DNA of 64,000 nt, from NCBI RefSeq assembly GCF_029626105.1, contig NZ_JARUBH010000009.1, positions 3,038,001 to 3,102,000 of the forward strand, written 5' to 3'. Below are positions 1 to 64,000 of the stretch, piece by piece. The translations under genes and the position numbers were made by a program. This DNA is from Solwaraspora sp. WMMD792 (GTDB lineage Bacteria; Actinomycetota; Actinomycetes; Mycobacteriales; Micromonosporaceae). How positions within the stretch are numbered: the stretch's first letter is position 1; every line of letters begins with the position of its first letter. Below the pieces are notes generated by a model. It was given only the letters and a program-made list of their open reading frames with translations, was not told the origin of the DNA and did no database searches.

Positions 1-205
1 CCACCCGAACCGGGCCGGACCGGCCGGCGTTGGACGCGGTGGTCCGGGGCCGGGTGTTCCTGACGGCGCGCGTCACGGTGTCGCCTCCCCCGCGCTGCGG
101 GGCCGCACCGGGCCCCGTCGGCTGTGCTCACTGACCGACCGATCGTGGCAGCCGACGGCGGCGGTACGCGGGGGTTCCTCGGATTTCAGCCGGTCGGGTC
201 AGCCC

Positions 206-235
206 GGCCCGGCCTCGATCGGCTCGGGCCGGGCC
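206..235 (-). terminator. Hairpin downstream of the SPFH gene
   Basis: Perfect 9-bp arms (GGCCCGGCC at 206-214 and GGCCGGGCC at 227-235) enclose a 12-base loop. The hairpin lies just beyond the stop codon of the minus-strand SPFH gene, where a terminator is expected. There is no clear U-tract, as is common in actinomycetes. I see no gene in bases 1-205. Confidence 0.5.
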
Positions 236-246
236 CCGGCTGTGGG

Positions 247-1386
247 TCAGCCGCGTTCGGCCTGCGGGCGCTGCTGCTCGGCGCTCAGCTCGCCGAGCAG
301 CTCGGACGCGGGCACCGGCTCGGGCGCGGGCAGCCCGGCCGGCCGGGCCTTGGCGCCGCCGGTCGCCGTACCGCCGCTGGTGACCTGCTCGGCGGCCCGC
401 ACCTCGTCGTTGACCCGCTGCGCCTCGGCGGCGGCGGCCTCGGCCGCCTCGGCCGCCTCCCGCTCCACGGCGCTGGAGTCGACCTCCTGCGACGGCGCGT
501 CACCGACCATCTGGCTGAGCCCGCCGAGCGCCCCGCCCAGACCTTCGAGGGCCTTGGTCAGCTCGGCCGGGACGATCCACATCTTGTTGGACTGGCCGTT
601 GGCGATCTGCGGCAGCGCCTGCAGGTACTGGTAGGCGAGCACCTTCTGGCTCGGATTGGCCTGGTGGATGGCGTCGAATACGGTCCGGATCGCCTTCGCC
701 TGGCCTTCGGCCTGCAGGATCCGGGCCTGCCGGTCACCGTCGGCGCGCAGCACCGCGGCCTGCTTCTCGCCCTCGGCACCGAGGATCTGCGACTGCTTGT
801 GCCCCTCGGCGGTGAGGATCGCGGCGCGGCGGTCCCGCTCGGCGCGCATCTGCTTCTCCATCGAGTCGCGGATGCTCGGCGGCGGCTCGATCGCCTTGAT
901 CTCCACCCGGGTCACCTTGATGCCCCACCGGCCGGTGGTCTCGTCCAGCACACCGGACAGGTGCTGGTTGATCTCCTCACGGCTGGTCAGCGCCCGCTCC
1001 AGGTCGAGCGAGCCGATGACGTTACGCAGCGTGGTGACGGTGAGCTGCTCGATCGCCTGCAGGAAGTTGGCGATCTCGTAGGTGGCGGCCCGGGGGTCGA
1101 CGACCTTGAAGTACAGGACGGTGTCGATCGACACCACCAGGTTGTCCGAGGTGATCACCGGTTGGGGCGGGAAGCTGACCACCTGTTCCCGCATGTCGAC
1201 CTTGGCCCGTACGGTGTCGACGAACGGGACGAGCAAGTTGAGACCGGGAGTCATGGTGCGCTGGTACCGGCCGAGCCGTTCGACCAGGTCCATCCGCTGC
1301 TGCGGAACGATCCGCACCGCCCGGATCAGGGTTATCACCGTGATCAGGGCGACCGCCCCGACCAGCACCGCGATCACTAAGTCCAT
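247..1386 (-). CDS. SPFH/band 7 (stomatin-like) membrane protein
   Basis: A 379-residue protein with one N-terminal membrane segment (about residues 3-22), then an SPFH/band-7 domain (about 25-200: 'IVPQQRMDLVERLGRY', 'PGLNLLVPFVDTV'). A long Ala/Glu-rich helical region with QmcA/stomatin-type repeats ('AEGEKQAAVLRADGDRQA') follows, and a Pro/Ala-rich tail. Family members oligomerise at the membrane and scaffold lipid microdomains or proteases. The start has a GAAGGTG ribosome-binding site. It lies 47 bp downstream of an NfeD gene on the same strand, the classic stomatin-NfeD pairing, so the two proteins probably act together. This pair matches the Rv1488-Rv1487 arrangement of mycobacteria (from memory). 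Confidence 0.92.
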   Translation of the reverse strand: MDLVIAVLVGAVALITVITLIRAVRIVPQQRMDLVERLGRYQRTMTPGLNLLVPFVDTVRAKVDMREQVVSFPPQPVITSDNLVVSIDTVLYFKVVDPRAATYEIANFLQAIEQLTVTTLRNVIGSLDLERALTSREEINQHLSGVLDETTGRWGIKVTRVEIKAIEPPPSIRDSMEKQMRAERDRRAAILTAEGHKQSQILGAEGEKQAAVLRADGDRQARILQAEGQAKAIRTVFDAIHQANPSQKVLAYQYLQALPQIANGQSNKMWIVPAELTKALEGLGGALGGLSQMVGDAPSQEVDSSAVEREAAEAAEAAAAEAQRVNDEVRAAEQVTSGGTATGGAKARPAGLPAPEPVPASELLGELSAEQQRPQAERG

Positions 1387-1433
1387 CGTCGTTCACCTTC
1401 TCGGCTCGGGATGTTGATGCCGGCCCGGGGTGT

Positions 1434-1892
1434 TCATGCCGGTCCGCCGCCGGTGACGTCGTCCCGCCAGACGAGCGCGGTGACGCCCTTGACCTGGATC
1501 ACCTGTACCCGTTCGCCGGGGGCGAAGACCTGGGTGCCGTCGTACGAGCGGGCGCTCCACAACTCGCCGTCGATCTTGACCTGGCCGCCGTCGGCGTCCA
1601 CCCGCTCCAGCACCAACGCCGACGCGCCCTCGATCGCCTGCACGCCGAACGGTTCCTCGCCACCGCTGAGCGCGGACTGCCGGTGCCGCTGAATGACCGG
1701 CCGGACGGCGACCACGGTCAGCGCCGAGACGGCGGCGAAGACCAGGGCCTGGGCGGCGACCGGGGCACCGAGGGCGGCGGCGATCGCCGCGGCGAACGCG
1801 CCGGCGGCGAACATGACGAGGAACAGCGTCGCGGTGAATAATTCCGCGACCGCGAGTACGACGCCCAATACGATCCACAGGACGGGTTCCAC
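1434..1892 (-). CDS. NfeD-like membrane protein
   Basis: From the GTG at 1892 the protein is 152 residues: 'VEPVLWIVLGVVLAVAELFT', then two or three closely packed hydrophobic helices (about 3-70), then a C-terminal OB-fold-like NfeD domain ('ALVLERVDADGGQVKIDGELW', 'GERVQVIQVKGVTALV'). This is the short NfeD class, lacking the ClpP-like protease domain. It precedes the SPFH gene in the same transcription unit and presumably assists or anchors its oligomer. The reading frame stays open further upstream, but those codons look non-coding, so the GTG that gives the membrane helix at the N-terminus is preferred. No good ribosome-binding site is visible. Confidence 0.85.
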   Translation of the reverse strand: MEPVLWIVLGVVLAVAELFTATLFLVMFAAGAFAAAIAAALGAPVAAQALVFAAVSALTVVAVRPVIQRHRQSALSGGEEPFGVQAIEGASALVLERVDADGGQVKIDGELWSARSYDGTQVFAPGERVQVIQVKGVTALVWRDDVTGGGPA

Positions 1893-2033
1893 ACACCGAT
1901 CGTGACATGTCCGCGCACCACCGGCGACCCGGGAACCGACAAATCGGGCACTTATCGGCGCGCCGTGCCCGACCCTTCCACCCTGAGTCACGCACCAGTC
2001 GCATCTGAGTCAACGAGCAAGGAGCAGGTACGC

Positions 2034-3365
2034 GTGTCCGCACCCCTGTCCCCCGACACCATCAGCATGATCGACACCGCGGTCGCCGAGACCCAGTCGT
2101 ACGGTCGGGCGCCCTCCGTCGTCCTCGGCGTGCTCCGGGACCGGCGGCTGGTGCACGTCGCGTCCGCCGGTGACCACCCGCCGCCCCACCCCGACCTGCA
2201 GTACCGGATCGGCTCGATCACCAAGACCTTCACCGCCACCCTGGTGCTGCGGCTGCGCGACGCCGGCCGGCTCGACCTCGACGACCGGCTCCGCGACCAT
2301 TTGCCCGACGTCCCGTTCGAGCGGATCACCCTGCGTCAGCTCCTCGGCCACGCCGCCGGACTGCAACGCGAACCGGACAGTGACGGCTGGTGGGAACGCG
2401 TCACCGGCACCGACGTCGCCACCCTGCTGGCCGGGCTCGGGCCGGACAAGGTGGCCTTCCCGCCACACCGCACGTACCACTACTCGAACCTGGCGTACGG
2501 GCTGCTCGGCGCCGCCCTGCACCGGATCACCGGCACGCCGTGGGCCGAACTGGTCGCCACCGACCTCCTCGGCCCGCTCGGCATGACCCGCACCACCTAC
2601 CACCCCACCGACCCGTACGCCGCCGGCTACGTGGTGCACCCGTGGCACGGCACGCTGCGCGAGGAGCCGCGTACCGACACCGGCGCGATGGCCCCCGCCG
2701 GCCAACTCTGGTCCACCGTCACCGACCTGAGCCGGTGGGCGGCGTTCCTCGCCGACCCGGACCCGGCGGTACTGGACCCCGACACGATGGCGGAGATGTG
2801 CCTGCCGGTGGCGATCAACGACCCGCAACGGTGGACCGGCGGCCACGGGCTCGGCCCCGAGCTGTACCGGGTCGGCGAGCGGGTCTTCGCCGGCCACGGC
2901 GGCTCGATGCCCGGCTACGTCGCGCTGCTCGCCGTGCACCGCGACACCGGCAGCGCGGTCGTCGCCTTTGCCAACTCCTACGGCTTCACCCGGGGCAGCA
3001 TCCGTGAGCTGGGGCTGCGGGTGCTGGTCGAGGTGCTCGACCGGGAACCGGTCGCGCCACGACCGTGGCGGCCGGGCACCCTGCCGCCGCCGGAGATCGA
3101 CGCCATCTGCGGCCGGTGGTGGTGGATGGGACGGGAGATGCAGGTCTCCTGGGACGCCGACGCCGCCGAACTGGTCCTCACCCTGCTCGGGCCGGTGCAG
3201 CCGGTGACGTCGCGGTTCGTCGCGGCGGGTACGGACCGCTGGCAGGGCCGCAGCGGCGCCCAGCAGGGCGAGATCCTCACCGTACGGCGTGGACCGACCG
3301 GCATCCCGACGGCGCTGGACCTGGCCACCTTCGTCCTCACCCGCGACCCGGACGACCTCGGCTGA
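2034..3365 (+). CDS. Serine hydrolase, beta-lactamase class C/esterase family
   Basis: A 443-residue protein starting at GTG 2034, six to nine bases after a clear AAGGAG. It carries the penicillin-binding-protein-like catalytic motifs: SITK at residues 61-64 (nucleophile Ser61, Lys64), YSN at 150-152, and an HGG box late in the domain ('GHGGSMPGY') replacing KTG. These define the class C beta-lactamase/D-aminopeptidase/esterase fold. The last ~90 residues form an extra beta-rich domain ('PEIDAICGRWWWMGREMQVSW') as in related peptidases. No signal peptide is evident, so it may be cytoplasmic. Substrate unknown: a small ester or a peptidoglycan fragment is possible. It is transcribed away from the NfeD gene. 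Confidence 0.85.
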   Translation: MSAPLSPDTISMIDTAVAETQSYGRAPSVVLGVLRDRRLVHVASAGDHPPPHPDLQYRIGSITKTFTATLVLRLRDAGRLDLDDRLRDHLPDVPFERITLRQLLGHAAGLQREPDSDGWWERVTGTDVATLLAGLGPDKVAFPPHRTYHYSNLAYGLLGAALHRITGTPWAELVATDLLGPLGMTRTTYHPTDPYAAGYVVHPWHGTLREEPRTDTGAMAPAGQLWSTVTDLSRWAAFLADPDPAVLDPDTMAEMCLPVAINDPQRWTGGHGLGPELYRVGERVFAGHGGSMPGYVALLAVHRDTGSAVVAFANSYGFTRGSIRELGLRVLVEVLDREPVAPRPWRPGTLPPPEIDAICGRWWWMGREMQVSWDADAAELVLTLLGPVQPVTSRFVAAGTDRWQGRSGAQQGEILTVRRGPTGIPTALDLATFVLTRDPDDLG

Positions 3366-3381
3366 CCGGCCGCCGGCACAC

Positions 3382-3441
3382 CACTGCGGCGGCACGGTCG
3401 GCTCGCTGTCACCGCACGCCGGCTCACTGCGGCGGTACGGT
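3382..3441. repeat. Short imperfect direct repeat at the end of the DUF3097 gene
   Basis: CACTGCGGCGGCACGGT (3382-3398) and CACTGCGGCGGTACGGT (3425-3441) match at 16 of 17 positions, 43 bp apart. The second copy encodes the last residues and stop of the DUF3097 gene. The first lies in the spacer between convergent genes and looks like a local duplication of the gene's tail. Confidence 0.6.
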
Positions 3442-4248
3442 GACGAAGTCGATCAGCCGCTCCATCGCGTTGATCAGCGGCGTCTCCACGTCCTGATAAC
3501 TGTGCACACTGGACAAGATGCGGCGCCACAGCTGTGCCGGATCGGATACGCCGACCGCCGCGCAGACGCCTTCCTTCCACGGCTGTCCGGGCGGGATCCG
3601 GGGCCACTGCCGCAACCCGATCCGGTCCGGTCTGACCGCCTGCCACACGTCCACGTACGGATGCCCGGTGACCAGCACGTACGGCGAGGTGACCGTGGCG
3701 ACGACCCGGCTCTCCTTGGACCCGGGGACCAGGTGGTCGACCAGCACGCCGAGCCGGCGCTGCGGGCCGGGCGCGAACCCGGCCACCGCTGCGGCGAGGC
3801 CGTCGATGCCGTCCAACGGTTCGACGACGACGCCCTCGACCCGCAGGTCGTCGCCCCAGATCCGCTCGATGAGCGCGGCGTCGTGCACCCCCTCCACCCA
3901 GATCCGGCTGGCCTGGGCGACCCGGGCCGGCCGGTGGCCGACCGCGACCGACCCGGACGCGGTGCGCTGCCGCTGCCGGGGCGCCGTCGGCTCGCGGGGC
4001 GGCCGGCGCAGCGTCACCGGCTGGCCGTCGAGCAGGAAACCGGCCGGGACCAGTGGGAAATGTCGTCGGCGGCCGTGCCGGTCCTCCAGCGTCACCGCGC
4101 CGGACTCGAAGCCGACGACCGCGCCGCAGAACCCGGAGTCGGCGTCCTCCACCACGAGGTCGGGCTCGGCGTCGACCTCCGGCACCACCCGGCGGCGGCG
4201 CCAGTTGCCCGCCAACACGTCGTCGCCGTACCGCCGGTCACCGCCCAC
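3424..4248 (-). CDS. DUF3097 family protein
   Basis: An actinobacterial DUF3097 protein of unknown function, 274 residues from the GTG at 4248. Recognisable blocks are 'RRYGDDVLAGNWRRRRVVPE' at the N-terminus, 'GFCGAVVGFE', 'FPLVPAGFLLDGQPVTL', and a Toprim-like stretch 'RIWVEGVHDAALIERIWGDD' with 'VVVEPLDGIDGL' and 'LGVLVDHLVPGSKESRVVA'. The Toprim resemblance (conserved E, then DxxxxGSKE) hints at nucleic-acid processing, but this is inference. The frame is open upstream to 4743. A GTG at 4305 and an ATG at 4371 are alternatives, but the ATG coincides with the divergent gene's start and the upstream residues look non-coding. Confidence 0.85.
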   Translation of the reverse strand: MGGDRRYGDDVLAGNWRRRRVVPEVDAEPDLVVEDADSGFCGAVVGFESGAVTLEDRHGRRRHFPLVPAGFLLDGQPVTLRRPPREPTAPRQRQRTASGSVAVGHRPARVAQASRIWVEGVHDAALIERIWGDDLRVEGVVVEPLDGIDGLAAAVAGFAPGPQRRLGVLVDHLVPGSKESRVVATVTSPYVLVTGHPYVDVWQAVRPDRIGLRQWPRIPPGQPWKEGVCAAVGVSDPAQLWRRILSSVHSYQDVETPLINAMERLIDFVTVPPQ

Positions 4249-4369
4249 GTCCGGCAGGCTAACCGCACCGGCCGGCGATGGCCCGCCGACGCGCCGACCG
4301 GACACCCCCGACGGTGACCTGCCGCCCGGTGTCGAGACAACCGGCAGCGCGGCACGTACCCTAGCGTGC

Positions 4370-5161
4370 ATGTCCCCCGCAGCAGGCGCGGCGACCCTCG
4401 CGACGCGCCGCTCCAGCCGGTTCGTGGCCTGGGTGCGCGCGTGGCGCGCCGGCCTGGTGCCGTACGACGAGATAGCCGACGAGATAGCCGGCGACGAGGA
4501 GCATCTGGTCGCCGACGCACCCGGTGCCTGGACCGACCTGCCGTTGCGCGACGCACTGTCCTGCTTCGCGAAGCTGCCGCCGGACGAGATCCGGCTGGCG
4601 TTGCCGGCGCCCGGCGACCCGCGTGGCCTGCCCGGTCCGGGCGAGTTCACCGGCGCGGCGCTGCTGGCCGGCGAAGCGGTGGTGGCGCGCGGGCTGGGCG
4701 TCATCCCCGAAGTACGCTCGCACACGTCCGGGTCCGGGGTCACCTTCGAGACGGTGCTGTGGCGGATCTACCCGCTGCCGCAGGAGCTGCCCGCCGCCGG
4801 GCACGCCGGGCCGAGCGCTGCCGAGGCCGAGGCCGAGTTGTCCACCGCGCTGGCCGAGACGACCACGGCGCTGACCCGACTGGACGTCGCCCACTGGCGG
4901 CCGGAGCTGGCCGGGGCGCTGGCCGCGCTGCGCCGCCCGGACGGCGGGATGGACCTGCCGCCCGGATTCGATCCGCGGGCCCGCCGGCTGTTCGCCCGGG
5001 CCAGCGTGCTGGACCAGGTCCTGGCGCTCGCCGAGCACGTCGCTCCCGGCGGTGCCGTCAACGGCTACGAGGCCCAGCAGCGCGACGCCGCGCTGCGACC
5101 GCTGACCACCGCCTGCCGCCGGGCGCTGGTCGCCGCCTGCAACGCCCCGCTGCGACCCTGA
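4370..5161 (+). CDS. Conserved actinobacterial hypothetical protein
   Basis: A 263-residue protein with no domain I recognise. The N-terminal third is helical and acidic ('VRAWRAGLVPYDEIADEIAG'). A central block, 'EAVVARGLGVIPEVRSHTSG' followed by 'FETVLWRIYPLPQELP', looks like the conserved core. The C-terminal half is an Ala-rich helical region. There is no signal peptide or membrane segment. A TACCCT -10-like hexamer lies 7 bases before the ATG, suggesting a leaderless transcript. It is transcribed divergently from DUF3097, with the two upstream regions back to back, a pairing I believe is common in Micromonosporaceae. Confidence 0.75.
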   Translation: MSPAAGAATLATRRSSRFVAWVRAWRAGLVPYDEIADEIAGDEEHLVADAPGAWTDLPLRDALSCFAKLPPDEIRLALPAPGDPRGLPGPGEFTGAALLAGEAVVARGLGVIPEVRSHTSGSGVTFETVLWRIYPLPQELPAAGHAGPSAAEAEAELSTALAETTTALTRLDVAHWRPELAGALAALRRPDGGMDLPPGFDPRARRLFARASVLDQVLALAEHVAPGGAVNGYEAQQRDAALRPLTTACRRALVAACNAPLRP

Positions 5162-5192
5162 CTGCCGATCGCGGTCGGACGGGGCGGTGGCG

Positions 5193-5972
5193 TCAGATCT
5201 CGTCGATCAGGTCGGCCACCGACGGGACGATCCGCGACGGCCGGTACGGGTAGCGGTCGATGTCGGTGCGGCTGCTGATCCCGGTGAGCACCAGGATCGT
5301 CTGCAGTCCTGCCTCCAGCCCGCACAGCACGTCGGTGTCCATCCGGTCGCCGATCATCGCGGTGCTCTCCGAGTGCGCGTCGATCGTGTTCAACGCCGAC
5401 CGCATCATCATCGGGTTCGGCTTGCCGACGAAGTACGGCTCCACCCCGGTCGCCTTCGAGATCATCGCCGCGACCGAACCGGCCGCCGGCAGCGCACCCT
5501 CGGTCGACGGCCCGGTCGGGTCCGGGTTGGTGCAGATGAACCGGGCCCCGCCGTTGATCAGCCGGACCGCCTTGGTGATCGCCTCGAAGCTGTAGGTGCG
5601 GGTCTCCCCCAGCACCACGTAGTCCGGCGCGTAGTCGGACAGGATGTAGCCGACCGCGTGCATCGCCGTGGTCAGCCCGGCCTCACCGATGACGTACGCG
5701 GTGCCCCCCGGCCGCTGGTCGGCGAGAAACTGCGCGGTGGCCAGCGCCGCCGTCCAGATCGCCTGCTCCGGCACGTCGAACCCCATCCGGGTGAGCCGGG
5801 CCTGCAGGTCGCGGGGGGTGTAGATGGAGTTGTTGGTCAGCACCAGGAACGGTTTGCCGGAGGCGCGCAGCCGGTTGATGAACTCCGGCGCACCGGGGAC
5901 CGGTTGGCCCTCGTGCACCAGCACACCGTCCATGTCGGTCAGCCAACTCTCGACGGGCTTACGGTCGGTCAC
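5193..5972 (-). CDS. HAD-IIA family hydrolase (NagD/phosphatase type)
   Basis: From the GTG at 5972 the protein is 259 residues. HAD motif I is 'WLTDMDGVLVHEG' (nucleophile Asp), motif II 'PFLVLTNNS', motif III around 'FVGKPNP', and motif IV 'AMIGDRMDTDVLCG'. The cap between motifs II and III is the NagD/IIA type ('TNPDPTGPSTEGALPAAGS'). Such enzymes dephosphorylate sugar phosphates, nucleotides or p-nitrophenyl phosphate; the substrate here is unknown. The start overlaps the ferrochelatase stop by 4 bases (GTGA) with a GGAG ribosome-binding site inside hemH, so translation is coupled. It is the last gene of the fabG-inhA-hemH unit. Confidence 0.9.
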   Translation of the reverse strand: MTDRKPVESWLTDMDGVLVHEGQPVPGAPEFINRLRASGKPFLVLTNNSIYTPRDLQARLTRMGFDVPEQAIWTAALATAQFLADQRPGGTAYVIGEAGLTTAMHAVGYILSDYAPDYVVLGETRTYSFEAITKAVRLINGGARFICTNPDPTGPSTEGALPAAGSVAAMISKATGVEPYFVGKPNPMMMRSALNTIDAHSESTAMIGDRMDTDVLCGLEAGLQTILVLTGISSRTDIDRYPYRPSRIVPSVADLIDEI

Positions 5973-7009
5973 GAGGATCTCCGGGGGGTGGAAGAGGCAA
6001 TGCAGCAGTTCACCGGGCAGGTGTCCCAGACCGGCAGCGTACCGAGCCGCGCCCGGGTGACCGCGCCGTCCGGGCGCAGCCGCTCCGACACCAGATCCCG
6101 GACCATCGACACGAAGGCCGGGTGGGTGCCGGGGCTGGCCGCCCGGGCGTACGCCAGACCGAGCTCCTTGGCGGTCGCCGCCGCCTCGGTGTCCAGGTCC
6201 CAGACCACCTCCAGGTGGTCGGAGACGAAGCCGATCGGGCTGACCACCACCGCGGCGACCCCCTGACCGGCGAGTTCGCGCAGGTGGTCGTTGACGTCCG
6301 GCTCCAGCCAGGGCACCTGCGGCGGGCCGGACCGGCTCTGCCAGACCAGGTCGTACGGCAGGTCCGGGGCGGCGTCGGCGGCGACCAACCGGGCGGTCTC
6401 GGCCAGTTGGGCCTGGTAGCGCCCGCCCTCCGGGCCGGCGGCGGCAGCCGCGCTGGTCGGGACCGAGTGGGCGGTGAACACCAGCCGGGTACGCCGACGC
6501 AGCGCCGGGTCGACGGTGCCCAGCGCGGCCCGGACCGCTTCGACGTGCGGGCCGACGAACCCGGGATGGTCGTGGAACTGCCGTAGCTTGTCGATCACCG
6601 GGGCGTCCGAACCGACCGCCGCCCGCGCCGCGGCGATGTCCTCCTGGTACTGCCGGCACGACGAGTAGCCGCCGTAGGCGCTGGTGGCGAAGGCGAGGGC
6701 GCGGCGGACCCCGTCGTCGCGCATCCGGGCCACCGTGTCGGCCAGCATCGGATGCCAGTTGCGGTTGCCCCAGTACACCGGCAGGTCGATCCCGTGGGCG
6801 GCGAAGTCGGCGCGGATCGCGGCCAGCAGCTCCCGGCACTGCTGGTTGATCGGCGACACGCCGCCGAAGTGCTGGTAGTGCTCGGCGACCTCGGCCAGCC
6901 GCTCCGGCGGCACGTTGCGCCCTCGGGTCACGTTGCGCAGGAAGGGCAGCACGTCCTGCGAACCTTCCGGGCCGCCGAACGACAGCAGAACCAGTGCGTC
7001 GTACGCCAT
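5969..7009 (-). CDS. hemH: Ferrochelatase (probably coproporphyrin ferrochelatase)
   Basis: Inserts Fe2+ into a porphyrin late in haem synthesis. Actinobacterial enzymes of this type act on coproporphyrin III and are also called CpfC (established). The 346 residues include 'LLSFGGPEG' at the N-terminus, 'YWGNRNWHPML', the catalytic His181 in 'FTAHSVP', and 'PIGFVSDHLEVVWDLDTEA' with the conserved acidic residues. The C-terminus has Cys331, Cys335 and Cys336 ('DTCPVNCC'), consistent with the [2Fe-2S] cluster of actinobacterial ferrochelatases. The gene follows inhA by 52 bp and overlaps the HAD hydrolase. The fabG-inhA-hemH order is the same as in mycobacteria. Confidence 0.96.
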   Translation of the reverse strand: MAYDALVLLSFGGPEGSQDVLPFLRNVTRGRNVPPERLAEVAEHYQHFGGVSPINQQCRELLAAIRADFAAHGIDLPVYWGNRNWHPMLADTVARMRDDGVRRALAFATSAYGGYSSCRQYQEDIAAARAAVGSDAPVIDKLRQFHDHPGFVGPHVEAVRAALGTVDPALRRRTRLVFTAHSVPTSAAAAAGPEGGRYQAQLAETARLVAADAAPDLPYDLVWQSRSGPPQVPWLEPDVNDHLRELAGQGVAAVVVSPIGFVSDHLEVVWDLDTEAAATAKELGLAYARAASPGTHPAFVSMVRDLVSERLRPDGAVTRARLGTLPVWDTCPVNCCIASSTPRRSS

Positions 7010-7061
7010 GGGCCCTATTGTTCCTGGTCGGGCGGGGCCGGGCGGCGGCGCATCCCGAAGA

Positions 7062-7829
7062 TCAGGCGCCGATGGCGTGGAAGCCGCCGTCGACGTGCAC
7101 GATCTCGCCGGTGGTCGCCGGGAACCAGTCCGACAGCAGCGCCAGGCAGGCCCGCGCCGCCGGCTCCTGGTCGGTCAGCTGCCAGCCCAGCGGCGCCCGC
7201 TCGGTCCAGGCCTGCTCGAAGGCCTCGAAGCCGGGGATCGACTTGGCCGCCATGGTGCGCAGCGGGCCGGCGGAGACCAGGTTGCTGCGGATGCCCTTCG
7301 GTCCCAGGTGCAGCGCCAGGTAGCGGGACGCGGACTCCAGACCGGCCTTGGCGACGCCCATCCAGTCGTAGACCGGCCAGGCCAGGGTGGCGTCGAAGGT
7401 CAGCCCGACGACCGCGCCGCCGGGACGCATCAGCGGCAGCGCCGCCATCGCCAGTGACTTGTACGAGAAGGTGGAGATGTGCAGCGCGGTGGCCACGTCG
7501 TCCCAGGGCGCGTCGAGGAACCCGCCACCGAGGCAGCTCTGCGGGGCGAACCCGATCGAGTGCACCACCCCGTCGAGGCCGTCGACGTGACCGCCGACCT
7601 TGTCGGCCAACCCGGCCAGGTGCTCCGGGTTGGTCACGTCGAGCTCGATCACCGGCGCCTCGGCCGGCAGCCGCTTGGCGATCCGCTCCACCAGCGACAT
7701 CCGGCCGAACCCGGTGAGCACCACGGTGGCGCCGTTCTCCTGAGCGAGCTTCGCCACCGAGAAGGCGATCGACTGGTCGGTGATGACGCCGGTGACGAGC
7801 AGCCGCTTACCGGCCAGCAGTGCGGACAC
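7062..7829 (-). CDS. inhA: Enoyl-[acyl-carrier-protein] reductase (NADH), InhA/FabI type
   Basis: Catalyses the last reduction in each round of type II fatty-acid elongation. The 255 residues begin with the Rossmann motif 'LVTGVITDQSIAFSVA' typical of FabI/InhA. The catalytic pair is Tyr154 and Lys161 (YX6K, in 'PVYDWMGVAKAG'). The substrate-binding loop ('AAKSIPGFEAFEQAWTERAP') and C-terminal 'GEIVHVDGGFHAIGA' are present. It starts with GTG after GGAGAAA. It lies 87 bp downstream of fabG, reproducing the mabA-inhA pair. Producers of InhA/FabI inhibitors sometimes carry altered copies; nothing here suggests that. Confidence 0.96.
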   Translation of the reverse strand: MSALLAGKRLLVTGVITDQSIAFSVAKLAQENGATVVLTGFGRMSLVERIAKRLPAEAPVIELDVTNPEHLAGLADKVGGHVDGLDGVVHSIGFAPQSCLGGGFLDAPWDDVATALHISTFSYKSLAMAALPLMRPGGAVVGLTFDATLAWPVYDWMGVAKAGLESASRYLALHLGPKGIRSNLVSAGPLRTMAAKSIPGFEAFEQAWTERAPLGWQLTDQEPAARACLALLSDWFPATTGEIVHVDGGFHAIGA

Positions 7830-7916
7830 AGGTTTCTCCGTTCGGTGTTCGGTAGCCAGGTCGGGTCGGTGCGGTATCGCGGTCGGTACGGCTTCGCAGG
7901 TCGGTACGGCGCGAGG

Positions 7917-8636
<720 letters not shown>

Positions 8637-8708
8637 TCATTGATGATCCGGCTTTGGAGACTAGGTGCTACCGCCGGGTAAGCAGTAACCCGGGGGTGCT
8701 AGCTCCCC

Positions 8709-8722
8709 GGTGTCATGACACC
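8709..8722. promoter_or_regulatory. 14-bp perfect palindrome between fabG and the sensor kinase
   Basis: GGTGTCATGACACC is a perfect palindrome in the short divergent region, with a second small inverted repeat (CCGGGT/ACCCGG) just upstream. It could bind the NarL-type response regulator encoded downstream, or another dimeric regulator. It overlaps the ATG at 8715, one of the candidate kinase starts. Confidence 0.45.
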
Positions 8723-9980
8723 AGGTCGGTCCGGTCGTAGCCTCGCGGTGGTGGCAGCGGTGAGCAGCAGTGTGATCGAGCAGGTCCGGCAGACGTGGCG
8801 TCAGCTGATCTCCGGGCCGGACTATCCGCCGCGGCCCGCCACCGCCCCACCCGACCGGCGGCGGACCATCGGACGGTGGCTGGCGTTCGCCCTGTTCCTG
8901 CTCCTCAGCGCGGTGGCGGCGTACGACCTGCACGAGATCAGCCACCTGCCGGGACCGCTCGGGCCGGTCCTCGGCTTCGTCAGCGTCGCACCGGCGGCGC
9001 TTGCCTACCTCCGGCCGTTGCGGGCCTGGCAGATCTCGTTCCTGCTGCTGTTCCCCGGCATGGTCCTCTATCCGTACGGGGTCCCGTGGAGTCCGTTCCA
9101 GCTCCTCGCCCTGCTGTCCGTGCTGGCCACCCTCGCCCTGCGGGCCGAGCTACGGGTCTCGGCGACGGCCGGGGCGGTAACCGCGTTGCCCGTACTCGTG
9201 TTCACCGGCTCGGACGTCATGTACGTGCTGGTCGGACTGATCGCGCTGGTCATCGCCGTCGCTGACCAGGTACGCCGACGTCGGGCCAGCCAGCACGCGC
9301 TGGCCAGCCAGACCGTCGTCACCCAGCAGGAGCAGCAGCGCCGGGCGGTGCTGGAGGAACGGGCCCGGATCGCCCGGGAAATGCACGATGTCGTCGCGCA
9401 TCACATGTCGATGATCGCCGTGCAGGCGGAGACCGCGCCGTACCGGCTGTCCGGGATGACCGCGCCGACCCACGACGAGTTCACCGCGATCGCCGGTGCC
9501 GCCCGTGCCGCGCTCGCCGACATGCGCCGGCTGCTCGGCGTGCTGCGCAGCGAGACGGAACGGGCCCAGCGCAGCCCGCAGCCCGGCCTGGCCGACGTCG
9601 CCGAGATGGTCGACTCCGCCCGCCGGGCCGGGCTCGACGTCGACCTGCGGGCGGACCCGCGCCTGGCCACACACGCCGTGGCCGAACCGGTCGGGTTGGC
9701 GGCCTACCGGATCGTGCAGGAGGCGTTGACCAACGCCGGCCGGCATGCACCCGGGGCGAAGGTCCAGGTCGAGCTGCAGACCACGGTCGCGCGCCTGGTG
9801 GTACGGGTCAGCAACGGGCCGGGCCGGCTGGCCGCCGATCGCGACCGCTCCACCGGGGGGCACGGGCTGGTCGGGATGCGGGAACGGGCCGAGCTGCTGG
9901 GCGGCACCTTCACCGCCGGTCCGGACGACCGGTCCGGCTTCGTGGTCACCGCCTGGTTGCCGTACCGCCCGACCGGGTAG
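8715..9980 (+). CDS. Sensor histidine kinase, NarL-partner (HisKA_3) type
   Basis: A 421-residue membrane kinase. Five or six hydrophobic segments (about residues 53-185) are followed by a cytoplasmic linker, an H-box with phospho-acceptor His224 ('REMHDVVAHHMSMIAVQAE'), and an HATPase_c domain ('IVQEALTNAGRHAPGAKV' N-box, 'GGHGLVGMRERAELLGG' G-box). This is the histidine kinase class that pairs with LuxR/NarL regulators, and such a regulator follows 27 bp downstream. The ligand is unknown, and the membrane domain lacks a large extracellular sensor. The start is uncertain: the ATG at 8715 and GTGs at 8748, 8751 or 8760 are possible, none with a good ribosome-binding site. Confidence 0.9.
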   Translation: MTPGRSGRSLAVVAAVSSSVIEQVRQTWRQLISGPDYPPRPATAPPDRRRTIGRWLAFALFLLLSAVAAYDLHEISHLPGPLGPVLGFVSVAPAALAYLRPLRAWQISFLLLFPGMVLYPYGVPWSPFQLLALLSVLATLALRAELRVSATAGAVTALPVLVFTGSDVMYVLVGLIALVIAVADQVRRRRASQHALASQTVVTQQEQQRRAVLEERARIAREMHDVVAHHMSMIAVQAETAPYRLSGMTAPTHDEFTAIAGAARAALADMRRLLGVLRSETERAQRSPQPGLADVAEMVDSARRAGLDVDLRADPRLATHAVAEPVGLAAYRIVQEALTNAGRHAPGAKVQVELQTTVARLVVRVSNGPGRLAADRDRSTGGHGLVGMRERAELLGGTFTAGPDDRSGFVVTAWLPYRPTG

Positions 9981-10007
9981 CGTGCCCGACGACGACCGAA
10001 GGATGAC

Positions 10008-10673
10008 ATGATCAAAGTGCTGATCGCCGACGACCAGGCGATGGTCCGGCAGGGTTTCGGTGCCCTGCTCGGCGCCCAACCGGATCTTGTGGTGGTCGGT
10101 GACGCCGCCAACGGTGCCGACGCGGTCAGCGCGGCCCGCCGGCTCGACCCCGACGTGGTGCTGATGGACGTACGGATGCCGGTGCTGGACGGAATCGCCG
10201 CCACCCGGCAACTGCTCGACGGGCGGTCCCGTGACGAACCGCCCCGGGTGCTCATCCTGACCACGTTCGACCTCGACGACTACGTCTATGAAGCACTACG
10301 GGCCGGGGCCAGCGGGTTTCTGCTCAAGGACGCACCCGCGGCCGACCTGGTCAACGCCGTACGGGTGGTGGCCGCAGGCGACGGGCTGCTGTCCCCGTCG
10401 GTCACCCGCCGACTGATCGCCGAGTTCGCCACCCGCCCGGGGCAGCACCGTCCCCGACCGGTGTCGCTGGCCTCGCTCACCGACCGGGAGACCGAGGTGC
10501 TGCGGTTGATCGCCCGCGGCCGGTCCAACAGCGAGATCGCCGCCGACCTGGTCGTGGCCGAGCAGACGGTCAAGACCCACGTCGGACGGATCCTCAGTAA
10601 ACTCGGCGTCCGCGATCGGGCACAGGCGGTCGTCGTCGCCTACGAGTCCGGTCTGGTCACCGCCGGCGAATAG
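10008..10673 (+). CDS. Response regulator, NarL/FixJ family
   Basis: A 221-residue two-domain regulator. The receiver domain (1-~120) has the acidic pair at 8-9, phospho-acceptor Asp54 ('VVLMDVRMPVLDG') and Lys in 'FLLKDAP'. The LuxR-type HTH (~150-215) reads 'LTDRETEVLRLIARGRSNSE' then 'VKTHVGRILSKLGVRDR'. It is the cognate partner of the kinase just upstream, with a good GAAGGA ribosome-binding site. Targets are unknown. The palindrome in front of the kinase gene would fit autoregulation, and the two membrane/secretory genes downstream are plausible targets. Confidence 0.95.
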   Translation: MIKVLIADDQAMVRQGFGALLGAQPDLVVVGDAANGADAVSAARRLDPDVVLMDVRMPVLDGIAATRQLLDGRSRDEPPRVLILTTFDLDDYVYEALRAGASGFLLKDAPAADLVNAVRVVAAGDGLLSPSVTRRLIAEFATRPGQHRPRPVSLASLTDRETEVLRLIARGRSNSEIAADLVVAEQTVKTHVGRILSKLGVRDRAQAVVVAYESGLVTAGE

Positions 10674-10747
10674 CCCACGGGTACGACGCCGAAGCTGGCT
10701 CTGTGGCCCGACGCGGGTGGGTACACCGGCGTCGCAGGCTCACCGGT

Positions 10748-11605
10748 ATGCGTATCCGACTGATCGCCCTCGCGACGTTGTGCGGCGTCACCCTGGGCAC
10801 CGCGCCGACCGGGCCCGGCGGACCGTGGCCGGACACCACCGGCCGGCGGTTCCTGGCCTTCGACACCAGCGGCGACGGCACCGCCGTCGAAGTGGTCGGC
10901 GACCTGTCGACCGCCCGTCGGATCGCAGTGCTGGTGCCCGGAACGGACAACACCCTGGCCACCTTCGACCGTGGCCTCGACGGGGTCACCCACCGCGCCC
11001 CGGCGGTGCAGGCCCGGGTGCTGTACGGGGCGGCGCAGCGCCGCGAACCGCGTACCGCCGTCGTCGCCTGGCTCGGCTACGACCCGCCGGAGGGGTTCGG
11101 GCCGGCGGCGCTGCGTTGGGACCGGGCCGAGGACGGCGCGGCCGCCCTGGTCGGGTTCGTCGCCGGCCTGTGCCGGCGGCGACCGGCCGCCTCCGTCGTG
11201 GTGATCGGGCACAGCTACGGCGCGCTCGTGACTGGGCTGGCCGCGGCGCGGCTCGACGGCTGCGTCACCGACCTGGTCGCGCTCGGCGCGCCCGGGATGG
11301 GCGCGTCGCACGTCGACGGTCTGGGCACCTCGGCCCGGGTCTGGCAGGCCACCGCCGCCGACGACTGGATCCGGCGGGTGCCGGCGGTACGGCTGGCCGG
11401 GTTCGGCCACGGGACGGCACCGTCGACGCCGTCGTTCGGCGCCCGGCCGCTGCCCACCGACGGTGTCGACGGACACGACGGCTATCTGCGGGCAGGCAGC
11501 GGCACCCTGGCCGCGCTCGCCGAACTCGTCGCGGGCGACCCGGCTGACCTGGTCGCCGCCGACCCGGCCGGTTCCGTCCCGCAGGCGATGGCGGTGACGC
11601 GGTGA
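10748..11605 (+). CDS. Alpha/beta-hydrolase family protein (DUF1023-like), probably secreted
   Basis: From the ATG at 10748 the protein is 285 residues, opening with a hydrophobic, signal-peptide-like segment ('MRIRLIALATLCGVTLGTAP'). The body has the DUF1023 pattern: 'AVLVPGTDNTLATFDRGLD', then 'VAWLGYDPPEGFGPAALRWD', then the nucleophile elbow 'VVIGHSYGALVTGLAA' (GHSYG). A late 'DGVDGHDGYLRAGS' provides the catalytic His region. The substrate is unknown; related proteins are lipase/esterase-like. A GTG 45 bases upstream would add a basic leader but is not needed. It is coupled by GTGA to the acyltransferase that follows. Confidence 0.75.
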   Translation: MRIRLIALATLCGVTLGTAPTGPGGPWPDTTGRRFLAFDTSGDGTAVEVVGDLSTARRIAVLVPGTDNTLATFDRGLDGVTHRAPAVQARVLYGAAQRREPRTAVVAWLGYDPPEGFGPAALRWDRAEDGAAALVGFVAGLCRRRPAASVVVIGHSYGALVTGLAAARLDGCVTDLVALGAPGMGASHVDGLGTSARVWQATAADDWIRRVPAVRLAGFGHGTAPSTPSFGARPLPTDGVDGHDGYLRAGSGTLAALAELVAGDPADLVAADPAGSVPQAMAVTR

Positions 11606-12846
11606 ACGGGGTGCATACAGAGGCGGCGGCGACGTCCCAGCGGGACCCGGTCGTCGACCTGATCCGGGCGTTCGCCATCGTCGGCGTCGTCGCCGGCCAC
11701 TGGTGGGTGACCGCCGTGGTACTGACCGACGACGGGGTGCTGCAGGCCGCCAGCCCGCTGACCGACCTGCCCTGGCTGAGGCCGCTGAGCTGGCTGGCGC
11801 AGACCCTCGGCCTGCTGTTCTTCGCCGCCGGGTTCGCCGCCGCGCGCAGCGGTCGGTCGGGCCGGTCGACCGGGTCCCGTCCCGGTGAACTCCGGACGCC
11901 CGGTGGGCGGCAGACGCCCGGCGAACTCCGAGCGCTTCGTGGACCGCTGACCGGGCTGGCCGGGGGCCTGGCGCTGGCGCTGGTCGTCGGCTACCTCGCC
12001 GGCGCGCCGACCGGCAGCCTGGTGACCGTCGCGACGCTCACCGTCAGTCCGTTGTGGTTCCTCGTGGTGCTGCTGGTCCTGCGGGCGGTCAGCGGCCCGC
12101 TGCTGCGCGGCGTTCGGCAGGGCCCGGAACGGGCGCTGGTGATCGTGACGCCGCTGGTGACGGCGGCGCTCACCGTGGTCACCGCCGCCGATGTCGGTCA
12201 TCTGCCGCCGGTGCTCGCCGTCTTCGCCGCCTGGCTGATGCCGTTCCTCGCCGGGCTGCTGATGGCCGAGTACGGTCCACCGCCGGCACGCTGCGCGGTT
12301 GGCCTGCTGGTCGGCGGCGTGGCGGTGCTGGCCGTGCTGACCATCGTCGGCGGGTACCCCGCCAGCGCGGTCGGCGTACCGGGGCAGGTCCGGTCGAACC
12401 TGAACCCGCCGTCGCTGGCGACGCTGGCGTTGGTGGCCGCGCAGGTCGGTGCGGCCGGGCTGGCGATCCGGTGGTGGCGAGGGCGGATCGACACCACCGC
12501 CCGGTGGTGGTCGGTGGTCGCGGCGGTGAACCGGCACGCGCTCGGCGTCTACCTGTGGCACCAGCCGGTACTGGTCGGGCTGACGGTCGCCGCGCTGTGG
12601 CTCGCCGGCGGGACCGCCGTCGCCGGGGTGCACACCGCACCGGAGCATCCCGGGTGGCTTCTCGACCGGGCCGTCTACCTGCCGGTTCTCGCCGTCGGGC
12701 TGATCACGTTGCTGCGGATTGTGCCGACCCGCCGGCCCGGGTGTACGCTCTTGCCCGGTTCAACGGCCGGACGACCTGTGGAGGTGATCGCTGTGCGAGA
12801 TAGCGATCCTCCTAGTCGTCGCCGGGCCACCGGTCGAGCGCGCTGA
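11602..12846 (+). CDS. Acyltransferase-3-like multispanning membrane protein
   Basis: A 414-residue integral membrane protein with about ten hydrophobic helices. The opening 'VVDLIRAFAIVGVVAGHWW' resembles the OafA/YrhL acyltransferase-3 signature (R-x-x-A-(I/V)-x-x-V-x-x-H). A second marker is 'NRHALGVYLWHQPVL', typical of the C-terminal half. These proteins transfer acyl groups to cell-surface glycans or peptides. The start codon overlaps the preceding hydrolase stop by 4 bases (GTGA), so the two products may act on one surface substrate. The last ~40 residues are Arg/Pro-rich. They contain an in-frame GTG (12793) preceded by GGAGG, which could initiate a 17-residue peptide. Confidence 0.8.
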   Translation: MNGVHTEAAATSQRDPVVDLIRAFAIVGVVAGHWWVTAVVLTDDGVLQAASPLTDLPWLRPLSWLAQTLGLLFFAAGFAAARSGRSGRSTGSRPGELRTPGGRQTPGELRALRGPLTGLAGGLALALVVGYLAGAPTGSLVTVATLTVSPLWFLVVLLVLRAVSGPLLRGVRQGPERALVIVTPLVTAALTVVTAADVGHLPPVLAVFAAWLMPFLAGLLMAEYGPPPARCAVGLLVGGVAVLAVLTIVGGYPASAVGVPGQVRSNLNPPSLATLALVAAQVGAAGLAIRWWRGRIDTTARWWSVVAAVNRHALGVYLWHQPVLVGLTVAALWLAGGTAVAGVHTAPEHPGWLLDRAVYLPVLAVGLITLLRIVPTRRPGCTLLPGSTAGRPVEVIAVRDSDPPSRRRATGRAR

Positions 12847-12958
12847 GGTCGGCGCGGCTCCCGGTGCGCCCGCGCGATCTGCCCGTGTCGCCCCGTCAGC
12901 CCGCCCGCCGGTCACCCTGATCCACAGGTGGCCGGCCCGTCGCCGGAGTCCACCCTCG

Positions 12959-13045
12959 ATGAACCGTTACGTCGCACCGCTGGGGTTCACCCTGGCCGCC
13001 GTCTGGATCGCCGTCATCTTCGTACTGGCCAGCGGCGCACGGTGA
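12959..13045 (+). CDS. Small single-pass membrane protein (28 residues)
   Basis: An ATG-initiated frame encodes 28 residues: a short polar start (MNRYVAP), one hydrophobic helix of about 20 residues ('LGFTLAAVWIAVIFVLASG') and a basic end. Its stop codon forms the first bases of a very strong hairpin, a layout expected of a real short gene. No strong ribosome-binding site is seen, though GGAG lies 12-15 bases upstream. Function unknown; short single-helix proteins often modulate membrane complexes. Bases 12847-12958 otherwise show no gene. Confidence 0.5.
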   Translation: MNRYVAPLGFTLAAVWIAVIFVLASGAR

Positions 13046-13093
13046 CGGGGCCCGGCCGGCGGGTGTCCGTCACCCGCCGGCCGGGCCCCGTCA
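13043..13093. terminator. Perfect 23-bp inverted repeat, bidirectional terminator
   Basis: Arms at 13043-13065 and 13071-13093 are perfectly complementary over 23 bp around a 5-base loop (TCCGT). It sits between the rightward acyltransferase/small-protein genes and the leftward moxR-DUF58-VWA operon, so it can serve both convergent transcripts. It includes the stop codon of the 28-residue frame. Confidence 0.85.
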
Positions 13094-13150
13094 CCGTGTC
13101 GACCGTCGCCCACTGCCCGGCCTGTCACCCACCGTTGCGGCCGGGCCGTC

Positions 13151-14101
13151 TCACGGCAACCGCGAAGTCCACAGCAGACTGAGCACCGCCGCGCCCAACG
13201 CCAGCAGCAACGCCAGGGCCGCGTACCACTGGGTTATCTCGCGCGGCACGGTCCGCTGCCCGATCGACGAACCCATGTCCTCGTACACCTGGTTCAGCTC
13301 GCCCACCGACGCCGCCTCGTAGAAGAAGCCGTTGGTCGCCTCAGCCAACTCGGCCAGCGCGAACCGGTCCACCGGCACCCGCTGCACCTGGTTGCCGATC
13401 TGCACCTGGCCGTCGTCGGTGCCGAACGCGATCGTCGACACCGGTACGTTGGCCGCCGACGCCGCCGCAGCGGCCTCCTCGACCGACCGGCCCGAGGTGC
13501 GGTAGCCGTCCGACAGCAGCACGATCCGGGCCGGCGGCGGGCCCTGCGCGCCGTCGGTCGGCACCAGCCGGATCGCCTCCAACGAGGTGAACACCGCCTC
13601 GCCGGTGGCGGTGGCCTCGGCCAGCACCAGACCGTCGATCGCCTGGGACACCGCAGCCCGGTCCTTGGTCGGCGAGACCAGCACGTTCGCCGACTTGGCA
13701 AACGCGACCAGCCCGATGTTGTAGCCCTCCGGCAGCTCCGCGACGAACTCCTTCGCCGCCTGCTGGGCCGCCTCGATCCGGCTGGGAGTGACGTCGTCGG
13801 CCTCCATCGACAGCGACACGTCGATGGCGAGCATGACGGTGGCCCGCTCCAGCGACTCCTCGGTGTCGATCGACGGCCGGGCCAGCGCCGACGCCAGCAC
13901 CAGCAGGCTGAGCAGGAACGCCCCGGCGGCCAGGTGACGGCGCCAGCCGAGACCACGCGGAGCCAGCGTACGCAGCAGGTCCACGTTGGTGAACCGGACC
14001 GCGTACGCCTTGCGGCGGAACTGACGCCACACGTACATCCCGGCGATCGCCAGAACCGGCAGCAGGGCGAGCAGCCACCAGGGCTGCAGGAAACGGATCA
14101 T
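13151..14101 (-). CDS. VWA domain-containing membrane protein (BatA-like)
   Basis: A 316-residue protein: two N-terminal hydrophobic segments (about 5-25 and 57-75), a von Willebrand A domain (about 85-285) with an intact MIDAS motif ('MLAIDVSLSMEADD', DxSxS) and a later Thr/Asp pair, then a final hydrophobic helix (about 293-312). It is the last gene of the moxR-DUF58-VWA operon. MoxR-type AAA+ ATPases work with VWA partners as chaperone/metal-insertion or envelope-stress complexes. The start overlaps the DUF58 stop by 4 bases (ATGA). Equivalent to Rv1481 in M. tuberculosis by neighbourhood (from memory). Confidence 0.92.
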   Translation of the reverse strand: MIRFLQPWWLLALLPVLAIAGMYVWRQFRRKAYAVRFTNVDLLRTLAPRGLGWRRHLAAGAFLLSLLVLASALARPSIDTEESLERATVMLAIDVSLSMEADDVTPSRIEAAQQAAKEFVAELPEGYNIGLVAFAKSANVLVSPTKDRAAVSQAIDGLVLAEATATGEAVFTSLEAIRLVPTDGAQGPPPARIVLLSDGYRTSGRSVEEAAAAASAANVPVSTIAFGTDDGQVQIGNQVQRVPVDRFALAELAEATNGFFYEAASVGELNQVYEDMGSSIGQRTVPREITQWYAALALLLALGAAVLSLLWTSRLP

Positions 14102-15063
14102 CGAGCTTCGCTTTCCGGGCGCGGGGTGGGGGCCGGGCGGGCGATGCCACGGGTGCGGGCGTGCCGCTGCCCGGCGACGAACCGGACGATGTCCAGCAGC
14201 CAGTCCGAGTCGGTCCGCAGCCGCAGGTGGGCCGCGCCGGCACCGCGCAGAGTCTGCGCGATCGCCGTCCGCTGGGCCCCGGCCGCCTCGGCGTACCGCC
14301 GGCGCAGCCGTGGATCTGCGGTCTGCACCTCGTGCAGCGTGCCGGTCTCCGGGTCGGCCAGGGTCAGCACGCCGGCGTCGGGCAGCTCCAGCTCACGCGG
14401 ATCGACCACCTCGACGGCGAGGACGTCGTGCCGGACGGCGAGTTTGCGGACCGGCCGGCCCCACTGCTGCGGCGGGGCCAGGAAATCGGAGATCACCACG
14501 GCGACACCACGGCGACGCGGCGGCCGGTTCAGCATGTCGATCAGGGCGCCGAGGTCACTGCGGCCGGGCCGGGACGGGGTGCCGGCGATCGCCCGCAGCA
14601 GCCCGTGCGCCTCCTTGCGGCCGGTCCGCGCCGGCAGCCGGGTGAGGACGCCGCCGAGCGCCGGATCACCGGTGCCGATCACCGCGCCGACCCGGTTGCC
14701 GCCCCGCGCGGTCAGGTGCACCATCGCCGCCGCCGCCGAGACGGCCAGGTCCCGTTTGAGGCACCGGGCGGTGCCGAAGTCCAGGCTGGCCGACAGGTCC
14801 ACCGCCACCCAGGCTTCCAGCTCCCGGTCGGCGACCGTACGCCGTACGTGTGGCACGGTGGTCCGGGCCGTCACCGGCCAGTCCATCCGGCGTACGTCGT
14901 CACCGGGCCGGTACTCGGTCGACTCACCGGCCTCGCTGCCCGGACCGGGCAGCAGCCCCACGTAGTCGCCCTGCAGGAGGCCGTCGAGCTTGCGGGTGAC
15001 GGTCAGATAGAGCCGGGACAGCACCGCCTCCGCGCGGCCCGAACTCGGCACCGCAGCGGTCAC
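14098..15063 (-). CDS. DUF58 domain-containing protein
   Basis: A 321-residue soluble protein. The DUF58 signature is 'GLLPGPGSEAGESTEYRPGD' followed by 'DVRRMDWPVTARTTVPHVRR', then a VWA-like fold ('EAWVAVDLSASLDFGTA'). Between MoxR and VWA in a coupled operon (4-base overlaps on both sides), it is the standard adaptor of this ATPase system. The overlap architecture shows the three products are needed in similar amounts. Corresponds to Rv1480 by position (from memory). No membrane segment is visible. Confidence 0.93.
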   Translation of the reverse strand: MTAAVPSSGRAEAVLSRLYLTVTRKLDGLLQGDYVGLLPGPGSEAGESTEYRPGDDVRRMDWPVTARTTVPHVRRTVADRELEAWVAVDLSASLDFGTARCLKRDLAVSAAAAMVHLTARGGNRVGAVIGTGDPALGGVLTRLPARTGRKEAHGLLRAIAGTPSRPGRSDLGALIDMLNRPPRRRGVAVVISDFLAPPQQWGRPVRKLAVRHDVLAVEVVDPRELELPDAGVLTLADPETGTLHEVQTADPRLRRRYAEAAGAQRTAIAQTLRGAGAAHLRLRTDSDWLLDIVRFVAGQRHARTRGIARPAPTPRPESEAR

Positions 15064-16199
15064 TGCGACTGCCCGGGCCAGGCAGCGCCACCGGGCGGGC
15101 CGGGCACCGCGGCGGCTGGCGCGGCATGTCCCATCGGTCCCACCGGCTGCGGCGTCGCGTTCTGCCGGGGGGCGACCGACGGCAGCGGCACCATCTGCAT
15201 GATCCGCCCGACGACGTGGTCGGCGGGCACGTCGTCGGCGAGCGCGTCGTAGCTGAGCACCAGCCGGTGGCGCAGGATGTCCGGGGCGATGTCCTGCACG
15301 TCCTGCGGCAACGCGTAGTCGCGGCCGCGCAGCAGCGCCAACGCCCGGGTGGCCCGCACGATGCCCAGCGAGGCACGCGGGCTGGCCCCGTACTGGATCA
15401 GCTGCGCGACGTCCGGCATGCCGTGCTCGGCCGGCGCCCGGGTGGCCAGCACCAGGCGTACGGTGTAGTCGACCAGCGCGTTGTGCACGAACACCTTGTC
15501 CGCCTTGCGCTGCAGGTCGACCAGGTCGGTGGGGTTGAATACGACGCTCGGCTGCGGCGCCTCCACCCCCATCCGGTAGACGATCTCCCGCTCCTCCGCG
15601 TCGGTCGGATAGCCCACCACGATCTTCATCAGGAACCGGTCGCGCTGCGCCTCCGGCAGCGGGTAGACGCCCTCCTGCTCGATCGGGTTCTGGGTGGCCA
15701 TCACCAGGAACGGATCCGGTACGGGGTGCGTCTGCCCGCCCAGCGACACCTGCCGCTCGCTCATCACCTCGAGCAGCGCCGACTGCACCTTGGCCGGCGC
15801 GCGGTTGATCTCGTCGGCGAGTAGAAAGTTGACGAACACCGGCCCGAGCTCGATGTCGAACTTCTCGCTGGACTGCCGGTAGATCCGGGTGCCGACCAGG
15901 TCGGCGGGGACCAGATCGGGGGTGAACTGGATCCGGGCGAACGAACCACCGACGACGGTGGCCAGGGTCTCCACGGCGAGGGTCTTCGCCACCCCCGGGA
16001 CGCCTTCGAGTAGGCAGTGTCCTCGGGCGAGCAGCGCGACGAACATCCGCTCGACCATCCGGTCCTGGCCGACGATGACCCGTTTGACCTCGAACATCGC
16101 CCGCTCGAGCAGGGTCGCGTCGATGGCCGGTGTCGCCTCGGGGGGCGATGGCGGCGCAGCGGTCGGTGTCGAAGATTCGGGCGTGGTCGGCTGGGCCAC
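15060..16199 (-). CDS. moxR: MoxR family AAA+ ATPase
   Basis: A 379-residue AAA+ ATPase. Walker A is 'LLEGVPGVAKTLAVETLA', Walker B 'FLLADEINRAPAKVQSALLE', sensor 1 'VMATQNPIEQEG', and the C-terminal lid contains 'GASPRASLGIVRATRALALL'. MoxR ATPases remodel or activate partner proteins together with VWA proteins. The GTG at 16199 is chosen because GGAGG lies just upstream; the frame is open 27 codons further without support. The N-terminus (about 25 residues) and the C-terminus (~40 residues) are low-complexity Pro/Ala. First gene of the operon; matches MoxR1 (Rv1479) in the mycobacterial neighbourhood. Confidence 0.96.
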   Translation of the reverse strand: MAQPTTPESSTPTAAPPSPPEATPAIDATLLERAMFEVKRVIVGQDRMVERMFVALLARGHCLLEGVPGVAKTLAVETLATVVGGSFARIQFTPDLVPADLVGTRIYRQSSEKFDIELGPVFVNFLLADEINRAPAKVQSALLEVMSERQVSLGGQTHPVPDPFLVMATQNPIEQEGVYPLPEAQRDRFLMKIVVGYPTDAEEREIVYRMGVEAPQPSVVFNPTDLVDLQRKADKVFVHNALVDYTVRLVLATRAPAEHGMPDVAQLIQYGASPRASLGIVRATRALALLRGRDYALPQDVQDIAPDILRHRLVLSYDALADDVPADHVVGRIMQMVPLPSVAPRQNATPQPVGPMGHAAPAAAVPGPPGGAAWPGQSQ

Positions 16200-16455
16200 C
16201 GGTCCTCCACAGCGTGTTCTGGCGTCGTCAGGGTTCTGGCGTCGTCGGTCGAAAAGGTCGTGCCGCACTAAGCGTCGCACGCCGGTCCGAACCGGCGGGC
16301 AGGGGCTGAGAAAGCACCGCCCGGTGGGTAGACACGAGGGGGATCGGCGTGTGTACGATTCAGCCGTCGCCGGGCGGCTTCCCCCGTGGCCGCCCGGCGC
16401 TCACTCCTTCCAGGCGCGTACCGCCTCTGGCCTGGTCCCGACCTAGACTCGTGCC
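16200..16455 (+). other. Intergenic region with an 11-bp hairpin
   Basis: The 256-base gap between moxR (leftward) and the small Cys-rich gene (rightward) holds a perfect hairpin at 16368-16399 (CGCCGGGCGGC paired with GCCGCCCGGCG, 10-base loop). A TACGAT hexamer lies at 16354. Just before the next gene a TAGACT -10-like box at 16444 lies 7 bases ahead of its GTG, suggesting a leaderless start. The hairpin may terminate a short transcript or form a leader; I cannot tell. Confidence 0.4.
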
Positions 16456-16680
16456 GTGGCCGCCTCCCCCGATCCTGCCGACCCCGCACCGGGCGAGCAG
16501 TTGACTTGCTCCGCCAAGGGCTGCCGTGCCCCGGCGATCTGGGCGCTCAACTGGAACAATCCCCGGCTGCACCAGCCCGAACGCCGCAAAACCTGGCTGG
16601 CCTGCGCCGACCACCGGGACCGGCTCGGCGACTTCCTGCACGTACGCGGATTTCTCCGCGACGTGGCACCGCTTGGCTGA
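16456..16680 (+). CDS. Small Cys/His protein, conserved in actinobacteria
   Basis: A 74-residue protein with a metal-site-like pattern: 'LTCSAKGCRAPAIWALNWNN' gives CX4C, and 'TWLACADHRDRLGDF' gives a third Cys and a His. The layout suggests a small zinc-binding fold. Homologues are, as I recall, sometimes labelled acetone carboxylase without clear basis. The GTG start lies 7 bases after a TAGACT -10-like hexamer, a leaderless arrangement. It precedes the two PH-domain proteins by 18 bp and may be co-transcribed with them. Function unknown. Confidence 0.75.
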   Translation: MAASPDPADPAPGEQLTCSAKGCRAPAIWALNWNNPRLHQPERRKTWLACADHRDRLGDFLHVRGFLRDVAPLG

Positions 16681-16698
16681 TCGCCTACGCTCGTAAGG

Positions 16699-17220
16699 GT
16701 GACCGAACAGTCCGCCGCACCGGCAGCCCCGCTCAGCCCGTTGGAGCCCTGGCCGGAGACGGTGCAGTGGCAGCCCGTCTCCCGCGACCTGGTCTGGGTG
16801 GAGCTGATCCGGCTCGCCATCGGGATGAGTTTCCTGCTCGTCGGGCTCGGCGTCGGTTGGGCGATCACCGGTTTCTGGTTCGTCGGCGTCGGCTTCGCCG
16901 CCGCCGTGCTGCTCACCGTGCTGCGGGTGGTGGCGACGGTGCGGGCCGTCTACGCCTGGGGGTACGCCGAGCGCGACGACGACCTGCTGGTGCGGCATGG
17001 GCTGCTGGTACGCCGGCTGTCGATCGTCCCGTACGCCCGGATGCAGTTCGTCGACGTCTCCGCCGGCCCGCTGGAGCGGGCCTTCGACCTGGCGACCGTG
17101 CAGTTGCACACGGCTGCGGCGGCCAGCGACGCTCGAGTGCCCGGGCTGCGGCCCGCCGAGGCGTCCCGGCTACGGGACCGGCTCACCGCGCTCGGCGAGA
17201 TCCGGGCGGAGGGCCTGTGA
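16699..17220 (+). CDS. PH domain-containing membrane protein (YdbS-like)
   Basis: A 173-residue protein with two adjacent membrane helices (about 40-82), then a bacterial PH-like domain (bPH2: 'RHGLLVRRLSIVPYARMQFV', 'LERAFDLATVQLHTAAA'). This matches the YdbS family of unknown function. The GTG start overlaps nothing upstream. The stop overlaps the start of the larger YdbT-like gene by 4 bases (GTGA), so the two are translated together and probably form a membrane complex. In Bacillus the homologous pair has been linked to antimicrobial-peptide tolerance (from memory). Confidence 0.88.
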   Translation: MTEQSAAPAAPLSPLEPWPETVQWQPVSRDLVWVELIRLAIGMSFLLVGLGVGWAITGFWFVGVGFAAAVLLTVLRVVATVRAVYAWGYAERDDDLLVRHGLLVRRLSIVPYARMQFVDVSAGPLERAFDLATVQLHTAAAASDARVPGLRPAEASRLRDRLTALGEIRAEGL

Positions 17221-18761
17221 GCCAGCCGCACGAACCGGTCCCACCGCCGCAGCCGCTGCCCGGTGAGCCGCACCCGCTGCCTGGCCAGCCGCCGCCCGGG
17301 GCCCCGGTGCCGTACCCGCCGCCCGGCCAGGCCTACCCACTGCCCGGCCAGCCGTACCCGCCGTACCCGCCGCACGGCCCAGTCGAGGAGCCCCGCCAGC
17401 GGCTGCATCCGCTGAGCCCGATCCTCAAGGGCAGCAGGGCCCTCGTGGTGATCATCGCCGGCCTGTCCTGGCAGACGCTCGGCCGGGTCGGTTTCGGCCG
17501 CTTCGCGCTGCTGGTCGTGCTGTGCCTGCTCGGCTACCTGGCGGTGGCGGTGATCAGCTGGTACAACACCGGCTACCACGTCGTCGGCCGTGAGCTGCGA
17601 ATTCACGAAGGTCTGCTGTGGCGGCGGACCCGTGCCATCCCGCTGGAGCGGTTGCAGGCCGTCGAAGTGGTCCGGCCACTGCTCGCCCAACTGACCGGCC
17701 TGGCCGAGCTGCGGCTCGAAGTGGTCGGCGGTGGCCAGACCGAGGCACCACTGGCGTTCCTGACCGTCGCCGACGCCGCCACGCTGCGGGCCCGGCTGCT
17801 GGCGCTCGCCGGCCGCGCCGGCCGCACCGCGCCGGCACCGGACGCGGCAGCCCTCGACGGGACGGCACCGCCGCCGGACGGTACCCCGGCCGGTCTGCCC
17901 GACCCGTCCGCGCCGCCACCCGGCCGGCTGCTGCACACCGTGGTCAACCGGGACCTGCTGATCAGCCAGCTACTCACCCCGCAGACCATGTTCCTGCCGT
18001 TCGGTGTCGCGTTCGTGATCGCCCAGTTCGCGATGGACGCCACCTGGTCGTTCGTGGCGGTCGCCAGCACCCTGACCGCCACCGCCGGTGTGATCCTGCA
18101 GCCGATCCGGCGGGTGCTCAGCGACTGGAACTTCCGGCTGGCCCGCGACGAGGTGGGTCTGCGGGTCCGGCACGGGCTGACCGAGACCCGGTCGCAGACC
18201 GTACCGCTGCACCGGATTCAGGCGATCGGGGCGACCTGGCCGCTGCTGTGGCGGGGGAAGAAGTGGCTGCGGATGCGGTTGCACGTCGCCGGCTACGCCG
18301 CACCGGACGGGCAGGGTGGCAGCACCCAGTCCGACCAGTTGCTGCCGGTCGGCGTACTGCCCACCGCCAACCACATCCTCGCCGACGTGCTGCCCGGCAT
18401 CGCGCTCGACGCGCTGCCGATGACGCCGCCGCCGCGCCGTGCCCGCTGGCTCAACCCGCTGGTGCAGCCGAAGCTCGGTGCCGGGCTCGCCGACGACGTG
18501 TTCAGCGTCCGTAGCGGGTTGCTGACCCGGCAGATGCTGGTCGTACCCTACGCGCGGATGCAGAGCGTACGGGTGGTGCGCGGGCCGCTACAGCGGCTGC
18601 TCGGGTTGGCTACTGTGTACGCCGACACCGCCGGCGGGCCGAGCGCCGCCGCCAAGGACCGCGACGTCGCCGAGGCGTGGTGGCTGGCGGCGGAGCTCAG
18701 CGACCGGGCCCGCGCCGCCCGCAGCACAGCCGATCCGCCCTCGCCGCGACCGTCGATCTAG
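17217..18761 (+). CDS. PH domain-containing membrane protein (YdbT-like), Pro-rich N-terminus
   Basis: From the coupled GTG at 17217 the protein is 514 residues. The first ~60 are a Pro/Gly/Tyr-rich cytoplasmic tract with repeats of 'PLPGQP/YPP'. Two membrane hairpins (about 75-125 and 258-300) alternate with three bPH2 domains ('LLWRRTRAIPLERLQAVEVV', 'RHGLTETRSQTVPLHRIQAI', 'RSGLLTRQMLVVPYARMQSV'). The three domains share the P-(L/Y)-x-R-(L/I/M)-Q core and are internal repeats. It pairs with the small PH protein upstream. Its stop codon lies in a terminator shared with the convergent sirtuin. Confidence 0.9.
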   Translation: MSQPHEPVPPPQPLPGEPHPLPGQPPPGAPVPYPPPGQAYPLPGQPYPPYPPHGPVEEPRQRLHPLSPILKGSRALVVIIAGLSWQTLGRVGFGRFALLVVLCLLGYLAVAVISWYNTGYHVVGRELRIHEGLLWRRTRAIPLERLQAVEVVRPLLAQLTGLAELRLEVVGGGQTEAPLAFLTVADAATLRARLLALAGRAGRTAPAPDAAALDGTAPPPDGTPAGLPDPSAPPPGRLLHTVVNRDLLISQLLTPQTMFLPFGVAFVIAQFAMDATWSFVAVASTLTATAGVILQPIRRVLSDWNFRLARDEVGLRVRHGLTETRSQTVPLHRIQAIGATWPLLWRGKKWLRMRLHVAGYAAPDGQGGSTQSDQLLPVGVLPTANHILADVLPGIALDALPMTPPPRRARWLNPLVQPKLGAGLADDVFSVRSGLLTRQMLVVPYARMQSVRVVRGPLQRLLGLATVYADTAGGPSAAAKDRDVAEAWWLAAELSDRARAARSTADPPSPRPSI

Positions 18762-18801
18762 AAGGATTATGGTCGATATACCGGCCAGATCCTTCTAGAT
18801 C
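18755..18801. terminator. 13-bp inverted repeat containing both convergent stop codons
   Basis: GATCTAGAAGGAT (18755-18767) is perfectly complementary to ATCCTTCTAGATC (18789-18801), with a 21-base loop. The TAG stop of the PH-domain gene lies in one arm and the TAG stop of the sirtuin in the other, so the element ends both genes symmetrically. It is A+T-richer than its surroundings. Confidence 0.7.
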
Positions 18802-19568
18802 AACTGATGGACGAGGGCGGGCAGCACCGTACCGATGGGTTCGCGCAGCACCGCGTCGGCGATCGGGTCGTACGGCGTCGCCGCCGCGTTGACGATCACC
18901 ACCCGGGCACCGGCTTCGGCAGCGACCTCCACCAGGCCGGCGGCGGGCTGCACGGTCAGCGACGTCCCGACGGCGAGCAGCAGGTCGCAGCGTTCGGCGG
19001 CACGCACCGCCCGGCGCAGCGTGGGTCCGTGCAACGACTGGCCGAACGAGATCGTCGCCGCCTTCAGGATGCCGCCGCACAGGCGGCAGTCCGGATCGTC
19101 CTCACCGGCGGCGACCCGGGCCAGCGCCTCGTCCATGCCGGTCCGGTCGTCGCAGCTCAGGCACTCGACCTCGGACATGGTGCCGTGGATCTCGATCACC
19201 TTGTCCGGGCTGTTGCCGGCGCGTTGGTGCAGGCCGTCGATGTTCTGGGTGACGATCGCGGCGAGCCGGCCGGACCGCTCCAACTCCACCAGACTCGCGT
19301 GGCCGCCGTTCGGCTGCGCGGACCAGGCCGGATGGTCCCGGCGGCCGATCCAGGACCGACGCCGCACCGCCGGGTCGGCGACGTACGCGTCGAGGGTGAA
19401 CAGCTTGGCCGCCTCCGGGTCCCGGGTCCAGACGCCGTTGGGGCCCCGGAAGTCGGGAATCCCGGAGTCGGTGGAGATGCCGGCTCCGGTCAACGCCAGG
19501 ACCCCTCGGGCGGCGGCGACCCAACCGGTGACCTGTCGGATGTCGACGTCGTCGCGTACACCACTCAT
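18795..19568 (-). CDS. NAD-dependent protein deacetylase, sirtuin family
   Basis: Removes acyl groups from lysines using NAD+. The 257 residues carry 'LTGAGISTDSGIPDFRG' (NAD site, 26-42), 'TQNIDGLHQRAG' (107-118), the catalytic His128 in 'IEIHGT', and a zinc site Cys136/Cys139/Cys161/Cys164. 'VGTSLTVQPAAGLVEVA' and 'NAAATPYDPIADAV' complete the Rossmann half. The ATG at 19568 gives a normal bacterial length. A degraded relative lies about 12 kb away (30986-31241). The CobB Ala/Tyr/Arg desuccinylase pattern is not obvious, so deacetylation is the default call. Confidence 0.95.
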   Translation of the reverse strand: MSGVRDDVDIRQVTGWVAAARGVLALTGAGISTDSGIPDFRGPNGVWTRDPEAAKLFTLDAYVADPAVRRRSWIGRRDHPAWSAQPNGGHASLVELERSGRLAAIVTQNIDGLHQRAGNSPDKVIEIHGTMSEVECLSCDDRTGMDEALARVAAGEDDPDCRLCGGILKAATISFGQSLHGPTLRRAVRAAERCDLLLAVGTSLTVQPAAGLVEVAAEAGARVVIVNAAATPYDPIADAVLREPIGTVLPALVHQLI

Positions 19569-19723
19569 CACGCGACGGTAGCCCGCGGCACCGCCGGACG
19601 ACGACTCCCGTCGGGGCGGCCGGACCTTCGACGACCGAGTACGCGCCCGTGCGGGTGTGGGCCCCTGCCCCGGCGTACTCCGGACGGGGCGTGCTCTACA
19701 GGTCCTGGCCCAGGATACTAAGG

Positions 19724-19754
19724 GCTCCCGGTCACCTGATCGGTGACCGGGAGC
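19724..19754. terminator. 13-bp hairpin in the sirtuin upstream gap
   Basis: GCTCCCGGTCACC (19724-19736) pairs perfectly with GGTGACCGGGAGC (19742-19754) around a 5-base loop. Read leftward it follows the unrecognised gene ending at 19792 and is trailed by CCTTAGT, so it most likely ends that gene. Nothing else is recognisable between 19569 and 19791. Confidence 0.65.
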
Positions 19755-19791
19755 TCGTCCTGTTTCGCCTGGTCTCATCAGGGGAACAGCG

Positions 19792-20397
19792 TCACACACC
19801 CGGGGGCCGCACCGGTGAGGGATGCCACCCCACCTTCGGAATCAGCAGATACTGTACAGCCACCACACGGTCGCCAGTTTCCCCGAAGGACCCTTTTCCA
19901 TCCTGCGACGGTCGCACTCGCGCCGCATCATCGGCGTCTGGCCAGCCAATGATCAAATCCCCACCTTGTCCACCGGAAACGTTCCGGCGTGATGGATCAG
20001 GTTTACCATGGGCACCGCGCGGCAACTCGGGATCACCATCGTCACCGCGCGACAAGTCATCATTGGAGTATTCGATATAGAGAAGCTTCTTGCGATATTT
20101 GATCGACGGCCGGCCGCCTGGCCGGCGACGCTCGATGGCATCCGCCGCGACCGCGAAGGCGCTCACGAGCCAATCGACCGCAGCACCCTCCCTCTCGGCC
20201 TCAATGAAGGCCTCAACTTCGATGACACCCTCGATGGCGTCACTGGAGGTTGAAACATCTGCGACACTGGCCGAGTTCTCAACCGCGAGGATCTCTTCCA
20301 AGAGGCGTTCCGCATCGGCATGCAACTCGGCTGCGACTGGCCGTGGCCCTGCACCCCATCCTCGGGGCACGGCTCGTAAGACGATCCTCGCCTCCAT
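19792..20397 (-). CDS. Hypothetical protein in an A+T-richer patch
   Basis: A 201-residue protein I do not recognise. The start is well supported: AAGGAG lies 8 bases before the ATG. The N-terminal ~90 residues ('AERLLEEILAVENSASVADV', 'EGVIEVEAFIEAEREGAAVD', 'WLVSAFAVAADAIERR') look like an alpha/beta domain with strongly acidic helices. The second half is polar, rich in Asp/Gly/Arg, probably disordered, with no motif. Codon third positions are visibly less G/C than in neighbouring genes, suggesting recent acquisition. It follows another unrecognised gene whose reading frame runs into it. A two-gene accessory module, possibly toxin-antitoxin-like, is speculation. Confidence 0.6.
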   Translation of the reverse strand: MEARIVLRAVPRGWGAGPRPVAAELHADAERLLEEILAVENSASVADVSTSSDAIEGVIEVEAFIEAEREGAAVDWLVSAFAVAADAIERRRPGGRPSIKYRKKLLYIEYSNDDLSRGDDGDPELPRGAHGKPDPSRRNVSGGQGGDLIIGWPDADDAARVRPSQDGKGSFGETGDRVVAVQYLLIPKVGWHPSPVRPPGV

Positions 20398-20696
20398 CCG
20401 TTCAGCTCCTTATACGATTCTAGCCTCCGATCCCCCTTCCGCCGGCCCCCGGTTGGACGCCGTCGACACCTGAGCGAGTTTGCCCATGCCCTGAGGCGAT
20501 CCGCATACCTCATGGCATCTTCCGGACTCCACTTCAAACTCTTTGAGTGATTGCCACAACTGCAGAAGATTCGACCTTCCGGTCGGCTCACCCGACCCGT
20601 AAATCCACGGCAGTACAGTTCCTCCAGGACCCTCCGGATCTCCATCTCAGGATGCCACGGAAAGCCGTAAATCGGTCCCAAGTCGTCTCCCATCAT
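20163..20696 (-). CDS. Hypothetical protein with a CSCGNH motif; 3' end uncertain
   Basis: Starting at the double ATG (20696/20693), the first ~85 residues look genuine: 'GPIYGFPWHPEMEIRRVLEE', 'LYCRGFTGRVSRPEGRIFCS' with CSCGNH, then 'WSPEDAMRYADRLRAWANSL'. The pattern of a short charged helix, an R-x-(G/S)-x-C-x-C-G-x-H strand and a terminal helix faintly recalls HicA-like small proteins, but I would not assign it. After about residue 90 the frame becomes Arg/Pro-rich and overlaps the well-supported downstream gene by 235 bases. The original gene probably ended near 20410, where both other frames stop, and may have suffered a frameshift. Confidence 0.45.
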   Translation of the reverse strand: MMGDDLGPIYGFPWHPEMEIRRVLEELYCRGFTGRVSRPEGRIFCSCGNHSKSLKWSPEDAMRYADRLRAWANSLRCRRRPTGGRRKGDRRLESYKELNGWRRGSSYEPCPEDGVQGHGQSQPSCMPMRNASWKRSSRLRTRPVSQMFQPPVTPSRVSSKLRPSLRPRGRVLRSIGS

Positions 20697-21091
20697 CAGG
20701 CTACCGACCGTACGTAAACGACGGCGAGCCGGGTGGGTGACGCATAGACACAAGACAGACTTCAAGATGGTGAAGTTTTTCAATGTCAAGCTATTTTGAG
20801 ACATCAAGTCGATCACCATGTGCACTCATGAGGGATTGTCACCTTCATAGTGTGCCTCAATTTGATGAACTACCCAACCCCACAGCGGCGCACGTCGCAC
20901 TAACTGTGCGACTTCCCGTGATGTGGACTAGACACCAAAGATCTTCCCTCTCCGGAGTCGGCCCTATCCCGGTGGCAGCCCAGTCGCCCGACCGCACCGG
21001 CATCGAGCCTGGAGAGCGGCTGGGAGTCGATCCGGCAGTACGCTCTACCCTGCGCGCACTCGCTCGAACTGATCACGAAGGCGGGAGAGAC
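20697..21091. other. A+T-richer intergenic region, no gene seen
   Basis: Nearly 400 bases between a leftward unrecognised gene and the rightward DUF397 gene. It contains a TTGACA hexamer on the minus strand (within 20783-20788) that could be a -35 box for the leftward pair. DUF397 genes usually follow an XRE-family regulator. None is present here and I see no remnant, so the regulator may have been replaced by the acquired segment. Confidence 0.4.
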
Positions 21092-21280
21092 ATGGACCTG
21101 ACCAAGCCTCGTTGGCGCAAGAGCACCAAGTCCGACACCGGGGCCTGCGTCGAGGTGGCCGACAACATCACCGGGCGCGTCCTCGTCCGGGACACCAAGG
21201 ACCGTGACGGTGGCACCCTGGCCTTCGGGCCGGCCGCGTGGCAGTCCTTCGTGTCGACCGCCGCCGACCTGAAGCCCTGA
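21092..21280 (+). CDS. DUF397 domain-containing protein
   Basis: A 62-residue protein with the DUF397 consensus: 'WRKSTKSDTGACVEVADN' and 'VLVRDTKDRDGGTLAFGPAAW', ending 'FVSTAADLKP'. The ATG follows GGGAGAG; the longer open frame upstream is not coding. DUF397 proteins are small partners of XRE/DUF5753 regulators in actinomycetes (BldB/AbaA-orfA-like lineages), sometimes behaving like antitoxins. The usual adjacent XRE gene is missing. A broken SDR gene follows. Confidence 0.9.
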   Translation: MDLTKPRWRKSTKSDTGACVEVADNITGRVLVRDTKDRDGGTLAFGPAAWQSFVSTAADLKP

Positions 21281-21405
21281 GCTGGCCGTAGGTCGGATCA
21301 CCCTGCCTCGGCTCCACCTGTGCGGTTGGAGCCGAGGCAGCGCCACAACCTCCCCGGAGCCTCATCGACACCTGAGGACCGAGCACACGGAGGAGGCATC
21401 CGAGC

Positions 21406-22015
21406 ATGGTGACGCGGCCGTCGTATGTGGTCACTGGAGGTGCCCGGGGCATCGGTCGCGCGATCGCAGAACGCCTCGCCGACGAGGGTCAGCACCGCGG
21501 TCTTCGGTGATGCGGGTATGGATGACGTGTCTGCGGCTCAGATCCTGGACCTGATCTCCACCAACCTGGCTTTAGCGGTCACCGGCTGCCATGTCGCGGT
21601 CAACCACTTCCTGGCACACCGGCGAGGCGGGGCCATCGTCAACGTCTCGTCCCACCAAGCGCAGCGCCCGGTCCGTGGAGCGCTGCCCTATGCGACCGCG
21701 AAGGCTGCTGTCGAGGGTCTGACCCGGGCAATGGCGGTGGATCACGGGCCAGCCGGCATCCGTACCAATGCTGTCGCGCTCGGCTCGATCGCCACCGACC
21801 GGTTCGAGCGGTACCGTGCCCGGCACCCCGAAGTGGACACCGAGATGGCCGCACTGCATCCACTCGGCCGGGTCGGTACCGCGCAGGAGGTGGCCGACGC
21901 TGTCGCCTTCCTGTTGTCTCCCGCCGCCGGATTCGTCAACGGCGTCGTCCTCGCCGTCGACGGCGGACGGGCAGTCAACGGGCCCGACCCCGAAGCCACC
22001 CGACTCGAGCCCTGA
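21406..22015 (+). pseudogene. SDR oxidoreductase broken by an internal deletion
   Basis: The ATG at 21406 follows GGAGGAGG and encodes a normal SDR N-terminus ('YVVTGGARGIGRAIAERLAD', NAD(P) motif) but stops at 21508 after 'EGQHRGLR'. A second frame, beginning around 'STAVFGDAGMDDVSAAQILD', carries the rest of an SDR: catalytic Ser in 'VNVSSHQAQ', Tyr-x-x-x-Lys in 'LPYATAKAAVEG', and the 'AVDGG' C-terminus. The piece joining them (about 50-60 residues including the NNA motif, of which only TAVFGD remains) is missing, and the junction shifts frame. This looks like one deletion in an otherwise fresh gene. It ends one base before the convergent TetR gene. Confidence 0.85.
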
Positions 22016-22660
22016 TCATTGCGACGGCGACGGCGGCGCAACGGCGTCGAAGGCCGGTCGCAGCGGCGTCAACGCGGCCCGGACCAGGTCCGGCAGCGAC
22101 CCGGACGGCACCACGAATCCGGGCATCGACGGCGGCACCGCGCTTGACTGCAGCCACTGCTGAACCGCGACCTTGGCTGCTGCGCTGGCGCTTGCGGCCA
22201 GTACCTGGCCGGTCAGACCGTCCACGTCCGGGCACCGGCTGGTGATGGCCTGGGCGAGCGGGCCTTCGATCGCGGTGACGGCGTCGACGTAGCAGGCACG
22301 TAGTGCGGCGCTGCTCGTGATCATCAGAAGGGTGCCCTGGGCGTGGTCGTCGGGGTCGGCGTACTGCCCGACGACAGCCTCGGTGACAGCGTCGGCCAGA
22401 CCGACGTCCGCAGGGCGGTCGGCGATGGCTGCCGCCAGCCGGGACCCGCGCTCAGCCGTGACCGCCGCCACGATCGCCTGCTCCCGGCTAGAGAAGTAGT
22501 TGTTGTAGGTCCTCGGTGACACGCCTGCGGCCTCGGCGATGTCGTCGACGCGCACGTTGTCCGGCCCATGCTCCAGCGCCAGTCGCAGCGCCGCCGCCCG
22601 AAGCGCCTCCCGGGTGGCCTGCTTCTTCCGCTCACGCAAGGGTGGCCGACCTGCTGTCAC
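22016..22660 (-). CDS. TetR/AcrR family transcriptional regulator
   Basis: From the GTG at 22660 (GGGGGA upstream) the protein is 214 residues. The HTH (about 8-55) reads 'KQATREALRAAALRLALEHG' and 'NVRVDDIAEAAGVSPRTYNNYF', a TetR fold with an unusual N-N in recognition helix 3. The ligand-binding half is Ala-rich and unassignable. It is divergent from the TIM-barrel-like gene at 22789; the ~130-bp gap contains palindromes likely to be its operator, so it probably represses itself and that gene. Confidence 0.92.
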   Translation of the reverse strand: MTAGRPPLRERKKQATREALRAAALRLALEHGPDNVRVDDIAEAAGVSPRTYNNYFSSREQAIVAAVTAERGSRLAAAIADRPADVGLADAVTEAVVGQYADPDDHAQGTLLMITSSAALRACYVDAVTAIEGPLAQAITSRCPDVDGLTGQVLAASASAAAKVAVQQWLQSSAVPPSMPGFVVPSGSLPDLVRAALTPLRPAFDAVAPPSPSQ

Positions 22661-22682
22661 TCCCCCACTATCGCACGACAAC

Positions 22683-22741
22683 TGCGCGCACGCTTAATTG
22701 CGCATGCGCAAACTTGCGTGCCCGCACTTTTATGCTAGCGT
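22683..22741. promoter_or_regulatory. Palindromic operator/promoter region between TetR and the divergent gene
   Basis: A perfect 14-bp palindrome TTGCGCATGCGCAA (22698-22711) has a smaller palindrome TGCGCGCA (22683-22690) beside it and a further half-site TTGCG at 22714. TTGCGT (22714-22719) and TAGCGT (22736-22741), 16 bp apart, are candidate -35/-10 boxes for the rightward gene, placing the operator across its promoter. Confidence 0.6.
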
Positions 22742-22788
22742 CGACCCGTCCGACCCCCCGACAGCTGCCCAGGAAGGACCATGAGGAC

Positions 22789-23832
22789 ATGCGAGCCAGA
22801 GGCATCGCCTACGACACCGGCTTCGTCCGGGACGGCCGGAACTCACTGGAACACTTCGATCCGGAGCGGGTCCGGCGGGAGCTGACCGTCATCCGCGACG
22901 ACCTGCACTGCAACGCCGTCCACGTCATCGGCGGCGACCCGCAGCGCTTGGAGCTCACCGCCCGCGCCGCCGCCGACTTTGGACTGGAGGTCTGGTTCTC
23001 GCCGTACCCGCTGGACCTGGCGACCGACGGGATCCTCGCGCTGCTGCTCGACTGCGCCGAGCGGGCCGAACGCCTGCGCGCCACCGGCGCCGAGGTGGTG
23101 TTCGTCGCCGGGGTCGAGCTGAGCGTCATGAACCGAGGGTTCATCGACGGCGACCGCATCGAGCAACGGCTCAACCAGCTGATGGCGGACCCGGCTCGCC
23201 GGATGGCCGATGCACGCTCCCGGCTCGGGCGCTTCCTGCCCACCGCCGTGGCGGCGATCCGCGAGCGATTCCACGGGAAGGTCACCTACGCCGCGATACC
23301 GTTCGAGGGCGTCGAGTGGGACCTGTTCGACTTCGTCACCCTCGAACTGATCAGATCCGCCGAGGTCGCCGACCAGTTCCGGGACGGCGTACGCGGTCTC
23401 GTCGCTGCGTCGAAACCGGTCGCCGTCACCGGCTTCGGCACCGCCACCTGGCGGGGCGCGGGCGACGTCGCGCCCCGCAGCATGGAGATCATCGAGTACG
23501 ACGAGGCCACCGGGGAGCCGCTGCGGCTCAACGGGCGGTACCAACGCGACGAGGCCGGCCAGGCGGCGTACCTCAGCGACCTGCTCGAAATCTTCGACTC
23601 CGCCGGGGTCGACAGCACATTCGTACACCTCTTCGCGCTTGACAACCTGCCGCACCGCCCCGACGGTGACCCCCGCGACGACCTCGATCTCGCCAGCCCC
23701 GGGATCGTCAAGGTCCTCGACGGCCGTAGCGGCGGTGCCTACGCCGGCCTTCCGTGGGAGCCCAAAGCAGCCTTCGCGGCGGTCGCCGACCGTTACCGCG
23801 TCGGCGCGGTCACGGAACCCAGGCAGGGCTGA
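22789..23832 (+). CDS. Uncharacterised TIM-barrel-like protein (glycosidase-like)
   Basis: A 347-residue protein without signal peptide. It begins 'RGIAYDTGFVRDGRNSLEHF' and alternates strands and helices like a glycosidase barrel: 'CNAVHVIGGDPQRLELTARA', 'GLEVWFSPYPLDLATD', 'AEVVFVAGVELSVMNRGFI', 'KVTYAAIPFEGVEW', 'VHLFALD'. Acidic residues at strand ends (Glu in 'GVELS' and 'PFEGVEW') could be catalytic. I recall homologues in other actinomycetes with the unhelpful label 'abortive infection protein'; no function is established to my knowledge. Controlled by the divergent TetR regulator. Its last 23 bases overlap the end of the convergent GH2 gene. Confidence 0.75.
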   Translation: MRARGIAYDTGFVRDGRNSLEHFDPERVRRELTVIRDDLHCNAVHVIGGDPQRLELTARAAADFGLEVWFSPYPLDLATDGILALLLDCAERAERLRATGAEVVFVAGVELSVMNRGFIDGDRIEQRLNQLMADPARRMADARSRLGRFLPTAVAAIRERFHGKVTYAAIPFEGVEWDLFDFVTLELIRSAEVADQFRDGVRGLVAASKPVAVTGFGTATWRGAGDVAPRSMEIIEYDEATGEPLRLNGRYQRDEAGQAAYLSDLLEIFDSAGVDSTFVHLFALDNLPHRPDGDPRDDLDLASPGIVKVLDGRSGGAYAGLPWEPKAAFAAVADRYRVGAVTEPRQG

Positions 23833-26158
23833 GCTCCCAGGTCGCGTCAGCCGCCCAGCTGGTCGGCGAGTTCCAGCTGTGGCCGCCCGCGCCGTCGCTG
23901 AGCCAGATCTCGGCGGCGTAGTGCCGCAGGAACGAGCCCGGGTAGTTGTACGACTCCAGCGACACCCCGGCACCGGTCAGCCCGCGCCGGGCGCACCAGG
24001 TGGCGTCGGCGCGCAGCAGCGCGGTGCCGTCGTCGGGCGAGTTGCGGACCCGGGAGTTGGCGTGCCGCAGGTACTGGCCGGGGAAGTTCACCGACTCGAA
24101 CGAGAAGCAGTTTGGGTCGGCCAGACCGGGCCGGATCACGTACGTCGCATCGTCCTTTAGCAGTTGCGGGCTGTCGGCGGTGACCACGTCGGTGTAGGCC
24201 AGGCTGTCGCGGTGCCGCAGGTAGCGGTCGGTGAAGCCGGGTGTGGTGACCCGCAGCGACCGGCGGGCGTCCAGCGGCAGGGCGACCGGGGTACGCGACG
24301 GCAGCGCCCGGGAGGTGGCGATCAGCGCCAGGTTGGCCGCCCGGACCCGGGCCTCGTCCATCTTGACCACCTGCCGGTCGTAGGTGAGGAAGCCGTTCAG
24401 CTCGCCTTCGACGTCGGTGATCTCGGTGTAGACGGCGGCGCTGAGGCCCCGGCCGATCATCAGGTTGGTGGTGCCCTGGATCAGGCCCACGTAGCGGTCG
24501 GTCAACGCGGCCGGGGTCGGCTGCCACTCGTACGCCTGGAAGTTGCCGTTCGGACTGTATTCGTGGCCCGGCACCCGCAGGCCGGGGCCGCCGAACTCGC
24601 CGAGCACGGAGATCCGCCCGCCGGTCGGCGCGGGCGCGCCGGGTCCGACGTAGACGTGCCAGTCGTCCATGTCGCCGTTGCCGGGGTTGCCCAGCGACTG
24701 GCAGCAGTTGTACCCGCTGTGGGTGTTGACCAGCCGGGTCGGGTCGAGGTCCTTGACGGCCTGGCCGACCCGGATCGTGTCGGCCAGGGCCCGCTCGCCC
24801 CAGCCTTCGTTGTAGACGACGTAGCTGACCACCGACGGTGAATTGCGGTGTTCGGTGACGATCTGGCGCGCCTCCGCCTCGAACTGGGCCTGCTGGGCGT
24901 CGGTCGGGTCGATGTCCTGGGCGGTCATCGACGGGATGTCCTGCCACACCAGCAGACCGAGCCGGTCGGCGTGGTAGAACCAGCGCTGCGGTTCGACCTT
25001 GATGTGCTTGCGCACCGTGTTGAACCCGAGGTCCTTGTGTTTGCGCAGGTCGAAGGCGAGCGCCTCGTCGGTCGGCGCGGTGTAGCCGCCGTCGGGCCAG
25101 TAGCCCTGGTCGAGGGTGCCGAGCTGGAAGACGAACTCGCCGTTGAGGGTCGGTCGCGGCACCCCGTCGATGATCCGTACGCCGATCTCCCGCATGCCGA
25201 AGTAGTGGGTGGTCCGGTCGACGACCCGGCCGTGCCGGTCACGCAGGGTGACACGCAGGTCGTAGAGGTACGGGTCGTCCGGGGACCAGCGGCGGGCGTT
25301 GGGCACCGGCACGGCGAACTCGGTGAAGCCGCCGGTGGCGGTGCCGACGACGGTGGCTCCGGCGAGGGCTTCGGCGCGGACGGTGTGGCCGGTGGTGTCG
25401 CCTCGGGTGGCCACCCGTACCCGGATGGTGTCGCTGGCCAGGTCGGGGCGCAGGTCGACGTCGCTGATCGAGGTGGTCGGGGTGGGTTCCAGCCAGACGG
25501 TCTGCCAGATGCCCGACGCCGGGGTGTAGAAGATGCCGCCGGGGGTGCGGGTCTGTTTGCCGATCGGTGGCAGGCTGCCGTGCTGCCGGCTGTCGGTCGG
25601 GTCCCAGACCGTGACGATCAGTTCGTTCGGGCCGCCGCGCAGCGCGCTGGTGATGTCGAAGCTGAAGGCGTCGTAGCCGCCGGTGTGGCCGCCGACCCGC
25701 CGGCCGTTGACCCAGACGGTGGTCTGCCAGTCGACGGCACCGAAGTGCAGCTGCACCCGCCGCCCGGTCCAGCTACGCGGAACGGTGAAGGTGCGCCGGT
25801 AGGTCAGGTGGTGCCGGTCGTCGTCTGCGGCCCGGCCGATGCCGGACAGCGCCGACTCGACCGGGAACGGCACGTTGACCCGTTCGGGCAGGTCGACGCC
25901 GAACTGTGGGGCGTCGTCGGTGGTGGACTGCCGCAGTTGCCATTCGCCGTTGAGGTTGCGCCAGTCGGGTCGGGTCATCTGCGGCCTGGGGTACTCGGGC
26001 AGCGGGGTGCCGGTGAGCGCCTGGGCGGTCCACGGGGTGGTCAGCGGTGCAGGGCGGGCGGGCACCGCGACGGCGGCCGGGGGCGCGACGAGCAGGCCGG
26101 CGGCCGCGGTCACGGTCGCTGCCGCGACAGCGGTCCAACGGGTACGGGGTGATCGCAT
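23810..26158 (-). CDS. Secreted glycoside hydrolase family 2 enzyme with C-terminal AbfB-type module
   Basis: A 782-residue exported protein. A signal peptide (about 1-32, ending 'AVAVPA') is followed by a GH2 sugar-binding domain ('NGEWQLRQS', 'VPFPVESALSGIG', 'WVNGRRVGGHTGGYDAFSFD'), an Ig-like domain, and a TIM barrel with the acid/base Glu451 in 'VVYNEGWGE' and a nucleophile candidate in 'VLGEFGGPG'. The last ~140 residues repeat 'YLRHRDSLAY/YLRHANSRVR/FLRHYAAEIW', the AbfB (CBM42) beta-trefoil that binds arabinofuranose. Substrate is thus likely an arabinose-containing or related hemicellulose. A GGAGAC ribosome-binding site precedes the ATG. Divergent LacI regulator and shared operator point to sugar induction. 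Confidence 0.9.
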   Translation of the reverse strand: MRSPRTRWTAVAAATVTAAAGLLVAPPAAVAVPARPAPLTTPWTAQALTGTPLPEYPRPQMTRPDWRNLNGEWQLRQSTTDDAPQFGVDLPERVNVPFPVESALSGIGRAADDDRHHLTYRRTFTVPRSWTGRRVQLHFGAVDWQTTVWVNGRRVGGHTGGYDAFSFDITSALRGGPNELIVTVWDPTDSRQHGSLPPIGKQTRTPGGIFYTPASGIWQTVWLEPTPTTSISDVDLRPDLASDTIRVRVATRGDTTGHTVRAEALAGATVVGTATGGFTEFAVPVPNARRWSPDDPYLYDLRVTLRDRHGRVVDRTTHYFGMREIGVRIIDGVPRPTLNGEFVFQLGTLDQGYWPDGGYTAPTDEALAFDLRKHKDLGFNTVRKHIKVEPQRWFYHADRLGLLVWQDIPSMTAQDIDPTDAQQAQFEAEARQIVTEHRNSPSVVSYVVYNEGWGERALADTIRVGQAVKDLDPTRLVNTHSGYNCCQSLGNPGNGDMDDWHVYVGPGAPAPTGGRISVLGEFGGPGLRVPGHEYSPNGNFQAYEWQPTPAALTDRYVGLIQGTTNLMIGRGLSAAVYTEITDVEGELNGFLTYDRQVVKMDEARVRAANLALIATSRALPSRTPVALPLDARRSLRVTTPGFTDRYLRHRDSLAYTDVVTADSPQLLKDDATYVIRPGLADPNCFSFESVNFPGQYLRHANSRVRNSPDDGTALLRADATWCARRGLTGAGVSLESYNYPGSFLRHYAAEIWLSDGAGGHSWNSPTSWAADATWELSPAWVP

Positions 26159-26227
26159 GTCGTCTCCATCGGTGGACGGGCCGGGGACGGGATCGGATCA
26201 GAAAGTGCATCGAGGTGCGTCGAGGTT

Positions 26228-26245
26228 GTCTATAACGTTATAGAC
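26228..26245. promoter_or_regulatory. 18-bp palindromic LacI-family operator
   Basis: GTCTATAACGTTATAGAC is a perfect palindrome with a central CG, the hallmark of LacI-family sites. It lies about 70 bp before the GH2 ATG and about 53 bp before the LacI gene, in a strikingly A+T-rich stretch. It most likely mediates repression of both genes by the adjacent regulator. Confidence 0.85.
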
Positions 26246-26298
26246 GCCCAGTCGACCGCCGTCAATCTCCGCCCGTCGATGTATGCCAGGATCGACGG

Positions 26299-27351
26299 AT
26301 GGGTGCCAGTCTGCGGAGCATCGCCGAGCGCGCGGGCGTCTCACTGGCCACGGTCTCCAACGTGGTCAACGGCTACCGGCCGGTGGCCGAACCCACCCGA
26401 CGCCGGGTGCAGCAGGCCATCGACGAACTCGGCTACACCCCGAACCTCAGCGCCCGGCACCTGCGGCGCGGCCGAACCGGACTGATCGCGCTGGCCATCC
26501 CCGAGCTGACCAACCCGTACTTCGCCGAGCTGGCCGAGATGGCGATCCGGGAGGCTGCAGGGCTCGGCTACACCTTGGTGATGGAGAGCACCGACGCCGA
26601 CCCCGACACGGAGCTGGCGCTACTCGGCGGCTCCCGCCGGCACGTCGTCGACGGGCTGATCCTCAGCCCGGTGCGGATCGGCCGCGCCGAGGTGCTCGCC
26701 CGCCGCGACGCACTGCCACTGGTCCTCATCGGCGAGGGCGTCTCCGACGTACCGCACGACCACATCGCCATCGACAACGTCGCGGCCAGCCGCGCGGCGG
26801 TGGCGCACCTGGTCGCGCTCGGCCGCCGCCGAATCGCCTTCATCGGGGCCCGTGGCCACGACGACCGGCAGTCGGCGCAGCTGCGGCTGCGCGGTTTCCG
26901 GGCGGGCATCGCCGCCGCCGGGCTGCCCGACCGACCGGAACTGACCGTGGTCACCGACCGGTTCGGCCGGGCCGACGGCTCGGCCGCGATGCGACGACTG
27001 CTCGCCCTCGCCGAGCCACCGGACGCGGTCTTCGCGTACAACGACCTGATCGCGCTCGGCGCGATGCGCGCCGCCGTCGACGCCGGCCGGCGGATCCCGC
27101 AGGACGTCGCGGTCGTCGGGATCGACGACATCGAGGAGGGACGGTACGCCAACCCGAGCCTGACCAGCATCTCCCCGGACAAGGCGGCGATCGCCCGGCT
27201 GGCGGTCCGACGGCTGGTCGACCGGATCGAAGGACGCCCGCCCCGGCCGCCGTACGACGTGCAGACCCCGTTCACCATGGCGGTCCGGCAGAGCACCGCC
27301 GGCGCGCGGTCGGGCTTTCGTGGTCCGACGCAGGTCGAGCACCTAGGCTGA
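26299..27351 (+). CDS. LacI family transcriptional regulator
   Basis: A 350-residue LacI/GalR repressor: HTH plus hinge at 1-60 ('LRSIAERAGVSLATVSNVVN', 'GYTPNLSARHLRRGRTGLIA'), then a periplasmic-binding-protein-like core ('LAIPELTNPYFAELAEMAI', 'PDAVFAYNDLIALGAMRA', 'AVVGIDDIEEGRYANPSLTS'). It is divergent from the secreted GH2 enzyme with a palindromic operator between. The effector is probably an oligosaccharide released by that enzyme (inference). The FlK-like gene begins 6 bp after its stop, so the three downstream genes might share its transcript. Confidence 0.95.
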   Translation: MGASLRSIAERAGVSLATVSNVVNGYRPVAEPTRRRVQQAIDELGYTPNLSARHLRRGRTGLIALAIPELTNPYFAELAEMAIREAAGLGYTLVMESTDADPDTELALLGGSRRHVVDGLILSPVRIGRAEVLARRDALPLVLIGEGVSDVPHDHIAIDNVAASRAAVAHLVALGRRRIAFIGARGHDDRQSAQLRLRGFRAGIAAAGLPDRPELTVVTDRFGRADGSAAMRRLLALAEPPDAVFAYNDLIALGAMRAAVDAGRRIPQDVAVVGIDDIEEGRYANPSLTSISPDKAAIARLAVRRLVDRIEGRPPRPPYDVQTPFTMAVRQSTAGARSGFRGPTQVEHLG

Positions 27352-27357
27352 ACGGTC

Positions 27358-27813
27358 ATGGGACAGACGCCGGAGAACAGTTTCCGCCCGGGTGCCACCG
27401 CCCGGGTCGAGCTGACCGTGACCGATTCCGACACCGCCCAGGCGGTCGGCTCGGGCGATGTACCGGTCCTCGGTACCCCGCGGCTGCTCGCGCTGGCCGA
27501 GGCGGCGACGGTCGCCGCCACCGCCACCGGGCTGCCACCCGGCATGACCACCGTCGGCACCCGGGTCGAGCTGGACCACCGGGCTGCGACCCCGGTCGGC
27601 CGCACGGTGGCCGCGCTGGCCCGGCTGAGCGAGGTCGACGGGCGGCGGCTGGTCTTCGAGGTGGTGGTGTTCGAGGCGGGCACGACCGTCGCGCAGGGCC
27701 GTATCGAGCGGGCCCTGGTCGACCGGCACCGGTTCGTCGAGCGGGCCTTCGACCGCACGCCGGCGCCGCGCGTCGGCGACGACCCCACCGGTGAGCGGAC
27801 AGTCTCCGGATGA
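27358..27813 (+). CDS. Hot-dog thioesterase, fluoroacetyl-CoA thioesterase (FlK)-like
   Basis: A 151-residue hot-dog protein. It preserves the FlK catalytic residues at the same mutual spacing: Thr40 ('VLGTPRLL'), Glu48 ('ALAEAAT') and His74 ('VELDHRAATPVG'); in Streptomyces cattleya FlK these are Thr42, Glu50 and His76 (from memory). FlK hydrolyses fluoroacetyl-CoA, whereas homologues in non-fluorinating organisms hydrolyse other acyl-CoAs. No fluorinase gene is visible here, so a housekeeping acyl-CoA substrate is more likely. It is coupled by a 4-base ATGA overlap to the MBL-fold hydrolase, suggesting a joint thioester/ester hydrolysis role. Confidence 0.85.
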   Translation: MGQTPENSFRPGATARVELTVTDSDTAQAVGSGDVPVLGTPRLLALAEAATVAATATGLPPGMTTVGTRVELDHRAATPVGRTVAALARLSEVDGRRLVFEVVVFEAGTTVAQGRIERALVDRHRFVERAFDRTPAPRVGDDPTGERTVSG

Positions 27814-28640
27814 GCGCCCGGTTCGTCGAGGTCGGCGACCGGGTGTACGTACTGCGCCGGCCCCGGCTCGACGTCAACTCGACGCTGGTCGTCGGCGCGG
27901 CCGCCGCCGTGCTCGTCGACACCGGCAGTACGCCGGCCGAGGCCGCCGAGCTGGTCGAGGCGGCCCGACGGATCACCCACCTGCCGTGGTCGGTGGTGAA
28001 CACCCACCACCACTTCGACCACTGCTTCGGCAACCAGGTGGCCGCCGGGGACCCGCCCGCGCCGGTGTGGGCCCATCAGGAGGCGGCCCGCCTGCTGGCC
28101 CGCCCGGTCGAGGTGGTCCGCGACGAGGCGTACCGCGAGATGATCGGCCACGATCCGCAGCTGGCCGAGCAGCTCAGCCACGCGGTGGTTCACCCACCGG
28201 ACCGTACGGTGACCCGCGCCGCGACGCTCGACCTGGGCGGCCGGGCGGTCGAGCTGTGGCATCCCGGGCGCGGGCACACCATCGGCGACCTGGTGGTGCA
28301 CGTTCCGGACGCGGACCTGCTGGTCGCCGGTGACCTGGTCGAGCAGGGCGCCCCACCGTCGTTCGACGACGCCTACCCGCTGGAGTGGCCGGACACCCTC
28401 GCGGCGGTGCTGCGGCGGCTAGGGCCGGCCAGTGTCGTGGTGCCCGGCCACGGCGCGTGCGTCGGCGTCGACTTCGTCCGGGCCCAGCACGCCGACCTGG
28501 TGGCGTTGGAGTGGCTGATCCGAGACGGGCACGCCGACGGCGCACCGCCGGAACGGGTAGCCGCGCGGGCGCCGTTCGGGCCGCAGGCGGCGGGCGTCGC
28601 GGTCGTCCGAGGCTACGCCGAACTGTCCAACCGGGCCTGA
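27810..28640 (+). CDS. MBL-fold metallo-hydrolase
   Basis: A 276-residue metallo-beta-lactamase-fold enzyme. The metal-binding motif is 'VNTHHHFDHCFGNQ' (HxHxDH), with further ligands in 'HPGRGHTIGDLVVH', 'LVAGDLVEQGAPP' and 'VVPGHGACVG'. Overall it resembles glyoxalase-II-like or lactonase-type hydrolases; substrate unknown. It is translationally coupled to the FlK-like thioesterase. Its 3' end overlaps the convergent NsrR gene by 28 bases. A fragment matching its first ~25 residues occurs at 37010-37084. Confidence 0.9.
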   Translation: MSARFVEVGDRVYVLRRPRLDVNSTLVVGAAAAVLVDTGSTPAEAAELVEAARRITHLPWSVVNTHHHFDHCFGNQVAAGDPPAPVWAHQEAARLLARPVEVVRDEAYREMIGHDPQLAEQLSHAVVHPPDRTVTRAATLDLGGRAVELWHPGRGHTIGDLVVHVPDADLLVAGDLVEQGAPPSFDDAYPLEWPDTLAAVLRRLGPASVVVPGHGACVGVDFVRAQHADLVALEWLIRDGHADGAPPERVAARAPFGPQAAGVAVVRGYAELSNRA

Positions 28641-29107
28641 CTGACCTCGGCGCGCCTGTCGAGGGCCGGCGACGGTTCTCCGAGGTCAATGGTGAGCAGT
28701 GCAGGCAGTGGACCGGTGTCGGCGTCGACGAGGTCCCCAAGACAGACCTTGTCGAGCGCGGTAAGGAAGGCCGCCTGGGCCCGGCGCAGCTCGACCCGCA
28801 ACCGGCAGCCGGCGCGCAGCGGGCAGGCCGGCTGTTCGCAGGAGACCACCTCACCGTCGCCTTCGAAGGCCCGTACCACCTGGGCCACGGTCATCTCGGC
28901 GGCGTCCGGGGCGAACGCGGTGCCGCCTGCCCGGCCCCGGACCGTGACCAGGACGCCGAGCCGCTGCAGCCGTTGCACGACCTTGGCGACGTGGCTGCGT
29001 GGCAGGGCGAGCCGGTCGGCCAGGTCGTCCACCGTGGTACGGGTGCGAGACGCGGCGGCGAGCATGGCGATCCGTAACGCCATGTCCGTGGACCGGTTGA
29101 GCTTCAC
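28613..29107 (-). CDS. nsrR: Rrf2 family regulator, NsrR-type nitric-oxide sensor
   Basis: A 164-residue Rrf2-family protein with a winged HTH ('TTVDDLADRLALPRSHVAKV', 'VVQRLQRLGVLVTVRGRAGG') and three cysteines in 'SCEQPACPLRAGC' (CX4CX5C), the Fe-S cluster ligands of NsrR. NsrR represses genes of NO detoxification until NO damages its cluster (established). It is divergent from the flavohaemoglobin gene hmp, its classic target, across a 148-bp gap. The last ~40 residues extend beyond the usual length and are probably disordered. GTG start with AAGG nearby. Confidence 0.92.
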   Translation of the reverse strand: MKLNRSTDMALRIAMLAAASRTRTTVDDLADRLALPRSHVAKVVQRLQRLGVLVTVRGRAGGTAFAPDAAEMTVAQVVRAFEGDGEVVSCEQPACPLRAGCRLRVELRRAQAAFLTALDKVCLGDLVDADTGPLPALLTIDLGEPSPALDRRAEVSQARLDSSA

Positions 29108-29176
29108 GTCCCGACCTTAATCAGCCACGGCAGGCAGGTACGGCTTGGTACGGCCCGGCGCGGCGTGAACGAGCTC

Positions 29177-29190
29177 GGGACCAATGGCCC
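29177..29190. promoter_or_regulatory. DevR/DosR-like box upstream of hmp
   Basis: GGGACCAATGGCCC has the form GGGAC-N4-GGCCC, close to the GGGAC-N4-GTCCC dyad bound by DevR/DosR-type hypoxia and NO regulators in actinobacteria. It ends 65 bases before the hmp start. A related box lies before the cupin gene. An A+T-rich stretch follows (TAAAAGAAGATTCATAGATT, 29191-29210) that may hold the promoter and an NsrR site. Confidence 0.55.
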
Positions 29191-29255
29191 TAAAAGAAGA
29201 TTCATAGATTCCTGTTTAGTGGCGTCGTACCCGTCCGATCCCCAAAGGAGTGACC

Positions 29256-30500
29256 GTGCTCTCGAAGTCCTCAGCAGCGGTGGTGACCGCGACCCTGCCC
29301 GCCGTACAGGCCCACGGCGAGGCCATCACCAGCCGGTTCTACCAGCGCATGTTCGCCGCCCATCCGGAGCTGCTGGAGCTGTTCAACCGGGGTAACCAGG
29401 CGACCGGCCGCCAGCAGGCGGCGCTGGCCGCCGCGGTGGTCGCCTACGCCGAGCACCTGACCGGGCGCAGCACAGTGTCCTGGGCGCCGATCCTGGACCG
29501 GATCGCGCACAAGCACGCCTCGCTCGGCATCGCCGCCACCCAGTATCCGATCGTCGGACGGCATCTGCTCGCCGCCGTCGGCGAGGTGCTCGGCGACGCG
29601 GTGACGCCCGAGGTCGCGGCGGCGTGGGACGAGGTCTACTGGCTGCTGGCCTGCGAGCTGGTCGCCCGGGAGGCCCGGCTGTACACCGTCGCCGGCCTCC
29701 CCCTGCAGGCCGATGCCGGTTGGCGGCCGTGGCGGATCGTCGAGAAGATTCCGGAGACCGCCGACGTCGTGTCGCTGATCCTGGCCCCGGCCGACGGCGA
29801 CCCGGCACCCACCTTCGCCCCCGGCCAGTACGTCTCGGTCGCGGTTGATCTGGGAGGCGGCCAGGGCCGGCAGATCCGCCAGTACAGTCTGTCCGGTCGG
29901 CCCGGCGCCGCCACCTGGCGGATCACCGTCAAACGGCTCCGGGGCGGGGCCGGCGCGGCGGGCGGGTCAGCCGGATCGCCGGTGCCGGACGGGGCGGTCT
30001 CCAGCCAACTGCACGGCCGGACCGCCGTCGGTGACGTCCTGCGGCTGAGCCCGGCGTTCGGCGAGGTCAGCTCCATCGGCGAGCTCGGCGTGCCGCTGCT
30101 GCTGGTCAGTGCCGGGATCGGCGTCACCCCGGCGATGGCCGCCCTCGCCCAGCTGAGCACGGTCGCGCCGGCCCGCGAGGTGGTGCTGGTGCACGCCGAC
30201 CGGTCGGCGGCCGCGCACCCGTTGCGCCACGAGTTGCCGGAGCTTCAGCAGCGGATGCCCAACCTGTCGGTACACCTGTGGTACGAAGACGCCACCGACG
30301 GCGAACTCCCCGATCTGAAGGCGACGATCCACTCCGGATGGATTGATCCGGCACGGATCCCGTTCGCGCCGGACACGTACGCGCACCTGTGCGGGCCGGT
30401 GCCGTTCATGGCCCAGGTCCGTGGCGAGCTGCTGCTCCGAGGCCTGCCGGCCGAGCGGATCGTCTACGAGGTGTTCGGGCCAGGGATGCTGGCAGGCTGA
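29256..30500 (+). CDS. hmp: Flavohaemoprotein (nitric oxide dioxygenase)
   Basis: Oxidises NO to nitrate using O2 and NADPH. The 414 residues comprise a globin domain (about 1-140: 'ITSRFYQRMFAAHPELLELF', proximal His in 'ILDRIAHKHASLGI'), a ferredoxin-reductase FAD domain ('FAPGQYVSVAV', 'RQIRQYSLSGRP') and an NAD(P) domain ('LLVSAGIGVTPAMAALAQL', 'HLCGPVPFM', ending 'YEVFGPGM'). The GTG at 29256 is chosen because AAAGGAG ends 6 bases upstream and it yields the standard 'LSKSSAAVV' start; a GTG two codons earlier is too close. The FAD-domain loop 'RLRGGAGAAGGSAGSPVPDG' is a small insertion. Regulated by the divergent NsrR. Confidence 0.96.
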   Translation: MLSKSSAAVVTATLPAVQAHGEAITSRFYQRMFAAHPELLELFNRGNQATGRQQAALAAAVVAYAEHLTGRSTVSWAPILDRIAHKHASLGIAATQYPIVGRHLLAAVGEVLGDAVTPEVAAAWDEVYWLLACELVAREARLYTVAGLPLQADAGWRPWRIVEKIPETADVVSLILAPADGDPAPTFAPGQYVSVAVDLGGGQGRQIRQYSLSGRPGAATWRITVKRLRGGAGAAGGSAGSPVPDGAVSSQLHGRTAVGDVLRLSPAFGEVSSIGELGVPLLLVSAGIGVTPAMAALAQLSTVAPAREVVLVHADRSAAAHPLRHELPELQQRMPNLSVHLWYEDATDGELPDLKATIHSGWIDPARIPFAPDTYAHLCGPVPFMAQVRGELLLRGLPAERIVYEVFGPGMLAG

Positions 30501-30516
30501 GCCGCCGACACCGCCG

Positions 30517-30843
30517 TCAGCGGGCGACGGTCAACAGCACCGCCGAGTCCTCGTCGGCGTACAGCGCGTGCCGGGCGTCCGGGATGACCAGCAGGTCGCC
30601 CGTCTCGCCCGGCCAGGATCGGTCTCCGGCGACGAGCCGGATCCGGCCGCGCAGCACCAGCAGGGTCGCCTCACCCGGGCTGGCGTGTTCGGCGAGCGCG
30701 TGTCCGCCGGTCAGCGCGAGCAGCGTGTGTCGCAGGGCCGTGTCAGGCCCACCGTGTACGGTCTTGGCGCTGCGCCCGTTGTCGGCGGCCTGGGCCACGG
30801 TGAGTTGCTCGTCGGCCAGCGCACGCAGCGAGGACACCGACAT
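30517..30843 (-). CDS. Small cupin-domain protein
   Basis: A 108-residue single cupin. After an N-terminal helix ('SSLRALADEQLTVAQAADNG') come the strands 'ALRHTLLALTGGHALAEHAS', 'EATLLVLRGRIRLVAG' and 'GDLLVIPDARHALYADEDS', with His residues at the metal-site positions (HAS, RHA). GGAGG precedes the ATG at 30843. Lying tail-to-tail with hmp and carrying a DevR-like box upstream, it may belong to the NO/hypoxia response. Such cupins often accompany NsrR/Hmp loci, but the substrate is unknown. Confidence 0.8.
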   Translation of the reverse strand: MSVSSLRALADEQLTVAQAADNGRSAKTVHGGPDTALRHTLLALTGGHALAEHASPGEATLLVLRGRIRLVAGDRSWPGETGDLLVIPDARHALYADEDSAVLLTVAR

Positions 30844-30934
30844 GAGACACCTCCGGGACGGTCGGATGAGGCGGTCGATGCGGATACCTGTCCCGCCTCT
30901 CACTCAGCGTCGCCGCTTCGCGACCCGGTCACCA

Positions 30935-30948
30935 GGGACGTTGGTCCC
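30935..30948. promoter_or_regulatory. DevR/DosR-like box upstream of the cupin gene
   Basis: GGGACGTTGGTCCC is a perfect GGGAC-N4-GTCCC dyad, matching the core of the DosR/DevR consensus. It is centred about 98 bases before the cupin ATG on the minus strand, a position suited to activation. Confidence 0.6.
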
Positions 30949-30985
30949 GACCCGACCGGGTCACGCCGCTCACCCCGAGAGCCAT

Positions 30986-31241
30986 TCACTTCGAGGCGAG
31001 TGCCGGCAGGACCGTACCGATCGGTTCACGCACCACCGCGTCGGCGATCGCGTCGTACGGTGTCGGCGCGGCGTTGATGATCACGACGCGGGCGCCGGAC
31101 TCGGCGGCGACCTCGACGTCCAGGCGGCGTGGTCGCGGCGTCCCTGCCAGGCCCTGCGGCGGATGGCCGGATCGGCGACGTACGCGTCGAGGGTGAACAG
31201 TTTGGCTGCCTCGGGGTCGCGGGCGCACACACCAAGCGCCC
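30986..31241 (-). pseudogene. Remnant of a second sirtuin gene
   Basis: Two pieces of a sirtuin survive. One frame (about 31241 down to 31130) reads 'ARDPEAAKLFTLDAYVADPA' then 'IRRRAWQGRRDHAAW', nearly identical to residues 49-82 of the intact sirtuin at 18795-19568. The other frame (about 31115 down to the stop at 30986) reads 'EVAAESGARVVIINAAPTPY' and 'DAIADAVVREPIGTVLPALA', matching its C-terminus. The N-terminal GAGIS region, the catalytic His and the zinc cysteines are gone, and the junction shifts frame. It is a deletion relic, not an expressed enzyme. The flanks (30844-30985 and 31242-31326) show no gene. Confidence 0.88.
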
Positions 31242-31326
31242 CACGACCACCGCCGACTGGGTAAGACCGATGGGCGGTACTCCGCAGGGGGAGATGCCAA
31301 TCAGACATGTCACGGGCGACGGTAAA

Positions 31327-31352
31327 GGGCGGCCCGGAAGACTGGGCCGCCC
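31327..31352 (-). terminator. Hairpin terminator of the GH43 operon
   Basis: GGGCGGCCC (31327-31335) and GGGCCGCCC (31344-31352) form a perfect 9-bp stem with an 8-base loop. On the minus strand it starts 21 bases after the stop of the leftward GH43 gene and is followed by TTTACC. Confidence 0.75.
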
Positions 31353-31373
31353 CGTACCGCAGAGAAACAGACG

Positions 31374-33782
31374 TCAGGTCAAACCGCAGGAATGTGCCTC
31401 GTACGGCACGTCAAGGGTCACCGACACCAGGGCACCGTCGACCTTCGCCGAGGCGGTCACCGTCGCCACACCAGCCGGTACGGTCGCCGTCCCGGTCGGG
31501 AACGTCCGCGCCTTGCTCGTCCCCGGCTGGACGCCGTACTCCTTGGTCCCGTAGTCCGTCGCCACCGACCCGGTGATCCGGGCCGAGGCGTCGTTGGTGA
31601 CGTCGACGACCAGCTGGGCGTTACGCCCGAAGCACCGGACGCTGCCGGTCGCCGAGACCGCCAGGTCCCGCGCGAACGCCCAGGTGTCCAGCTCGAACAG
31701 GTCCTCCCCGGCCGGGCCGGCGTAGGTGAAGTACACGTCGTGCACCCCGGTGACGCCGTCGAGGGACGCGGTCAGCTCGGTCCACTCGCCCAGCGGCGCG
31801 TCGACCGGGATCGTCGCCACCACCGGCGCGGTCACGTCGCCGAGCCGCACCTCGATCGTCCCGCCGGCCACCAGCGGACGGACCTTCGCCGTCAGGCTCG
31901 CCGCCCCGGCACCGAAGTCCACCGACGACAGCGCCGTCCAGTCGCCGTTGTCGACGTCGCGCACCACCAGGTTGGGTGCCGCGTCGCCGAACTGCGGGGA
32001 TCCGCCGTCGACCTTCGCGGTCGCGACCCCCTTGCTCCAGCCGAACGTCTCGGCCTCGAAGACGCGGTACGGGTCGAAGTCGCGGACCTGCTCCACGCCG
32101 GCGTAGGTGCCGACGACCTGCTGGATGGTGCCGTCGGAGTTGAAGGTGAGTTCCTGGATGTGCGGGCTACGGTAGCCCTGGGTGGTGTTGCCGTTGATCC
32201 GCTTGTTCAGCGTCGGGGCGTGGTGGGTGAAGTAGTACTTGCCCTCGTACTCGAACACGGACTGGTGGTTGTTGCCGCCGGTGCCGGCCCCGAAGAACTG
32301 CGACTGATTCGGGAACAGCACACCCGCATACGTCTCCTTCGGCCACGACATCGGGTCGTCGGAGATCAGGTAGCCGATCTGGCCGCCGCCGGGGTAACCG
32401 GGCAGCGGCGTCTGGTTGCCGCCGAAGTCCGGCCCGCCGAAGTGCGACGAGTACGACAGGTAGTACTTGCCGTCACGCTTGAACACCTGGGCCGCTTCGA
32501 AGGCCACCGGCGCGTCCACCACCGCGGCCGTACCCTCGGTCGACACCATGTCCGCGCCGAGTTCGATCGCCCGCAGGTTCTTGGGGTTGTTGAACCGCTC
32601 TTCCGGCGGCATGCTGGTCGACGCGGGACCGCCACCGAAGTAGAGGTACTCCTCGCCGTCGTCGTCGACGAACGGCGCCGGGTCGAACTTCCAGGCGACG
32701 TCCTCGGCGCCGGGCGTACGGCCGTCGATCAGCGTGCTCGTCCGCTCGCTGACCCACGGCCCGAGCGGCGACGCGCCGGTGATCACGTTGCTCGATCCCC
32801 CGCCGTTGGCGTAGTAGAGGAAGAACTTTTCCTCGCCGTCGACCACCTTGCGGGCCATGCCGGGTGCCCACGAGTTGTTGGTGAACGGCGCGACACCGTT
32901 CGGACCGGCGACCTGGATCTCGCCGTGGTCGGTCCAGTTGACCATGTCGGTCGTCGAGATCACCGTGATCTGGTTGATGTCGCCGTAGTTGATGCCGGGC
33001 GAGACGCCGGTGTTCGGGTCGGGGGCGTACCCCTGAGTGTCGTTGGTCATGTACAGGTAGACCCGGCCGTCGTGGACGAAGCCGTACCCGTCGGCGCCGA
33101 ACTTGTGCCCGATCAACGGGTTGTGCTCGCCGGGCAGCTTGCCGACGACCTCGATGGTCTTCGACGGTGCCGGCGGCGGCGCAGCGCCGACCACCGACAC
33201 GTCGTCCAGGGTGAAGTCCATCAGGTGCAGGTCCGGGTCCGCCGACGGGTTCGACGTCCACGGCGTCTCGAAGAACAGCCGTGCCGTCGCGACGTTCTGG
33301 CTGGCCGGGATGGTGAACTGCCCGGAGAACTGCGCCCACTGGCCCTTGGTCGCGGTCACGCTGACCAGGTTGGTGTACGTCGCCCCGCCGTAGTGCATCG
33401 TGGCGAAGAACTGCTTGGTCGCCGGCGAGGCCGCGTTGTCGTACTTGATCCGGGCGGTCAGGGCGTAGGTCTGCCCGGCCTGTACCTTGCCGGACAGGTT
33501 CTGCATCGGACCGGATCCGGTGGTCGTCCGATCGGTGACGAGGACCGCGCTCGCCCCCGAGTAGGCGTCGTCGGTCGGCGTCAGCGTCGCGCTGTCGGTG
33601 GCGTTGCCGTTGTTGGCGAACCAGCCGTCGAGTCCAGCTTCGAACCCGCCGTTGACGATGAGGTCGGCGTCGGCGGCGTACACCGGCGACGTCGGGGCGA
33701 CGAGCCCGGCGGCCACCAGGGCGCCGACCGCCGCGAGCGCGCCGACCCGTCGTCGGGCCGCCGTTGTCACGTGTCGTCTCAC
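31374..33782 (-). CDS. Secreted GH43-type glycosidase with carbohydrate-binding modules
   Basis: About 802 residues. A signal peptide ends near 'SPVYA'. A CBM4/9-like beta-sandwich follows ('LIVNGGFEAGLDGWFANNGN', 'SVTATKGQWAQFSGQFTI', 'HLMDFTLDDVSVVG'). The five-bladed GH43 domain (about 205-560) opens 'HNPLIGHKFGADGYGFVHDG' with the base Asp, and has 'EDVAWKFDPAPFVDDDGEEY' and an acid Glu in 'VAFEAAQVFKRDGKYY'. A CBM6-like domain (~565-700, 'RVFEAETFGWSKGV') and a ~95-residue C-terminal module ending in Cys complete it. Likely acts on xylan or arabinan side chains. GTG at 33782 is preferred: AGAGAGG ends 6 bases upstream, whereas the ATG at 33788 abuts it. Second gene of a two-gene unit. 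Confidence 0.85.
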   Translation of the reverse strand: MRRHVTTAARRRVGALAAVGALVAAGLVAPTSPVYAADADLIVNGGFEAGLDGWFANNGNATDSATLTPTDDAYSGASAVLVTDRTTTGSGPMQNLSGKVQAGQTYALTARIKYDNAASPATKQFFATMHYGGATYTNLVSVTATKGQWAQFSGQFTIPASQNVATARLFFETPWTSNPSADPDLHLMDFTLDDVSVVGAAPPPAPSKTIEVVGKLPGEHNPLIGHKFGADGYGFVHDGRVYLYMTNDTQGYAPDPNTGVSPGINYGDINQITVISTTDMVNWTDHGEIQVAGPNGVAPFTNNSWAPGMARKVVDGEEKFFLYYANGGGSSNVITGASPLGPWVSERTSTLIDGRTPGAEDVAWKFDPAPFVDDDGEEYLYFGGGPASTSMPPEERFNNPKNLRAIELGADMVSTEGTAAVVDAPVAFEAAQVFKRDGKYYLSYSSHFGGPDFGGNQTPLPGYPGGGQIGYLISDDPMSWPKETYAGVLFPNQSQFFGAGTGGNNHQSVFEYEGKYYFTHHAPTLNKRINGNTTQGYRSPHIQELTFNSDGTIQQVVGTYAGVEQVRDFDPYRVFEAETFGWSKGVATAKVDGGSPQFGDAAPNLVVRDVDNGDWTALSSVDFGAGAASLTAKVRPLVAGGTIEVRLGDVTAPVVATIPVDAPLGEWTELTASLDGVTGVHDVYFTYAGPAGEDLFELDTWAFARDLAVSATGSVRCFGRNAQLVVDVTNDASARITGSVATDYGTKEYGVQPGTSKARTFPTGTATVPAGVATVTASAKVDGALVSVTLDVPYEAHSCGLT

Positions 33783-33826
33783 GAGCATCCTCTCTGAGTG
33801 GTTCCGGTTGGTGGGTGGACGTTCGG

Positions 33827-36745
33827 TCACTGGCAGACGTGGGCGTCGTACGGGACCGTCACCGTCGTGCTGACCGGGGTGCCGTCGACACGTGCCGTGG
33901 CGGTCACCGTCACCTCGCCGGCCGGCATCGACGCCGCGCCGGTCGGGAAGGTGCGCACCTTGCCGGCGTCCGGCTGTATTCCGTACTCCTTGGTCCCGTA
34001 CGGCGAGGTCACGGTGCCGGTCACCCGCGACGACGCCGCACCGGTCAGGTGCACGACCAGCTGGACCTTCTTGGCCAGGCAGCGGCTCGACGTGTCGACC
34101 GACACCAGCGCCGGCGTGTCGAGCTTGAGCACGCCGAGCCGGGCCAACTGGTAGCTGAGCGCCCGTTCCGGGGCGTCGATCTGGTTCTGGGTGCCGAACT
34201 GGCCGGCTCGCGCGGCCACCGCGTCGTCGAGGGCGGCCCGCATCGCGGCCCAGGCGTCCGCCGGGTAGTCGGCTTCGCGCAGCGTCGCCGCGTGCGCGAT
34301 GGCGGCGTCGAGGTCGGCGGTACGCAGCGGCTGGGCCTGCGCGGTCAGGGTGTCGCTGAGCAGGTAGTGGTCGAAGTCGACGTACCCGCCGGTGGTCTCA
34401 GTGGCGTAGGTGAACAGGCCGACCCGGTGACCCATGAAGTGGGCCAGGGAACCGTCGAGGGTCTGCGGGCCGACCCGGTCCCCGAGTGGGGTCCAGCTGA
34501 GCCCGTCGAGGCTGTAGTGGAAGGTGGTCCAGAGCTGCCCGGTCGGCGAGGCGAAGTCGAGGTCGGCTTTGAGGTGCACCTCGGTGGCGTCGCCGAGGGC
34601 CACGGTCGTACCCGGCAGGAAGGTCTCCAGCGTGGTCTGGTCGAGGTCGCCGGCGAACGGTTGTCCCCGGTTGACCACGCCGAGGGTGTTGACCCCGTCG
34701 ACGCGCTTGACCGCCGCGTACGAGAAGCCCCGGTTGTAGGCGGCGAGACCGGCGACGTCGCCGTCGCGCATCGCCGAGATGTCCATCTTGGTCTCGGCCG
34801 ACTGTCGCGGGCCGAACGTGCGCTGCGACAGGGTGTTGCGGGCCTCCTCGAACCAGGCGAGCTCGGCCCGGTTGGACAACTTCGTGTAGACGTACCCGCC
34901 GGTGACGACCTTGCCGTTGGTCAGGCGCAGCCAGCCGTCGCGGTCGGTGAGCGACCAGTAGCGGTTGTCCGGGGCGTGGTTCCACTCCCAGGCCATGTCG
35001 AGCCGGGAGCCGTTGGGGGCGATCTCGGCCTCGGTCGGGTGTTCGATGGTCGACGGCTGCCCGACGATCGACACGTCGTCGAGCAGGTACTCGACGCTCG
35101 ACGACGGTGGCTGCGGGTTGGCCCAGGGCGTCTCGACGGCGAACTTGAAGTTGCCCAGGTTGGCCGAGGCCGGCACGGTGTAGCGGCCGGTGACGGTGGT
35201 CCACTGGCCGGCCGGCACGTCACCGGCGGCCATCACCTGCACACCGCCGCCCCAGTCGGCGACCAGGTGGAACCGCACGCTGGCCGGACCCGACAGGTAT
35301 TTGACTTTCGCGGACACGGTGTAGGTGACCCCGTGCTGCATCTTGCCGTTGACGAACTGGTGCGGGCCGGAGCCGTTGAGGGTCCGGTTGCTCACCCGCA
35401 GCGCCGCCGACCCGCTGGCCGGGTCGGTGGAGTCCAGGCTGAGCGTGGCGCCGTACTGCGCGCCCCACGGGGTGAGCGCGCCGGATTCGAAGCCGGCGTT
35501 GTCGAGCAGTTCGATGCCGATCAGCGAGTCGTCGATGGCGGGCGGCGTCGGGATCGTCCACTGTTCGTCCTGGTACGCCTTGTGCGGGGCGTCGTTGGCG
35601 AAGTCGTCGGAGACGACGATGCTTTTCTGCCGTTGGAACAGCTCATCGGCCGCGCTGAGCCGGATCGGCTTGTCGAACACGCCACCGACCGGCACGACGC
35701 CGTCGGTGCCGAAGACCGGCCAGCCGTCCGACCAGGTGGCCGGGATCAGCGCCGGGATGCGGCCGATCGGGAACGTGTCGCGGAAGAACATGCCGTGCCA
35801 GTCGGTGCCGCCGTCAGCGGCGGCGATCGGCACCAGGCTGCCCTGGGCGAAGCCGTTGGAGTTGAGCACTCCACGGGCAACGTAGGTGTTGACGCCGCCG
35901 GCCGAGGTGTAGCGGCCGAGCAGTTCGGTCGAGCGGAACATGACGACCTGCCGGCCCTGCCCGGACGGCCAGGTGATGATCACGGCGTAGTAGTAGCCGT
36001 CGATGTAGTAGAACTGGGCGCCTTCGAACAGTCCGCCGATGAACGGCTGGCCGGCGTAGTCGGCGGCGGTGAAGATGTTCGGGTAGTCCTGTTCGATCGT
36101 GGTCAGGTCGGCGTTGAGCCGTACCGCGCTGGTGCCGCCGGACCCGTAGAAGATGTACGGGGTGCCGTCGACGTCGAAGAACAGCGACGGGTCGTGCAGG
36201 CCCCGGCCGAGCGGGGTCCGCTGCCAGGCACCGTTTTCGACGTCATCGGTACGGTAGATGTACGCGCCGCCGAGGTTGTTGGTGTTGAACGCGACGTAGA
36301 ACATGCCGTCGTGGTAGCGCAGCGACGACGCCCACTGGCCCTGGCCGTACGAGTTCCCTCCGTTGCGCAGCGAGAACGAGTCGCCGATGCTCGCCCGGTC
36401 GAACACGTAGTTGACGATCTCCCAGTTGACCAGGTCGTAGGACTTCATGATCGGCGCACCAGGGCTGAGGTGCATCGTGGTGCTGATCATGTAGTAGGTG
36501 TCCCGGCCTTCGTCGTTCTCGGCGGCCGGGACCCGCTCGACGCTGATGTCCGGCACGTCGGAGCGCAGCAGCGGTACGGAGTATGTGCCGTCGCCGTTGT
36601 CGGTCGACGTGTACGACGAGCGCGGGGACCAGGTCTCGGCGGCGTGCGCCGTCCCGCCGACCGGTGACAGTACGCCACAGAGGAGAACGCCGGCCGAGAT
36701 GTACGCGAGGCGGCGTCGAAGGCTGGCCCAGTGAGCGCTAACCAT
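33827..36745 (-). CDS. Secreted multimodular GH43-type glycosidase
   Basis: From the ATG at 36745 the protein is 972 residues, with a signal peptide ('RLAYISAGVLLCGVLSPVGG' then 'TAHA'). Order: GH43 beta-propeller (about 40-370; Asp in 'LLRSDVPDISVERV', Glu in 'GGLFEGAQFYYIDGYYYAV'), a CBM4/9-like sandwich (~385-540), a concanavalin-like xylosidase C-terminal domain (~550-780; 'MAWEWNHAPDNRYWSLTDRD'), a helical FIVAR-like segment (~790-860; 'LREADYPADAWAAMRAALDD') and the same Cys-flanked C-terminal module as the next gene. This suggests a cell-wall-associated beta-xylosidase/arabinofuranosidase. The frame continues upstream, but only the 36745 start gives a proper leader. It lies 44 bp before the companion gene. 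Confidence 0.85.
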   Translation of the reverse strand: MVSAHWASLRRRLAYISAGVLLCGVLSPVGGTAHAAETWSPRSSYTSTDNGDGTYSVPLLRSDVPDISVERVPAAENDEGRDTYYMISTTMHLSPGAPIMKSYDLVNWEIVNYVFDRASIGDSFSLRNGGNSYGQGQWASSLRYHDGMFYVAFNTNNLGGAYIYRTDDVENGAWQRTPLGRGLHDPSLFFDVDGTPYIFYGSGGTSAVRLNADLTTIEQDYPNIFTAADYAGQPFIGGLFEGAQFYYIDGYYYAVIITWPSGQGRQVVMFRSTELLGRYTSAGGVNTYVARGVLNSNGFAQGSLVPIAAADGGTDWHGMFFRDTFPIGRIPALIPATWSDGWPVFGTDGVVPVGGVFDKPIRLSAADELFQRQKSIVVSDDFANDAPHKAYQDEQWTIPTPPAIDDSLIGIELLDNAGFESGALTPWGAQYGATLSLDSTDPASGSAALRVSNRTLNGSGPHQFVNGKMQHGVTYTVSAKVKYLSGPASVRFHLVADWGGGVQVMAAGDVPAGQWTTVTGRYTVPASANLGNFKFAVETPWANPQPPSSSVEYLLDDVSIVGQPSTIEHPTEAEIAPNGSRLDMAWEWNHAPDNRYWSLTDRDGWLRLTNGKVVTGGYVYTKLSNRAELAWFEEARNTLSQRTFGPRQSAETKMDISAMRDGDVAGLAAYNRGFSYAAVKRVDGVNTLGVVNRGQPFAGDLDQTTLETFLPGTTVALGDATEVHLKADLDFASPTGQLWTTFHYSLDGLSWTPLGDRVGPQTLDGSLAHFMGHRVGLFTYATETTGGYVDFDHYLLSDTLTAQAQPLRTADLDAAIAHAATLREADYPADAWAAMRAALDDAVAARAGQFGTQNQIDAPERALSYQLARLGVLKLDTPALVSVDTSSRCLAKKVQLVVHLTGAASSRVTGTVTSPYGTKEYGIQPDAGKVRTFPTGAASMPAGEVTVTATARVDGTPVSTTVTVPYDAHVCQ
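36731..36742. promoter_or_regulatory. LacI-type site at the GH43 start codon
   Basis: GTGAGCGCTAAC is the exact reverse complement of the site at 36921-36932. It contains the AGCGCT core of LacI-family operators and covers codons 2-5 of the GH43 gene, directly behind its ATG. Confidence 0.4.
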
Positions 36746-36919
36746 CGCAGGGATCCGGGCGATCGCCGCAACGCACCGTCTGACAATTCTGGCGAGGCGG
36801 ACCGGTACGAGCTCGGTCCGGACAGGATTGGGCCTGCGTGTCGATGAGCTACGGGGAACGTGGCGGCCGATGGACGCTTGCATGGAGCTCCAGACGCGAA
36901 CGTGACGGGAGCCTCATCC

Positions 36920-36933
36920 TGTTAGCGCTCACA
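36920..36933. promoter_or_regulatory. LacI-type operator upstream of the GH43 operon
   Basis: TGTTAGCGCTCACA differs from a perfect palindrome at one position and matches the TGTTAGCGCTAACA class of LacI-family sites. It lies about 180 bp upstream of the GH43 start, inverted relative to the partner site at the start codon; the pair could support a repression loop. The operator at 26228 has a different core, so another LacI regulator, not in this window, is implied. Confidence 0.55.
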
Positions 36934-37009
36934 TCCACCGGTCAAGGTTTCCAGCGATACTCGTCTGAAATGTCCGCGAAACCTGGGTCCCACGTGGATT
37001 CCCACCTGG

Positions 37010-37084
37010 ATGGAGCCGACCGTCACCGAGGTCGCCGACCGGGTGCACGTGCTGCGCCAACCCGGTCTCGACGCCAACGTCAGC
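37010..37084 (+). pseudogene. N-terminal fragment of an MBL-fold hydrolase gene
   Basis: The frame from the ATG reads 'MEPTVTEVADRVHVLRQPGL' then 'DANVS', which parallels the start of the MBL hydrolase at 27810 ('SARFVEVGDRVYVLRRPRLD', 'VNS'). Similarity ends there, before the metal-binding motif, and the sequence runs into the end of the convergent sugar kinase. It is most simply a truncated gene copy. The surrounding 36746-37009 otherwise contains only regulatory sequence. Confidence 0.65.
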
Positions 37085-37112
37085 GACGACCAGGTCAGCC
37101 GGGCGCAAAAGG

Positions 37113-38042
37113 TCAGCCGAAACGTTCGGCGACGGCCGCCCGGGTGGGCATCGACACCGCGCCGCCCGGTGACTCGCACACCAGCCCCGCCACCTGTAGG
37201 GCGAACCCGACCCGGGCGGCCCAGCCGGCGGCGTCGGCCGGCAGCCCGGTGCCGAGCAGTTCGGCGATCAGTGCGGCCATCACCGAGTCGCCGGCGCCGG
37301 TGGCGTCGACCGCAGCCACCGTCGGGGCGGCCACGGTCAGCACCTCGCGGCCGGCGCTGACCAGGGCGCCGTCCGCACCCCGGGTGACCACCACCGCACC
37401 GGCGCCGAGATCGTGCAGCAGCGCGGCGGCGGTCACCGGGTCGGCGCCGTCGTAGAGCGCCTCGGCGTCGGCGGCGCTGAGCTTGACCAGGTCGGCGGTT
37501 GCCGCGAAGCCGGCGACGACCTGCCGGTACGCGGCCAGCGAAGCGGCGTCGGGCAGCAGCCGGGGCCGGACGTTGGGGTCGAAGACCCGCAGCCCGCCGG
37601 TGTCCGCCCAGGCCTGCCGGGCAGCGGTCAGGGTCGGCTCGCACAGCAGCGCGATGGAGCCGCAGTAAAGCACAGCGGCGCCGCCGACGAGTTTCCCGTC
37701 GAGGCTGGCCGGTTCGAGCAGTCCATACGAGGGCGGGTCGCCGTAGAAGCGGAAGTCCGGCTCGGCGCCGGTGAAGGTGGCCACCGCCAGGGTGGTGGGC
37801 GCGGGCACGGTGGCCAGGGCCCGGTCGCCGACCCCGGCGGTACGCAGGAAGTCGCGGATCCGGTCGGCGAGCGGATCGTCGCCGAGGGTCCCGGCGAACT
37901 CGACCGCGCCGCCGAGCCGGGCGACGCCGACCGCGACGTTCAGCGGTGCCCCGCCGATCACCTGGCGGTAGACCGGTTGGCCGGCACATTCGCCGTCGAG
38001 CAGGTCGATCAGTGCCTCGCCGAGCACCACCGCGTACCGCAT
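37113..38042 (-). CDS. PfkB-family carbohydrate kinase (fructokinase-like)
   Basis: A 309-residue ribokinase-fold kinase. It begins 'YAVVLGEALIDLLDGE', has the substrate motif 'VIGGAPLNVAVGVARLGG' (PfkB signature 1), and ends with signature 2 'VDATGAGDSVMAALIAELLG' (anion hole and catalytic Asp in DATGAGD). Fructokinase or a related hexose/pentose kinase is the best guess. GGAGGAGATCC precedes the ATG. Being next to the GH43 genes on the same strand, it may phosphorylate sugars they release, though a 367-bp gap with its own regulatory elements separates them. Confidence 0.9.
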   Translation of the reverse strand: MRYAVVLGEALIDLLDGECAGQPVYRQVIGGAPLNVAVGVARLGGAVEFAGTLGDDPLADRIRDFLRTAGVGDRALATVPAPTTLAVATFTGAEPDFRFYGDPPSYGLLEPASLDGKLVGGAAVLYCGSIALLCEPTLTAARQAWADTGGLRVFDPNVRPRLLPDAASLAAYRQVVAGFAATADLVKLSAADAEALYDGADPVTAAALLHDLGAGAVVVTRGADGALVSAGREVLTVAAPTVAAVDATGAGDSVMAALIAELLGTGLPADAAGWAARVGFALQVAGLVCESPGGAVSMPTRAAVAERFG

Positions 38043-38157
38043 GGATCTCCTCCCACCTGCAGTTTCGCCGCTCCGAAGTCTGCCAGGTCGGCGCCCGGGC
38101 ACCGGTCGCCACCCCGCACCTCGCGCCGCACATCGAGCAGCGACTATTGCACTTCCG

Positions 38158-38181
38158 ATCGATGTATGGTGGGATATCGAT
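38158..38181. promoter_or_regulatory. Inverted ATCGAT repeats between the sugar kinase and the LPMO gene
   Basis: ATCGAT at 38158 and ATCGAT at 38176 are separated by 12 bases (GTATGGTGGGAT) in the divergent gap, in the A+T-richest part of it. Spacing suits a dimeric regulator or overlapping promoters. The rest of the 365-bp gap (38043-38407) holds no gene that I can see. Confidence 0.35.
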
Positions 38182-38407
38182 TACCAGGACAGCGTGGGGG
38201 CAACTCGCTGTCTTTCGGACTCGCCGGGAGCTGCGCGAGCGCGCTAGACGTCCATCGGACGGCACGTCGGTCAACCGCGTCCGCGGCACGGCCGGCCCTC
38301 GCCGTTCCTCCTCATGTTTCCTGACGTTCCGTTATGTCGGAACCCATCGCCCTGTCCGCCGGCCCGGGTCTGTCCCGCGCCGTGGACTGGTTCACGAAGG
38401 AGTCTCG

Positions 38408-39514
38408 GTGAAAGCTCTACGCAGAGTGGCGGTAGTTGCCGCCGCTTCCGCGCTCACCGCCGGCCTGCTCACGGTGGTGACCCCCAACGCGGCTTCCGCG
38501 CACGGTGCCGCCATGACGCCGGGCAGCCGCACCTACCTCTGCTGGGTCGACGGTCTGACGCAGACCGGCCAGATCATCCCGCAGAACCCGGCCTGCTCGG
38601 CCGCCGTCGCCCAGAGCGGCGCCAACTCGCTGTACAACTGGTTCAGCGTGCTGCGCTCCGACGCGGGTGGCCGCACCACCGGTTTCATCCCCGACGGACA
38701 GCTGTGCAGCGGTGGTAACTCCGGCTTCTCCGGCTACAACCTGGCCCGCAACGACTGGCCACTGACCCACCTGACCGCCGGTGCCCGGATGGAGTTCAAG
38801 TACAGCAACTGGGCCCACCACCCTGGCACGTTCTACTTCTACGTGACCAAGGACAGCTGGAGCCCGAACCGCGCGCTGGCCTGGAGCGACCTGGAGGCGA
38901 CGCCGTTCCTGACGGTGACCAACCCGCCGCAGCGCGGCGCGGTCGGCACCAACGACGGCCACTACTACTTCAGCGGCAACCTGCCCAGCAACAAGAGCGG
39001 CCGGCACATCATCTACTCGCGGTGGGTCCGCTCGGACAGCCAGGAGAACTTCTTCGGTTGCTCGGACGTCACGTTCGACGGTGGCAACGGTGAGGTCACC
39101 GGGATCGGGGGCAACCCGAACCCGACCCCGCCGCCGACCACCGCTCCGCCGCCCACCACGGCCCCGCCGACCACCGCGCCCCCGACCACCGCGCCGCCGA
39201 CCAGCAACCCGCCCACCGGCGGCTGCTCGGCGACCTACCGGACCACCAGCTCCTGGTCCGGTGGATTCCAGGGTGAGGTGACGGTCACCAACAACAGTTC
39301 CGCGAGCATCGGCGGATGGACCACGACCCTGAACTTCGGCAGCGGGGTCACCATCAACAGCCTGTGGAGCGGCACCCACACGGTGAGCGGATCGAGTGTC
39401 ACCGTCCGCAACGCGGCCTGGAACGGGTCACTGTCGCCGAGCGGGTCGACCACGTTCGGCTTCGTCGCCAACGGCAGCCCCGGCACACCGTCGACGGCCT
39501 GCTCCGCGAGCTGA
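38408..39514 (+). CDS. AA10 lytic polysaccharide monooxygenase with CBM2
   Basis: Copper enzyme that oxidatively cleaves crystalline cellulose or chitin. The 368-residue precursor has a signal peptide ending at Ala31, leaving His32 as the mature N-terminus ('HGAAMTPGSRTYLCW'), the first ligand of the copper histidine brace. The second is His137 or His138 in 'YSNWAHHPGTFYFYVT'. A Pro/Thr linker (about 235-272, repeats of 'TTAPPTTAPP') leads to a C-terminal CBM2 ('CSATYRTTSSWSGGFQGEVT', surface Trp residues). The AA10 sequence resembles cellulose-oxidising Streptomyces enzymes more than chitin-binding CBP21. GTG start with AAGGAG 6 bases upstream. Confidence 0.95.
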   Translation: MKALRRVAVVAAASALTAGLLTVVTPNAASAHGAAMTPGSRTYLCWVDGLTQTGQIIPQNPACSAAVAQSGANSLYNWFSVLRSDAGGRTTGFIPDGQLCSGGNSGFSGYNLARNDWPLTHLTAGARMEFKYSNWAHHPGTFYFYVTKDSWSPNRALAWSDLEATPFLTVTNPPQRGAVGTNDGHYYFSGNLPSNKSGRHIIYSRWVRSDSQENFFGCSDVTFDGGNGEVTGIGGNPNPTPPPTTAPPPTTAPPTTAPPTTAPPTSNPPTGGCSATYRTTSSWSGGFQGEVTVTNNSSASIGGWTTTLNFGSGVTINSLWSGTHTVSGSSVTVRNAAWNGSLSPSGSTTFGFVANGSPGTPSTACSAS

Positions 39515-39548
39515 TCCACCGCCGCACACGACAGATTCCCACCTGACC

Positions 39549-39579
39549 GGGCCCGGCAGCGCGAAACGCTGCCGGGCCC
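39549..39579. terminator. Terminator between the LPMO and asparagine synthetase genes
   Basis: A perfect 13-bp stem (GGGCCCGGCAGCG with CGCTGCCGGGCCC) closes on the stable CGAAA loop. It lies 34 bases after the LPMO stop and faces the convergent asnB, so it can act on both. Confidence 0.85.
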
Positions 39580-39652
39580 GCTCGGCGCGTGGCCTCGCAG
39601 ACCCAGTCGACGCGTGACCTCGGTAGTCCCGGCGGTGCGTGACCGCGATGGG

Positions 39653-41656
39653 TCAGGCCACCATCGACCCGACCACCGGCTTGGTGAGCAGCGCCGACTG
39701 GTTGCGCCGGATGCCGGGGTCGAGCGAACGCTCCACGAAGATCGCGTGCCAGATGCAGAACACCAGCACCGTCCACACCTTGCGGGAGTGGTCGGCCTCC
39801 TCACGCTTGTGCTCGTCGAGCAGCCGCATCGCGTACGACAGGTCGAGCAGGTCACCGGCGCCCGAGGTGGCGAAGATGTGCCGGGCCCACTCGTACATCT
39901 CGCCGCGCAACCACACCCGGGTCGGGGTCGGGAAGCCGAGCTTGCGGCGGTTCACGATGGCCGGCGGTACCACGCCCTGCAAGGCCTGACGCATCGCGTA
40001 CTTGGTGGCGTCGGAGCGGGGCGGCAGCCGTAGCTCCACCGGGATCTTCGCGGCTACGTCGAAGACCTCCTTGTCCAGGAACGGCACCCGCACCTCCAGC
40101 GAATGCGCCATCGAGATCCGGTCCGCCTTGACCAGGATGTCGCCGCGCAGCCAGGTGTACAGGTCGACGTACTGCATCTTGGTGACGTCGTCGAGCTCGG
40201 CGCACTCGGCGTAAATCGGCGCGGTCACGTCGGTGTAGCGCACCGACGGGTCGTAGCGACGCAGCAGGTGCCGCTTCTCCTCCTCGGTGAACATCCGCGC
40301 GTTGCCGTAGTAGCGCTCCTCGATCGGGGTGGTGCCCCGCTCCAGGAAACTCTTGCCCTTGACCCCCTGTGGGATCACCTTCGAGACGGCTCGCAGCCCT
40401 TTCTGCATCGGATCCGGCAGTCCGTGCACCGCGCCCAGCGACAGCGGCTCGCGGTAGATGGTGTAGCCGCCGAAGAACTCGTCCGCGCCTTCGCCGGAGA
40501 GCACCACAGTCACGTGTTCGGCGGCCTTCTGCGCCACGAAGTACAGCGGCACCAGCGCCGGGTCGGCCACCGGGTCGTCCAGGTGCCAGACGATGCGCGG
40601 CAGCGCCTCCATCATGTCCTGCGGCCCGATCTTCGTCGGGATGGTGGTCACGTTCAGGTGCCGGGCCGAGTCCTGGGCGACCTCGATCTCCGAGTAGCCC
40701 GACACGTCGTACCCGACGGTGAAGGTCAGGATGTTCGGGTTGAACTCGCGGGCCAGCGCCACCACCGCGGTCGAGTCGATGCCGCTGGACAGGAACGCTC
40801 CGACCGGCACGTCGGCCCGCATGTGCATGCGTACGCTCTCCCGCAGCGTCTCGCGGATCTCGTCGTACAGCCGCTGCGGGTCCGGCGTCGGCGTCGGCCG
40901 GAAGATCGGCTGGTACCAGCGGCGGACCTGCACCCCGCCGGCCGGGTCCGGCGCCGGCCCACCGGTCGTCGGGTCCAGCGCCGGCGGCGACCAGGTCAGG
41001 CACTCCCCGGAGCCGATCCGGCTGATTCCGGAGTGCAGGGTGCGCGGCTCGGGCACGTACTGCAGGGTCAGATAGTGCGACAGATTCGCGGTGTCCACCC
41101 CGGCGTCCCCGGCACCCGCGGCGGCGGAGAACGGCAGTAGCGCCTTCTTCTCCGAGGCCAGGTAGATGCCGTCCGGGGTCTGCAGGTAGTGCAGCGGCTT
41201 GATGCCGAAGTAGTCCCGGGCGCCGAAGGCGCGACGCCGCTGCCGGTCCCAGATCACGAAGGCGAACATGCCGCGCAGCTTGTGCAGCACCTTCTCGCCC
41301 CAGTAGTGGTACCCGGCGACGATCACCTCACCGTCGCCGGCGGTGGCGAACTGCGCGCCGAACTCCCGGACCAGCTGGTCCCGCAGCTCGATGTAGTTGT
41401 AGATCTCGCCGTTGAAGGTGAGCAGGTAGCGGCCGTCGGCGTAGGCGAGCGGCTCCTGGCTGGACGCCACGTCGATGATGGCCAGCCGCTTGTGCGCGAA
41501 CACCGCGTCCGCCCACCGGCCGGTCGGGTCGCCGATCACCTCCACGCCGGTCTCGTCCGGGCCACGGTGGTGCAGGCATTCCAACGCGTGGGCGATCGCG
41601 TCGCGGTGTGCGCCGGCGTCGCCGCGGGCGCTGAAAAAGGCCAGGAGTCCGCACAT
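39653..41656 (-). CDS. asnB: Asparagine synthetase (glutamine-hydrolysing)
   Basis: Makes asparagine from aspartate, ATP and glutamine. The ATG at 41656 is chosen so that Cys2, the glutaminase nucleophile, follows the initiator ('MCGLLAFFSARG'). The class II amidotransferase domain ('LHHRGPDETG', 'RLAIIDVASSQEP', 'LTFNGEIYNY') occupies about 1-210. The synthetase domain has the ATP-pyrophosphatase loop 'FLSSGIDSTAVVALA' and 'VLSGEGADEFFGGY', 'DRISMAHSLEVRVPFLDKEV'. 667 residues is normal for the actinobacterial AsnB form. A Pro-rich insertion near 225-250 ('TTGGPAPDPAGG') is a lineage quirk. The divergent aminopeptidase P lies 68 bp away. Confidence 0.96.
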   Translation of the reverse strand: MCGLLAFFSARGDAGAHRDAIAHALECLHHRGPDETGVEVIGDPTGRWADAVFAHKRLAIIDVASSQEPLAYADGRYLLTFNGEIYNYIELRDQLVREFGAQFATAGDGEVIVAGYHYWGEKVLHKLRGMFAFVIWDRQRRRAFGARDYFGIKPLHYLQTPDGIYLASEKKALLPFSAAAGAGDAGVDTANLSHYLTLQYVPEPRTLHSGISRIGSGECLTWSPPALDPTTGGPAPDPAGGVQVRRWYQPIFRPTPTPDPQRLYDEIRETLRESVRMHMRADVPVGAFLSSGIDSTAVVALAREFNPNILTFTVGYDVSGYSEIEVAQDSARHLNVTTIPTKIGPQDMMEALPRIVWHLDDPVADPALVPLYFVAQKAAEHVTVVLSGEGADEFFGGYTIYREPLSLGAVHGLPDPMQKGLRAVSKVIPQGVKGKSFLERGTTPIEERYYGNARMFTEEEKRHLLRRYDPSVRYTDVTAPIYAECAELDDVTKMQYVDLYTWLRGDILVKADRISMAHSLEVRVPFLDKEVFDVAAKIPVELRLPPRSDATKYAMRQALQGVVPPAIVNRRKLGFPTPTRVWLRGEMYEWARHIFATSGAGDLLDLSYAMRLLDEHKREEADHSRKVWTVLVFCIWHAIFVERSLDPGIRRNQSALLTKPVVGSMVA

Positions 41657-41724
41657 GGCAGACATCTTTTCACGTGCCGGTCACGCGGTACCGTCGAGTA
41701 CGCCCAACCGTGGGGAGGACGCAA

Positions 41725-43272
41725 ATGACACAAGATCAGACCGAGGGCACGGCACCGGACCGGGCCGGAGCCACCGGCACCGAGATGACCGCCGAAGGCA
41801 CCGAGACGACCGCCGAGGTCGTCGCCGAGCAGCCGCGCACCGAGTCGCACGACCCGGACTTCCCGGAGAAGCTCCTGGAGTTCATGCGCACCGGCTGGCG
41901 CGACGACACGTTGCCGCTCGCCCCGCGCGCCGAGGCGCCGAACCACGCCCGCCGTCGCGCCGCCCTCGCCGACGCCTTCCCCGGCGAGACCCTGGTGGTG
42001 CCCACCGGCACCGAGAAGACCCGGGCCAACGACACCGATTACCCGTTCCGGCCGGGCAGCGACTTCGTCTACCTGACCGGTGACCACGATCCGGACAGCG
42101 TGCTGGTGCTGTACCCGACCGGGGACGGACACGACGCGGTGCTCTACACCCGGCAGCGGTCGTCGCGGGACAACGACGAGTTCTTCCGCAGCCGCGACGG
42201 CGAGCTGTGGGTGGGCCGGCGGCGCACCCTGGCGGAGAAGTCGACCGAGCTGGGTCTGCGTACAGCGCCGCTCAGTGAGCTGCCGCAGGCGCTGGCCGGG
42301 TGCGCGCCGGCCCGGACCCGGGTGCTGCGCGGCTTCGACCCGCGGGTGGACGCGGCGGTGCTGCCGTACGACAGCGGCGACGACGCCGGGGCCCGCGACC
42401 GCGAGCTGGCCACGGCGATCGCCGAGGCGAAGCTGGTCAAGGACGAGTGGGAGGTCGCCCAGCTGCAGGCGGCGATCGACGCGACGGTCCGCGGCTTCGA
42501 GGACGTGGCCCGGGTGCTGCCGGCCGACCGGCCGGTCGCCGAGCGGCTGCTGGAAGGGGTCTTCGCGCTGCGGGCCCGGCACGACGGCAACGACGTCGGT
42601 TACGGTTCGATCGTCGGCGCGGGCGCGCACGCGACGATCCTGCACTGGGTACGCAACGACGGCGTCACCCGTCCGGGTGAACTGCTGCTGATGGACATGG
42701 GTGTGGAGGGGCACCATCTCTACACCGCCGACGTGACCCGGACCCTGCCGGTGTCCGGCCGGTTCACCGCCCTGCAGCGCCAGGTCTACGACATCGTGTA
42801 CGCCGCGCAGCAGGCCGGCATGGACTACATCAAGCCGGGGGTGAAGTTCAGCGACGTGCACCAGACCTGCATGCGGGTGCTCGCCGAAGGCCTGGCCGAG
42901 CTGGGCGTGCTGCCGGTCAGCGTGGACGAGGCAATGGACAAGGAGTCGACCGTCTACCGCCGGTGGACGCTGCACGGCTTCGGCCACATGCTCGGCATCG
43001 ACGTGCACGACTGCTCGTACGCCCGTAAGGAACGTTACCGTGACGGCGAGCTCGGCGAGGGGTACGTGCTGACCGTCGAGCCCGGCCTGTACTTTCAGCC
43101 GGAGGACGAGCTGGTGCCCGAGGAGCTGCGCGGCGTCGGCATCCGGATCGAGGACGACGTGCTGGTCACCGCCGCCGGTGCGGTGAACCTGTCGGCCGGG
43201 CTGCCTCGGCAGGCCGACGAGGTCGAGGCCTGGTTGGCGGCGCAGCGCGACGCCGGCCCCCGACTGCCCTGA
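41725..43272 (+). CDS. pepP: Aminopeptidase P family protein (Xaa-Pro aminopeptidase)
   Basis: Cleaves N-terminal residues before proline. The 515 residues start at ATG 41725 after GGGGAGG. A ~45-residue acidic Thr/Glu-rich N-terminus precedes the aminopeptidase P N-domain ('YPFRPGSDFVYLTGDHDPDS'). The pita-bread catalytic domain has all five metal ligands: 'LLLMDMGVEGHHLYTADVTR' (two Asp), 'LHGFGHMLGIDVHD' (His), 'LTVEPGLYF' (Glu) and 'GVGIRIEDDVLVT' (Glu). The enzyme is cytoplasmic, without signal peptide. The family is usual in actinobacteria; nothing unusual in its neighbours explains a special role. Confidence 0.95.
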   Translation: MTQDQTEGTAPDRAGATGTEMTAEGTETTAEVVAEQPRTESHDPDFPEKLLEFMRTGWRDDTLPLAPRAEAPNHARRRAALADAFPGETLVVPTGTEKTRANDTDYPFRPGSDFVYLTGDHDPDSVLVLYPTGDGHDAVLYTRQRSSRDNDEFFRSRDGELWVGRRRTLAEKSTELGLRTAPLSELPQALAGCAPARTRVLRGFDPRVDAAVLPYDSGDDAGARDRELATAIAEAKLVKDEWEVAQLQAAIDATVRGFEDVARVLPADRPVAERLLEGVFALRARHDGNDVGYGSIVGAGAHATILHWVRNDGVTRPGELLLMDMGVEGHHLYTADVTRTLPVSGRFTALQRQVYDIVYAAQQAGMDYIKPGVKFSDVHQTCMRVLAEGLAELGVLPVSVDEAMDKESTVYRRWTLHGFGHMLGIDVHDCSYARKERYRDGELGEGYVLTVEPGLYFQPEDELVPEELRGVGIRIEDDVLVTAAGAVNLSAGLPRQADEVEAWLAAQRDAGPRLP

Positions 43273-43325
43273 CCCCGACGGCCCGGCGCGGGTTCACCTG
43301 ACCCCGGTGCCGATCCGGTGGGCCG

Positions 43326-48773
<5,448 letters not shown>

Positions 48774-48813
48774 CGACAGCCTTCCGTTGACGATGAGCGC
48801 ACGCTAACCTTTG

Positions 48814-48839
48814 CTGCAAGATTCTGCAATATCTTGCAG
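48814..48839. promoter_or_regulatory. Phased CTGCAA operator upstream of the pullulanase (MalR-like)
   Basis: CTGCAAGA at 48814-48821 and TCTTGCAG at 48832-48839 are inverted, and a further CTGCAA lies at 48824. The three elements start exactly 10 bp apart, so they sit on one face of the helix. CTTGCAG/CTGCAAG elements are typical of promoters of starch and maltose genes controlled by MalR/Reg1-type LacI regulators in Streptomyces (established in general, assignment inferred). Confidence 0.7.
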
Positions 48840-48845
48840 TCGTGG

Positions 48846-49601
48846 TCAGTCCAGATCGCAGGGCGCGCCGTTGGCCAGGCAGCGCTGCGGGGTGGTGCCG
48901 CGACCGTGGCGTTCGAAGTGGAACCGCAACGGCACGGACGAACGGGCCCCGACCGGCACCGAACCGGTGAAGACATACTCCCGGCCGGACCGGCGCACAG
49001 TCGCCTGCGGCGCGCCTTCCACCCAGGCCGCGTACAGCCGGCCGACGTTGTCCGGGAACCGCACGGTGACGGTCCAGTCACGATCGCGCCGTGAGGTGTT
49101 CACCACCAGCACCTCGGCGATAAACCCGTCGCCGAACTGCTGGAGCACCCGGTAGCGGCCGACCACGTCGGGATCGGCCGGCGGCGCCGGGGTGCGGGGC
49201 GGGGCAGGCTTCGTGGCGCGCGGCGGCTCGACCGGCCGGCGGGTCGGACCGGCCGGCGACGGCGGCATGGCAGCCGAAGTGGATGGTGCCGGCGAGGAGG
49301 GTGCGGGTCGCAGGACCGCCTCACCGGACGGCGGCGGGGCGGCGGCGACAAGCTGGCCGCCGGTGTTCACCGCCGGCGGGCTCGCGGCGACCCGCGGTTC
49401 AGGCTCGGGCTCGGGCTCGGACTCGGGGACCACGGTCGGCGGTGGCTCACCGATCGCCCGGGTCTGCATGGGTACGCAACCGGCAGCCACCAGAAAGATG
49501 ACCACCATGACAGCAAGTCCACTAAGGACGACTACCCACGGTGCCAGGACGATCACGGTGGAGGGGGTCCAGGCGGTGCGCGCGGCGTGTCTGCCGTCCA
49601 C
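48846..49601 (-). CDS. Membrane-anchored protein with CBM2-like domain
   Basis: A 251-residue protein: a short cytoplasmic start, one membrane helix (about 18-40, 'VIVLAPWVVVLSGLAVMVVI'), a ~100-residue Pro/Glu/Ala linker ('ESEPEPEPEPRV', 'PPSPAGPTRRPVEPPRATKP') and a C-terminal beta-sandwich resembling CBM2 ('RYRVLQQFGDGFIAEVLVVN', 'WTVTVRFPDNVGRLYAAWVE') closed by a Cys pair. The lack of most surface Trp residues of CBM2 suggests it may bind cell-wall polymers rather than cellulose, or have lost binding. No catalytic domain. Possibly a surface adhesin next to the starch/cellulose enzymes. The following 49602-49683 holds only small palindromes. Confidence 0.75.
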   Translation of the reverse strand: MDGRHAARTAWTPSTVIVLAPWVVVLSGLAVMVVIFLVAAGCVPMQTRAIGEPPPTVVPESEPEPEPEPRVAASPPAVNTGGQLVAAAPPPSGEAVLRPAPSSPAPSTSAAMPPSPAGPTRRPVEPPRATKPAPPRTPAPPADPDVVGRYRVLQQFGDGFIAEVLVVNTSRRDRDWTVTVRFPDNVGRLYAAWVEGAPQATVRRSGREYVFTGSVPVGARSSVPLRFHFERHGRGTTPQRCLANGAPCDLD

Positions 49602-49683
49602 GTTGGCCCCCTTTTTCGCACCGGCGTCCCGCGGAAGAGTAGCGATTCCGACCCGCAGTGCAAAAGGCCCAGTTACTGACTAG

Positions 49684-50073
49684 TTAGTCGAGTGGGGTAA
49701 CAGTACAGATACGCACCGCGTCGCGACCAAGCCGCAACAGATAGTGGAATCGCTGGCCAGGCACCGACCGCCCGTCGGCGTCGAGGTACTCCCACTCCAC
49801 CTCGACCGCCACCAACGTCATGCTCACCTGCTGGACCTGGTGGAAGCGGGCGTGCGACGCGACGATCCGCCGTTGGGCGTAGTCGGGCGCGGCGCCGACG
49901 AAGGACAGTGCCACCGCCGCCGGCGAGGAGAACGCGAAGCTGTAGGCATCGGCGACGACCATCGCCGGCGACGCGAAGCAGTCCGCGATACCGGGCACAT
50001 CGCCGGCGGTGATCGCCGCGCCGTACCGGTCGAAGAAGCCGGCGAGCGTGTCGAGGTCGGTCGAGGTGTCCAC
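49684..50073 (-). CDS. NTF2-like/SnoaL-like small protein
   Basis: From the GTG at 50073 the protein is 129 residues of NTF2 fold: 'LAGFFDRYGAAITAGDVPGI' (helix 1), 'CFASPAMVVADAYSFAFSS', then strands 'VQQVSMTLVAVEVEWEYLDA' and 'QRFHYLLRLGRDAVRICTVT'. It is likely a cytoplasmic stand-alone NTF2 domain of unknown ligand. An ATG at 50127 is an alternative start but adds a Gly/Ser tract. It is divergent from aconitase, with the acn operator region between them, so it might respond to the same regulator. Confidence 0.7.
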   Translation of the reverse strand: MDTSTDLDTLAGFFDRYGAAITAGDVPGIADCFASPAMVVADAYSFAFSSPAAVALSFVGAAPDYAQRRIVASHARFHQVQQVSMTLVAVEVEWEYLDADGRSVPGQRFHYLLRLGRDAVRICTVTPLD

Positions 50074-50140
50074 GAGACCGCAGTGCCCGGTGGGACCGGT
50101 CGACAAACCCGTCCCGGAAGCCGACACCGGGTTGCGACAA

Positions 50141-50166
50141 TAGCAAGACGGACGTACGGTTTTGTT
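50141..50166. promoter_or_regulatory. Candidate AcnR operator upstream of aconitase
   Basis: This 26-base segment (beginning TAGCAAGACGGACGTACGG) matches 20 of 26 positions of the core of the perfect palindrome before the TetR gene at 54119-54150. It lies about 100 bases before the acn start, in the gap to the divergent NTF2-like gene, and the similarity marks it as a site of the same regulator. Confidence 0.75.
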
Positions 50167-50267
50167 GCGAGCCGCGCTCCGGGTAAGTGTTACCTCACCC
50201 CAACGCTGCGGTAATCCGTACGAAAGACTGCCAGGACGACCAGGGACACAGCGGTAAGGAGTCCGAC

Positions 50268-53063
<2,796 letters not shown>

Positions 53064-53082
53064 CCCGGTCACGGATGAACGG

Positions 53083-53123
53083 CGGCGGTGGGTGGTGACC
53101 GGTCCGGTCACCACCCACCGCCG
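53083..53123. terminator. 20-bp inverted repeat after aconitase
   Basis: A perfect 20-bp stem (arms 53083-53102 and 53104-53123) follows the acn stop by 20 bases. The tight centre implies an effective loop of about five bases. It ends 20 bases before the next start, so the DUF2630 gene probably has its own promoter or depends on read-through. Confidence 0.85.
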
Positions 53124-53143
53124 TGTTGTGCCAAGCTCGGACC

Positions 53144-53389
53144 ATGGACGACAGGACCTTGCTGGCCCGGATCCAGGAACTGGTCGACGAGGAGCACCAG
53201 CTGCGTGGCAGGTTCGCCGCCGGGCAGCTCTCCGCGGACGAGGAGCACGCCCGACTGGGCGCGCTAGAAGAGGCGCTCGACCAGTGCTGGGACCTGCTGC
53301 GTCGCCGCCGGGCCGCCCGGAACGTCGGCGGCGACCCGGACGCCGTCCAGCCACGGCCCACCGGTGAGGTGGAGGGTTACCTGCAGTAG
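53144..53389 (+). CDS. DUF2630 family small protein
   Basis: An 81-residue, highly charged helical protein: 'LARIQELVDEEHQLRGRFAA' then 'EEHARLGALEEALDQCWDLL' and 'RRRRAARNVGGDPD' match the actinobacterial DUF2630 family, probably a helical hairpin. Function unknown. The ATG at 53144 gives the family's usual N-terminus ('MDDRTLLARI'). It sits between aconitase and a HAD hydrolase. Confidence 0.88.
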   Translation: MDDRTLLARIQELVDEEHQLRGRFAAGQLSADEEHARLGALEEALDQCWDLLRRRRAARNVGGDPDAVQPRPTGEVEGYLQ

Positions 53390-53415
53390 TACCCGAGGCC
53401 GCAGGTAGCCGCAGA

Positions 53416-54060
53416 TCAGCCGGCCAGCACCGCAGCCACGGCCGGGATCACGCCGGACGCTTCCCGGGTCGGCGCGTACCGCTCGTCCAGCCAGTTGCGG
53501 CCCCGGTGCAGCCAGACGCTGGGCAGTCCGGTCGCGGCGGCCCCGCCGATGTCGGCCTCCGGGCTGTCACCCACCATCCAGGCGCCGCGTAGCCGCATCC
53601 GGACGCTCTGCGCGGCCAGTGCGAAGATCCTCGGGTTGGGTTTGCTGACCCCGGCGGCCTCCGAGATCACCCAGTCGGCCACGTACCGGTCCAGGCCGGT
53701 CCGGCGAATCTTCGCCTCCTGCTGGCGGGCCGTCCCGTTGGTGACTATCACCGGCACCCAGCCGGCGTCCCGGGCGATCGCCAACGAACAGGCGACCAGC
53801 GGATCCAGCCGAGTGTGCCGCACGACGCCGTCGTGCAGCTCCTCGACCAGGTCGACCGACGACGACCGGAGTCGATACCGCTCCCGGAGCGCGTCGGCCA
53901 GATCCCACCGGTCGGTCAGCCCGTCGGCATCGACGGAGACCAGCCAGTCGATGTCGTCTCGTGGGGCACCGACCGAGTCCAGGAATTCCTGACCCCACAC
54001 ACGGAACGCCCCGGCCCGGTCGAGCAGGGTGTTGTCCAAATCCAGGAGCAGGAGTGGCAC
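53416..54060 (-). CDS. HAD family hydrolase (HAD-IA)
   Basis: A 214-residue HAD phosphatase: motif I 'PLLLLDLDNTLLDRAGAF' (DLDNT), motif II 'VPVIVTNGTARQQEAKIRR', motif III 'GVSKPNPRIFALAA' (Lys), motif IV 'GAWMVGDSPEADIGGAAATG'. The helical cap at 15-85 places it in subfamily IA with YjjG-type nucleotidases; substrate unknown. It is divergent from the TetR gene, and the 32-bp palindrome in the gap is 59 bp from its start, so it may be co-regulated with acn. Possibly a house-cleaning phosphatase. Confidence 0.92.
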   Translation of the reverse strand: MPLLLLDLDNTLLDRAGAFRVWGQEFLDSVGAPRDDIDWLVSVDADGLTDRWDLADALRERYRLRSSSVDLVEELHDGVVRHTRLDPLVACSLAIARDAGWVPVIVTNGTARQQEAKIRRTGLDRYVADWVISEAAGVSKPNPRIFALAAQSVRMRLRGAWMVGDSPEADIGGAAATGLPSVWLHRGRNWLDERYAPTREASGVIPAVAAVLAG

Positions 54061-54118
54061 GGGCGCACCTTACGCGACACCGTATGGCGGGGAACAGTCC
54101 CAGAATGTAAACGAGTGC

Positions 54119-54150
54119 CGGTAGCAAGCCGTACGTACGGCTTGCTACCG
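54119..54150. promoter_or_regulatory. 32-bp perfect palindrome, operator of the TetR regulator
   Basis: Each half reads CGGTAGCAAGCCGTAC, and the two halves are perfectly complementary with no spacer. It lies 27 bases before the TetR ATG, and its core recurs imperfectly before acn. Such a long exact palindrome beside a TetR gene is strong evidence for an autoregulatory operator, and its GTAC centre recalls the AcnR sites of Corynebacterium. Confidence 0.9.
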
Positions 54151-54176
54151 CTCTGCCCACCTGACACGATCACATC

Positions 54177-54758
54177 ATGCCCCGGGTGAGCCAGATCCAG
54201 CTCGACGCACGCCGCCAGGAGATCCTCGCCGCCGCCCGGGTCTGCTTCGCCCGGCACGGGTACGAAGGTGCCACCGTCCGCCGGCTGGAGGAGGCCACCG
54301 GGCTGTCCCGAGGAGCGATCTTCCACCACTTCCGGGACAAGGACTCACTGTTCCTGGCGGTCGCCGAGGACGACGCGGCCGCGATGGTCGAGACGGTGGC
54401 CCGCAACGGCCTGGTCCAGGTGATGCGCGATCTGCTCACCCGGGCCGACTCCCCGGACACCGCCGGCTGGCTGGGCAGCCAGCTCGAAGTGTCCCGGCGG
54501 CTACGTACCGACCCGGACTTCGCCCGGCGCTGGGCCGCCCGGTCGGCGGCGATCGCCGAGGCGACCCGGGAGCGGCTCGGCCGCCAACGCGACGCCGGCG
54601 TGCTGCGCGACGACGTACCGATCGACGTCCTGGCGCGGTTCCTGGAGCTGGCCTACGACGGGCTGGTGCTGCAGCTCGCGATGGGACGGCCGGGCAGCGA
54701 CCTCGGCGCCGTGCTCGACATCGTCGAGGAGGCGGTACGACGCCCGACGCCGCGCTGA
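54177..54758 (+). CDS. acnR: TetR-family regulator of aconitase (AcnR-like)
   Basis: A 193-residue TetR regulator. HTH (about 8-55): 'DARRQEILAAARVCFARHGY', 'ATVRRLEEATGLSRGAIFHHF'. The ligand domain includes 'DSPDTAGWLGSQLEVSRRLR' and 'AARSAAIAEATRERLGRQRD'. In corynebacteria and mycobacteria the TetR next to acn (AcnR, Rv1474c) represses aconitase and senses citrate/iron status (from memory). Neighbourhood, strand and the shared palindromes here support the same role. The start has no strong ribosome-binding site, and the transcript could be leaderless from within the palindrome. An 11-bp inverted repeat covers its stop. Confidence 0.9.
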   Translation: MPRVSQIQLDARRQEILAAARVCFARHGYEGATVRRLEEATGLSRGAIFHHFRDKDSLFLAVAEDDAAAMVETVARNGLVQVMRDLLTRADSPDTAGWLGSQLEVSRRLRTDPDFARRWAARSAAIAEATRERLGRQRDAGVLRDDVPIDVLARFLELAYDGLVLQLAMGRPGSDLGAVLDIVEEAVRRPTPR

Positions 54759-54801
54759 CGGGTGGCACGCCCGTCCCACAATAGGGACCACCGTCAGCGC
54801 G
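54751..54801. terminator. 11-bp inverted repeat after the TetR gene
   Basis: CGCGCTGACGG (54751-54761) pairs with CCGTCAGCGCG (54791-54801) across a 29-base loop that contains a further short stem. It overlaps the TetR stop and precedes the TIGR04222 gene, separating the two transcripts or forming a leader for the second. Confidence 0.5.
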
Positions 54802-54844
54802 GAAGCGTCGGCGACCCGACGCCCGCCCGGCAATAGGAGACCCC

Positions 54845-55723
54845 ATGACGCCCGGTGAAACCTGGGGCATCCCCGGACCCACCTTCCTCGCCGTCTTCGG
54901 ACTGACCGCACTGGTGCTCCTCCTCGCCAACCTCGGCTACCGGCGGATCGCGCTCGCCGGGCACGACGGCCGCACCGGATCGCTCGGCGGCGCCGAGGTC
55001 GCGTACCTCAACGGCGGGGGCCGGTTGGCTGTGTACGCCAGCCTGGCGGCGTTGCGCTCGGCGGGCAGCGTCGACGTCGGCACCCGCGGCGCGTTGCGGG
55101 CCGCCGGCCCGCTGCCGGCCGGGGCAGGGCAACTCGACCAGGCGGTGCACCACGCCGCGCAGCGTCAGGTGCGCGTCCGCGACCTGCAGACCGACCAGTG
55201 GGTCACCGACGCGCTGCACCGGATGCGCGACGGCCTGGTCTCTGCCGGGCTGGCCATCGGCGACGGCCAACGCCGTACCGCCCGGCTGCTCGCCGGCACG
55301 GTCGGGATCCTCGCCGCCGTCGGTGTGCTGCGGGTGTTCGCCGGCGCCGCGAACAACCGGCCGGTCGGCTACCTGGTGCTGATGCTCGCGGTCACCGTGC
55401 CGGTGGCGCTGGTGCTGTTCTTCTCGGTGCCGCGCCGCACCCGGGCCGCGAATCGCCTCCTCACCAAACTGCGCAGCCAGTACCGTCACCTGTCGCCGAC
55501 CCTGCGGCCGGCCCCCGCGACGTACGGTGTCGCCGGCGCGGCGATGGGGGTCGGCGTTTTCGGGGCGGCGTCGTTGTGGGCCATGGACCCGGCGTTTGCG
55601 GGGACCGCGGAGATCCAGCGGGTGAGCGCCGGCACCGGGTCCTCCGGTTGGGGCGGTGACAGCGGCGGTGACGGAGGCGGCGGCTGCGGTGGTGGCGGCT
55701 GCGGTGGCGGCTGCGGCGGATGA
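54845..55723 (+). CDS. TIGR04222 domain membrane protein with Gly/Cys-rich C-terminal tail
   Basis: A 292-residue protein with membrane helices at about 12-32, 145-168, 172-196 and 230-250, and a soluble TIGR04222-type domain between the first two ('GGAEVAYLNGGGRLAVYASL', 'LDQAVHHAAQRQVRVRDLQT', 'RMRDGLVSAGLAI'). The tail after residue 260 is almost only Gly/Ser/Asp and ends 'GGGGCGGGGCGGGCGG' with Cys281, Cys286 and Cys290. The TAGGAG ribosome-binding site is good. The stop overlaps the start of a DUF692 (MNIO) gene (ATGA). MNIO enzymes oxidatively modify cysteines of RiPP precursors (established for MbnB, ChrH, TglH), so this tail is a likely modification substrate (inference). With four helices, the tail and N-terminus share one side. 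Confidence 0.88.
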   Translation: MTPGETWGIPGPTFLAVFGLTALVLLLANLGYRRIALAGHDGRTGSLGGAEVAYLNGGGRLAVYASLAALRSAGSVDVGTRGALRAAGPLPAGAGQLDQAVHHAAQRQVRVRDLQTDQWVTDALHRMRDGLVSAGLAIGDGQRRTARLLAGTVGILAAVGVLRVFAGAANNRPVGYLVLMLAVTVPVALVLFFSVPRRTRAANRLLTKLRSQYRHLSPTLRPAPATYGVAGAAMGVGVFGAASLWAMDPAFAGTAEIQRVSAGTGSSGWGGDSGGDGGGGCGGGGCGGGCGG

Positions 55724-56577
55724 GCCCGATGTCCGCCACCGCCTGGCCGGTCAACCCCGACAGCGGGCTCGGGGTCGGCCTCGGCTGGCGGCCGGAGATC
55801 TCGGGATTCGTCGATGAATTGCCCGGATTGCGCTTCTGCGAGGTGATCGCCGAGTCCGTCAACCCCGGCCGGCCACTGGACGACGGGCTGCGCCGGCTAC
55901 GTGAGCGGGGGGTGACCGTCGTGGCGCACGGCGTACGGCTGTCCCTCGGCGGCGCCGAACCGGTCGAGCAGCACCGAGTCGACCGGCTCGCGGGCGTCGC
56001 CGAGCTGCTCGGCGCGCCACTGGTCAGCGAACACATCGCCTTCGTCCGGGCCGGCGGGGTCGAGGCCGGGCATCTGCTGCCGCTGCCCCGCACCTGGGCG
56101 GCGGTCGACACGGTCGTCGGCAACGTCCGGCGGGTGGCCGCCGAGCTGCCGGTGCCGGTCGCGCTCGAACCGATCGCCGCGGTGTTCGACTGGCCCGACG
56201 ACGAACTCGACGAAGCCGACTTCGTCAGCGAGATCCTCGAACGCTCCGGTGCGCTGCTGCTGTTGGACGTCGCGAACGTCTACGCCAACGCCCGCAACCG
56301 GGGCGACGACCCGGTCGCCCTGCTCGACCGGCTGCCGCTGGAACGCATCGCGTACGTGCACGTCGCCGGCGGTGCCGCCGACCGGGACGGGATCTACCAC
56401 GACACGCACACCGACCCGGTCCCGGCCGAGGTGCTGCAGCTGCTCGCCGAGCTGTGCGCCCGGCGGCGGCCACCAGCGGTGCTGCTGGAGCGGGACGGGC
56501 ACTATCCGCCGGGCGAGGTGCTGCGCGCCGAGCTGGACGCGATCGCGGCGGCCGCCGGGCTGGGCCGGATCACGTGA
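55720..56577 (+). CDS. DUF692 family multinuclear non-haem iron oxidative enzyme (MNIO)
   Basis: A 285-residue TIM-barrel enzyme of the DUF692/MbnB family. Candidate metal ligands at family positions are all present: His70 ('VVAHGVRLSLGG'), His105 ('SEHIAF'), Glu150 ('VALEPIA'), Asp183/Asn186 ('LLLDVANVYANARN'), His214 ('YVHVAGG'), Asp228/His230 ('HDTHTDPV') and Glu257 ('LLERDGHYPP'). Characterised members use two or three iron ions to rearrange peptide cysteines into oxazolone/thioamide, thiooxazole or related groups. It is coupled to the Cys-tailed membrane protein upstream (ATGA) and to a 167-residue protein downstream (GTGA), the usual enzyme-partner layout. An internal ATG at 55729 is an alternative start. 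Confidence 0.92.
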   Translation: MSPMSATAWPVNPDSGLGVGLGWRPEISGFVDELPGLRFCEVIAESVNPGRPLDDGLRRLRERGVTVVAHGVRLSLGGAEPVEQHRVDRLAGVAELLGAPLVSEHIAFVRAGGVEAGHLLPLPRTWAAVDTVVGNVRRVAAELPVPVALEPIAAVFDWPDDELDEADFVSEILERSGALLLLDVANVYANARNRGDDPVALLDRLPLERIAYVHVAGGAADRDGIYHDTHTDPVPAEVLQLLAELCARRRPPAVLLERDGHYPPGEVLRAELDAIAAAAGLGRIT

Positions 56578-57077
56578 CCGGGCGGGTGTCGTCCGGCGTC
56601 GGCTCCGACCCCCGAGCCGAGCGCGCCGCCGCCCGACGGGCGGAGCTCGCCGCTGCCCAGCGTGCGCTGATCGCATCCCTCGTCGACGGCACCGATCCGC
56701 CGCCCGGCTTCGACCCGCACCGGTTGTCGGTCGCCCGTGCCGCGTTGGCCCGCAAGCGGGCCGGTGAGGTGGCCCGGCACTGGCCGGTACTGGCCGCCTC
56801 ACTCGGTGCTGCCTGGCCGGCCGCGTTCGTCCGCTGGGCAACGGGCCGACGGCCGGCGGGTGGGCTGCGCGACGGCTGGGACTTCGCCCGTGCGCTGGCC
56901 GCCGATGACCGTCTGCCGGATCTGGCCGTGGCGGAGCTGGCCGGCTGGGAGGTCGGCTGGCGCTACGACGGGTCGTCGGTTCCCCGCCGACGCCGTTCCC
57001 CGGCGGTCCGCCGGCTGCCCGGCGGGTGGACGGTCCAGGTCGCCGGTCGGGTACGGACGTTCGGCCGCCGCTGGTAG
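56574..57077 (+). CDS. Putative partner protein of the DUF692 enzyme
   Basis: A 167-residue, mostly helical protein starting at the GTG that overlaps the DUF692 stop. It has no domain I can name. The segment 'PPGFDPHRLSVARAALARKR' followed by 'HWPVLAASLGAAWPAAFVRW' resembles the N-terminal pattern of MNIO partner proteins (DUF2063/MbnC-like: R-L-x-x-(Y/A)...F/W-P...LG...F). A C-terminal basic tail is 'VRRLPGGWTVQVAGRVRTFG'. By position it probably presents the substrate to the MNIO, or stabilises it. Without homologue analysis this remains inference. Confidence 0.65.
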   Translation: MTGRVSSGVGSDPRAERAAARRAELAAAQRALIASLVDGTDPPPGFDPHRLSVARAALARKRAGEVARHWPVLAASLGAAWPAAFVRWATGRRPAGGLRDGWDFARALAADDRLPDLAVAELAGWEVGWRYDGSSVPRRRRSPAVRRLPGGWTVQVAGRVRTFGRRW

Positions 57078-57127
57078 CCGGCGGGGGTCACCACCGGCGG
57101 ACCCACGGCATGCGGCAGGATCGGGCC

Positions 57128-57889
57128 ATGGATCTAGGCCTCGAAAACCGGGTGTACGTGCTCACCGGCGCGTCCCGTGGACTCGGCTACGCCACCGCCG
57201 CCTGTCTGGTCGCCGACGGGGCGCGGGTGGTACTCGCCGCCCGGGACACCGCCAGAGTGACGGCGGCGGCGCAACGTCTCGGCGGCCCACAGCACGCGAT
57301 CGCGGTCAGCGCCGACCTGGGCGAGCCGGACTGCGCGGCACACCTGGTCGCGACGGCCCATGAGCACTTCGGCCGGCTCGACGGAGCGTTGATCTCGGTC
57401 GGCGGGCCGAAACCCGGTCCCAGCCACGCGGTCAGCGACGAACAGTGGCGGGCGGCGTTCGACACGGTATTCGTCGGCACGGTACGGGCGGTGCGGACCG
57501 TCGCCGACGCGCTACCCGCCGGCGGGGCGGTCGCCGTGGTGCTGTCGACGTCGGCCCGGATGCCGCTGCCCGGACTGGGCATCTCCAACGGCCTGCGGCC
57601 CGGGCTCGCAGCGGTCGCCAAGGAGCTCGCCGACGGCTACGCCGGCCGGGGCGTGCGAGTGGTCAGTCTGCTGCCCGGCCGGATCATGACCGACCGCAAC
57701 GTGGAACTCTTCGCCGCGACCGACGATCCGCAGCAGGCCCGGGCCGAGGCCGAGGCCGACATCCCGCTCGGCCGGCTGGGCGAGCCGGCGGAGTTCGGCC
57801 GAGTGGCGGCGTTCGTCCTGTCCCCGGCGGCGAGCTACCTGACCGGCATCACGCTGCCCGTCGACGGCGGCGCGCTGCCCTGTCCCTGA
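57128..57889 (+). CDS. SDR family oxidoreductase, atypical active site
   Basis: A 253-residue Rossmann-fold protein. The NAD(P) motif 'LTGASRGLGYATAACLVADG' is intact and it ends 'LTGITLPVDGGALP'. The usual NNAG is replaced by 'ISVGGPKP', and the catalytic Tyr-x-x-x-Lys by 'LGISNGLRPGLAAVAKELA', where neither Tyr nor Lys is in register. This places it in the atypical SDR group that uses other residues or is non-catalytic. The ATG at 57128 gives the standard N-terminus ('MDLGLENRVYVLTGAS'). It lies 50 bp after the MNIO triad on the same strand; whether it belongs to that system is unknown. Confidence 0.88.
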   Translation: MDLGLENRVYVLTGASRGLGYATAACLVADGARVVLAARDTARVTAAAQRLGGPQHAIAVSADLGEPDCAAHLVATAHEHFGRLDGALISVGGPKPGPSHAVSDEQWRAAFDTVFVGTVRAVRTVADALPAGGAVAVVLSTSARMPLPGLGISNGLRPGLAAVAKELADGYAGRGVRVVSLLPGRIMTDRNVELFAATDDPQQARAEAEADIPLGRLGEPAEFGRVAAFVLSPAASYLTGITLPVDGGALPCP

Positions 57890-57902
57890 ACGGCTTCCCG
57901 GC

Positions 57903-58469
57903 GTGTCCACCGACCGGGTCACGATCGCGCAGCTCCTGGCCGACGCTGTCGGCCGTACCCTGCCCGACGTCGTCGGACCCGACCTCGACGTGTTGTTCTG
58001 TGGGATCAACCCGAGCCTGTACTCCGCTGCCGTCGGCCACCACTTCGCCCGCCCGGGCAACCGGTTCTGGCCGACACTGCACCGGTCCGGCTTCACGCCC
58101 CGACGGCTCGACCCCAGCGAGGACCATCTGCTGCCGGGGTTCGGGCTGGGCGTGACGAACCTGGTCGCCAGGGCGACGGCGCGGGCCGACGAACTCTCGG
58201 CGCCGGAGCTGGTCGCCGGAGGCGCCCGGCTCGTCAGGTTGGCCGCCGCGTGCCGACCCCGGTGGATCGCCGTGGTCGGGGTGACCGCGTACCGGCTGGC
58301 GTTCGACAAGCGACGGGCACTCGTCGGACCCCGACCCGAGGACCTCGGCGGCGCGAGGCTCTGGGTGCTGCCCAACCCGAGCGGGCTCAATGCCCACTAC
58401 CAGCTCGACCGGCTCGTCGCCGAGTTCGACCGGCTGCGGCAGGCGGTGGCGGCCGAACCGCCACGGTAG
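57903..58469 (+). CDS. mug: G/U mismatch-specific DNA glycosylase (Mug/TDG family)
   Basis: Removes uracil or thymine mispaired with guanine. The 188-residue enzyme carries the two diagnostic motifs: 'VLFCGINPSLYSAAVGHHFA' (GINPS, catalytic Asn) and 'LWVLPNPSGLNAHY' (NPSGLN, DNA wedge). 'RPGNRFWPTLHRSGFTPRRL' and 'LGVTNLVARATARADELS' are also typical. GTG start 13 bp after the SDR stop, so probably co-transcribed with it. It ends 4 bases from the convergent zinc-ribbon gene. Confidence 0.95.
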   Translation: MSTDRVTIAQLLADAVGRTLPDVVGPDLDVLFCGINPSLYSAAVGHHFARPGNRFWPTLHRSGFTPRRLDPSEDHLLPGFGLGVTNLVARATARADELSAPELVAGGARLVRLAAACRPRWIAVVGVTAYRLAFDKRRALVGPRPEDLGGARLWVLPNPSGLNAHYQLDRLVAEFDRLRQAVAAEPPR

Positions 58470-58473
58470 GCGA

Positions 58474-58791
58474 CTACTGGTGGCGGGCCATCCGCTCGCG
58501 GATCAGCTGACCGAACAGGCCGGCCGGTTGTCCGCAGTCGAGACACTGAAGACCTTCGTCGAGACGTGGCCCCCCGCACTGGGCGCACCGGCCCCGGTCG
58601 CGGGGATCGTGGTACGACCGCAGGGCGGCGCAGAGCGCCGCAGCCACCGACTCGGTCAGTACGACAGGGTCGGCGTCGCCGACGCGAACCGCCACGCCAG
58701 CCGACCGCGCCGGTGCCGGTGCCGGATCGAGCGGGGCCAGCCGCTGCGTGAACTCGCGCAGTGCCGCCGCGACCTCAGCCTCCAACTCCAC
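58474..58791 (-). CDS. Small zinc-ribbon-like protein
   Basis: A 105-residue protein: an acidic helical N-terminal half with a Pro/Ala stretch ('LDPAPAPARSAG'), a short 'VAVRVGDADPVVLTESVAAA' segment, and a C-terminal zinc-ribbon pattern 'RCAQCGGPRLDEGLQCLDCG' (CX2C and CX2C). The domain may bind nucleic acid or a protein partner. I do not recognise a named family. It lies 27 bp downstream of the ABC exporter on the same strand, so it may share its transcript. Confidence 0.7.
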   Translation of the reverse strand: MELEAEVAAALREFTQRLAPLDPAPAPARSAGVAVRVGDADPVVLTESVAAALCAALRSYHDPRDRGRCAQCGGPRLDEGLQCLDCGQPAGLFGQLIRERMARHQ

Positions 58792-58818
58792 CGGCCCAGC
58801 CTAGTCCACGGCGGGCCG

Positions 58819-60822
58819 CTATCCGGCGGCACCGCCGGGCGGCGGGGGCAGGTCCTGTTCGGTCGGGAAGGCGCGACCCGACCCGGCCGTCACTGGATCC
58901 AGCCCGGTGTCGTCGAGGTACGGGGTCGGCGAGTCGGCCACCGCGAACTGGGTGCGGTACAGCTCGGCGTACAGCCCGCCGGCGGCGATCAGCTCGGCGT
59001 GTCGGCCGCGCTCGACGATCCGGCCCTCGTCGAGGACGAGGATCTGGTCCGCGTCGCGCACCGTCGACAGCCGGTGCGCGATGACCAGGGCGGTACGGCC
59101 GGTCAGCGCGACCGACAGAGCGCGCTGCACCGCCGCCTCGGACTCCGAGTCGAGGTGGGCGGTGGCCTCGTCGAGGATGACGATCGACGGCGCCTTGAGC
59201 AGCAGCCGGGCGATCGCGATCCGCTGTTTCTCGCCGCCGGAGAAGCGGTAGCCGCGCTCCCCGACCACTGTGTCCAGCCCGTCCGGCAGGGCCCGGACCA
59301 GCTCCTCGACCTGCGCGCCGCGCAGCGCCGCCCACAGCTCGTCGTCGGTGGCGTCCGGCCGGGCATACCGCAGGTTCTCCGCGATGGTCTCGTGGAACAG
59401 GTGGGAGTCCTGGGTGACCACCCCGATGGTGTCGCGCAGCGAGTCGAATGTCGCGTCGCGCACGTCCACCCCGCCAACCCGGATCTCGCCGTCGGTCACG
59501 TCGTACACCCGGGAGACCAGCATCGCGGTGGTGCTCTTGCCCGCGCCGGACGGGCCGACCAGGGCGACCAGCTGCCCCGGCTCCACGGCGAACGACACCC
59601 CGCGCAGCACCGGCTCGGAGACGGTGCGGTCGAGCGTCGCGACGTCCTCCAGCGAGGCCAGGGAGATCTCGGCGGCGCTGGGGTACCGGAACCGGACGTC
59701 GCGGAACTCCAGCCGGCTGGAGCCCGGCGGCACGACAACGGCGTCCGGGCGCTCGGCGATCGACGGGGCGAGATCGAGCACCTCGAACACCCGGTCGAAG
59801 GAGACCAACGCGCTCATGACGTCGACCCGCACGTTGCTCAACGCGGTCAGCGGCCCGTAGAGGCGGGTCAGCAGCAGGGCCAGGGTCACCACGGTGCCGG
59901 CGCTGACCGCGCCGGTGACCGCCAGCCAGCCGCCGAGTCCGTAGGTGAGCGCCTGGGCGAGCGAGGCGACGAGCAGCATCGCCACGAAGAAGGTGCGCGA
60001 GTACATCGCCGACTGGATGCCGATCTCCCGGACCCGGTCGGCCCGCTCGGCGAACCGGCGTGCCTCGACCTCGGGCTGGCCGAAGAGCTTGACCAGCAGC
60101 GCGCCGGCTACCCCGAACCGCTCGGTCATCGTGGCGTTCATCTTGGCGTCAAGGTCGTACGACTCCCGGGTGATCTCCGCGAGCCGCTTGCCGACCCGGC
60201 GGGCCGGCACGATGAAGATCGGCAGCAGCACCAGGGACAGTGCGGTGATCTGCCAGGACAAGGTGAACATCACCGCGGCGGTGAGCACCAGCTGGATGAC
60301 GTTGCTGACCACACCGGACAACGTCGAGGTGAAGGCCCGCTGGGCACCGATCACGTCGTTGTTGAGCCGGCTGACCAGCGCGCCGGTCTGGGTCCGAGTG
60401 AAGAACTGCAACGGCATCCGTTGCACATGGTCGAAGACCCGGGTCCGCAGGTCCAGGATGATGCCCTCACCGATCCGGGCGGCGTACCAGCGTTGGGCCA
60501 GGGAGAGCAGCGCGTCCACCACGGCGAGCACGGCGATCAGCAGGGCCAGCCGGACCACGGTCGCGCCGGCGTCGGCGCGACCGGCGGTGATCGCGTTCAC
60601 CACGTCGCCGGCGAGGACTGGGGTGGCGACACCGATACCGGCCGCCAGTACGACGGTGATCAGGAAGACGGTGATGTCCCGCCGGTACGGGCGGGCGAAG
60701 GCGACGATCCGCCGGGTGGTTCCCCGGCTGACCCGGTGAGAACGCAGCTCGTCGCCGTCGCGCATCGAACGCAGCATGCCCCAGCCTGCCCCCATGCCAC
60801 CCATCCCACCGGATCCAGCCAT
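58819..60822 (-). CDS. ABC exporter, fused permease and ATPase
   Basis: A 667-residue half-transporter that presumably works as a homodimer, exporting lipids, peptides or drugs. An N-terminal Gly/Met-rich stretch (~1-45) precedes a six-helix ABC membrane domain (~60-340) and an ATPase domain with Walker A 'VALVGPSGAGKSTTAMLVSR', Q-loop 'GVVTQDSHLFHETIAENLRY', signature 'YRFSGGEKQRIAIARLL' and Walker B 'SIVILDEATAHLDSESEAAV'. The ATG at 60822 is preferred, though its ribosome-binding site is weak. The last ~30 residues are Pro/Asp-rich. Closest in appearance to multidrug MsbA-type exporters; substrate unknown. Confidence 0.93.
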   Translation of the reverse strand: MAGSGGMGGMGAGWGMLRSMRDGDELRSHRVSRGTTRRIVAFARPYRRDITVFLITVVLAAGIGVATPVLAGDVVNAITAGRADAGATVVRLALLIAVLAVVDALLSLAQRWYAARIGEGIILDLRTRVFDHVQRMPLQFFTRTQTGALVSRLNNDVIGAQRAFTSTLSGVVSNVIQLVLTAAVMFTLSWQITALSLVLLPIFIVPARRVGKRLAEITRESYDLDAKMNATMTERFGVAGALLVKLFGQPEVEARRFAERADRVREIGIQSAMYSRTFFVAMLLVASLAQALTYGLGGWLAVTGAVSAGTVVTLALLLTRLYGPLTALSNVRVDVMSALVSFDRVFEVLDLAPSIAERPDAVVVPPGSSRLEFRDVRFRYPSAAEISLASLEDVATLDRTVSEPVLRGVSFAVEPGQLVALVGPSGAGKSTTAMLVSRVYDVTDGEIRVGGVDVRDATFDSLRDTIGVVTQDSHLFHETIAENLRYARPDATDDELWAALRGAQVEELVRALPDGLDTVVGERGYRFSGGEKQRIAIARLLLKAPSIVILDEATAHLDSESEAAVQRALSVALTGRTALVIAHRLSTVRDADQILVLDEGRIVERGRHAELIAAGGLYAELYRTQFAVADSPTPYLDDTGLDPVTAGSGRAFPTEQDLPPPPGGAAG

Positions 60823-60938
60823 CGGCACCCGCCACCTTCGTCTCGCCACCGTCGCGGGTACCAGTGTCCCGGACACCTACGACAACAGTTCAGGTAACTG
60901 GCGTCTTCCCGTTGAGGCCTTACCGCCCGACCTGGCGA

Positions 60939-61787
60939 CTACTCACCGACTCCGGTCAGGTCCCGGATCCGTCGGGTCTGCGCCTCCCGCTCGGCGCGCA
61001 GCTGGGCGGCGGGGGTGCGGTCGGTGGCTCCGGTGAGCAGGGCCTTGATCTCGACGACCGCGTCGCGGGGCCCGGCCAGCACGGCCGCGACCAGGTCGGC
61101 GACGGCCGGGGCCAGCTCCGCAGCGGGCACCACCAGGTTGGCCAGCCCGAGCCGATCGGCCTCGGCCGCGTCGAGCCAGCGACCGGTGACACAGATCTCC
61201 AGGGCCCTGGCGTAGCCGACCAGCTCGACGAGTCGCCGGGTGCCGCCGAGGTCCGGCACCAAACCGAGGGTCACCTCGGCCATCCGCAGCCGGGCATCGT
61301 CGGCCAGGACGCGCAGGTCGCAGCCGAGGGCAAGCTGGAATCCGGCGCCGACGGCCGGGCCGTGCACGGCGGCGACGCTGATCACGTCGGGGCGGGCCAG
61401 CCAGGTGAAGGCCTCCTGGTACTCGGCGATCCGGGCGGCGCACTCGTCCGGCGACAGGGCGGCCAACGGCGGCGGGGTCGGATCATCACCGGGCGGACCG
61501 TCACCAGGCGAGTCGGCTCGCGGATGGTCGGTCGCGGCGAGATCCGCGTCGGTGCCACCCGCAACGCTGGGATCGAGCAGTGCCTGGATCGCGCCCCGGT
61601 CGAGGCCTGCGGAGAAGGCCCGACCGGCGCCGCGGACCACCACGACGCGAACGTCGCCGCGCAGCTCCCGGCCGATGCCGCGCAGCGCCCGCCACATCTG
61701 CGGGGTTTGAGCGTTGAGCACGTCGGGCCGGTCCAACGTCACCGTCGCGACCGGCCCGTCGTAGTCGAGTCGTACGCCACCGGACAC
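60939..61787 (-). CDS. Enoyl-CoA hydratase/isomerase family protein (EchA12-like)
   Basis: A 282-residue crotonase. From the GTG at 61787 it reads 'VATVTLDRPDVLNAQTPQMW', the oxyanion-hole segment 'VVVRGAGRAFSAGLDRGAIQ', a Gly/Pro/Asp-rich insertion (about 90-120), the second oxyanion strand 'AVHGPAVGAGFQLALGCDLR', and 'RMAEVTLGLVPDLGGTRRLV', with Asp in place of the second catalytic Glu of true hydratases. It may therefore be an isomerase or another crotonase. By neighbourhood it corresponds to EchA12 (Rv1472, from memory). Upstream in the same direction are the small HTH and ABC-F genes. Confidence 0.9.
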   Translation of the reverse strand: MSGGVRLDYDGPVATVTLDRPDVLNAQTPQMWRALRGIGRELRGDVRVVVVRGAGRAFSAGLDRGAIQALLDPSVAGGTDADLAATDHPRADSPGDGPPGDDPTPPPLAALSPDECAARIAEYQEAFTWLARPDVISVAAVHGPAVGAGFQLALGCDLRVLADDARLRMAEVTLGLVPDLGGTRRLVELVGYARALEICVTGRWLDAAEADRLGLANLVVPAAELAPAVADLVAAVLAGPRDAVVEIKALLTGATDRTPAAQLRAEREAQTRRIRDLTGVGE

Positions 61788-61839
61788 GGTCAACGAGGGC
61801 CCTGACCGTGGCAGCGGGGTACGGGGCGCGACCGGATGG

Positions 61840-62067
61840 TCACCCCTTCTTGCGACGCCGAGCGCCGCCACGCTGGCGTAGTTGCACGCCGGACTCGGTG
61901 AGCACCCGGTGGACGAACCCGTACGAGCGGCCGGTCGAGGCCGCAAGGGCGCGGATGCTCTCGCCGGATGTGTACCGCTTGACCAGGTCCTTGGCCAGGG
62001 TCTGACGCTCGGCTCCGACGATCCGGCGACCCTTCTCGGTGGTGGCGGCTGTGCCGGTGGCTGCCAT
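61840..62067 (-). CDS. Small helix-turn-helix DNA-binding protein
   Basis: A 75-residue basic protein: 'RQTLAKDLVKRYTSGESIRA' and 'LAASTGRSYGFVHRVLTESG' form a resolvase-like HTH, and the tail 'QLRQRGGARRRKKG' is strongly basic. It looks like a nucleoid- or promoter-binding protein; such proteins are highly conserved in actinobacteria (Rv1473A by position, from memory). ATG start at 62067. It lies between the ABC-F and crotonase genes, all leftward. Confidence 0.9.
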   Translation of the reverse strand: MAATGTAATTEKGRRIVGAERQTLAKDLVKRYTSGESIRALAASTGRSYGFVHRVLTESGVQLRQRGGARRRKKG

Positions 62068-62342
62068 GTTGATTCCTCACGTCCCAGACTGTGCGGTTCG
62101 ATGCGGTCCCACCTATTAGACCGCCTCCAACGATCATGCGCCAGATATCAACTGTTCGCCAACCGACACGCACAGCCCTGTCAGTTACCCGATACGGCGC
62201 CGCCGAGGAATCCCAGCGGCATGCCGGCAGCCCTTCGTCGACCTCAACCCGGTACCCCTTGTTCATACAATTCACGCTATCCGATAATGACGTTCACCGA
62301 TGCGGCATCGACCCGGGCTGGCATGTCGAGCGGGCCACGTCC
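62068..62342 (-). other. Intergenic region between the ABC-F and HTH genes
   Basis: 275 bases with lower G+C than the genes around it, presumably holding the promoter of the small HTH gene. An open frame crosses it (from 62275), but it lacks a ribosome-binding site and coding-like composition. I see no RNA gene or hairpin worth naming. Confidence 0.4.
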
Positions 62343-63950
62343 TCATGCAAGTTCCACGAGTTCGAGCAGGTCGTCGCTCCACGCATCCTCGTCTCCGTCG
62401 GGCAGGAGAATCGCCCGGTCCGGTTTGAGAGCCAGCACTGCACCCGGATCATGGGTCACCAGGACGATGGCTCCGGGATACCGGGCGATGGCATCGAGAA
62501 CCTGTTCACGGCTGACCGGATCCAGGTTGTTGGTCGGCTCGTCGAGCAGCAATACGTTCGCCCCCGAACAGACCAGCGTGGCCAACGCGAGCCGGGTCTT
62601 CTCCCCGCCCGAGAGCACCCCGGCCGGCTTGTTCACGTCCTCACCGCTGAACAGGAACGCACCGAGAATTTTTCGCAGGTCGGTGTCCGCCTGGTCGATC
62701 GCCGCACTGCGCATGTGGTCGAGCACCGAACGCTCCACGTCCAGGGTCTCGTGCTCCTGCGCGTAGTAGCCGATCCGCAGCCCGTGCCCGGGCCGCACCG
62801 CCCCGGAATCCGGCTCGACCAGGCCACCGAGAATCCGCAGCAACGTCGTCTTACCGGCACCGTTCAGCCCGAGGATCGCCACCCGGGAGCCACGGTCGAC
62901 CGCCACGTCGACCCCGGAGAAGATCTCCAACGATCCGTACGACTTCGACAGCCCCGCCGCCGTCAACGGCGTCTTGCCGCACGGGGCCGGGCTGGGGAAC
63001 CGGACCTTGGCCACCTTGTCGGCGACCCGCTCGTCCTCCAGACCGGCGAGCAGTTTCTCCGCCCGCCGGGCCATGTTCTGCGCGGCCACCGTCTTGGTGG
63101 CCTTGGCCCGCATCTTGTCGGCCTGGGCGAGTAGCGCCCCGGCCTTCTTCTCCGCGTTCGCCCGTTCCCGGCGGCGGCGCCGCTCGTCGGTCTCCCGCTG
63201 CTGCTGGTACGCCGCCCAGCCGACGTTGTAGACGTCCACCACCGAGCGGGTGGCGTCGAGGAACCAGACCTTGTTGACCACCGCGTCCAGCAGATCCACG
63301 TCGTGGCTGATCACCACCAGCCCGCCCTTGTGCCCGGCGAGGAAGCCACGCAGCCAGGTGATCGAGTCGGCGTCCAGGTGGTTGGTCGGCTCGTCGAGCA
63401 GCAGGATGCCGCCGCCGTTCTCGGCCGCGTCCCGGAACAGGATCCTGGCCAGCTCGATACGGCGGCGCTGACCGCCGGAGAGCGTCCCGATCGGCTGGCC
63501 CAGCACCCGGTCCGGCAGACCCAGGTTGGCGCAGATCCGGGCTGCCTCCGCCTCCGCGGCGTACCCGCCGAGGGAGGCGAACTGGTCCTCCAGCGTGCCG
63601 TAGCGGCGGACCAGGCGCTCATCGGTGCCGCCCTGCGCCAACTGCTGCTCGAGTTCGTTCATCTGGGACATCAGCCGGTCCAGGCCGCGGGCCGACAGCA
63701 CCCGGTCGCGGGCGGTCACGTTCAAATCGCCGGTACGCGGATCCTGCGGAAGATAACCGACCGCGCTGCGCCGGTCGATCTGTCCGGTGTACGGCAGGCC
63801 CTCGCCGGCCAGCACCTTCAGGGTGGTGGTCTTGCCGGCACCGTTGCGGCCGACCAGACCGATCCGGTCGCCGGGCTGCACCCGCAGGGTGGTGTCGGAC
63901 AGCAGGATCCGCGAGCCCGCACGCAGTTCCAGGCCGGTAGCGGTGATCAT
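62343..63950 (-). CDS. ABC-F family ATPase
   Basis: A 535-residue soluble protein with two ABC domains and no membrane segment. The first has Walker A 'GLVGRNGAGKTTTLKVL', signature 'GTLSGGQRRRIELARIL' and Walker B 'ILLLDEPTNHLDADS'; the second 'AILGLNGAGKTTLLRIL', 'VLSGGEKTRLALATLV' and 'VLLLDEPTNNLDPVS'. A charged interdomain linker ('ERRRRRERANAEKKAGALLA') is the ABC-F P-site tRNA interaction motif. ABC-F proteins act on the ribosome as translation factors or antibiotic-resistance proteins. Conserved synteny (Rv1473) argues for housekeeping, but a resistance role cannot be excluded. AGGAG lies 10 bases before the ATG. Confidence 0.93.
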   Translation of the reverse strand: MITATGLELRAGSRILLSDTTLRVQPGDRIGLVGRNGAGKTTTLKVLAGEGLPYTGQIDRRSAVGYLPQDPRTGDLNVTARDRVLSARGLDRLMSQMNELEQQLAQGGTDERLVRRYGTLEDQFASLGGYAAEAEAARICANLGLPDRVLGQPIGTLSGGQRRRIELARILFRDAAENGGGILLLDEPTNHLDADSITWLRGFLAGHKGGLVVISHDVDLLDAVVNKVWFLDATRSVVDVYNVGWAAYQQQRETDERRRRRERANAEKKAGALLAQADKMRAKATKTVAAQNMARRAEKLLAGLEDERVADKVAKVRFPSPAPCGKTPLTAAGLSKSYGSLEIFSGVDVAVDRGSRVAILGLNGAGKTTLLRILGGLVEPDSGAVRPGHGLRIGYYAQEHETLDVERSVLDHMRSAAIDQADTDLRKILGAFLFSGEDVNKPAGVLSGGEKTRLALATLVCSGANVLLLDEPTNNLDPVSREQVLDAIARYPGAIVLVTHDPGAVLALKPDRAILLPDGDEDAWSDDLLELVELA

Positions 63951-64000
63951 TGGTAGCTCACTCCTGAGATCGGAAGCTGACTCGCGGACACGACAAAACG

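Follow-up and report, generated by a model that had tools for sequence, protein, structure and literature searches.

The window analysed here is a 64,000-nucleotide stretch of Solwaraspora sp. WMMD792. It contains three coupled genes on the forward strand, hereinafter designated T, M and P. T (54845..55723) encodes a 292-residue TIGR04222 membrane protein, M (55720..56577) encodes a 285-residue MNIO enzyme of the DUF692 family (PF05114), and P (56574..57077), which has a GTG start, encodes a 167-residue partner protein. T and M are joined by an ATGA overlap, M and P by a GTGA overlap. T ends in a Gly/Cys tail (55640..55720, forward strand; residues ~266–292) that carries Cys281, Cys286 and Cys290 and closes with Cys-Gly-Gly. 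A preliminary description of this DNA had reported the three overlapping genes and the three tail cysteines; on re-reading, its coordinates are right and the cysteine positions are borne out. Directly upstream of T, on the same strand, lies a TetR-type regulator (54177..54758; PF00440), which might control the cassette. At the threshold used, the whole 7.4 Mb genome holds one TIGR04222 match and one MNIO match, and the two adjoin. The T-M-P gene set is thus confirmed as a real arrangement, and the Solwaraspora window is an ordinary member of a conserved, already described gene set that many soil actinobacteria share.

The profile search places T in TIGR04222 (NCBIfam), as first proposed, with 142.6 bits against a cut-off of 43. 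The AlphaFold model of T (mean pLDDT 87.7) starts with a hydrophobic helix at residues 11–36 and contains three likely membrane helices (TM1–TM3), which lie within model helices 11–36, 140–169 and 175–193. The model further contains a folded region (49–133), short helices (200–264) and a disordered Gly/Cys tail, with mean pLDDT of 53, 45, 50 and 47 in blocks from residue 261 onward. The fold of T has no significant match in the PDB. Its folded loop gives weak winged-helix-like sequence matches, in single members or at E ~0.04; speculatively, this loop might be the docking surface for M and P. DUF2207_C (PF20990) is matched by 10 of 71 T relatives at E ≤ 0.01 and, in Solwaraspora T, by residues 134–210 (the TM2–TM3 region) at 14.1 bits, under the cut-off of 33.

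M scores 260.6 bits for PF05114 (cut-off 25). Solved DUF692 structures that align with it are 3bww and 8hci/8hi7/8hi8, and it shares metal-site motifs with 3bww and 8hci; we take 8hci and 8hi8 to be TglH. Thirteen residues (E41, E45, H70, H105, H118, N135, E150, D183, N186, N193, H214, D228 and H230, numbered in the 285-residue protein) are invariant in 77/77 M sequences, and E257 is conserved in 98.7% of them. Some of these conserved residues are presumably iron ligands of the MNIO metal site, which agrees with the earlier assignment of the second gene as a DUF692/MNIO protein with candidate ligands. The 8hi7 structure is given as TglH in the available text of PMC12452194. The best NCBIfam match of M is BufB (NF050167), at 180.4 bits under a cut-off of 310, and HvfB (NF003818) gives 164.6 bits under a cut-off of 360. 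M falls under the cut-offs of all five NCBIfam MNIO models matched, and therefore no chemistry is assigned from these models.

P has no significant Pfam family. DUF2063 (PF09836) matches it with an E of 0.14, below the cut-off, and reaches E ≤ 0.01 in 1 of 71 aligned P members. Specifically, P follows the MNIO gene and lacks the DUF2063 signature, as is the case for PME-type 2 proteins; PME-type 1 proteins carry that signature. The model of P (pLDDT 94.1) consists of five helices followed by three strands. Among 350,542 PDB chains, its best match is chain C of the methanobactin complex MbnABC (7dz9_C), a weak one (E 0.51, probability 0.38), and neither NGO1945 nor TglI is named among the best 50 of 73 matches. 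Unlike in the methanobactin system, no short precursor of the MbnA kind was noticed here.

Association of T, M and P across genomes

In a class draw of 296 genomes, a TIGR04222 hit occurs in 100 (74 of them over cut-off) and an MNIO hit in 66. In a family draw of 200 genomes, TIGR04222 is matched in at least 150 (at least 137 over cut-off) and MNIO in 134; first-pass T scoring took 9 candidates per genome in the class draw and at most 13 in the family draw, and weak T sites may be missed in these counts. The class draw yielded 94 T sites from 73 of the 74 genomes over cut-off (G121, rows below cut-off and second pieces being left out) and 72 M sites from 65 of the 66 genomes (fragment rows of G251 and G198 being left out). 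An M site lies within 8 kb of 54 of the 94 T sites. All 54 linked pairs are on the same strand, so the association of T with M is not a matter of chance. T comes first in 30 pairs and M in 24.

P is constant in this association. It stands beside M or is fused to it in all 83 fetched loci with T and M (downstream in 53, in the same frame in 27, upstream in 3). Around the 97 M open reading frames scoring above 100 bits in the fetched loci, P is downstream of 60, in the same open frame as 32, upstream of 3 and absent from 2, and its lowest score is 47.5 bits. In genus g24, probably Streptomyces, 22 of the 24 loci fetched (e.g. L063, L067 and L069) encode M and P in a single open frame. Such in-frame fusions strongly indicate that P and M act together. 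The suggestion that the third gene resembles an MNIO partner therefore stands as to the constant association, the fusions and the weak MbnABC fold match, and fails as to the DUF2063 signature, which is absent.

A set of 27 loci from named genomes, found by M alone, at least 5 of them records already in the first locus set, gives a similar composition: 26 have P, 26 have T, 25 have at least two tail cysteines and 20 have a Cys-Gly-Gly end. In L215, the sole locus of the 27 without P, the stretch stops right after M, and in L212, the sole one without T, no T match is present in 1.5 kb. Two of the 27 loci, from Candidatus Eremiobacterota MAGs (L225 and L227) and thus outside Actinomycetota, have M, P and Ser/Cys tails ending in Cys-Gly-Gly. 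An apparent T-P fusion in L180 contains only a 22-position piece of P in frame after the T tail and is probably a deletion scar; the MNIO match of that genome lies elsewhere.

Recurring neighbours were read in 39 Micromonosporaceae loci, hand-picked for spread, over ~3 kb on each side of the cassette. A TetR regulator recurs in 29 loci, a HAD hydrolase in 24, an ABC transporter in 24 and an SDR protein in 23; clusters are named from their members in the Solwaraspora window, with HAD, ABC and SDR assigned by reading the sequence. None of the recurring clusters in these loci, as read, resembles a copper gene. These recurring neighbours suggest that T-M-P belongs to core physiology and not to a natural-product cluster.

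The Gly/Cys tail and Cys-free T proteins

A Gly/Cys tail was defined as at least two Cys in the last 45 residues together with a Gly+Ser share of at least 50% over the last 30. In the class draw, such tails are present at 36 of 54 M-linked T sites, at the one site on a contig edge (1/1), at 4 of 19 sites whose genome has M in another place and at 2 of 20 whose genome lacks M. Counted by genome, with G079 scored as having M because M runs off the contig edge there, 39 of the 54 T genomes that have M, and nominally 2 of the 19 that lack it, carry a tail (39, 2 / 15, 17; Fisher P = 4.6e-6, kinship ignored). At the simpler threshold applied first (three Cys in the last 60 residues, complete frames), the site counts are 37/54 linked, 5/19 with M elsewhere and 3/20 without M.

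Several apparent tails without M look unsound. L163 has no stop in a fetched stretch that starts at a contig end, the reading frame of L167 is doubtful, in L161 M begins but runs into the contig edge, and in L156, counted at the first threshold only, the Cys lie outside the Gly run. T genes distant from MNIO also include a different tail type, with Gly-run ends that close with Asp and have few or no Cys (L151, L158, L159, L165, L166 and L172).

The C-terminal end of the tail is largely fixed. Among distinct tails from the hand-picked Micromonosporaceae loci, 41 of 43 end in Cys-Gly-Gly, compared with a mean of 2.6 and a maximum of 9 when the final 25 residues are shuffled 2000 times; among tails of the remaining fetched loci, 14 of 38 do so (shuffle mean 2.1, maximum 8), and as these ends come from related genomes the counts are not independent. 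Despite the fixed end, the spacing of the last two tail Cys varies in Micromonosporaceae. Across the final 60 residues of 83 tailed T proteins, Gly comes next after 302 of the 347 Cys that are not themselves terminal. TglH and ApyH are MNIO enzymes that act at a C-terminal residue, and by analogy it is plausible that the enzyme reads the tail from its C-terminus.

Six unlinked T paralogues of the same family (L137–L140, L144 and L160) keep the T domain and lack the tail Cys, with no M in the fetched stretch. Release of the tail by signal peptidase at a DPAFA motif after segment 4 was considered and rejected; the position two residues ahead of the final Ala is variable (A, D, G or L), and the motif is kept in Cys-free paralogues too.

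A survey of Gly/Cys tails beside DUF692 had been suggested as a check on the preliminary description. The tails are indeed associated with M (39/54 versus 2/19), but not without exception: a tail is present in 36 of 48 linked loci, and the 12 without one comprise 11 g24 loci and L194. The preliminary description had named, as evidence against its own reading, loci that keep the coupling to DUF692 beside a tail without Cys, and these 12 loci, 11 of them from g24, are of that kind. The M-P fusion is kept beside Cys-free T in L067, L069, L070, L074, L077, L079, L080, L081, L083, L086 and L087. Tail modification is therefore not the sole role of M-P across the family, and this is the main result against a simple reading of the tail as substrate.

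In four g24 loci (L073, L075, L082 and L085), a Cys-tailed T1 and a Cys-free T2 occur together, and T1 thus appears to be missing from the Cys-free loci. A Cys-tailed T1 query run against 25 genomes in all matched 9/9 controls, one being the query's own genome; in the remaining 16 (15 of g24 and G181), no further T1-like match came up besides the already known Cys-free T proteins, the single-Cys protein L153 and a weak hit in G208. At the threshold used, no other Cys- and Gly/Ser-rich open reading frame is present on the M strand in the 11 g24 loci; clustering of reading frames at the g24 loci is swamped by shadow frames. In L069, a gene that reads as DUF4142-like lies between M-P and T, and a cluster occupies that position in 8 of 15 such loci. 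Cys-tailed T1 proteins of L063, L072, L073, L075, L076, L082 and L085 share a Trp-Cys-Ala motif just ahead of the tail.

Membrane topology of T

The side of the membrane on which the tail lies depends on segment 4 (residues 222–247; 55508..55585, forward strand), a possible fourth membrane helix. On a simplified scale written from recall, which makes the energies approximate, the median insertion energies in 93 T proteins are −0.9 for TM1, 1.1 for TM2, −0.5 for TM3 and 4.1 for segment 4. The energy of segment 4 on this approximate scale exceeds 3 in 62% of relatives and is less than 1 in 3%, with −0.36 as the lowest value; in Solwaraspora T it is 2.3, versus 1.1 for TM2. The median number of basic residues is 0 at the N-terminus, 15 in loop 1, 1 in loop 2 and 6 after TM3, which fits an N-out, C-in protein with three helices. 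AlphaFold splits segment 4 at Gly240, the sole invariant column in an alignment of 71 T sequences, into helices of 16 and 7 residues. The six unlinked paralogues have net-basic ends after segment 4 (+2 to +4 over the final 25 residues), which favours the cytosolic side. The Cys-free T proteins of g24 have ends of mixed charge (−3 to +1), which carry little topological information.

Other features of segment 4 are less one-sided. In Solwaraspora T, it contains a run of 23 residues without D, E, K, R, N, Q, H or P, as against runs of 16, 15 and 12 in TM1–TM3. Charge is present within residues 226–244 in 58 of 93 T proteins and within TM2 in 89 of 93, and across the family neither run length nor charge count separates segment 4 from TM2 and TM3. 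On this mixed evidence, segment 4 is probably not a membrane helix, and T probably has three such helices rather than the four counted in the preliminary description. If segment 4 does not span the membrane, the tail is in the cytosol. We consider a cytosolic tail likely, contrary to the preliminary description and to the placement in PMC12452194.

Possible role of the tail and alternative readings

Clusters of TIGR04222, MNIO and "PME-type 2" genes were described by Antoine et al. in 2025, who proposed the tails as substrates and, in the available text, left the modification and the role of these clusters for future study (PMC12452194). Their clusters resemble the present set, with the same families, mostly in Actinomycetota, and with Cys in Gly/Ser-rich tails; examples in the available text include a TIGR04222 protein and a 158-residue partner from Micromonospora. 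Two points differ. PME-type 2 genes are given there for at least 10% of TIGR04222 clusters, and many clusters with MNIO seem to be partnerless, whereas P is present in 83/83 loci here; and the tail is placed in the periplasm by prediction there, whereas it is probably cytosolic here. In the available text of a further paper (PMC5183585), TIGR04222 is mentioned once in passing, and among the matches listed since 2025 there is no other paper naming it. The literature searched contains no experiment on the TIGR04222-MNIO arrangement and no established function for it, as the preliminary description had stated, although the arrangement itself has been published. What is new here is the constancy of P and its fusions, the counts of the tail-M association, the Cys-Gly-Gly end and the probable cytosolic topology.

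Bufferins and captophorins, which are thiooxazole metallophores, are similar to T-M-P in that an MNIO enzyme and a partner act on Cys, and the best NCBIfam match of M is BufB. Unlike T-M-P, their precursors have Sec signal peptides and PME-type 1 (DUF2063) partners, and M is far under the BufB cut-off (PMC12452194 and PMC13097082, available text). According to the available text of PMC13097082, thiooxazole formation costs each Cys four hydrogens (−4 Da) and yields a copper-binding product.

The reading that best accommodates the gene set, the constant and frequently fused P, the association of the tail with M and the largely fixed Cys-Gly-Gly end is the following. T would be a membrane-anchored protein substrate, with its C-terminal Gly/Cys tail as the core. 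A complex of M and P would dock on T and oxidise one or more tail Cys in the cytosol; by analogy, the likeliest product would be a 5-thiooxazole or a related four-electron product (−4 Da per Cys). The tail would stay attached and may serve as a soft-metal (copper) or redox-active tether at the inner face of the membrane. The identity of the tail as substrate, the type of chemistry, its cytosolic location and a role in metal binding are inferences. We put at about 0.55 the probability of this reading, in which M-P oxidises cysteines of an anchored tail in the cytosol, perhaps yielding thiooxazoles and a tail that binds metal. The RiPP logic of the preliminary description thus appears well supported by gene association as regards enzyme, partner and tail, but not as a universal rule, in view of the 12 of 48 linked loci in which M-P stands beside a T that lacks a Gly/Cys tail.

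The same modification could take place on an extracytoplasmic tail, if segment 4 spans the membrane and the tail acts outside in the manner of bufferins, which is the proposal of Antoine et al. Such a topology agrees with the published one (available text of PMC12452194), with the 23-residue run without strongly polar residues in Solwaraspora and with the few relatives whose segment 4 has a low insertion energy (3% below 1, lowest −0.36, approximate scale). We regard it as doubtful: in many relatives the homologous segment looks soluble (62% above 3 on that scale), it contains charge within 226–244 in 58/93 proteins (although TM2 is charged in 89/93), the AlphaFold helix has 16 residues and is broken at Gly240, and the six unlinked paralogues are net-basic just after it, the ends of g24 Cys-free T saying little.

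Two other readings dispense with tail modification. M-P may act on another protein or peptide, with T as a scaffold or dock whose free-thiol tail binds metal; M-P is kept beside T without a Gly/Cys tail in 12/48 linked loci, and the fetched stretch of another 12 loci contains M and P but lacks T. This is unlikely given that Gly/Cys tails are almost confined to M-bearing genomes and that the 11 g24 loci offer no other Cys- and Gly/Ser-rich frame on the M strand at the threshold used. That the tails are Gly-rich low-complexity sequence in which Cys drifts neutrally would suit the Gly-rich tails with few or no Cys in genomes without M (e.g. L158, L159, L165 and L166); it is very improbable beside the association of the tails with M and a Cys-Gly-Gly end in 41/43 tails (shuffle mean 2.6, maximum 9).

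Work on MNIO enzymes has dealt mostly with peptide precursors. Should the tails of integral membrane proteins be substrates as well, the modification would belong to everyday physiology (metal or redox handling) and would not make a natural product. More tentatively, oxidation of a cytosolic tail by M-P could amount to a RiPP-like system with a folded, three-helix membrane protein in place of the leader and a permanently attached cytosolic tail as the core; the MNIO enzyme would read the C-terminus via the fixed Cys-Gly-Gly, and the membrane-bound thiooxazole-like metal site would never be released. The added results sharpen the tail-modification hypothesis and also limit its universality. The hypothesis is open to direct tests through the membrane side of the tail, the near-universal partner and the C-terminal register. 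In five Micromonosporaceae loci (L105, L106, L124, L132 and L134), tandem T genes with unequal tails stand beside one MNIO gene.
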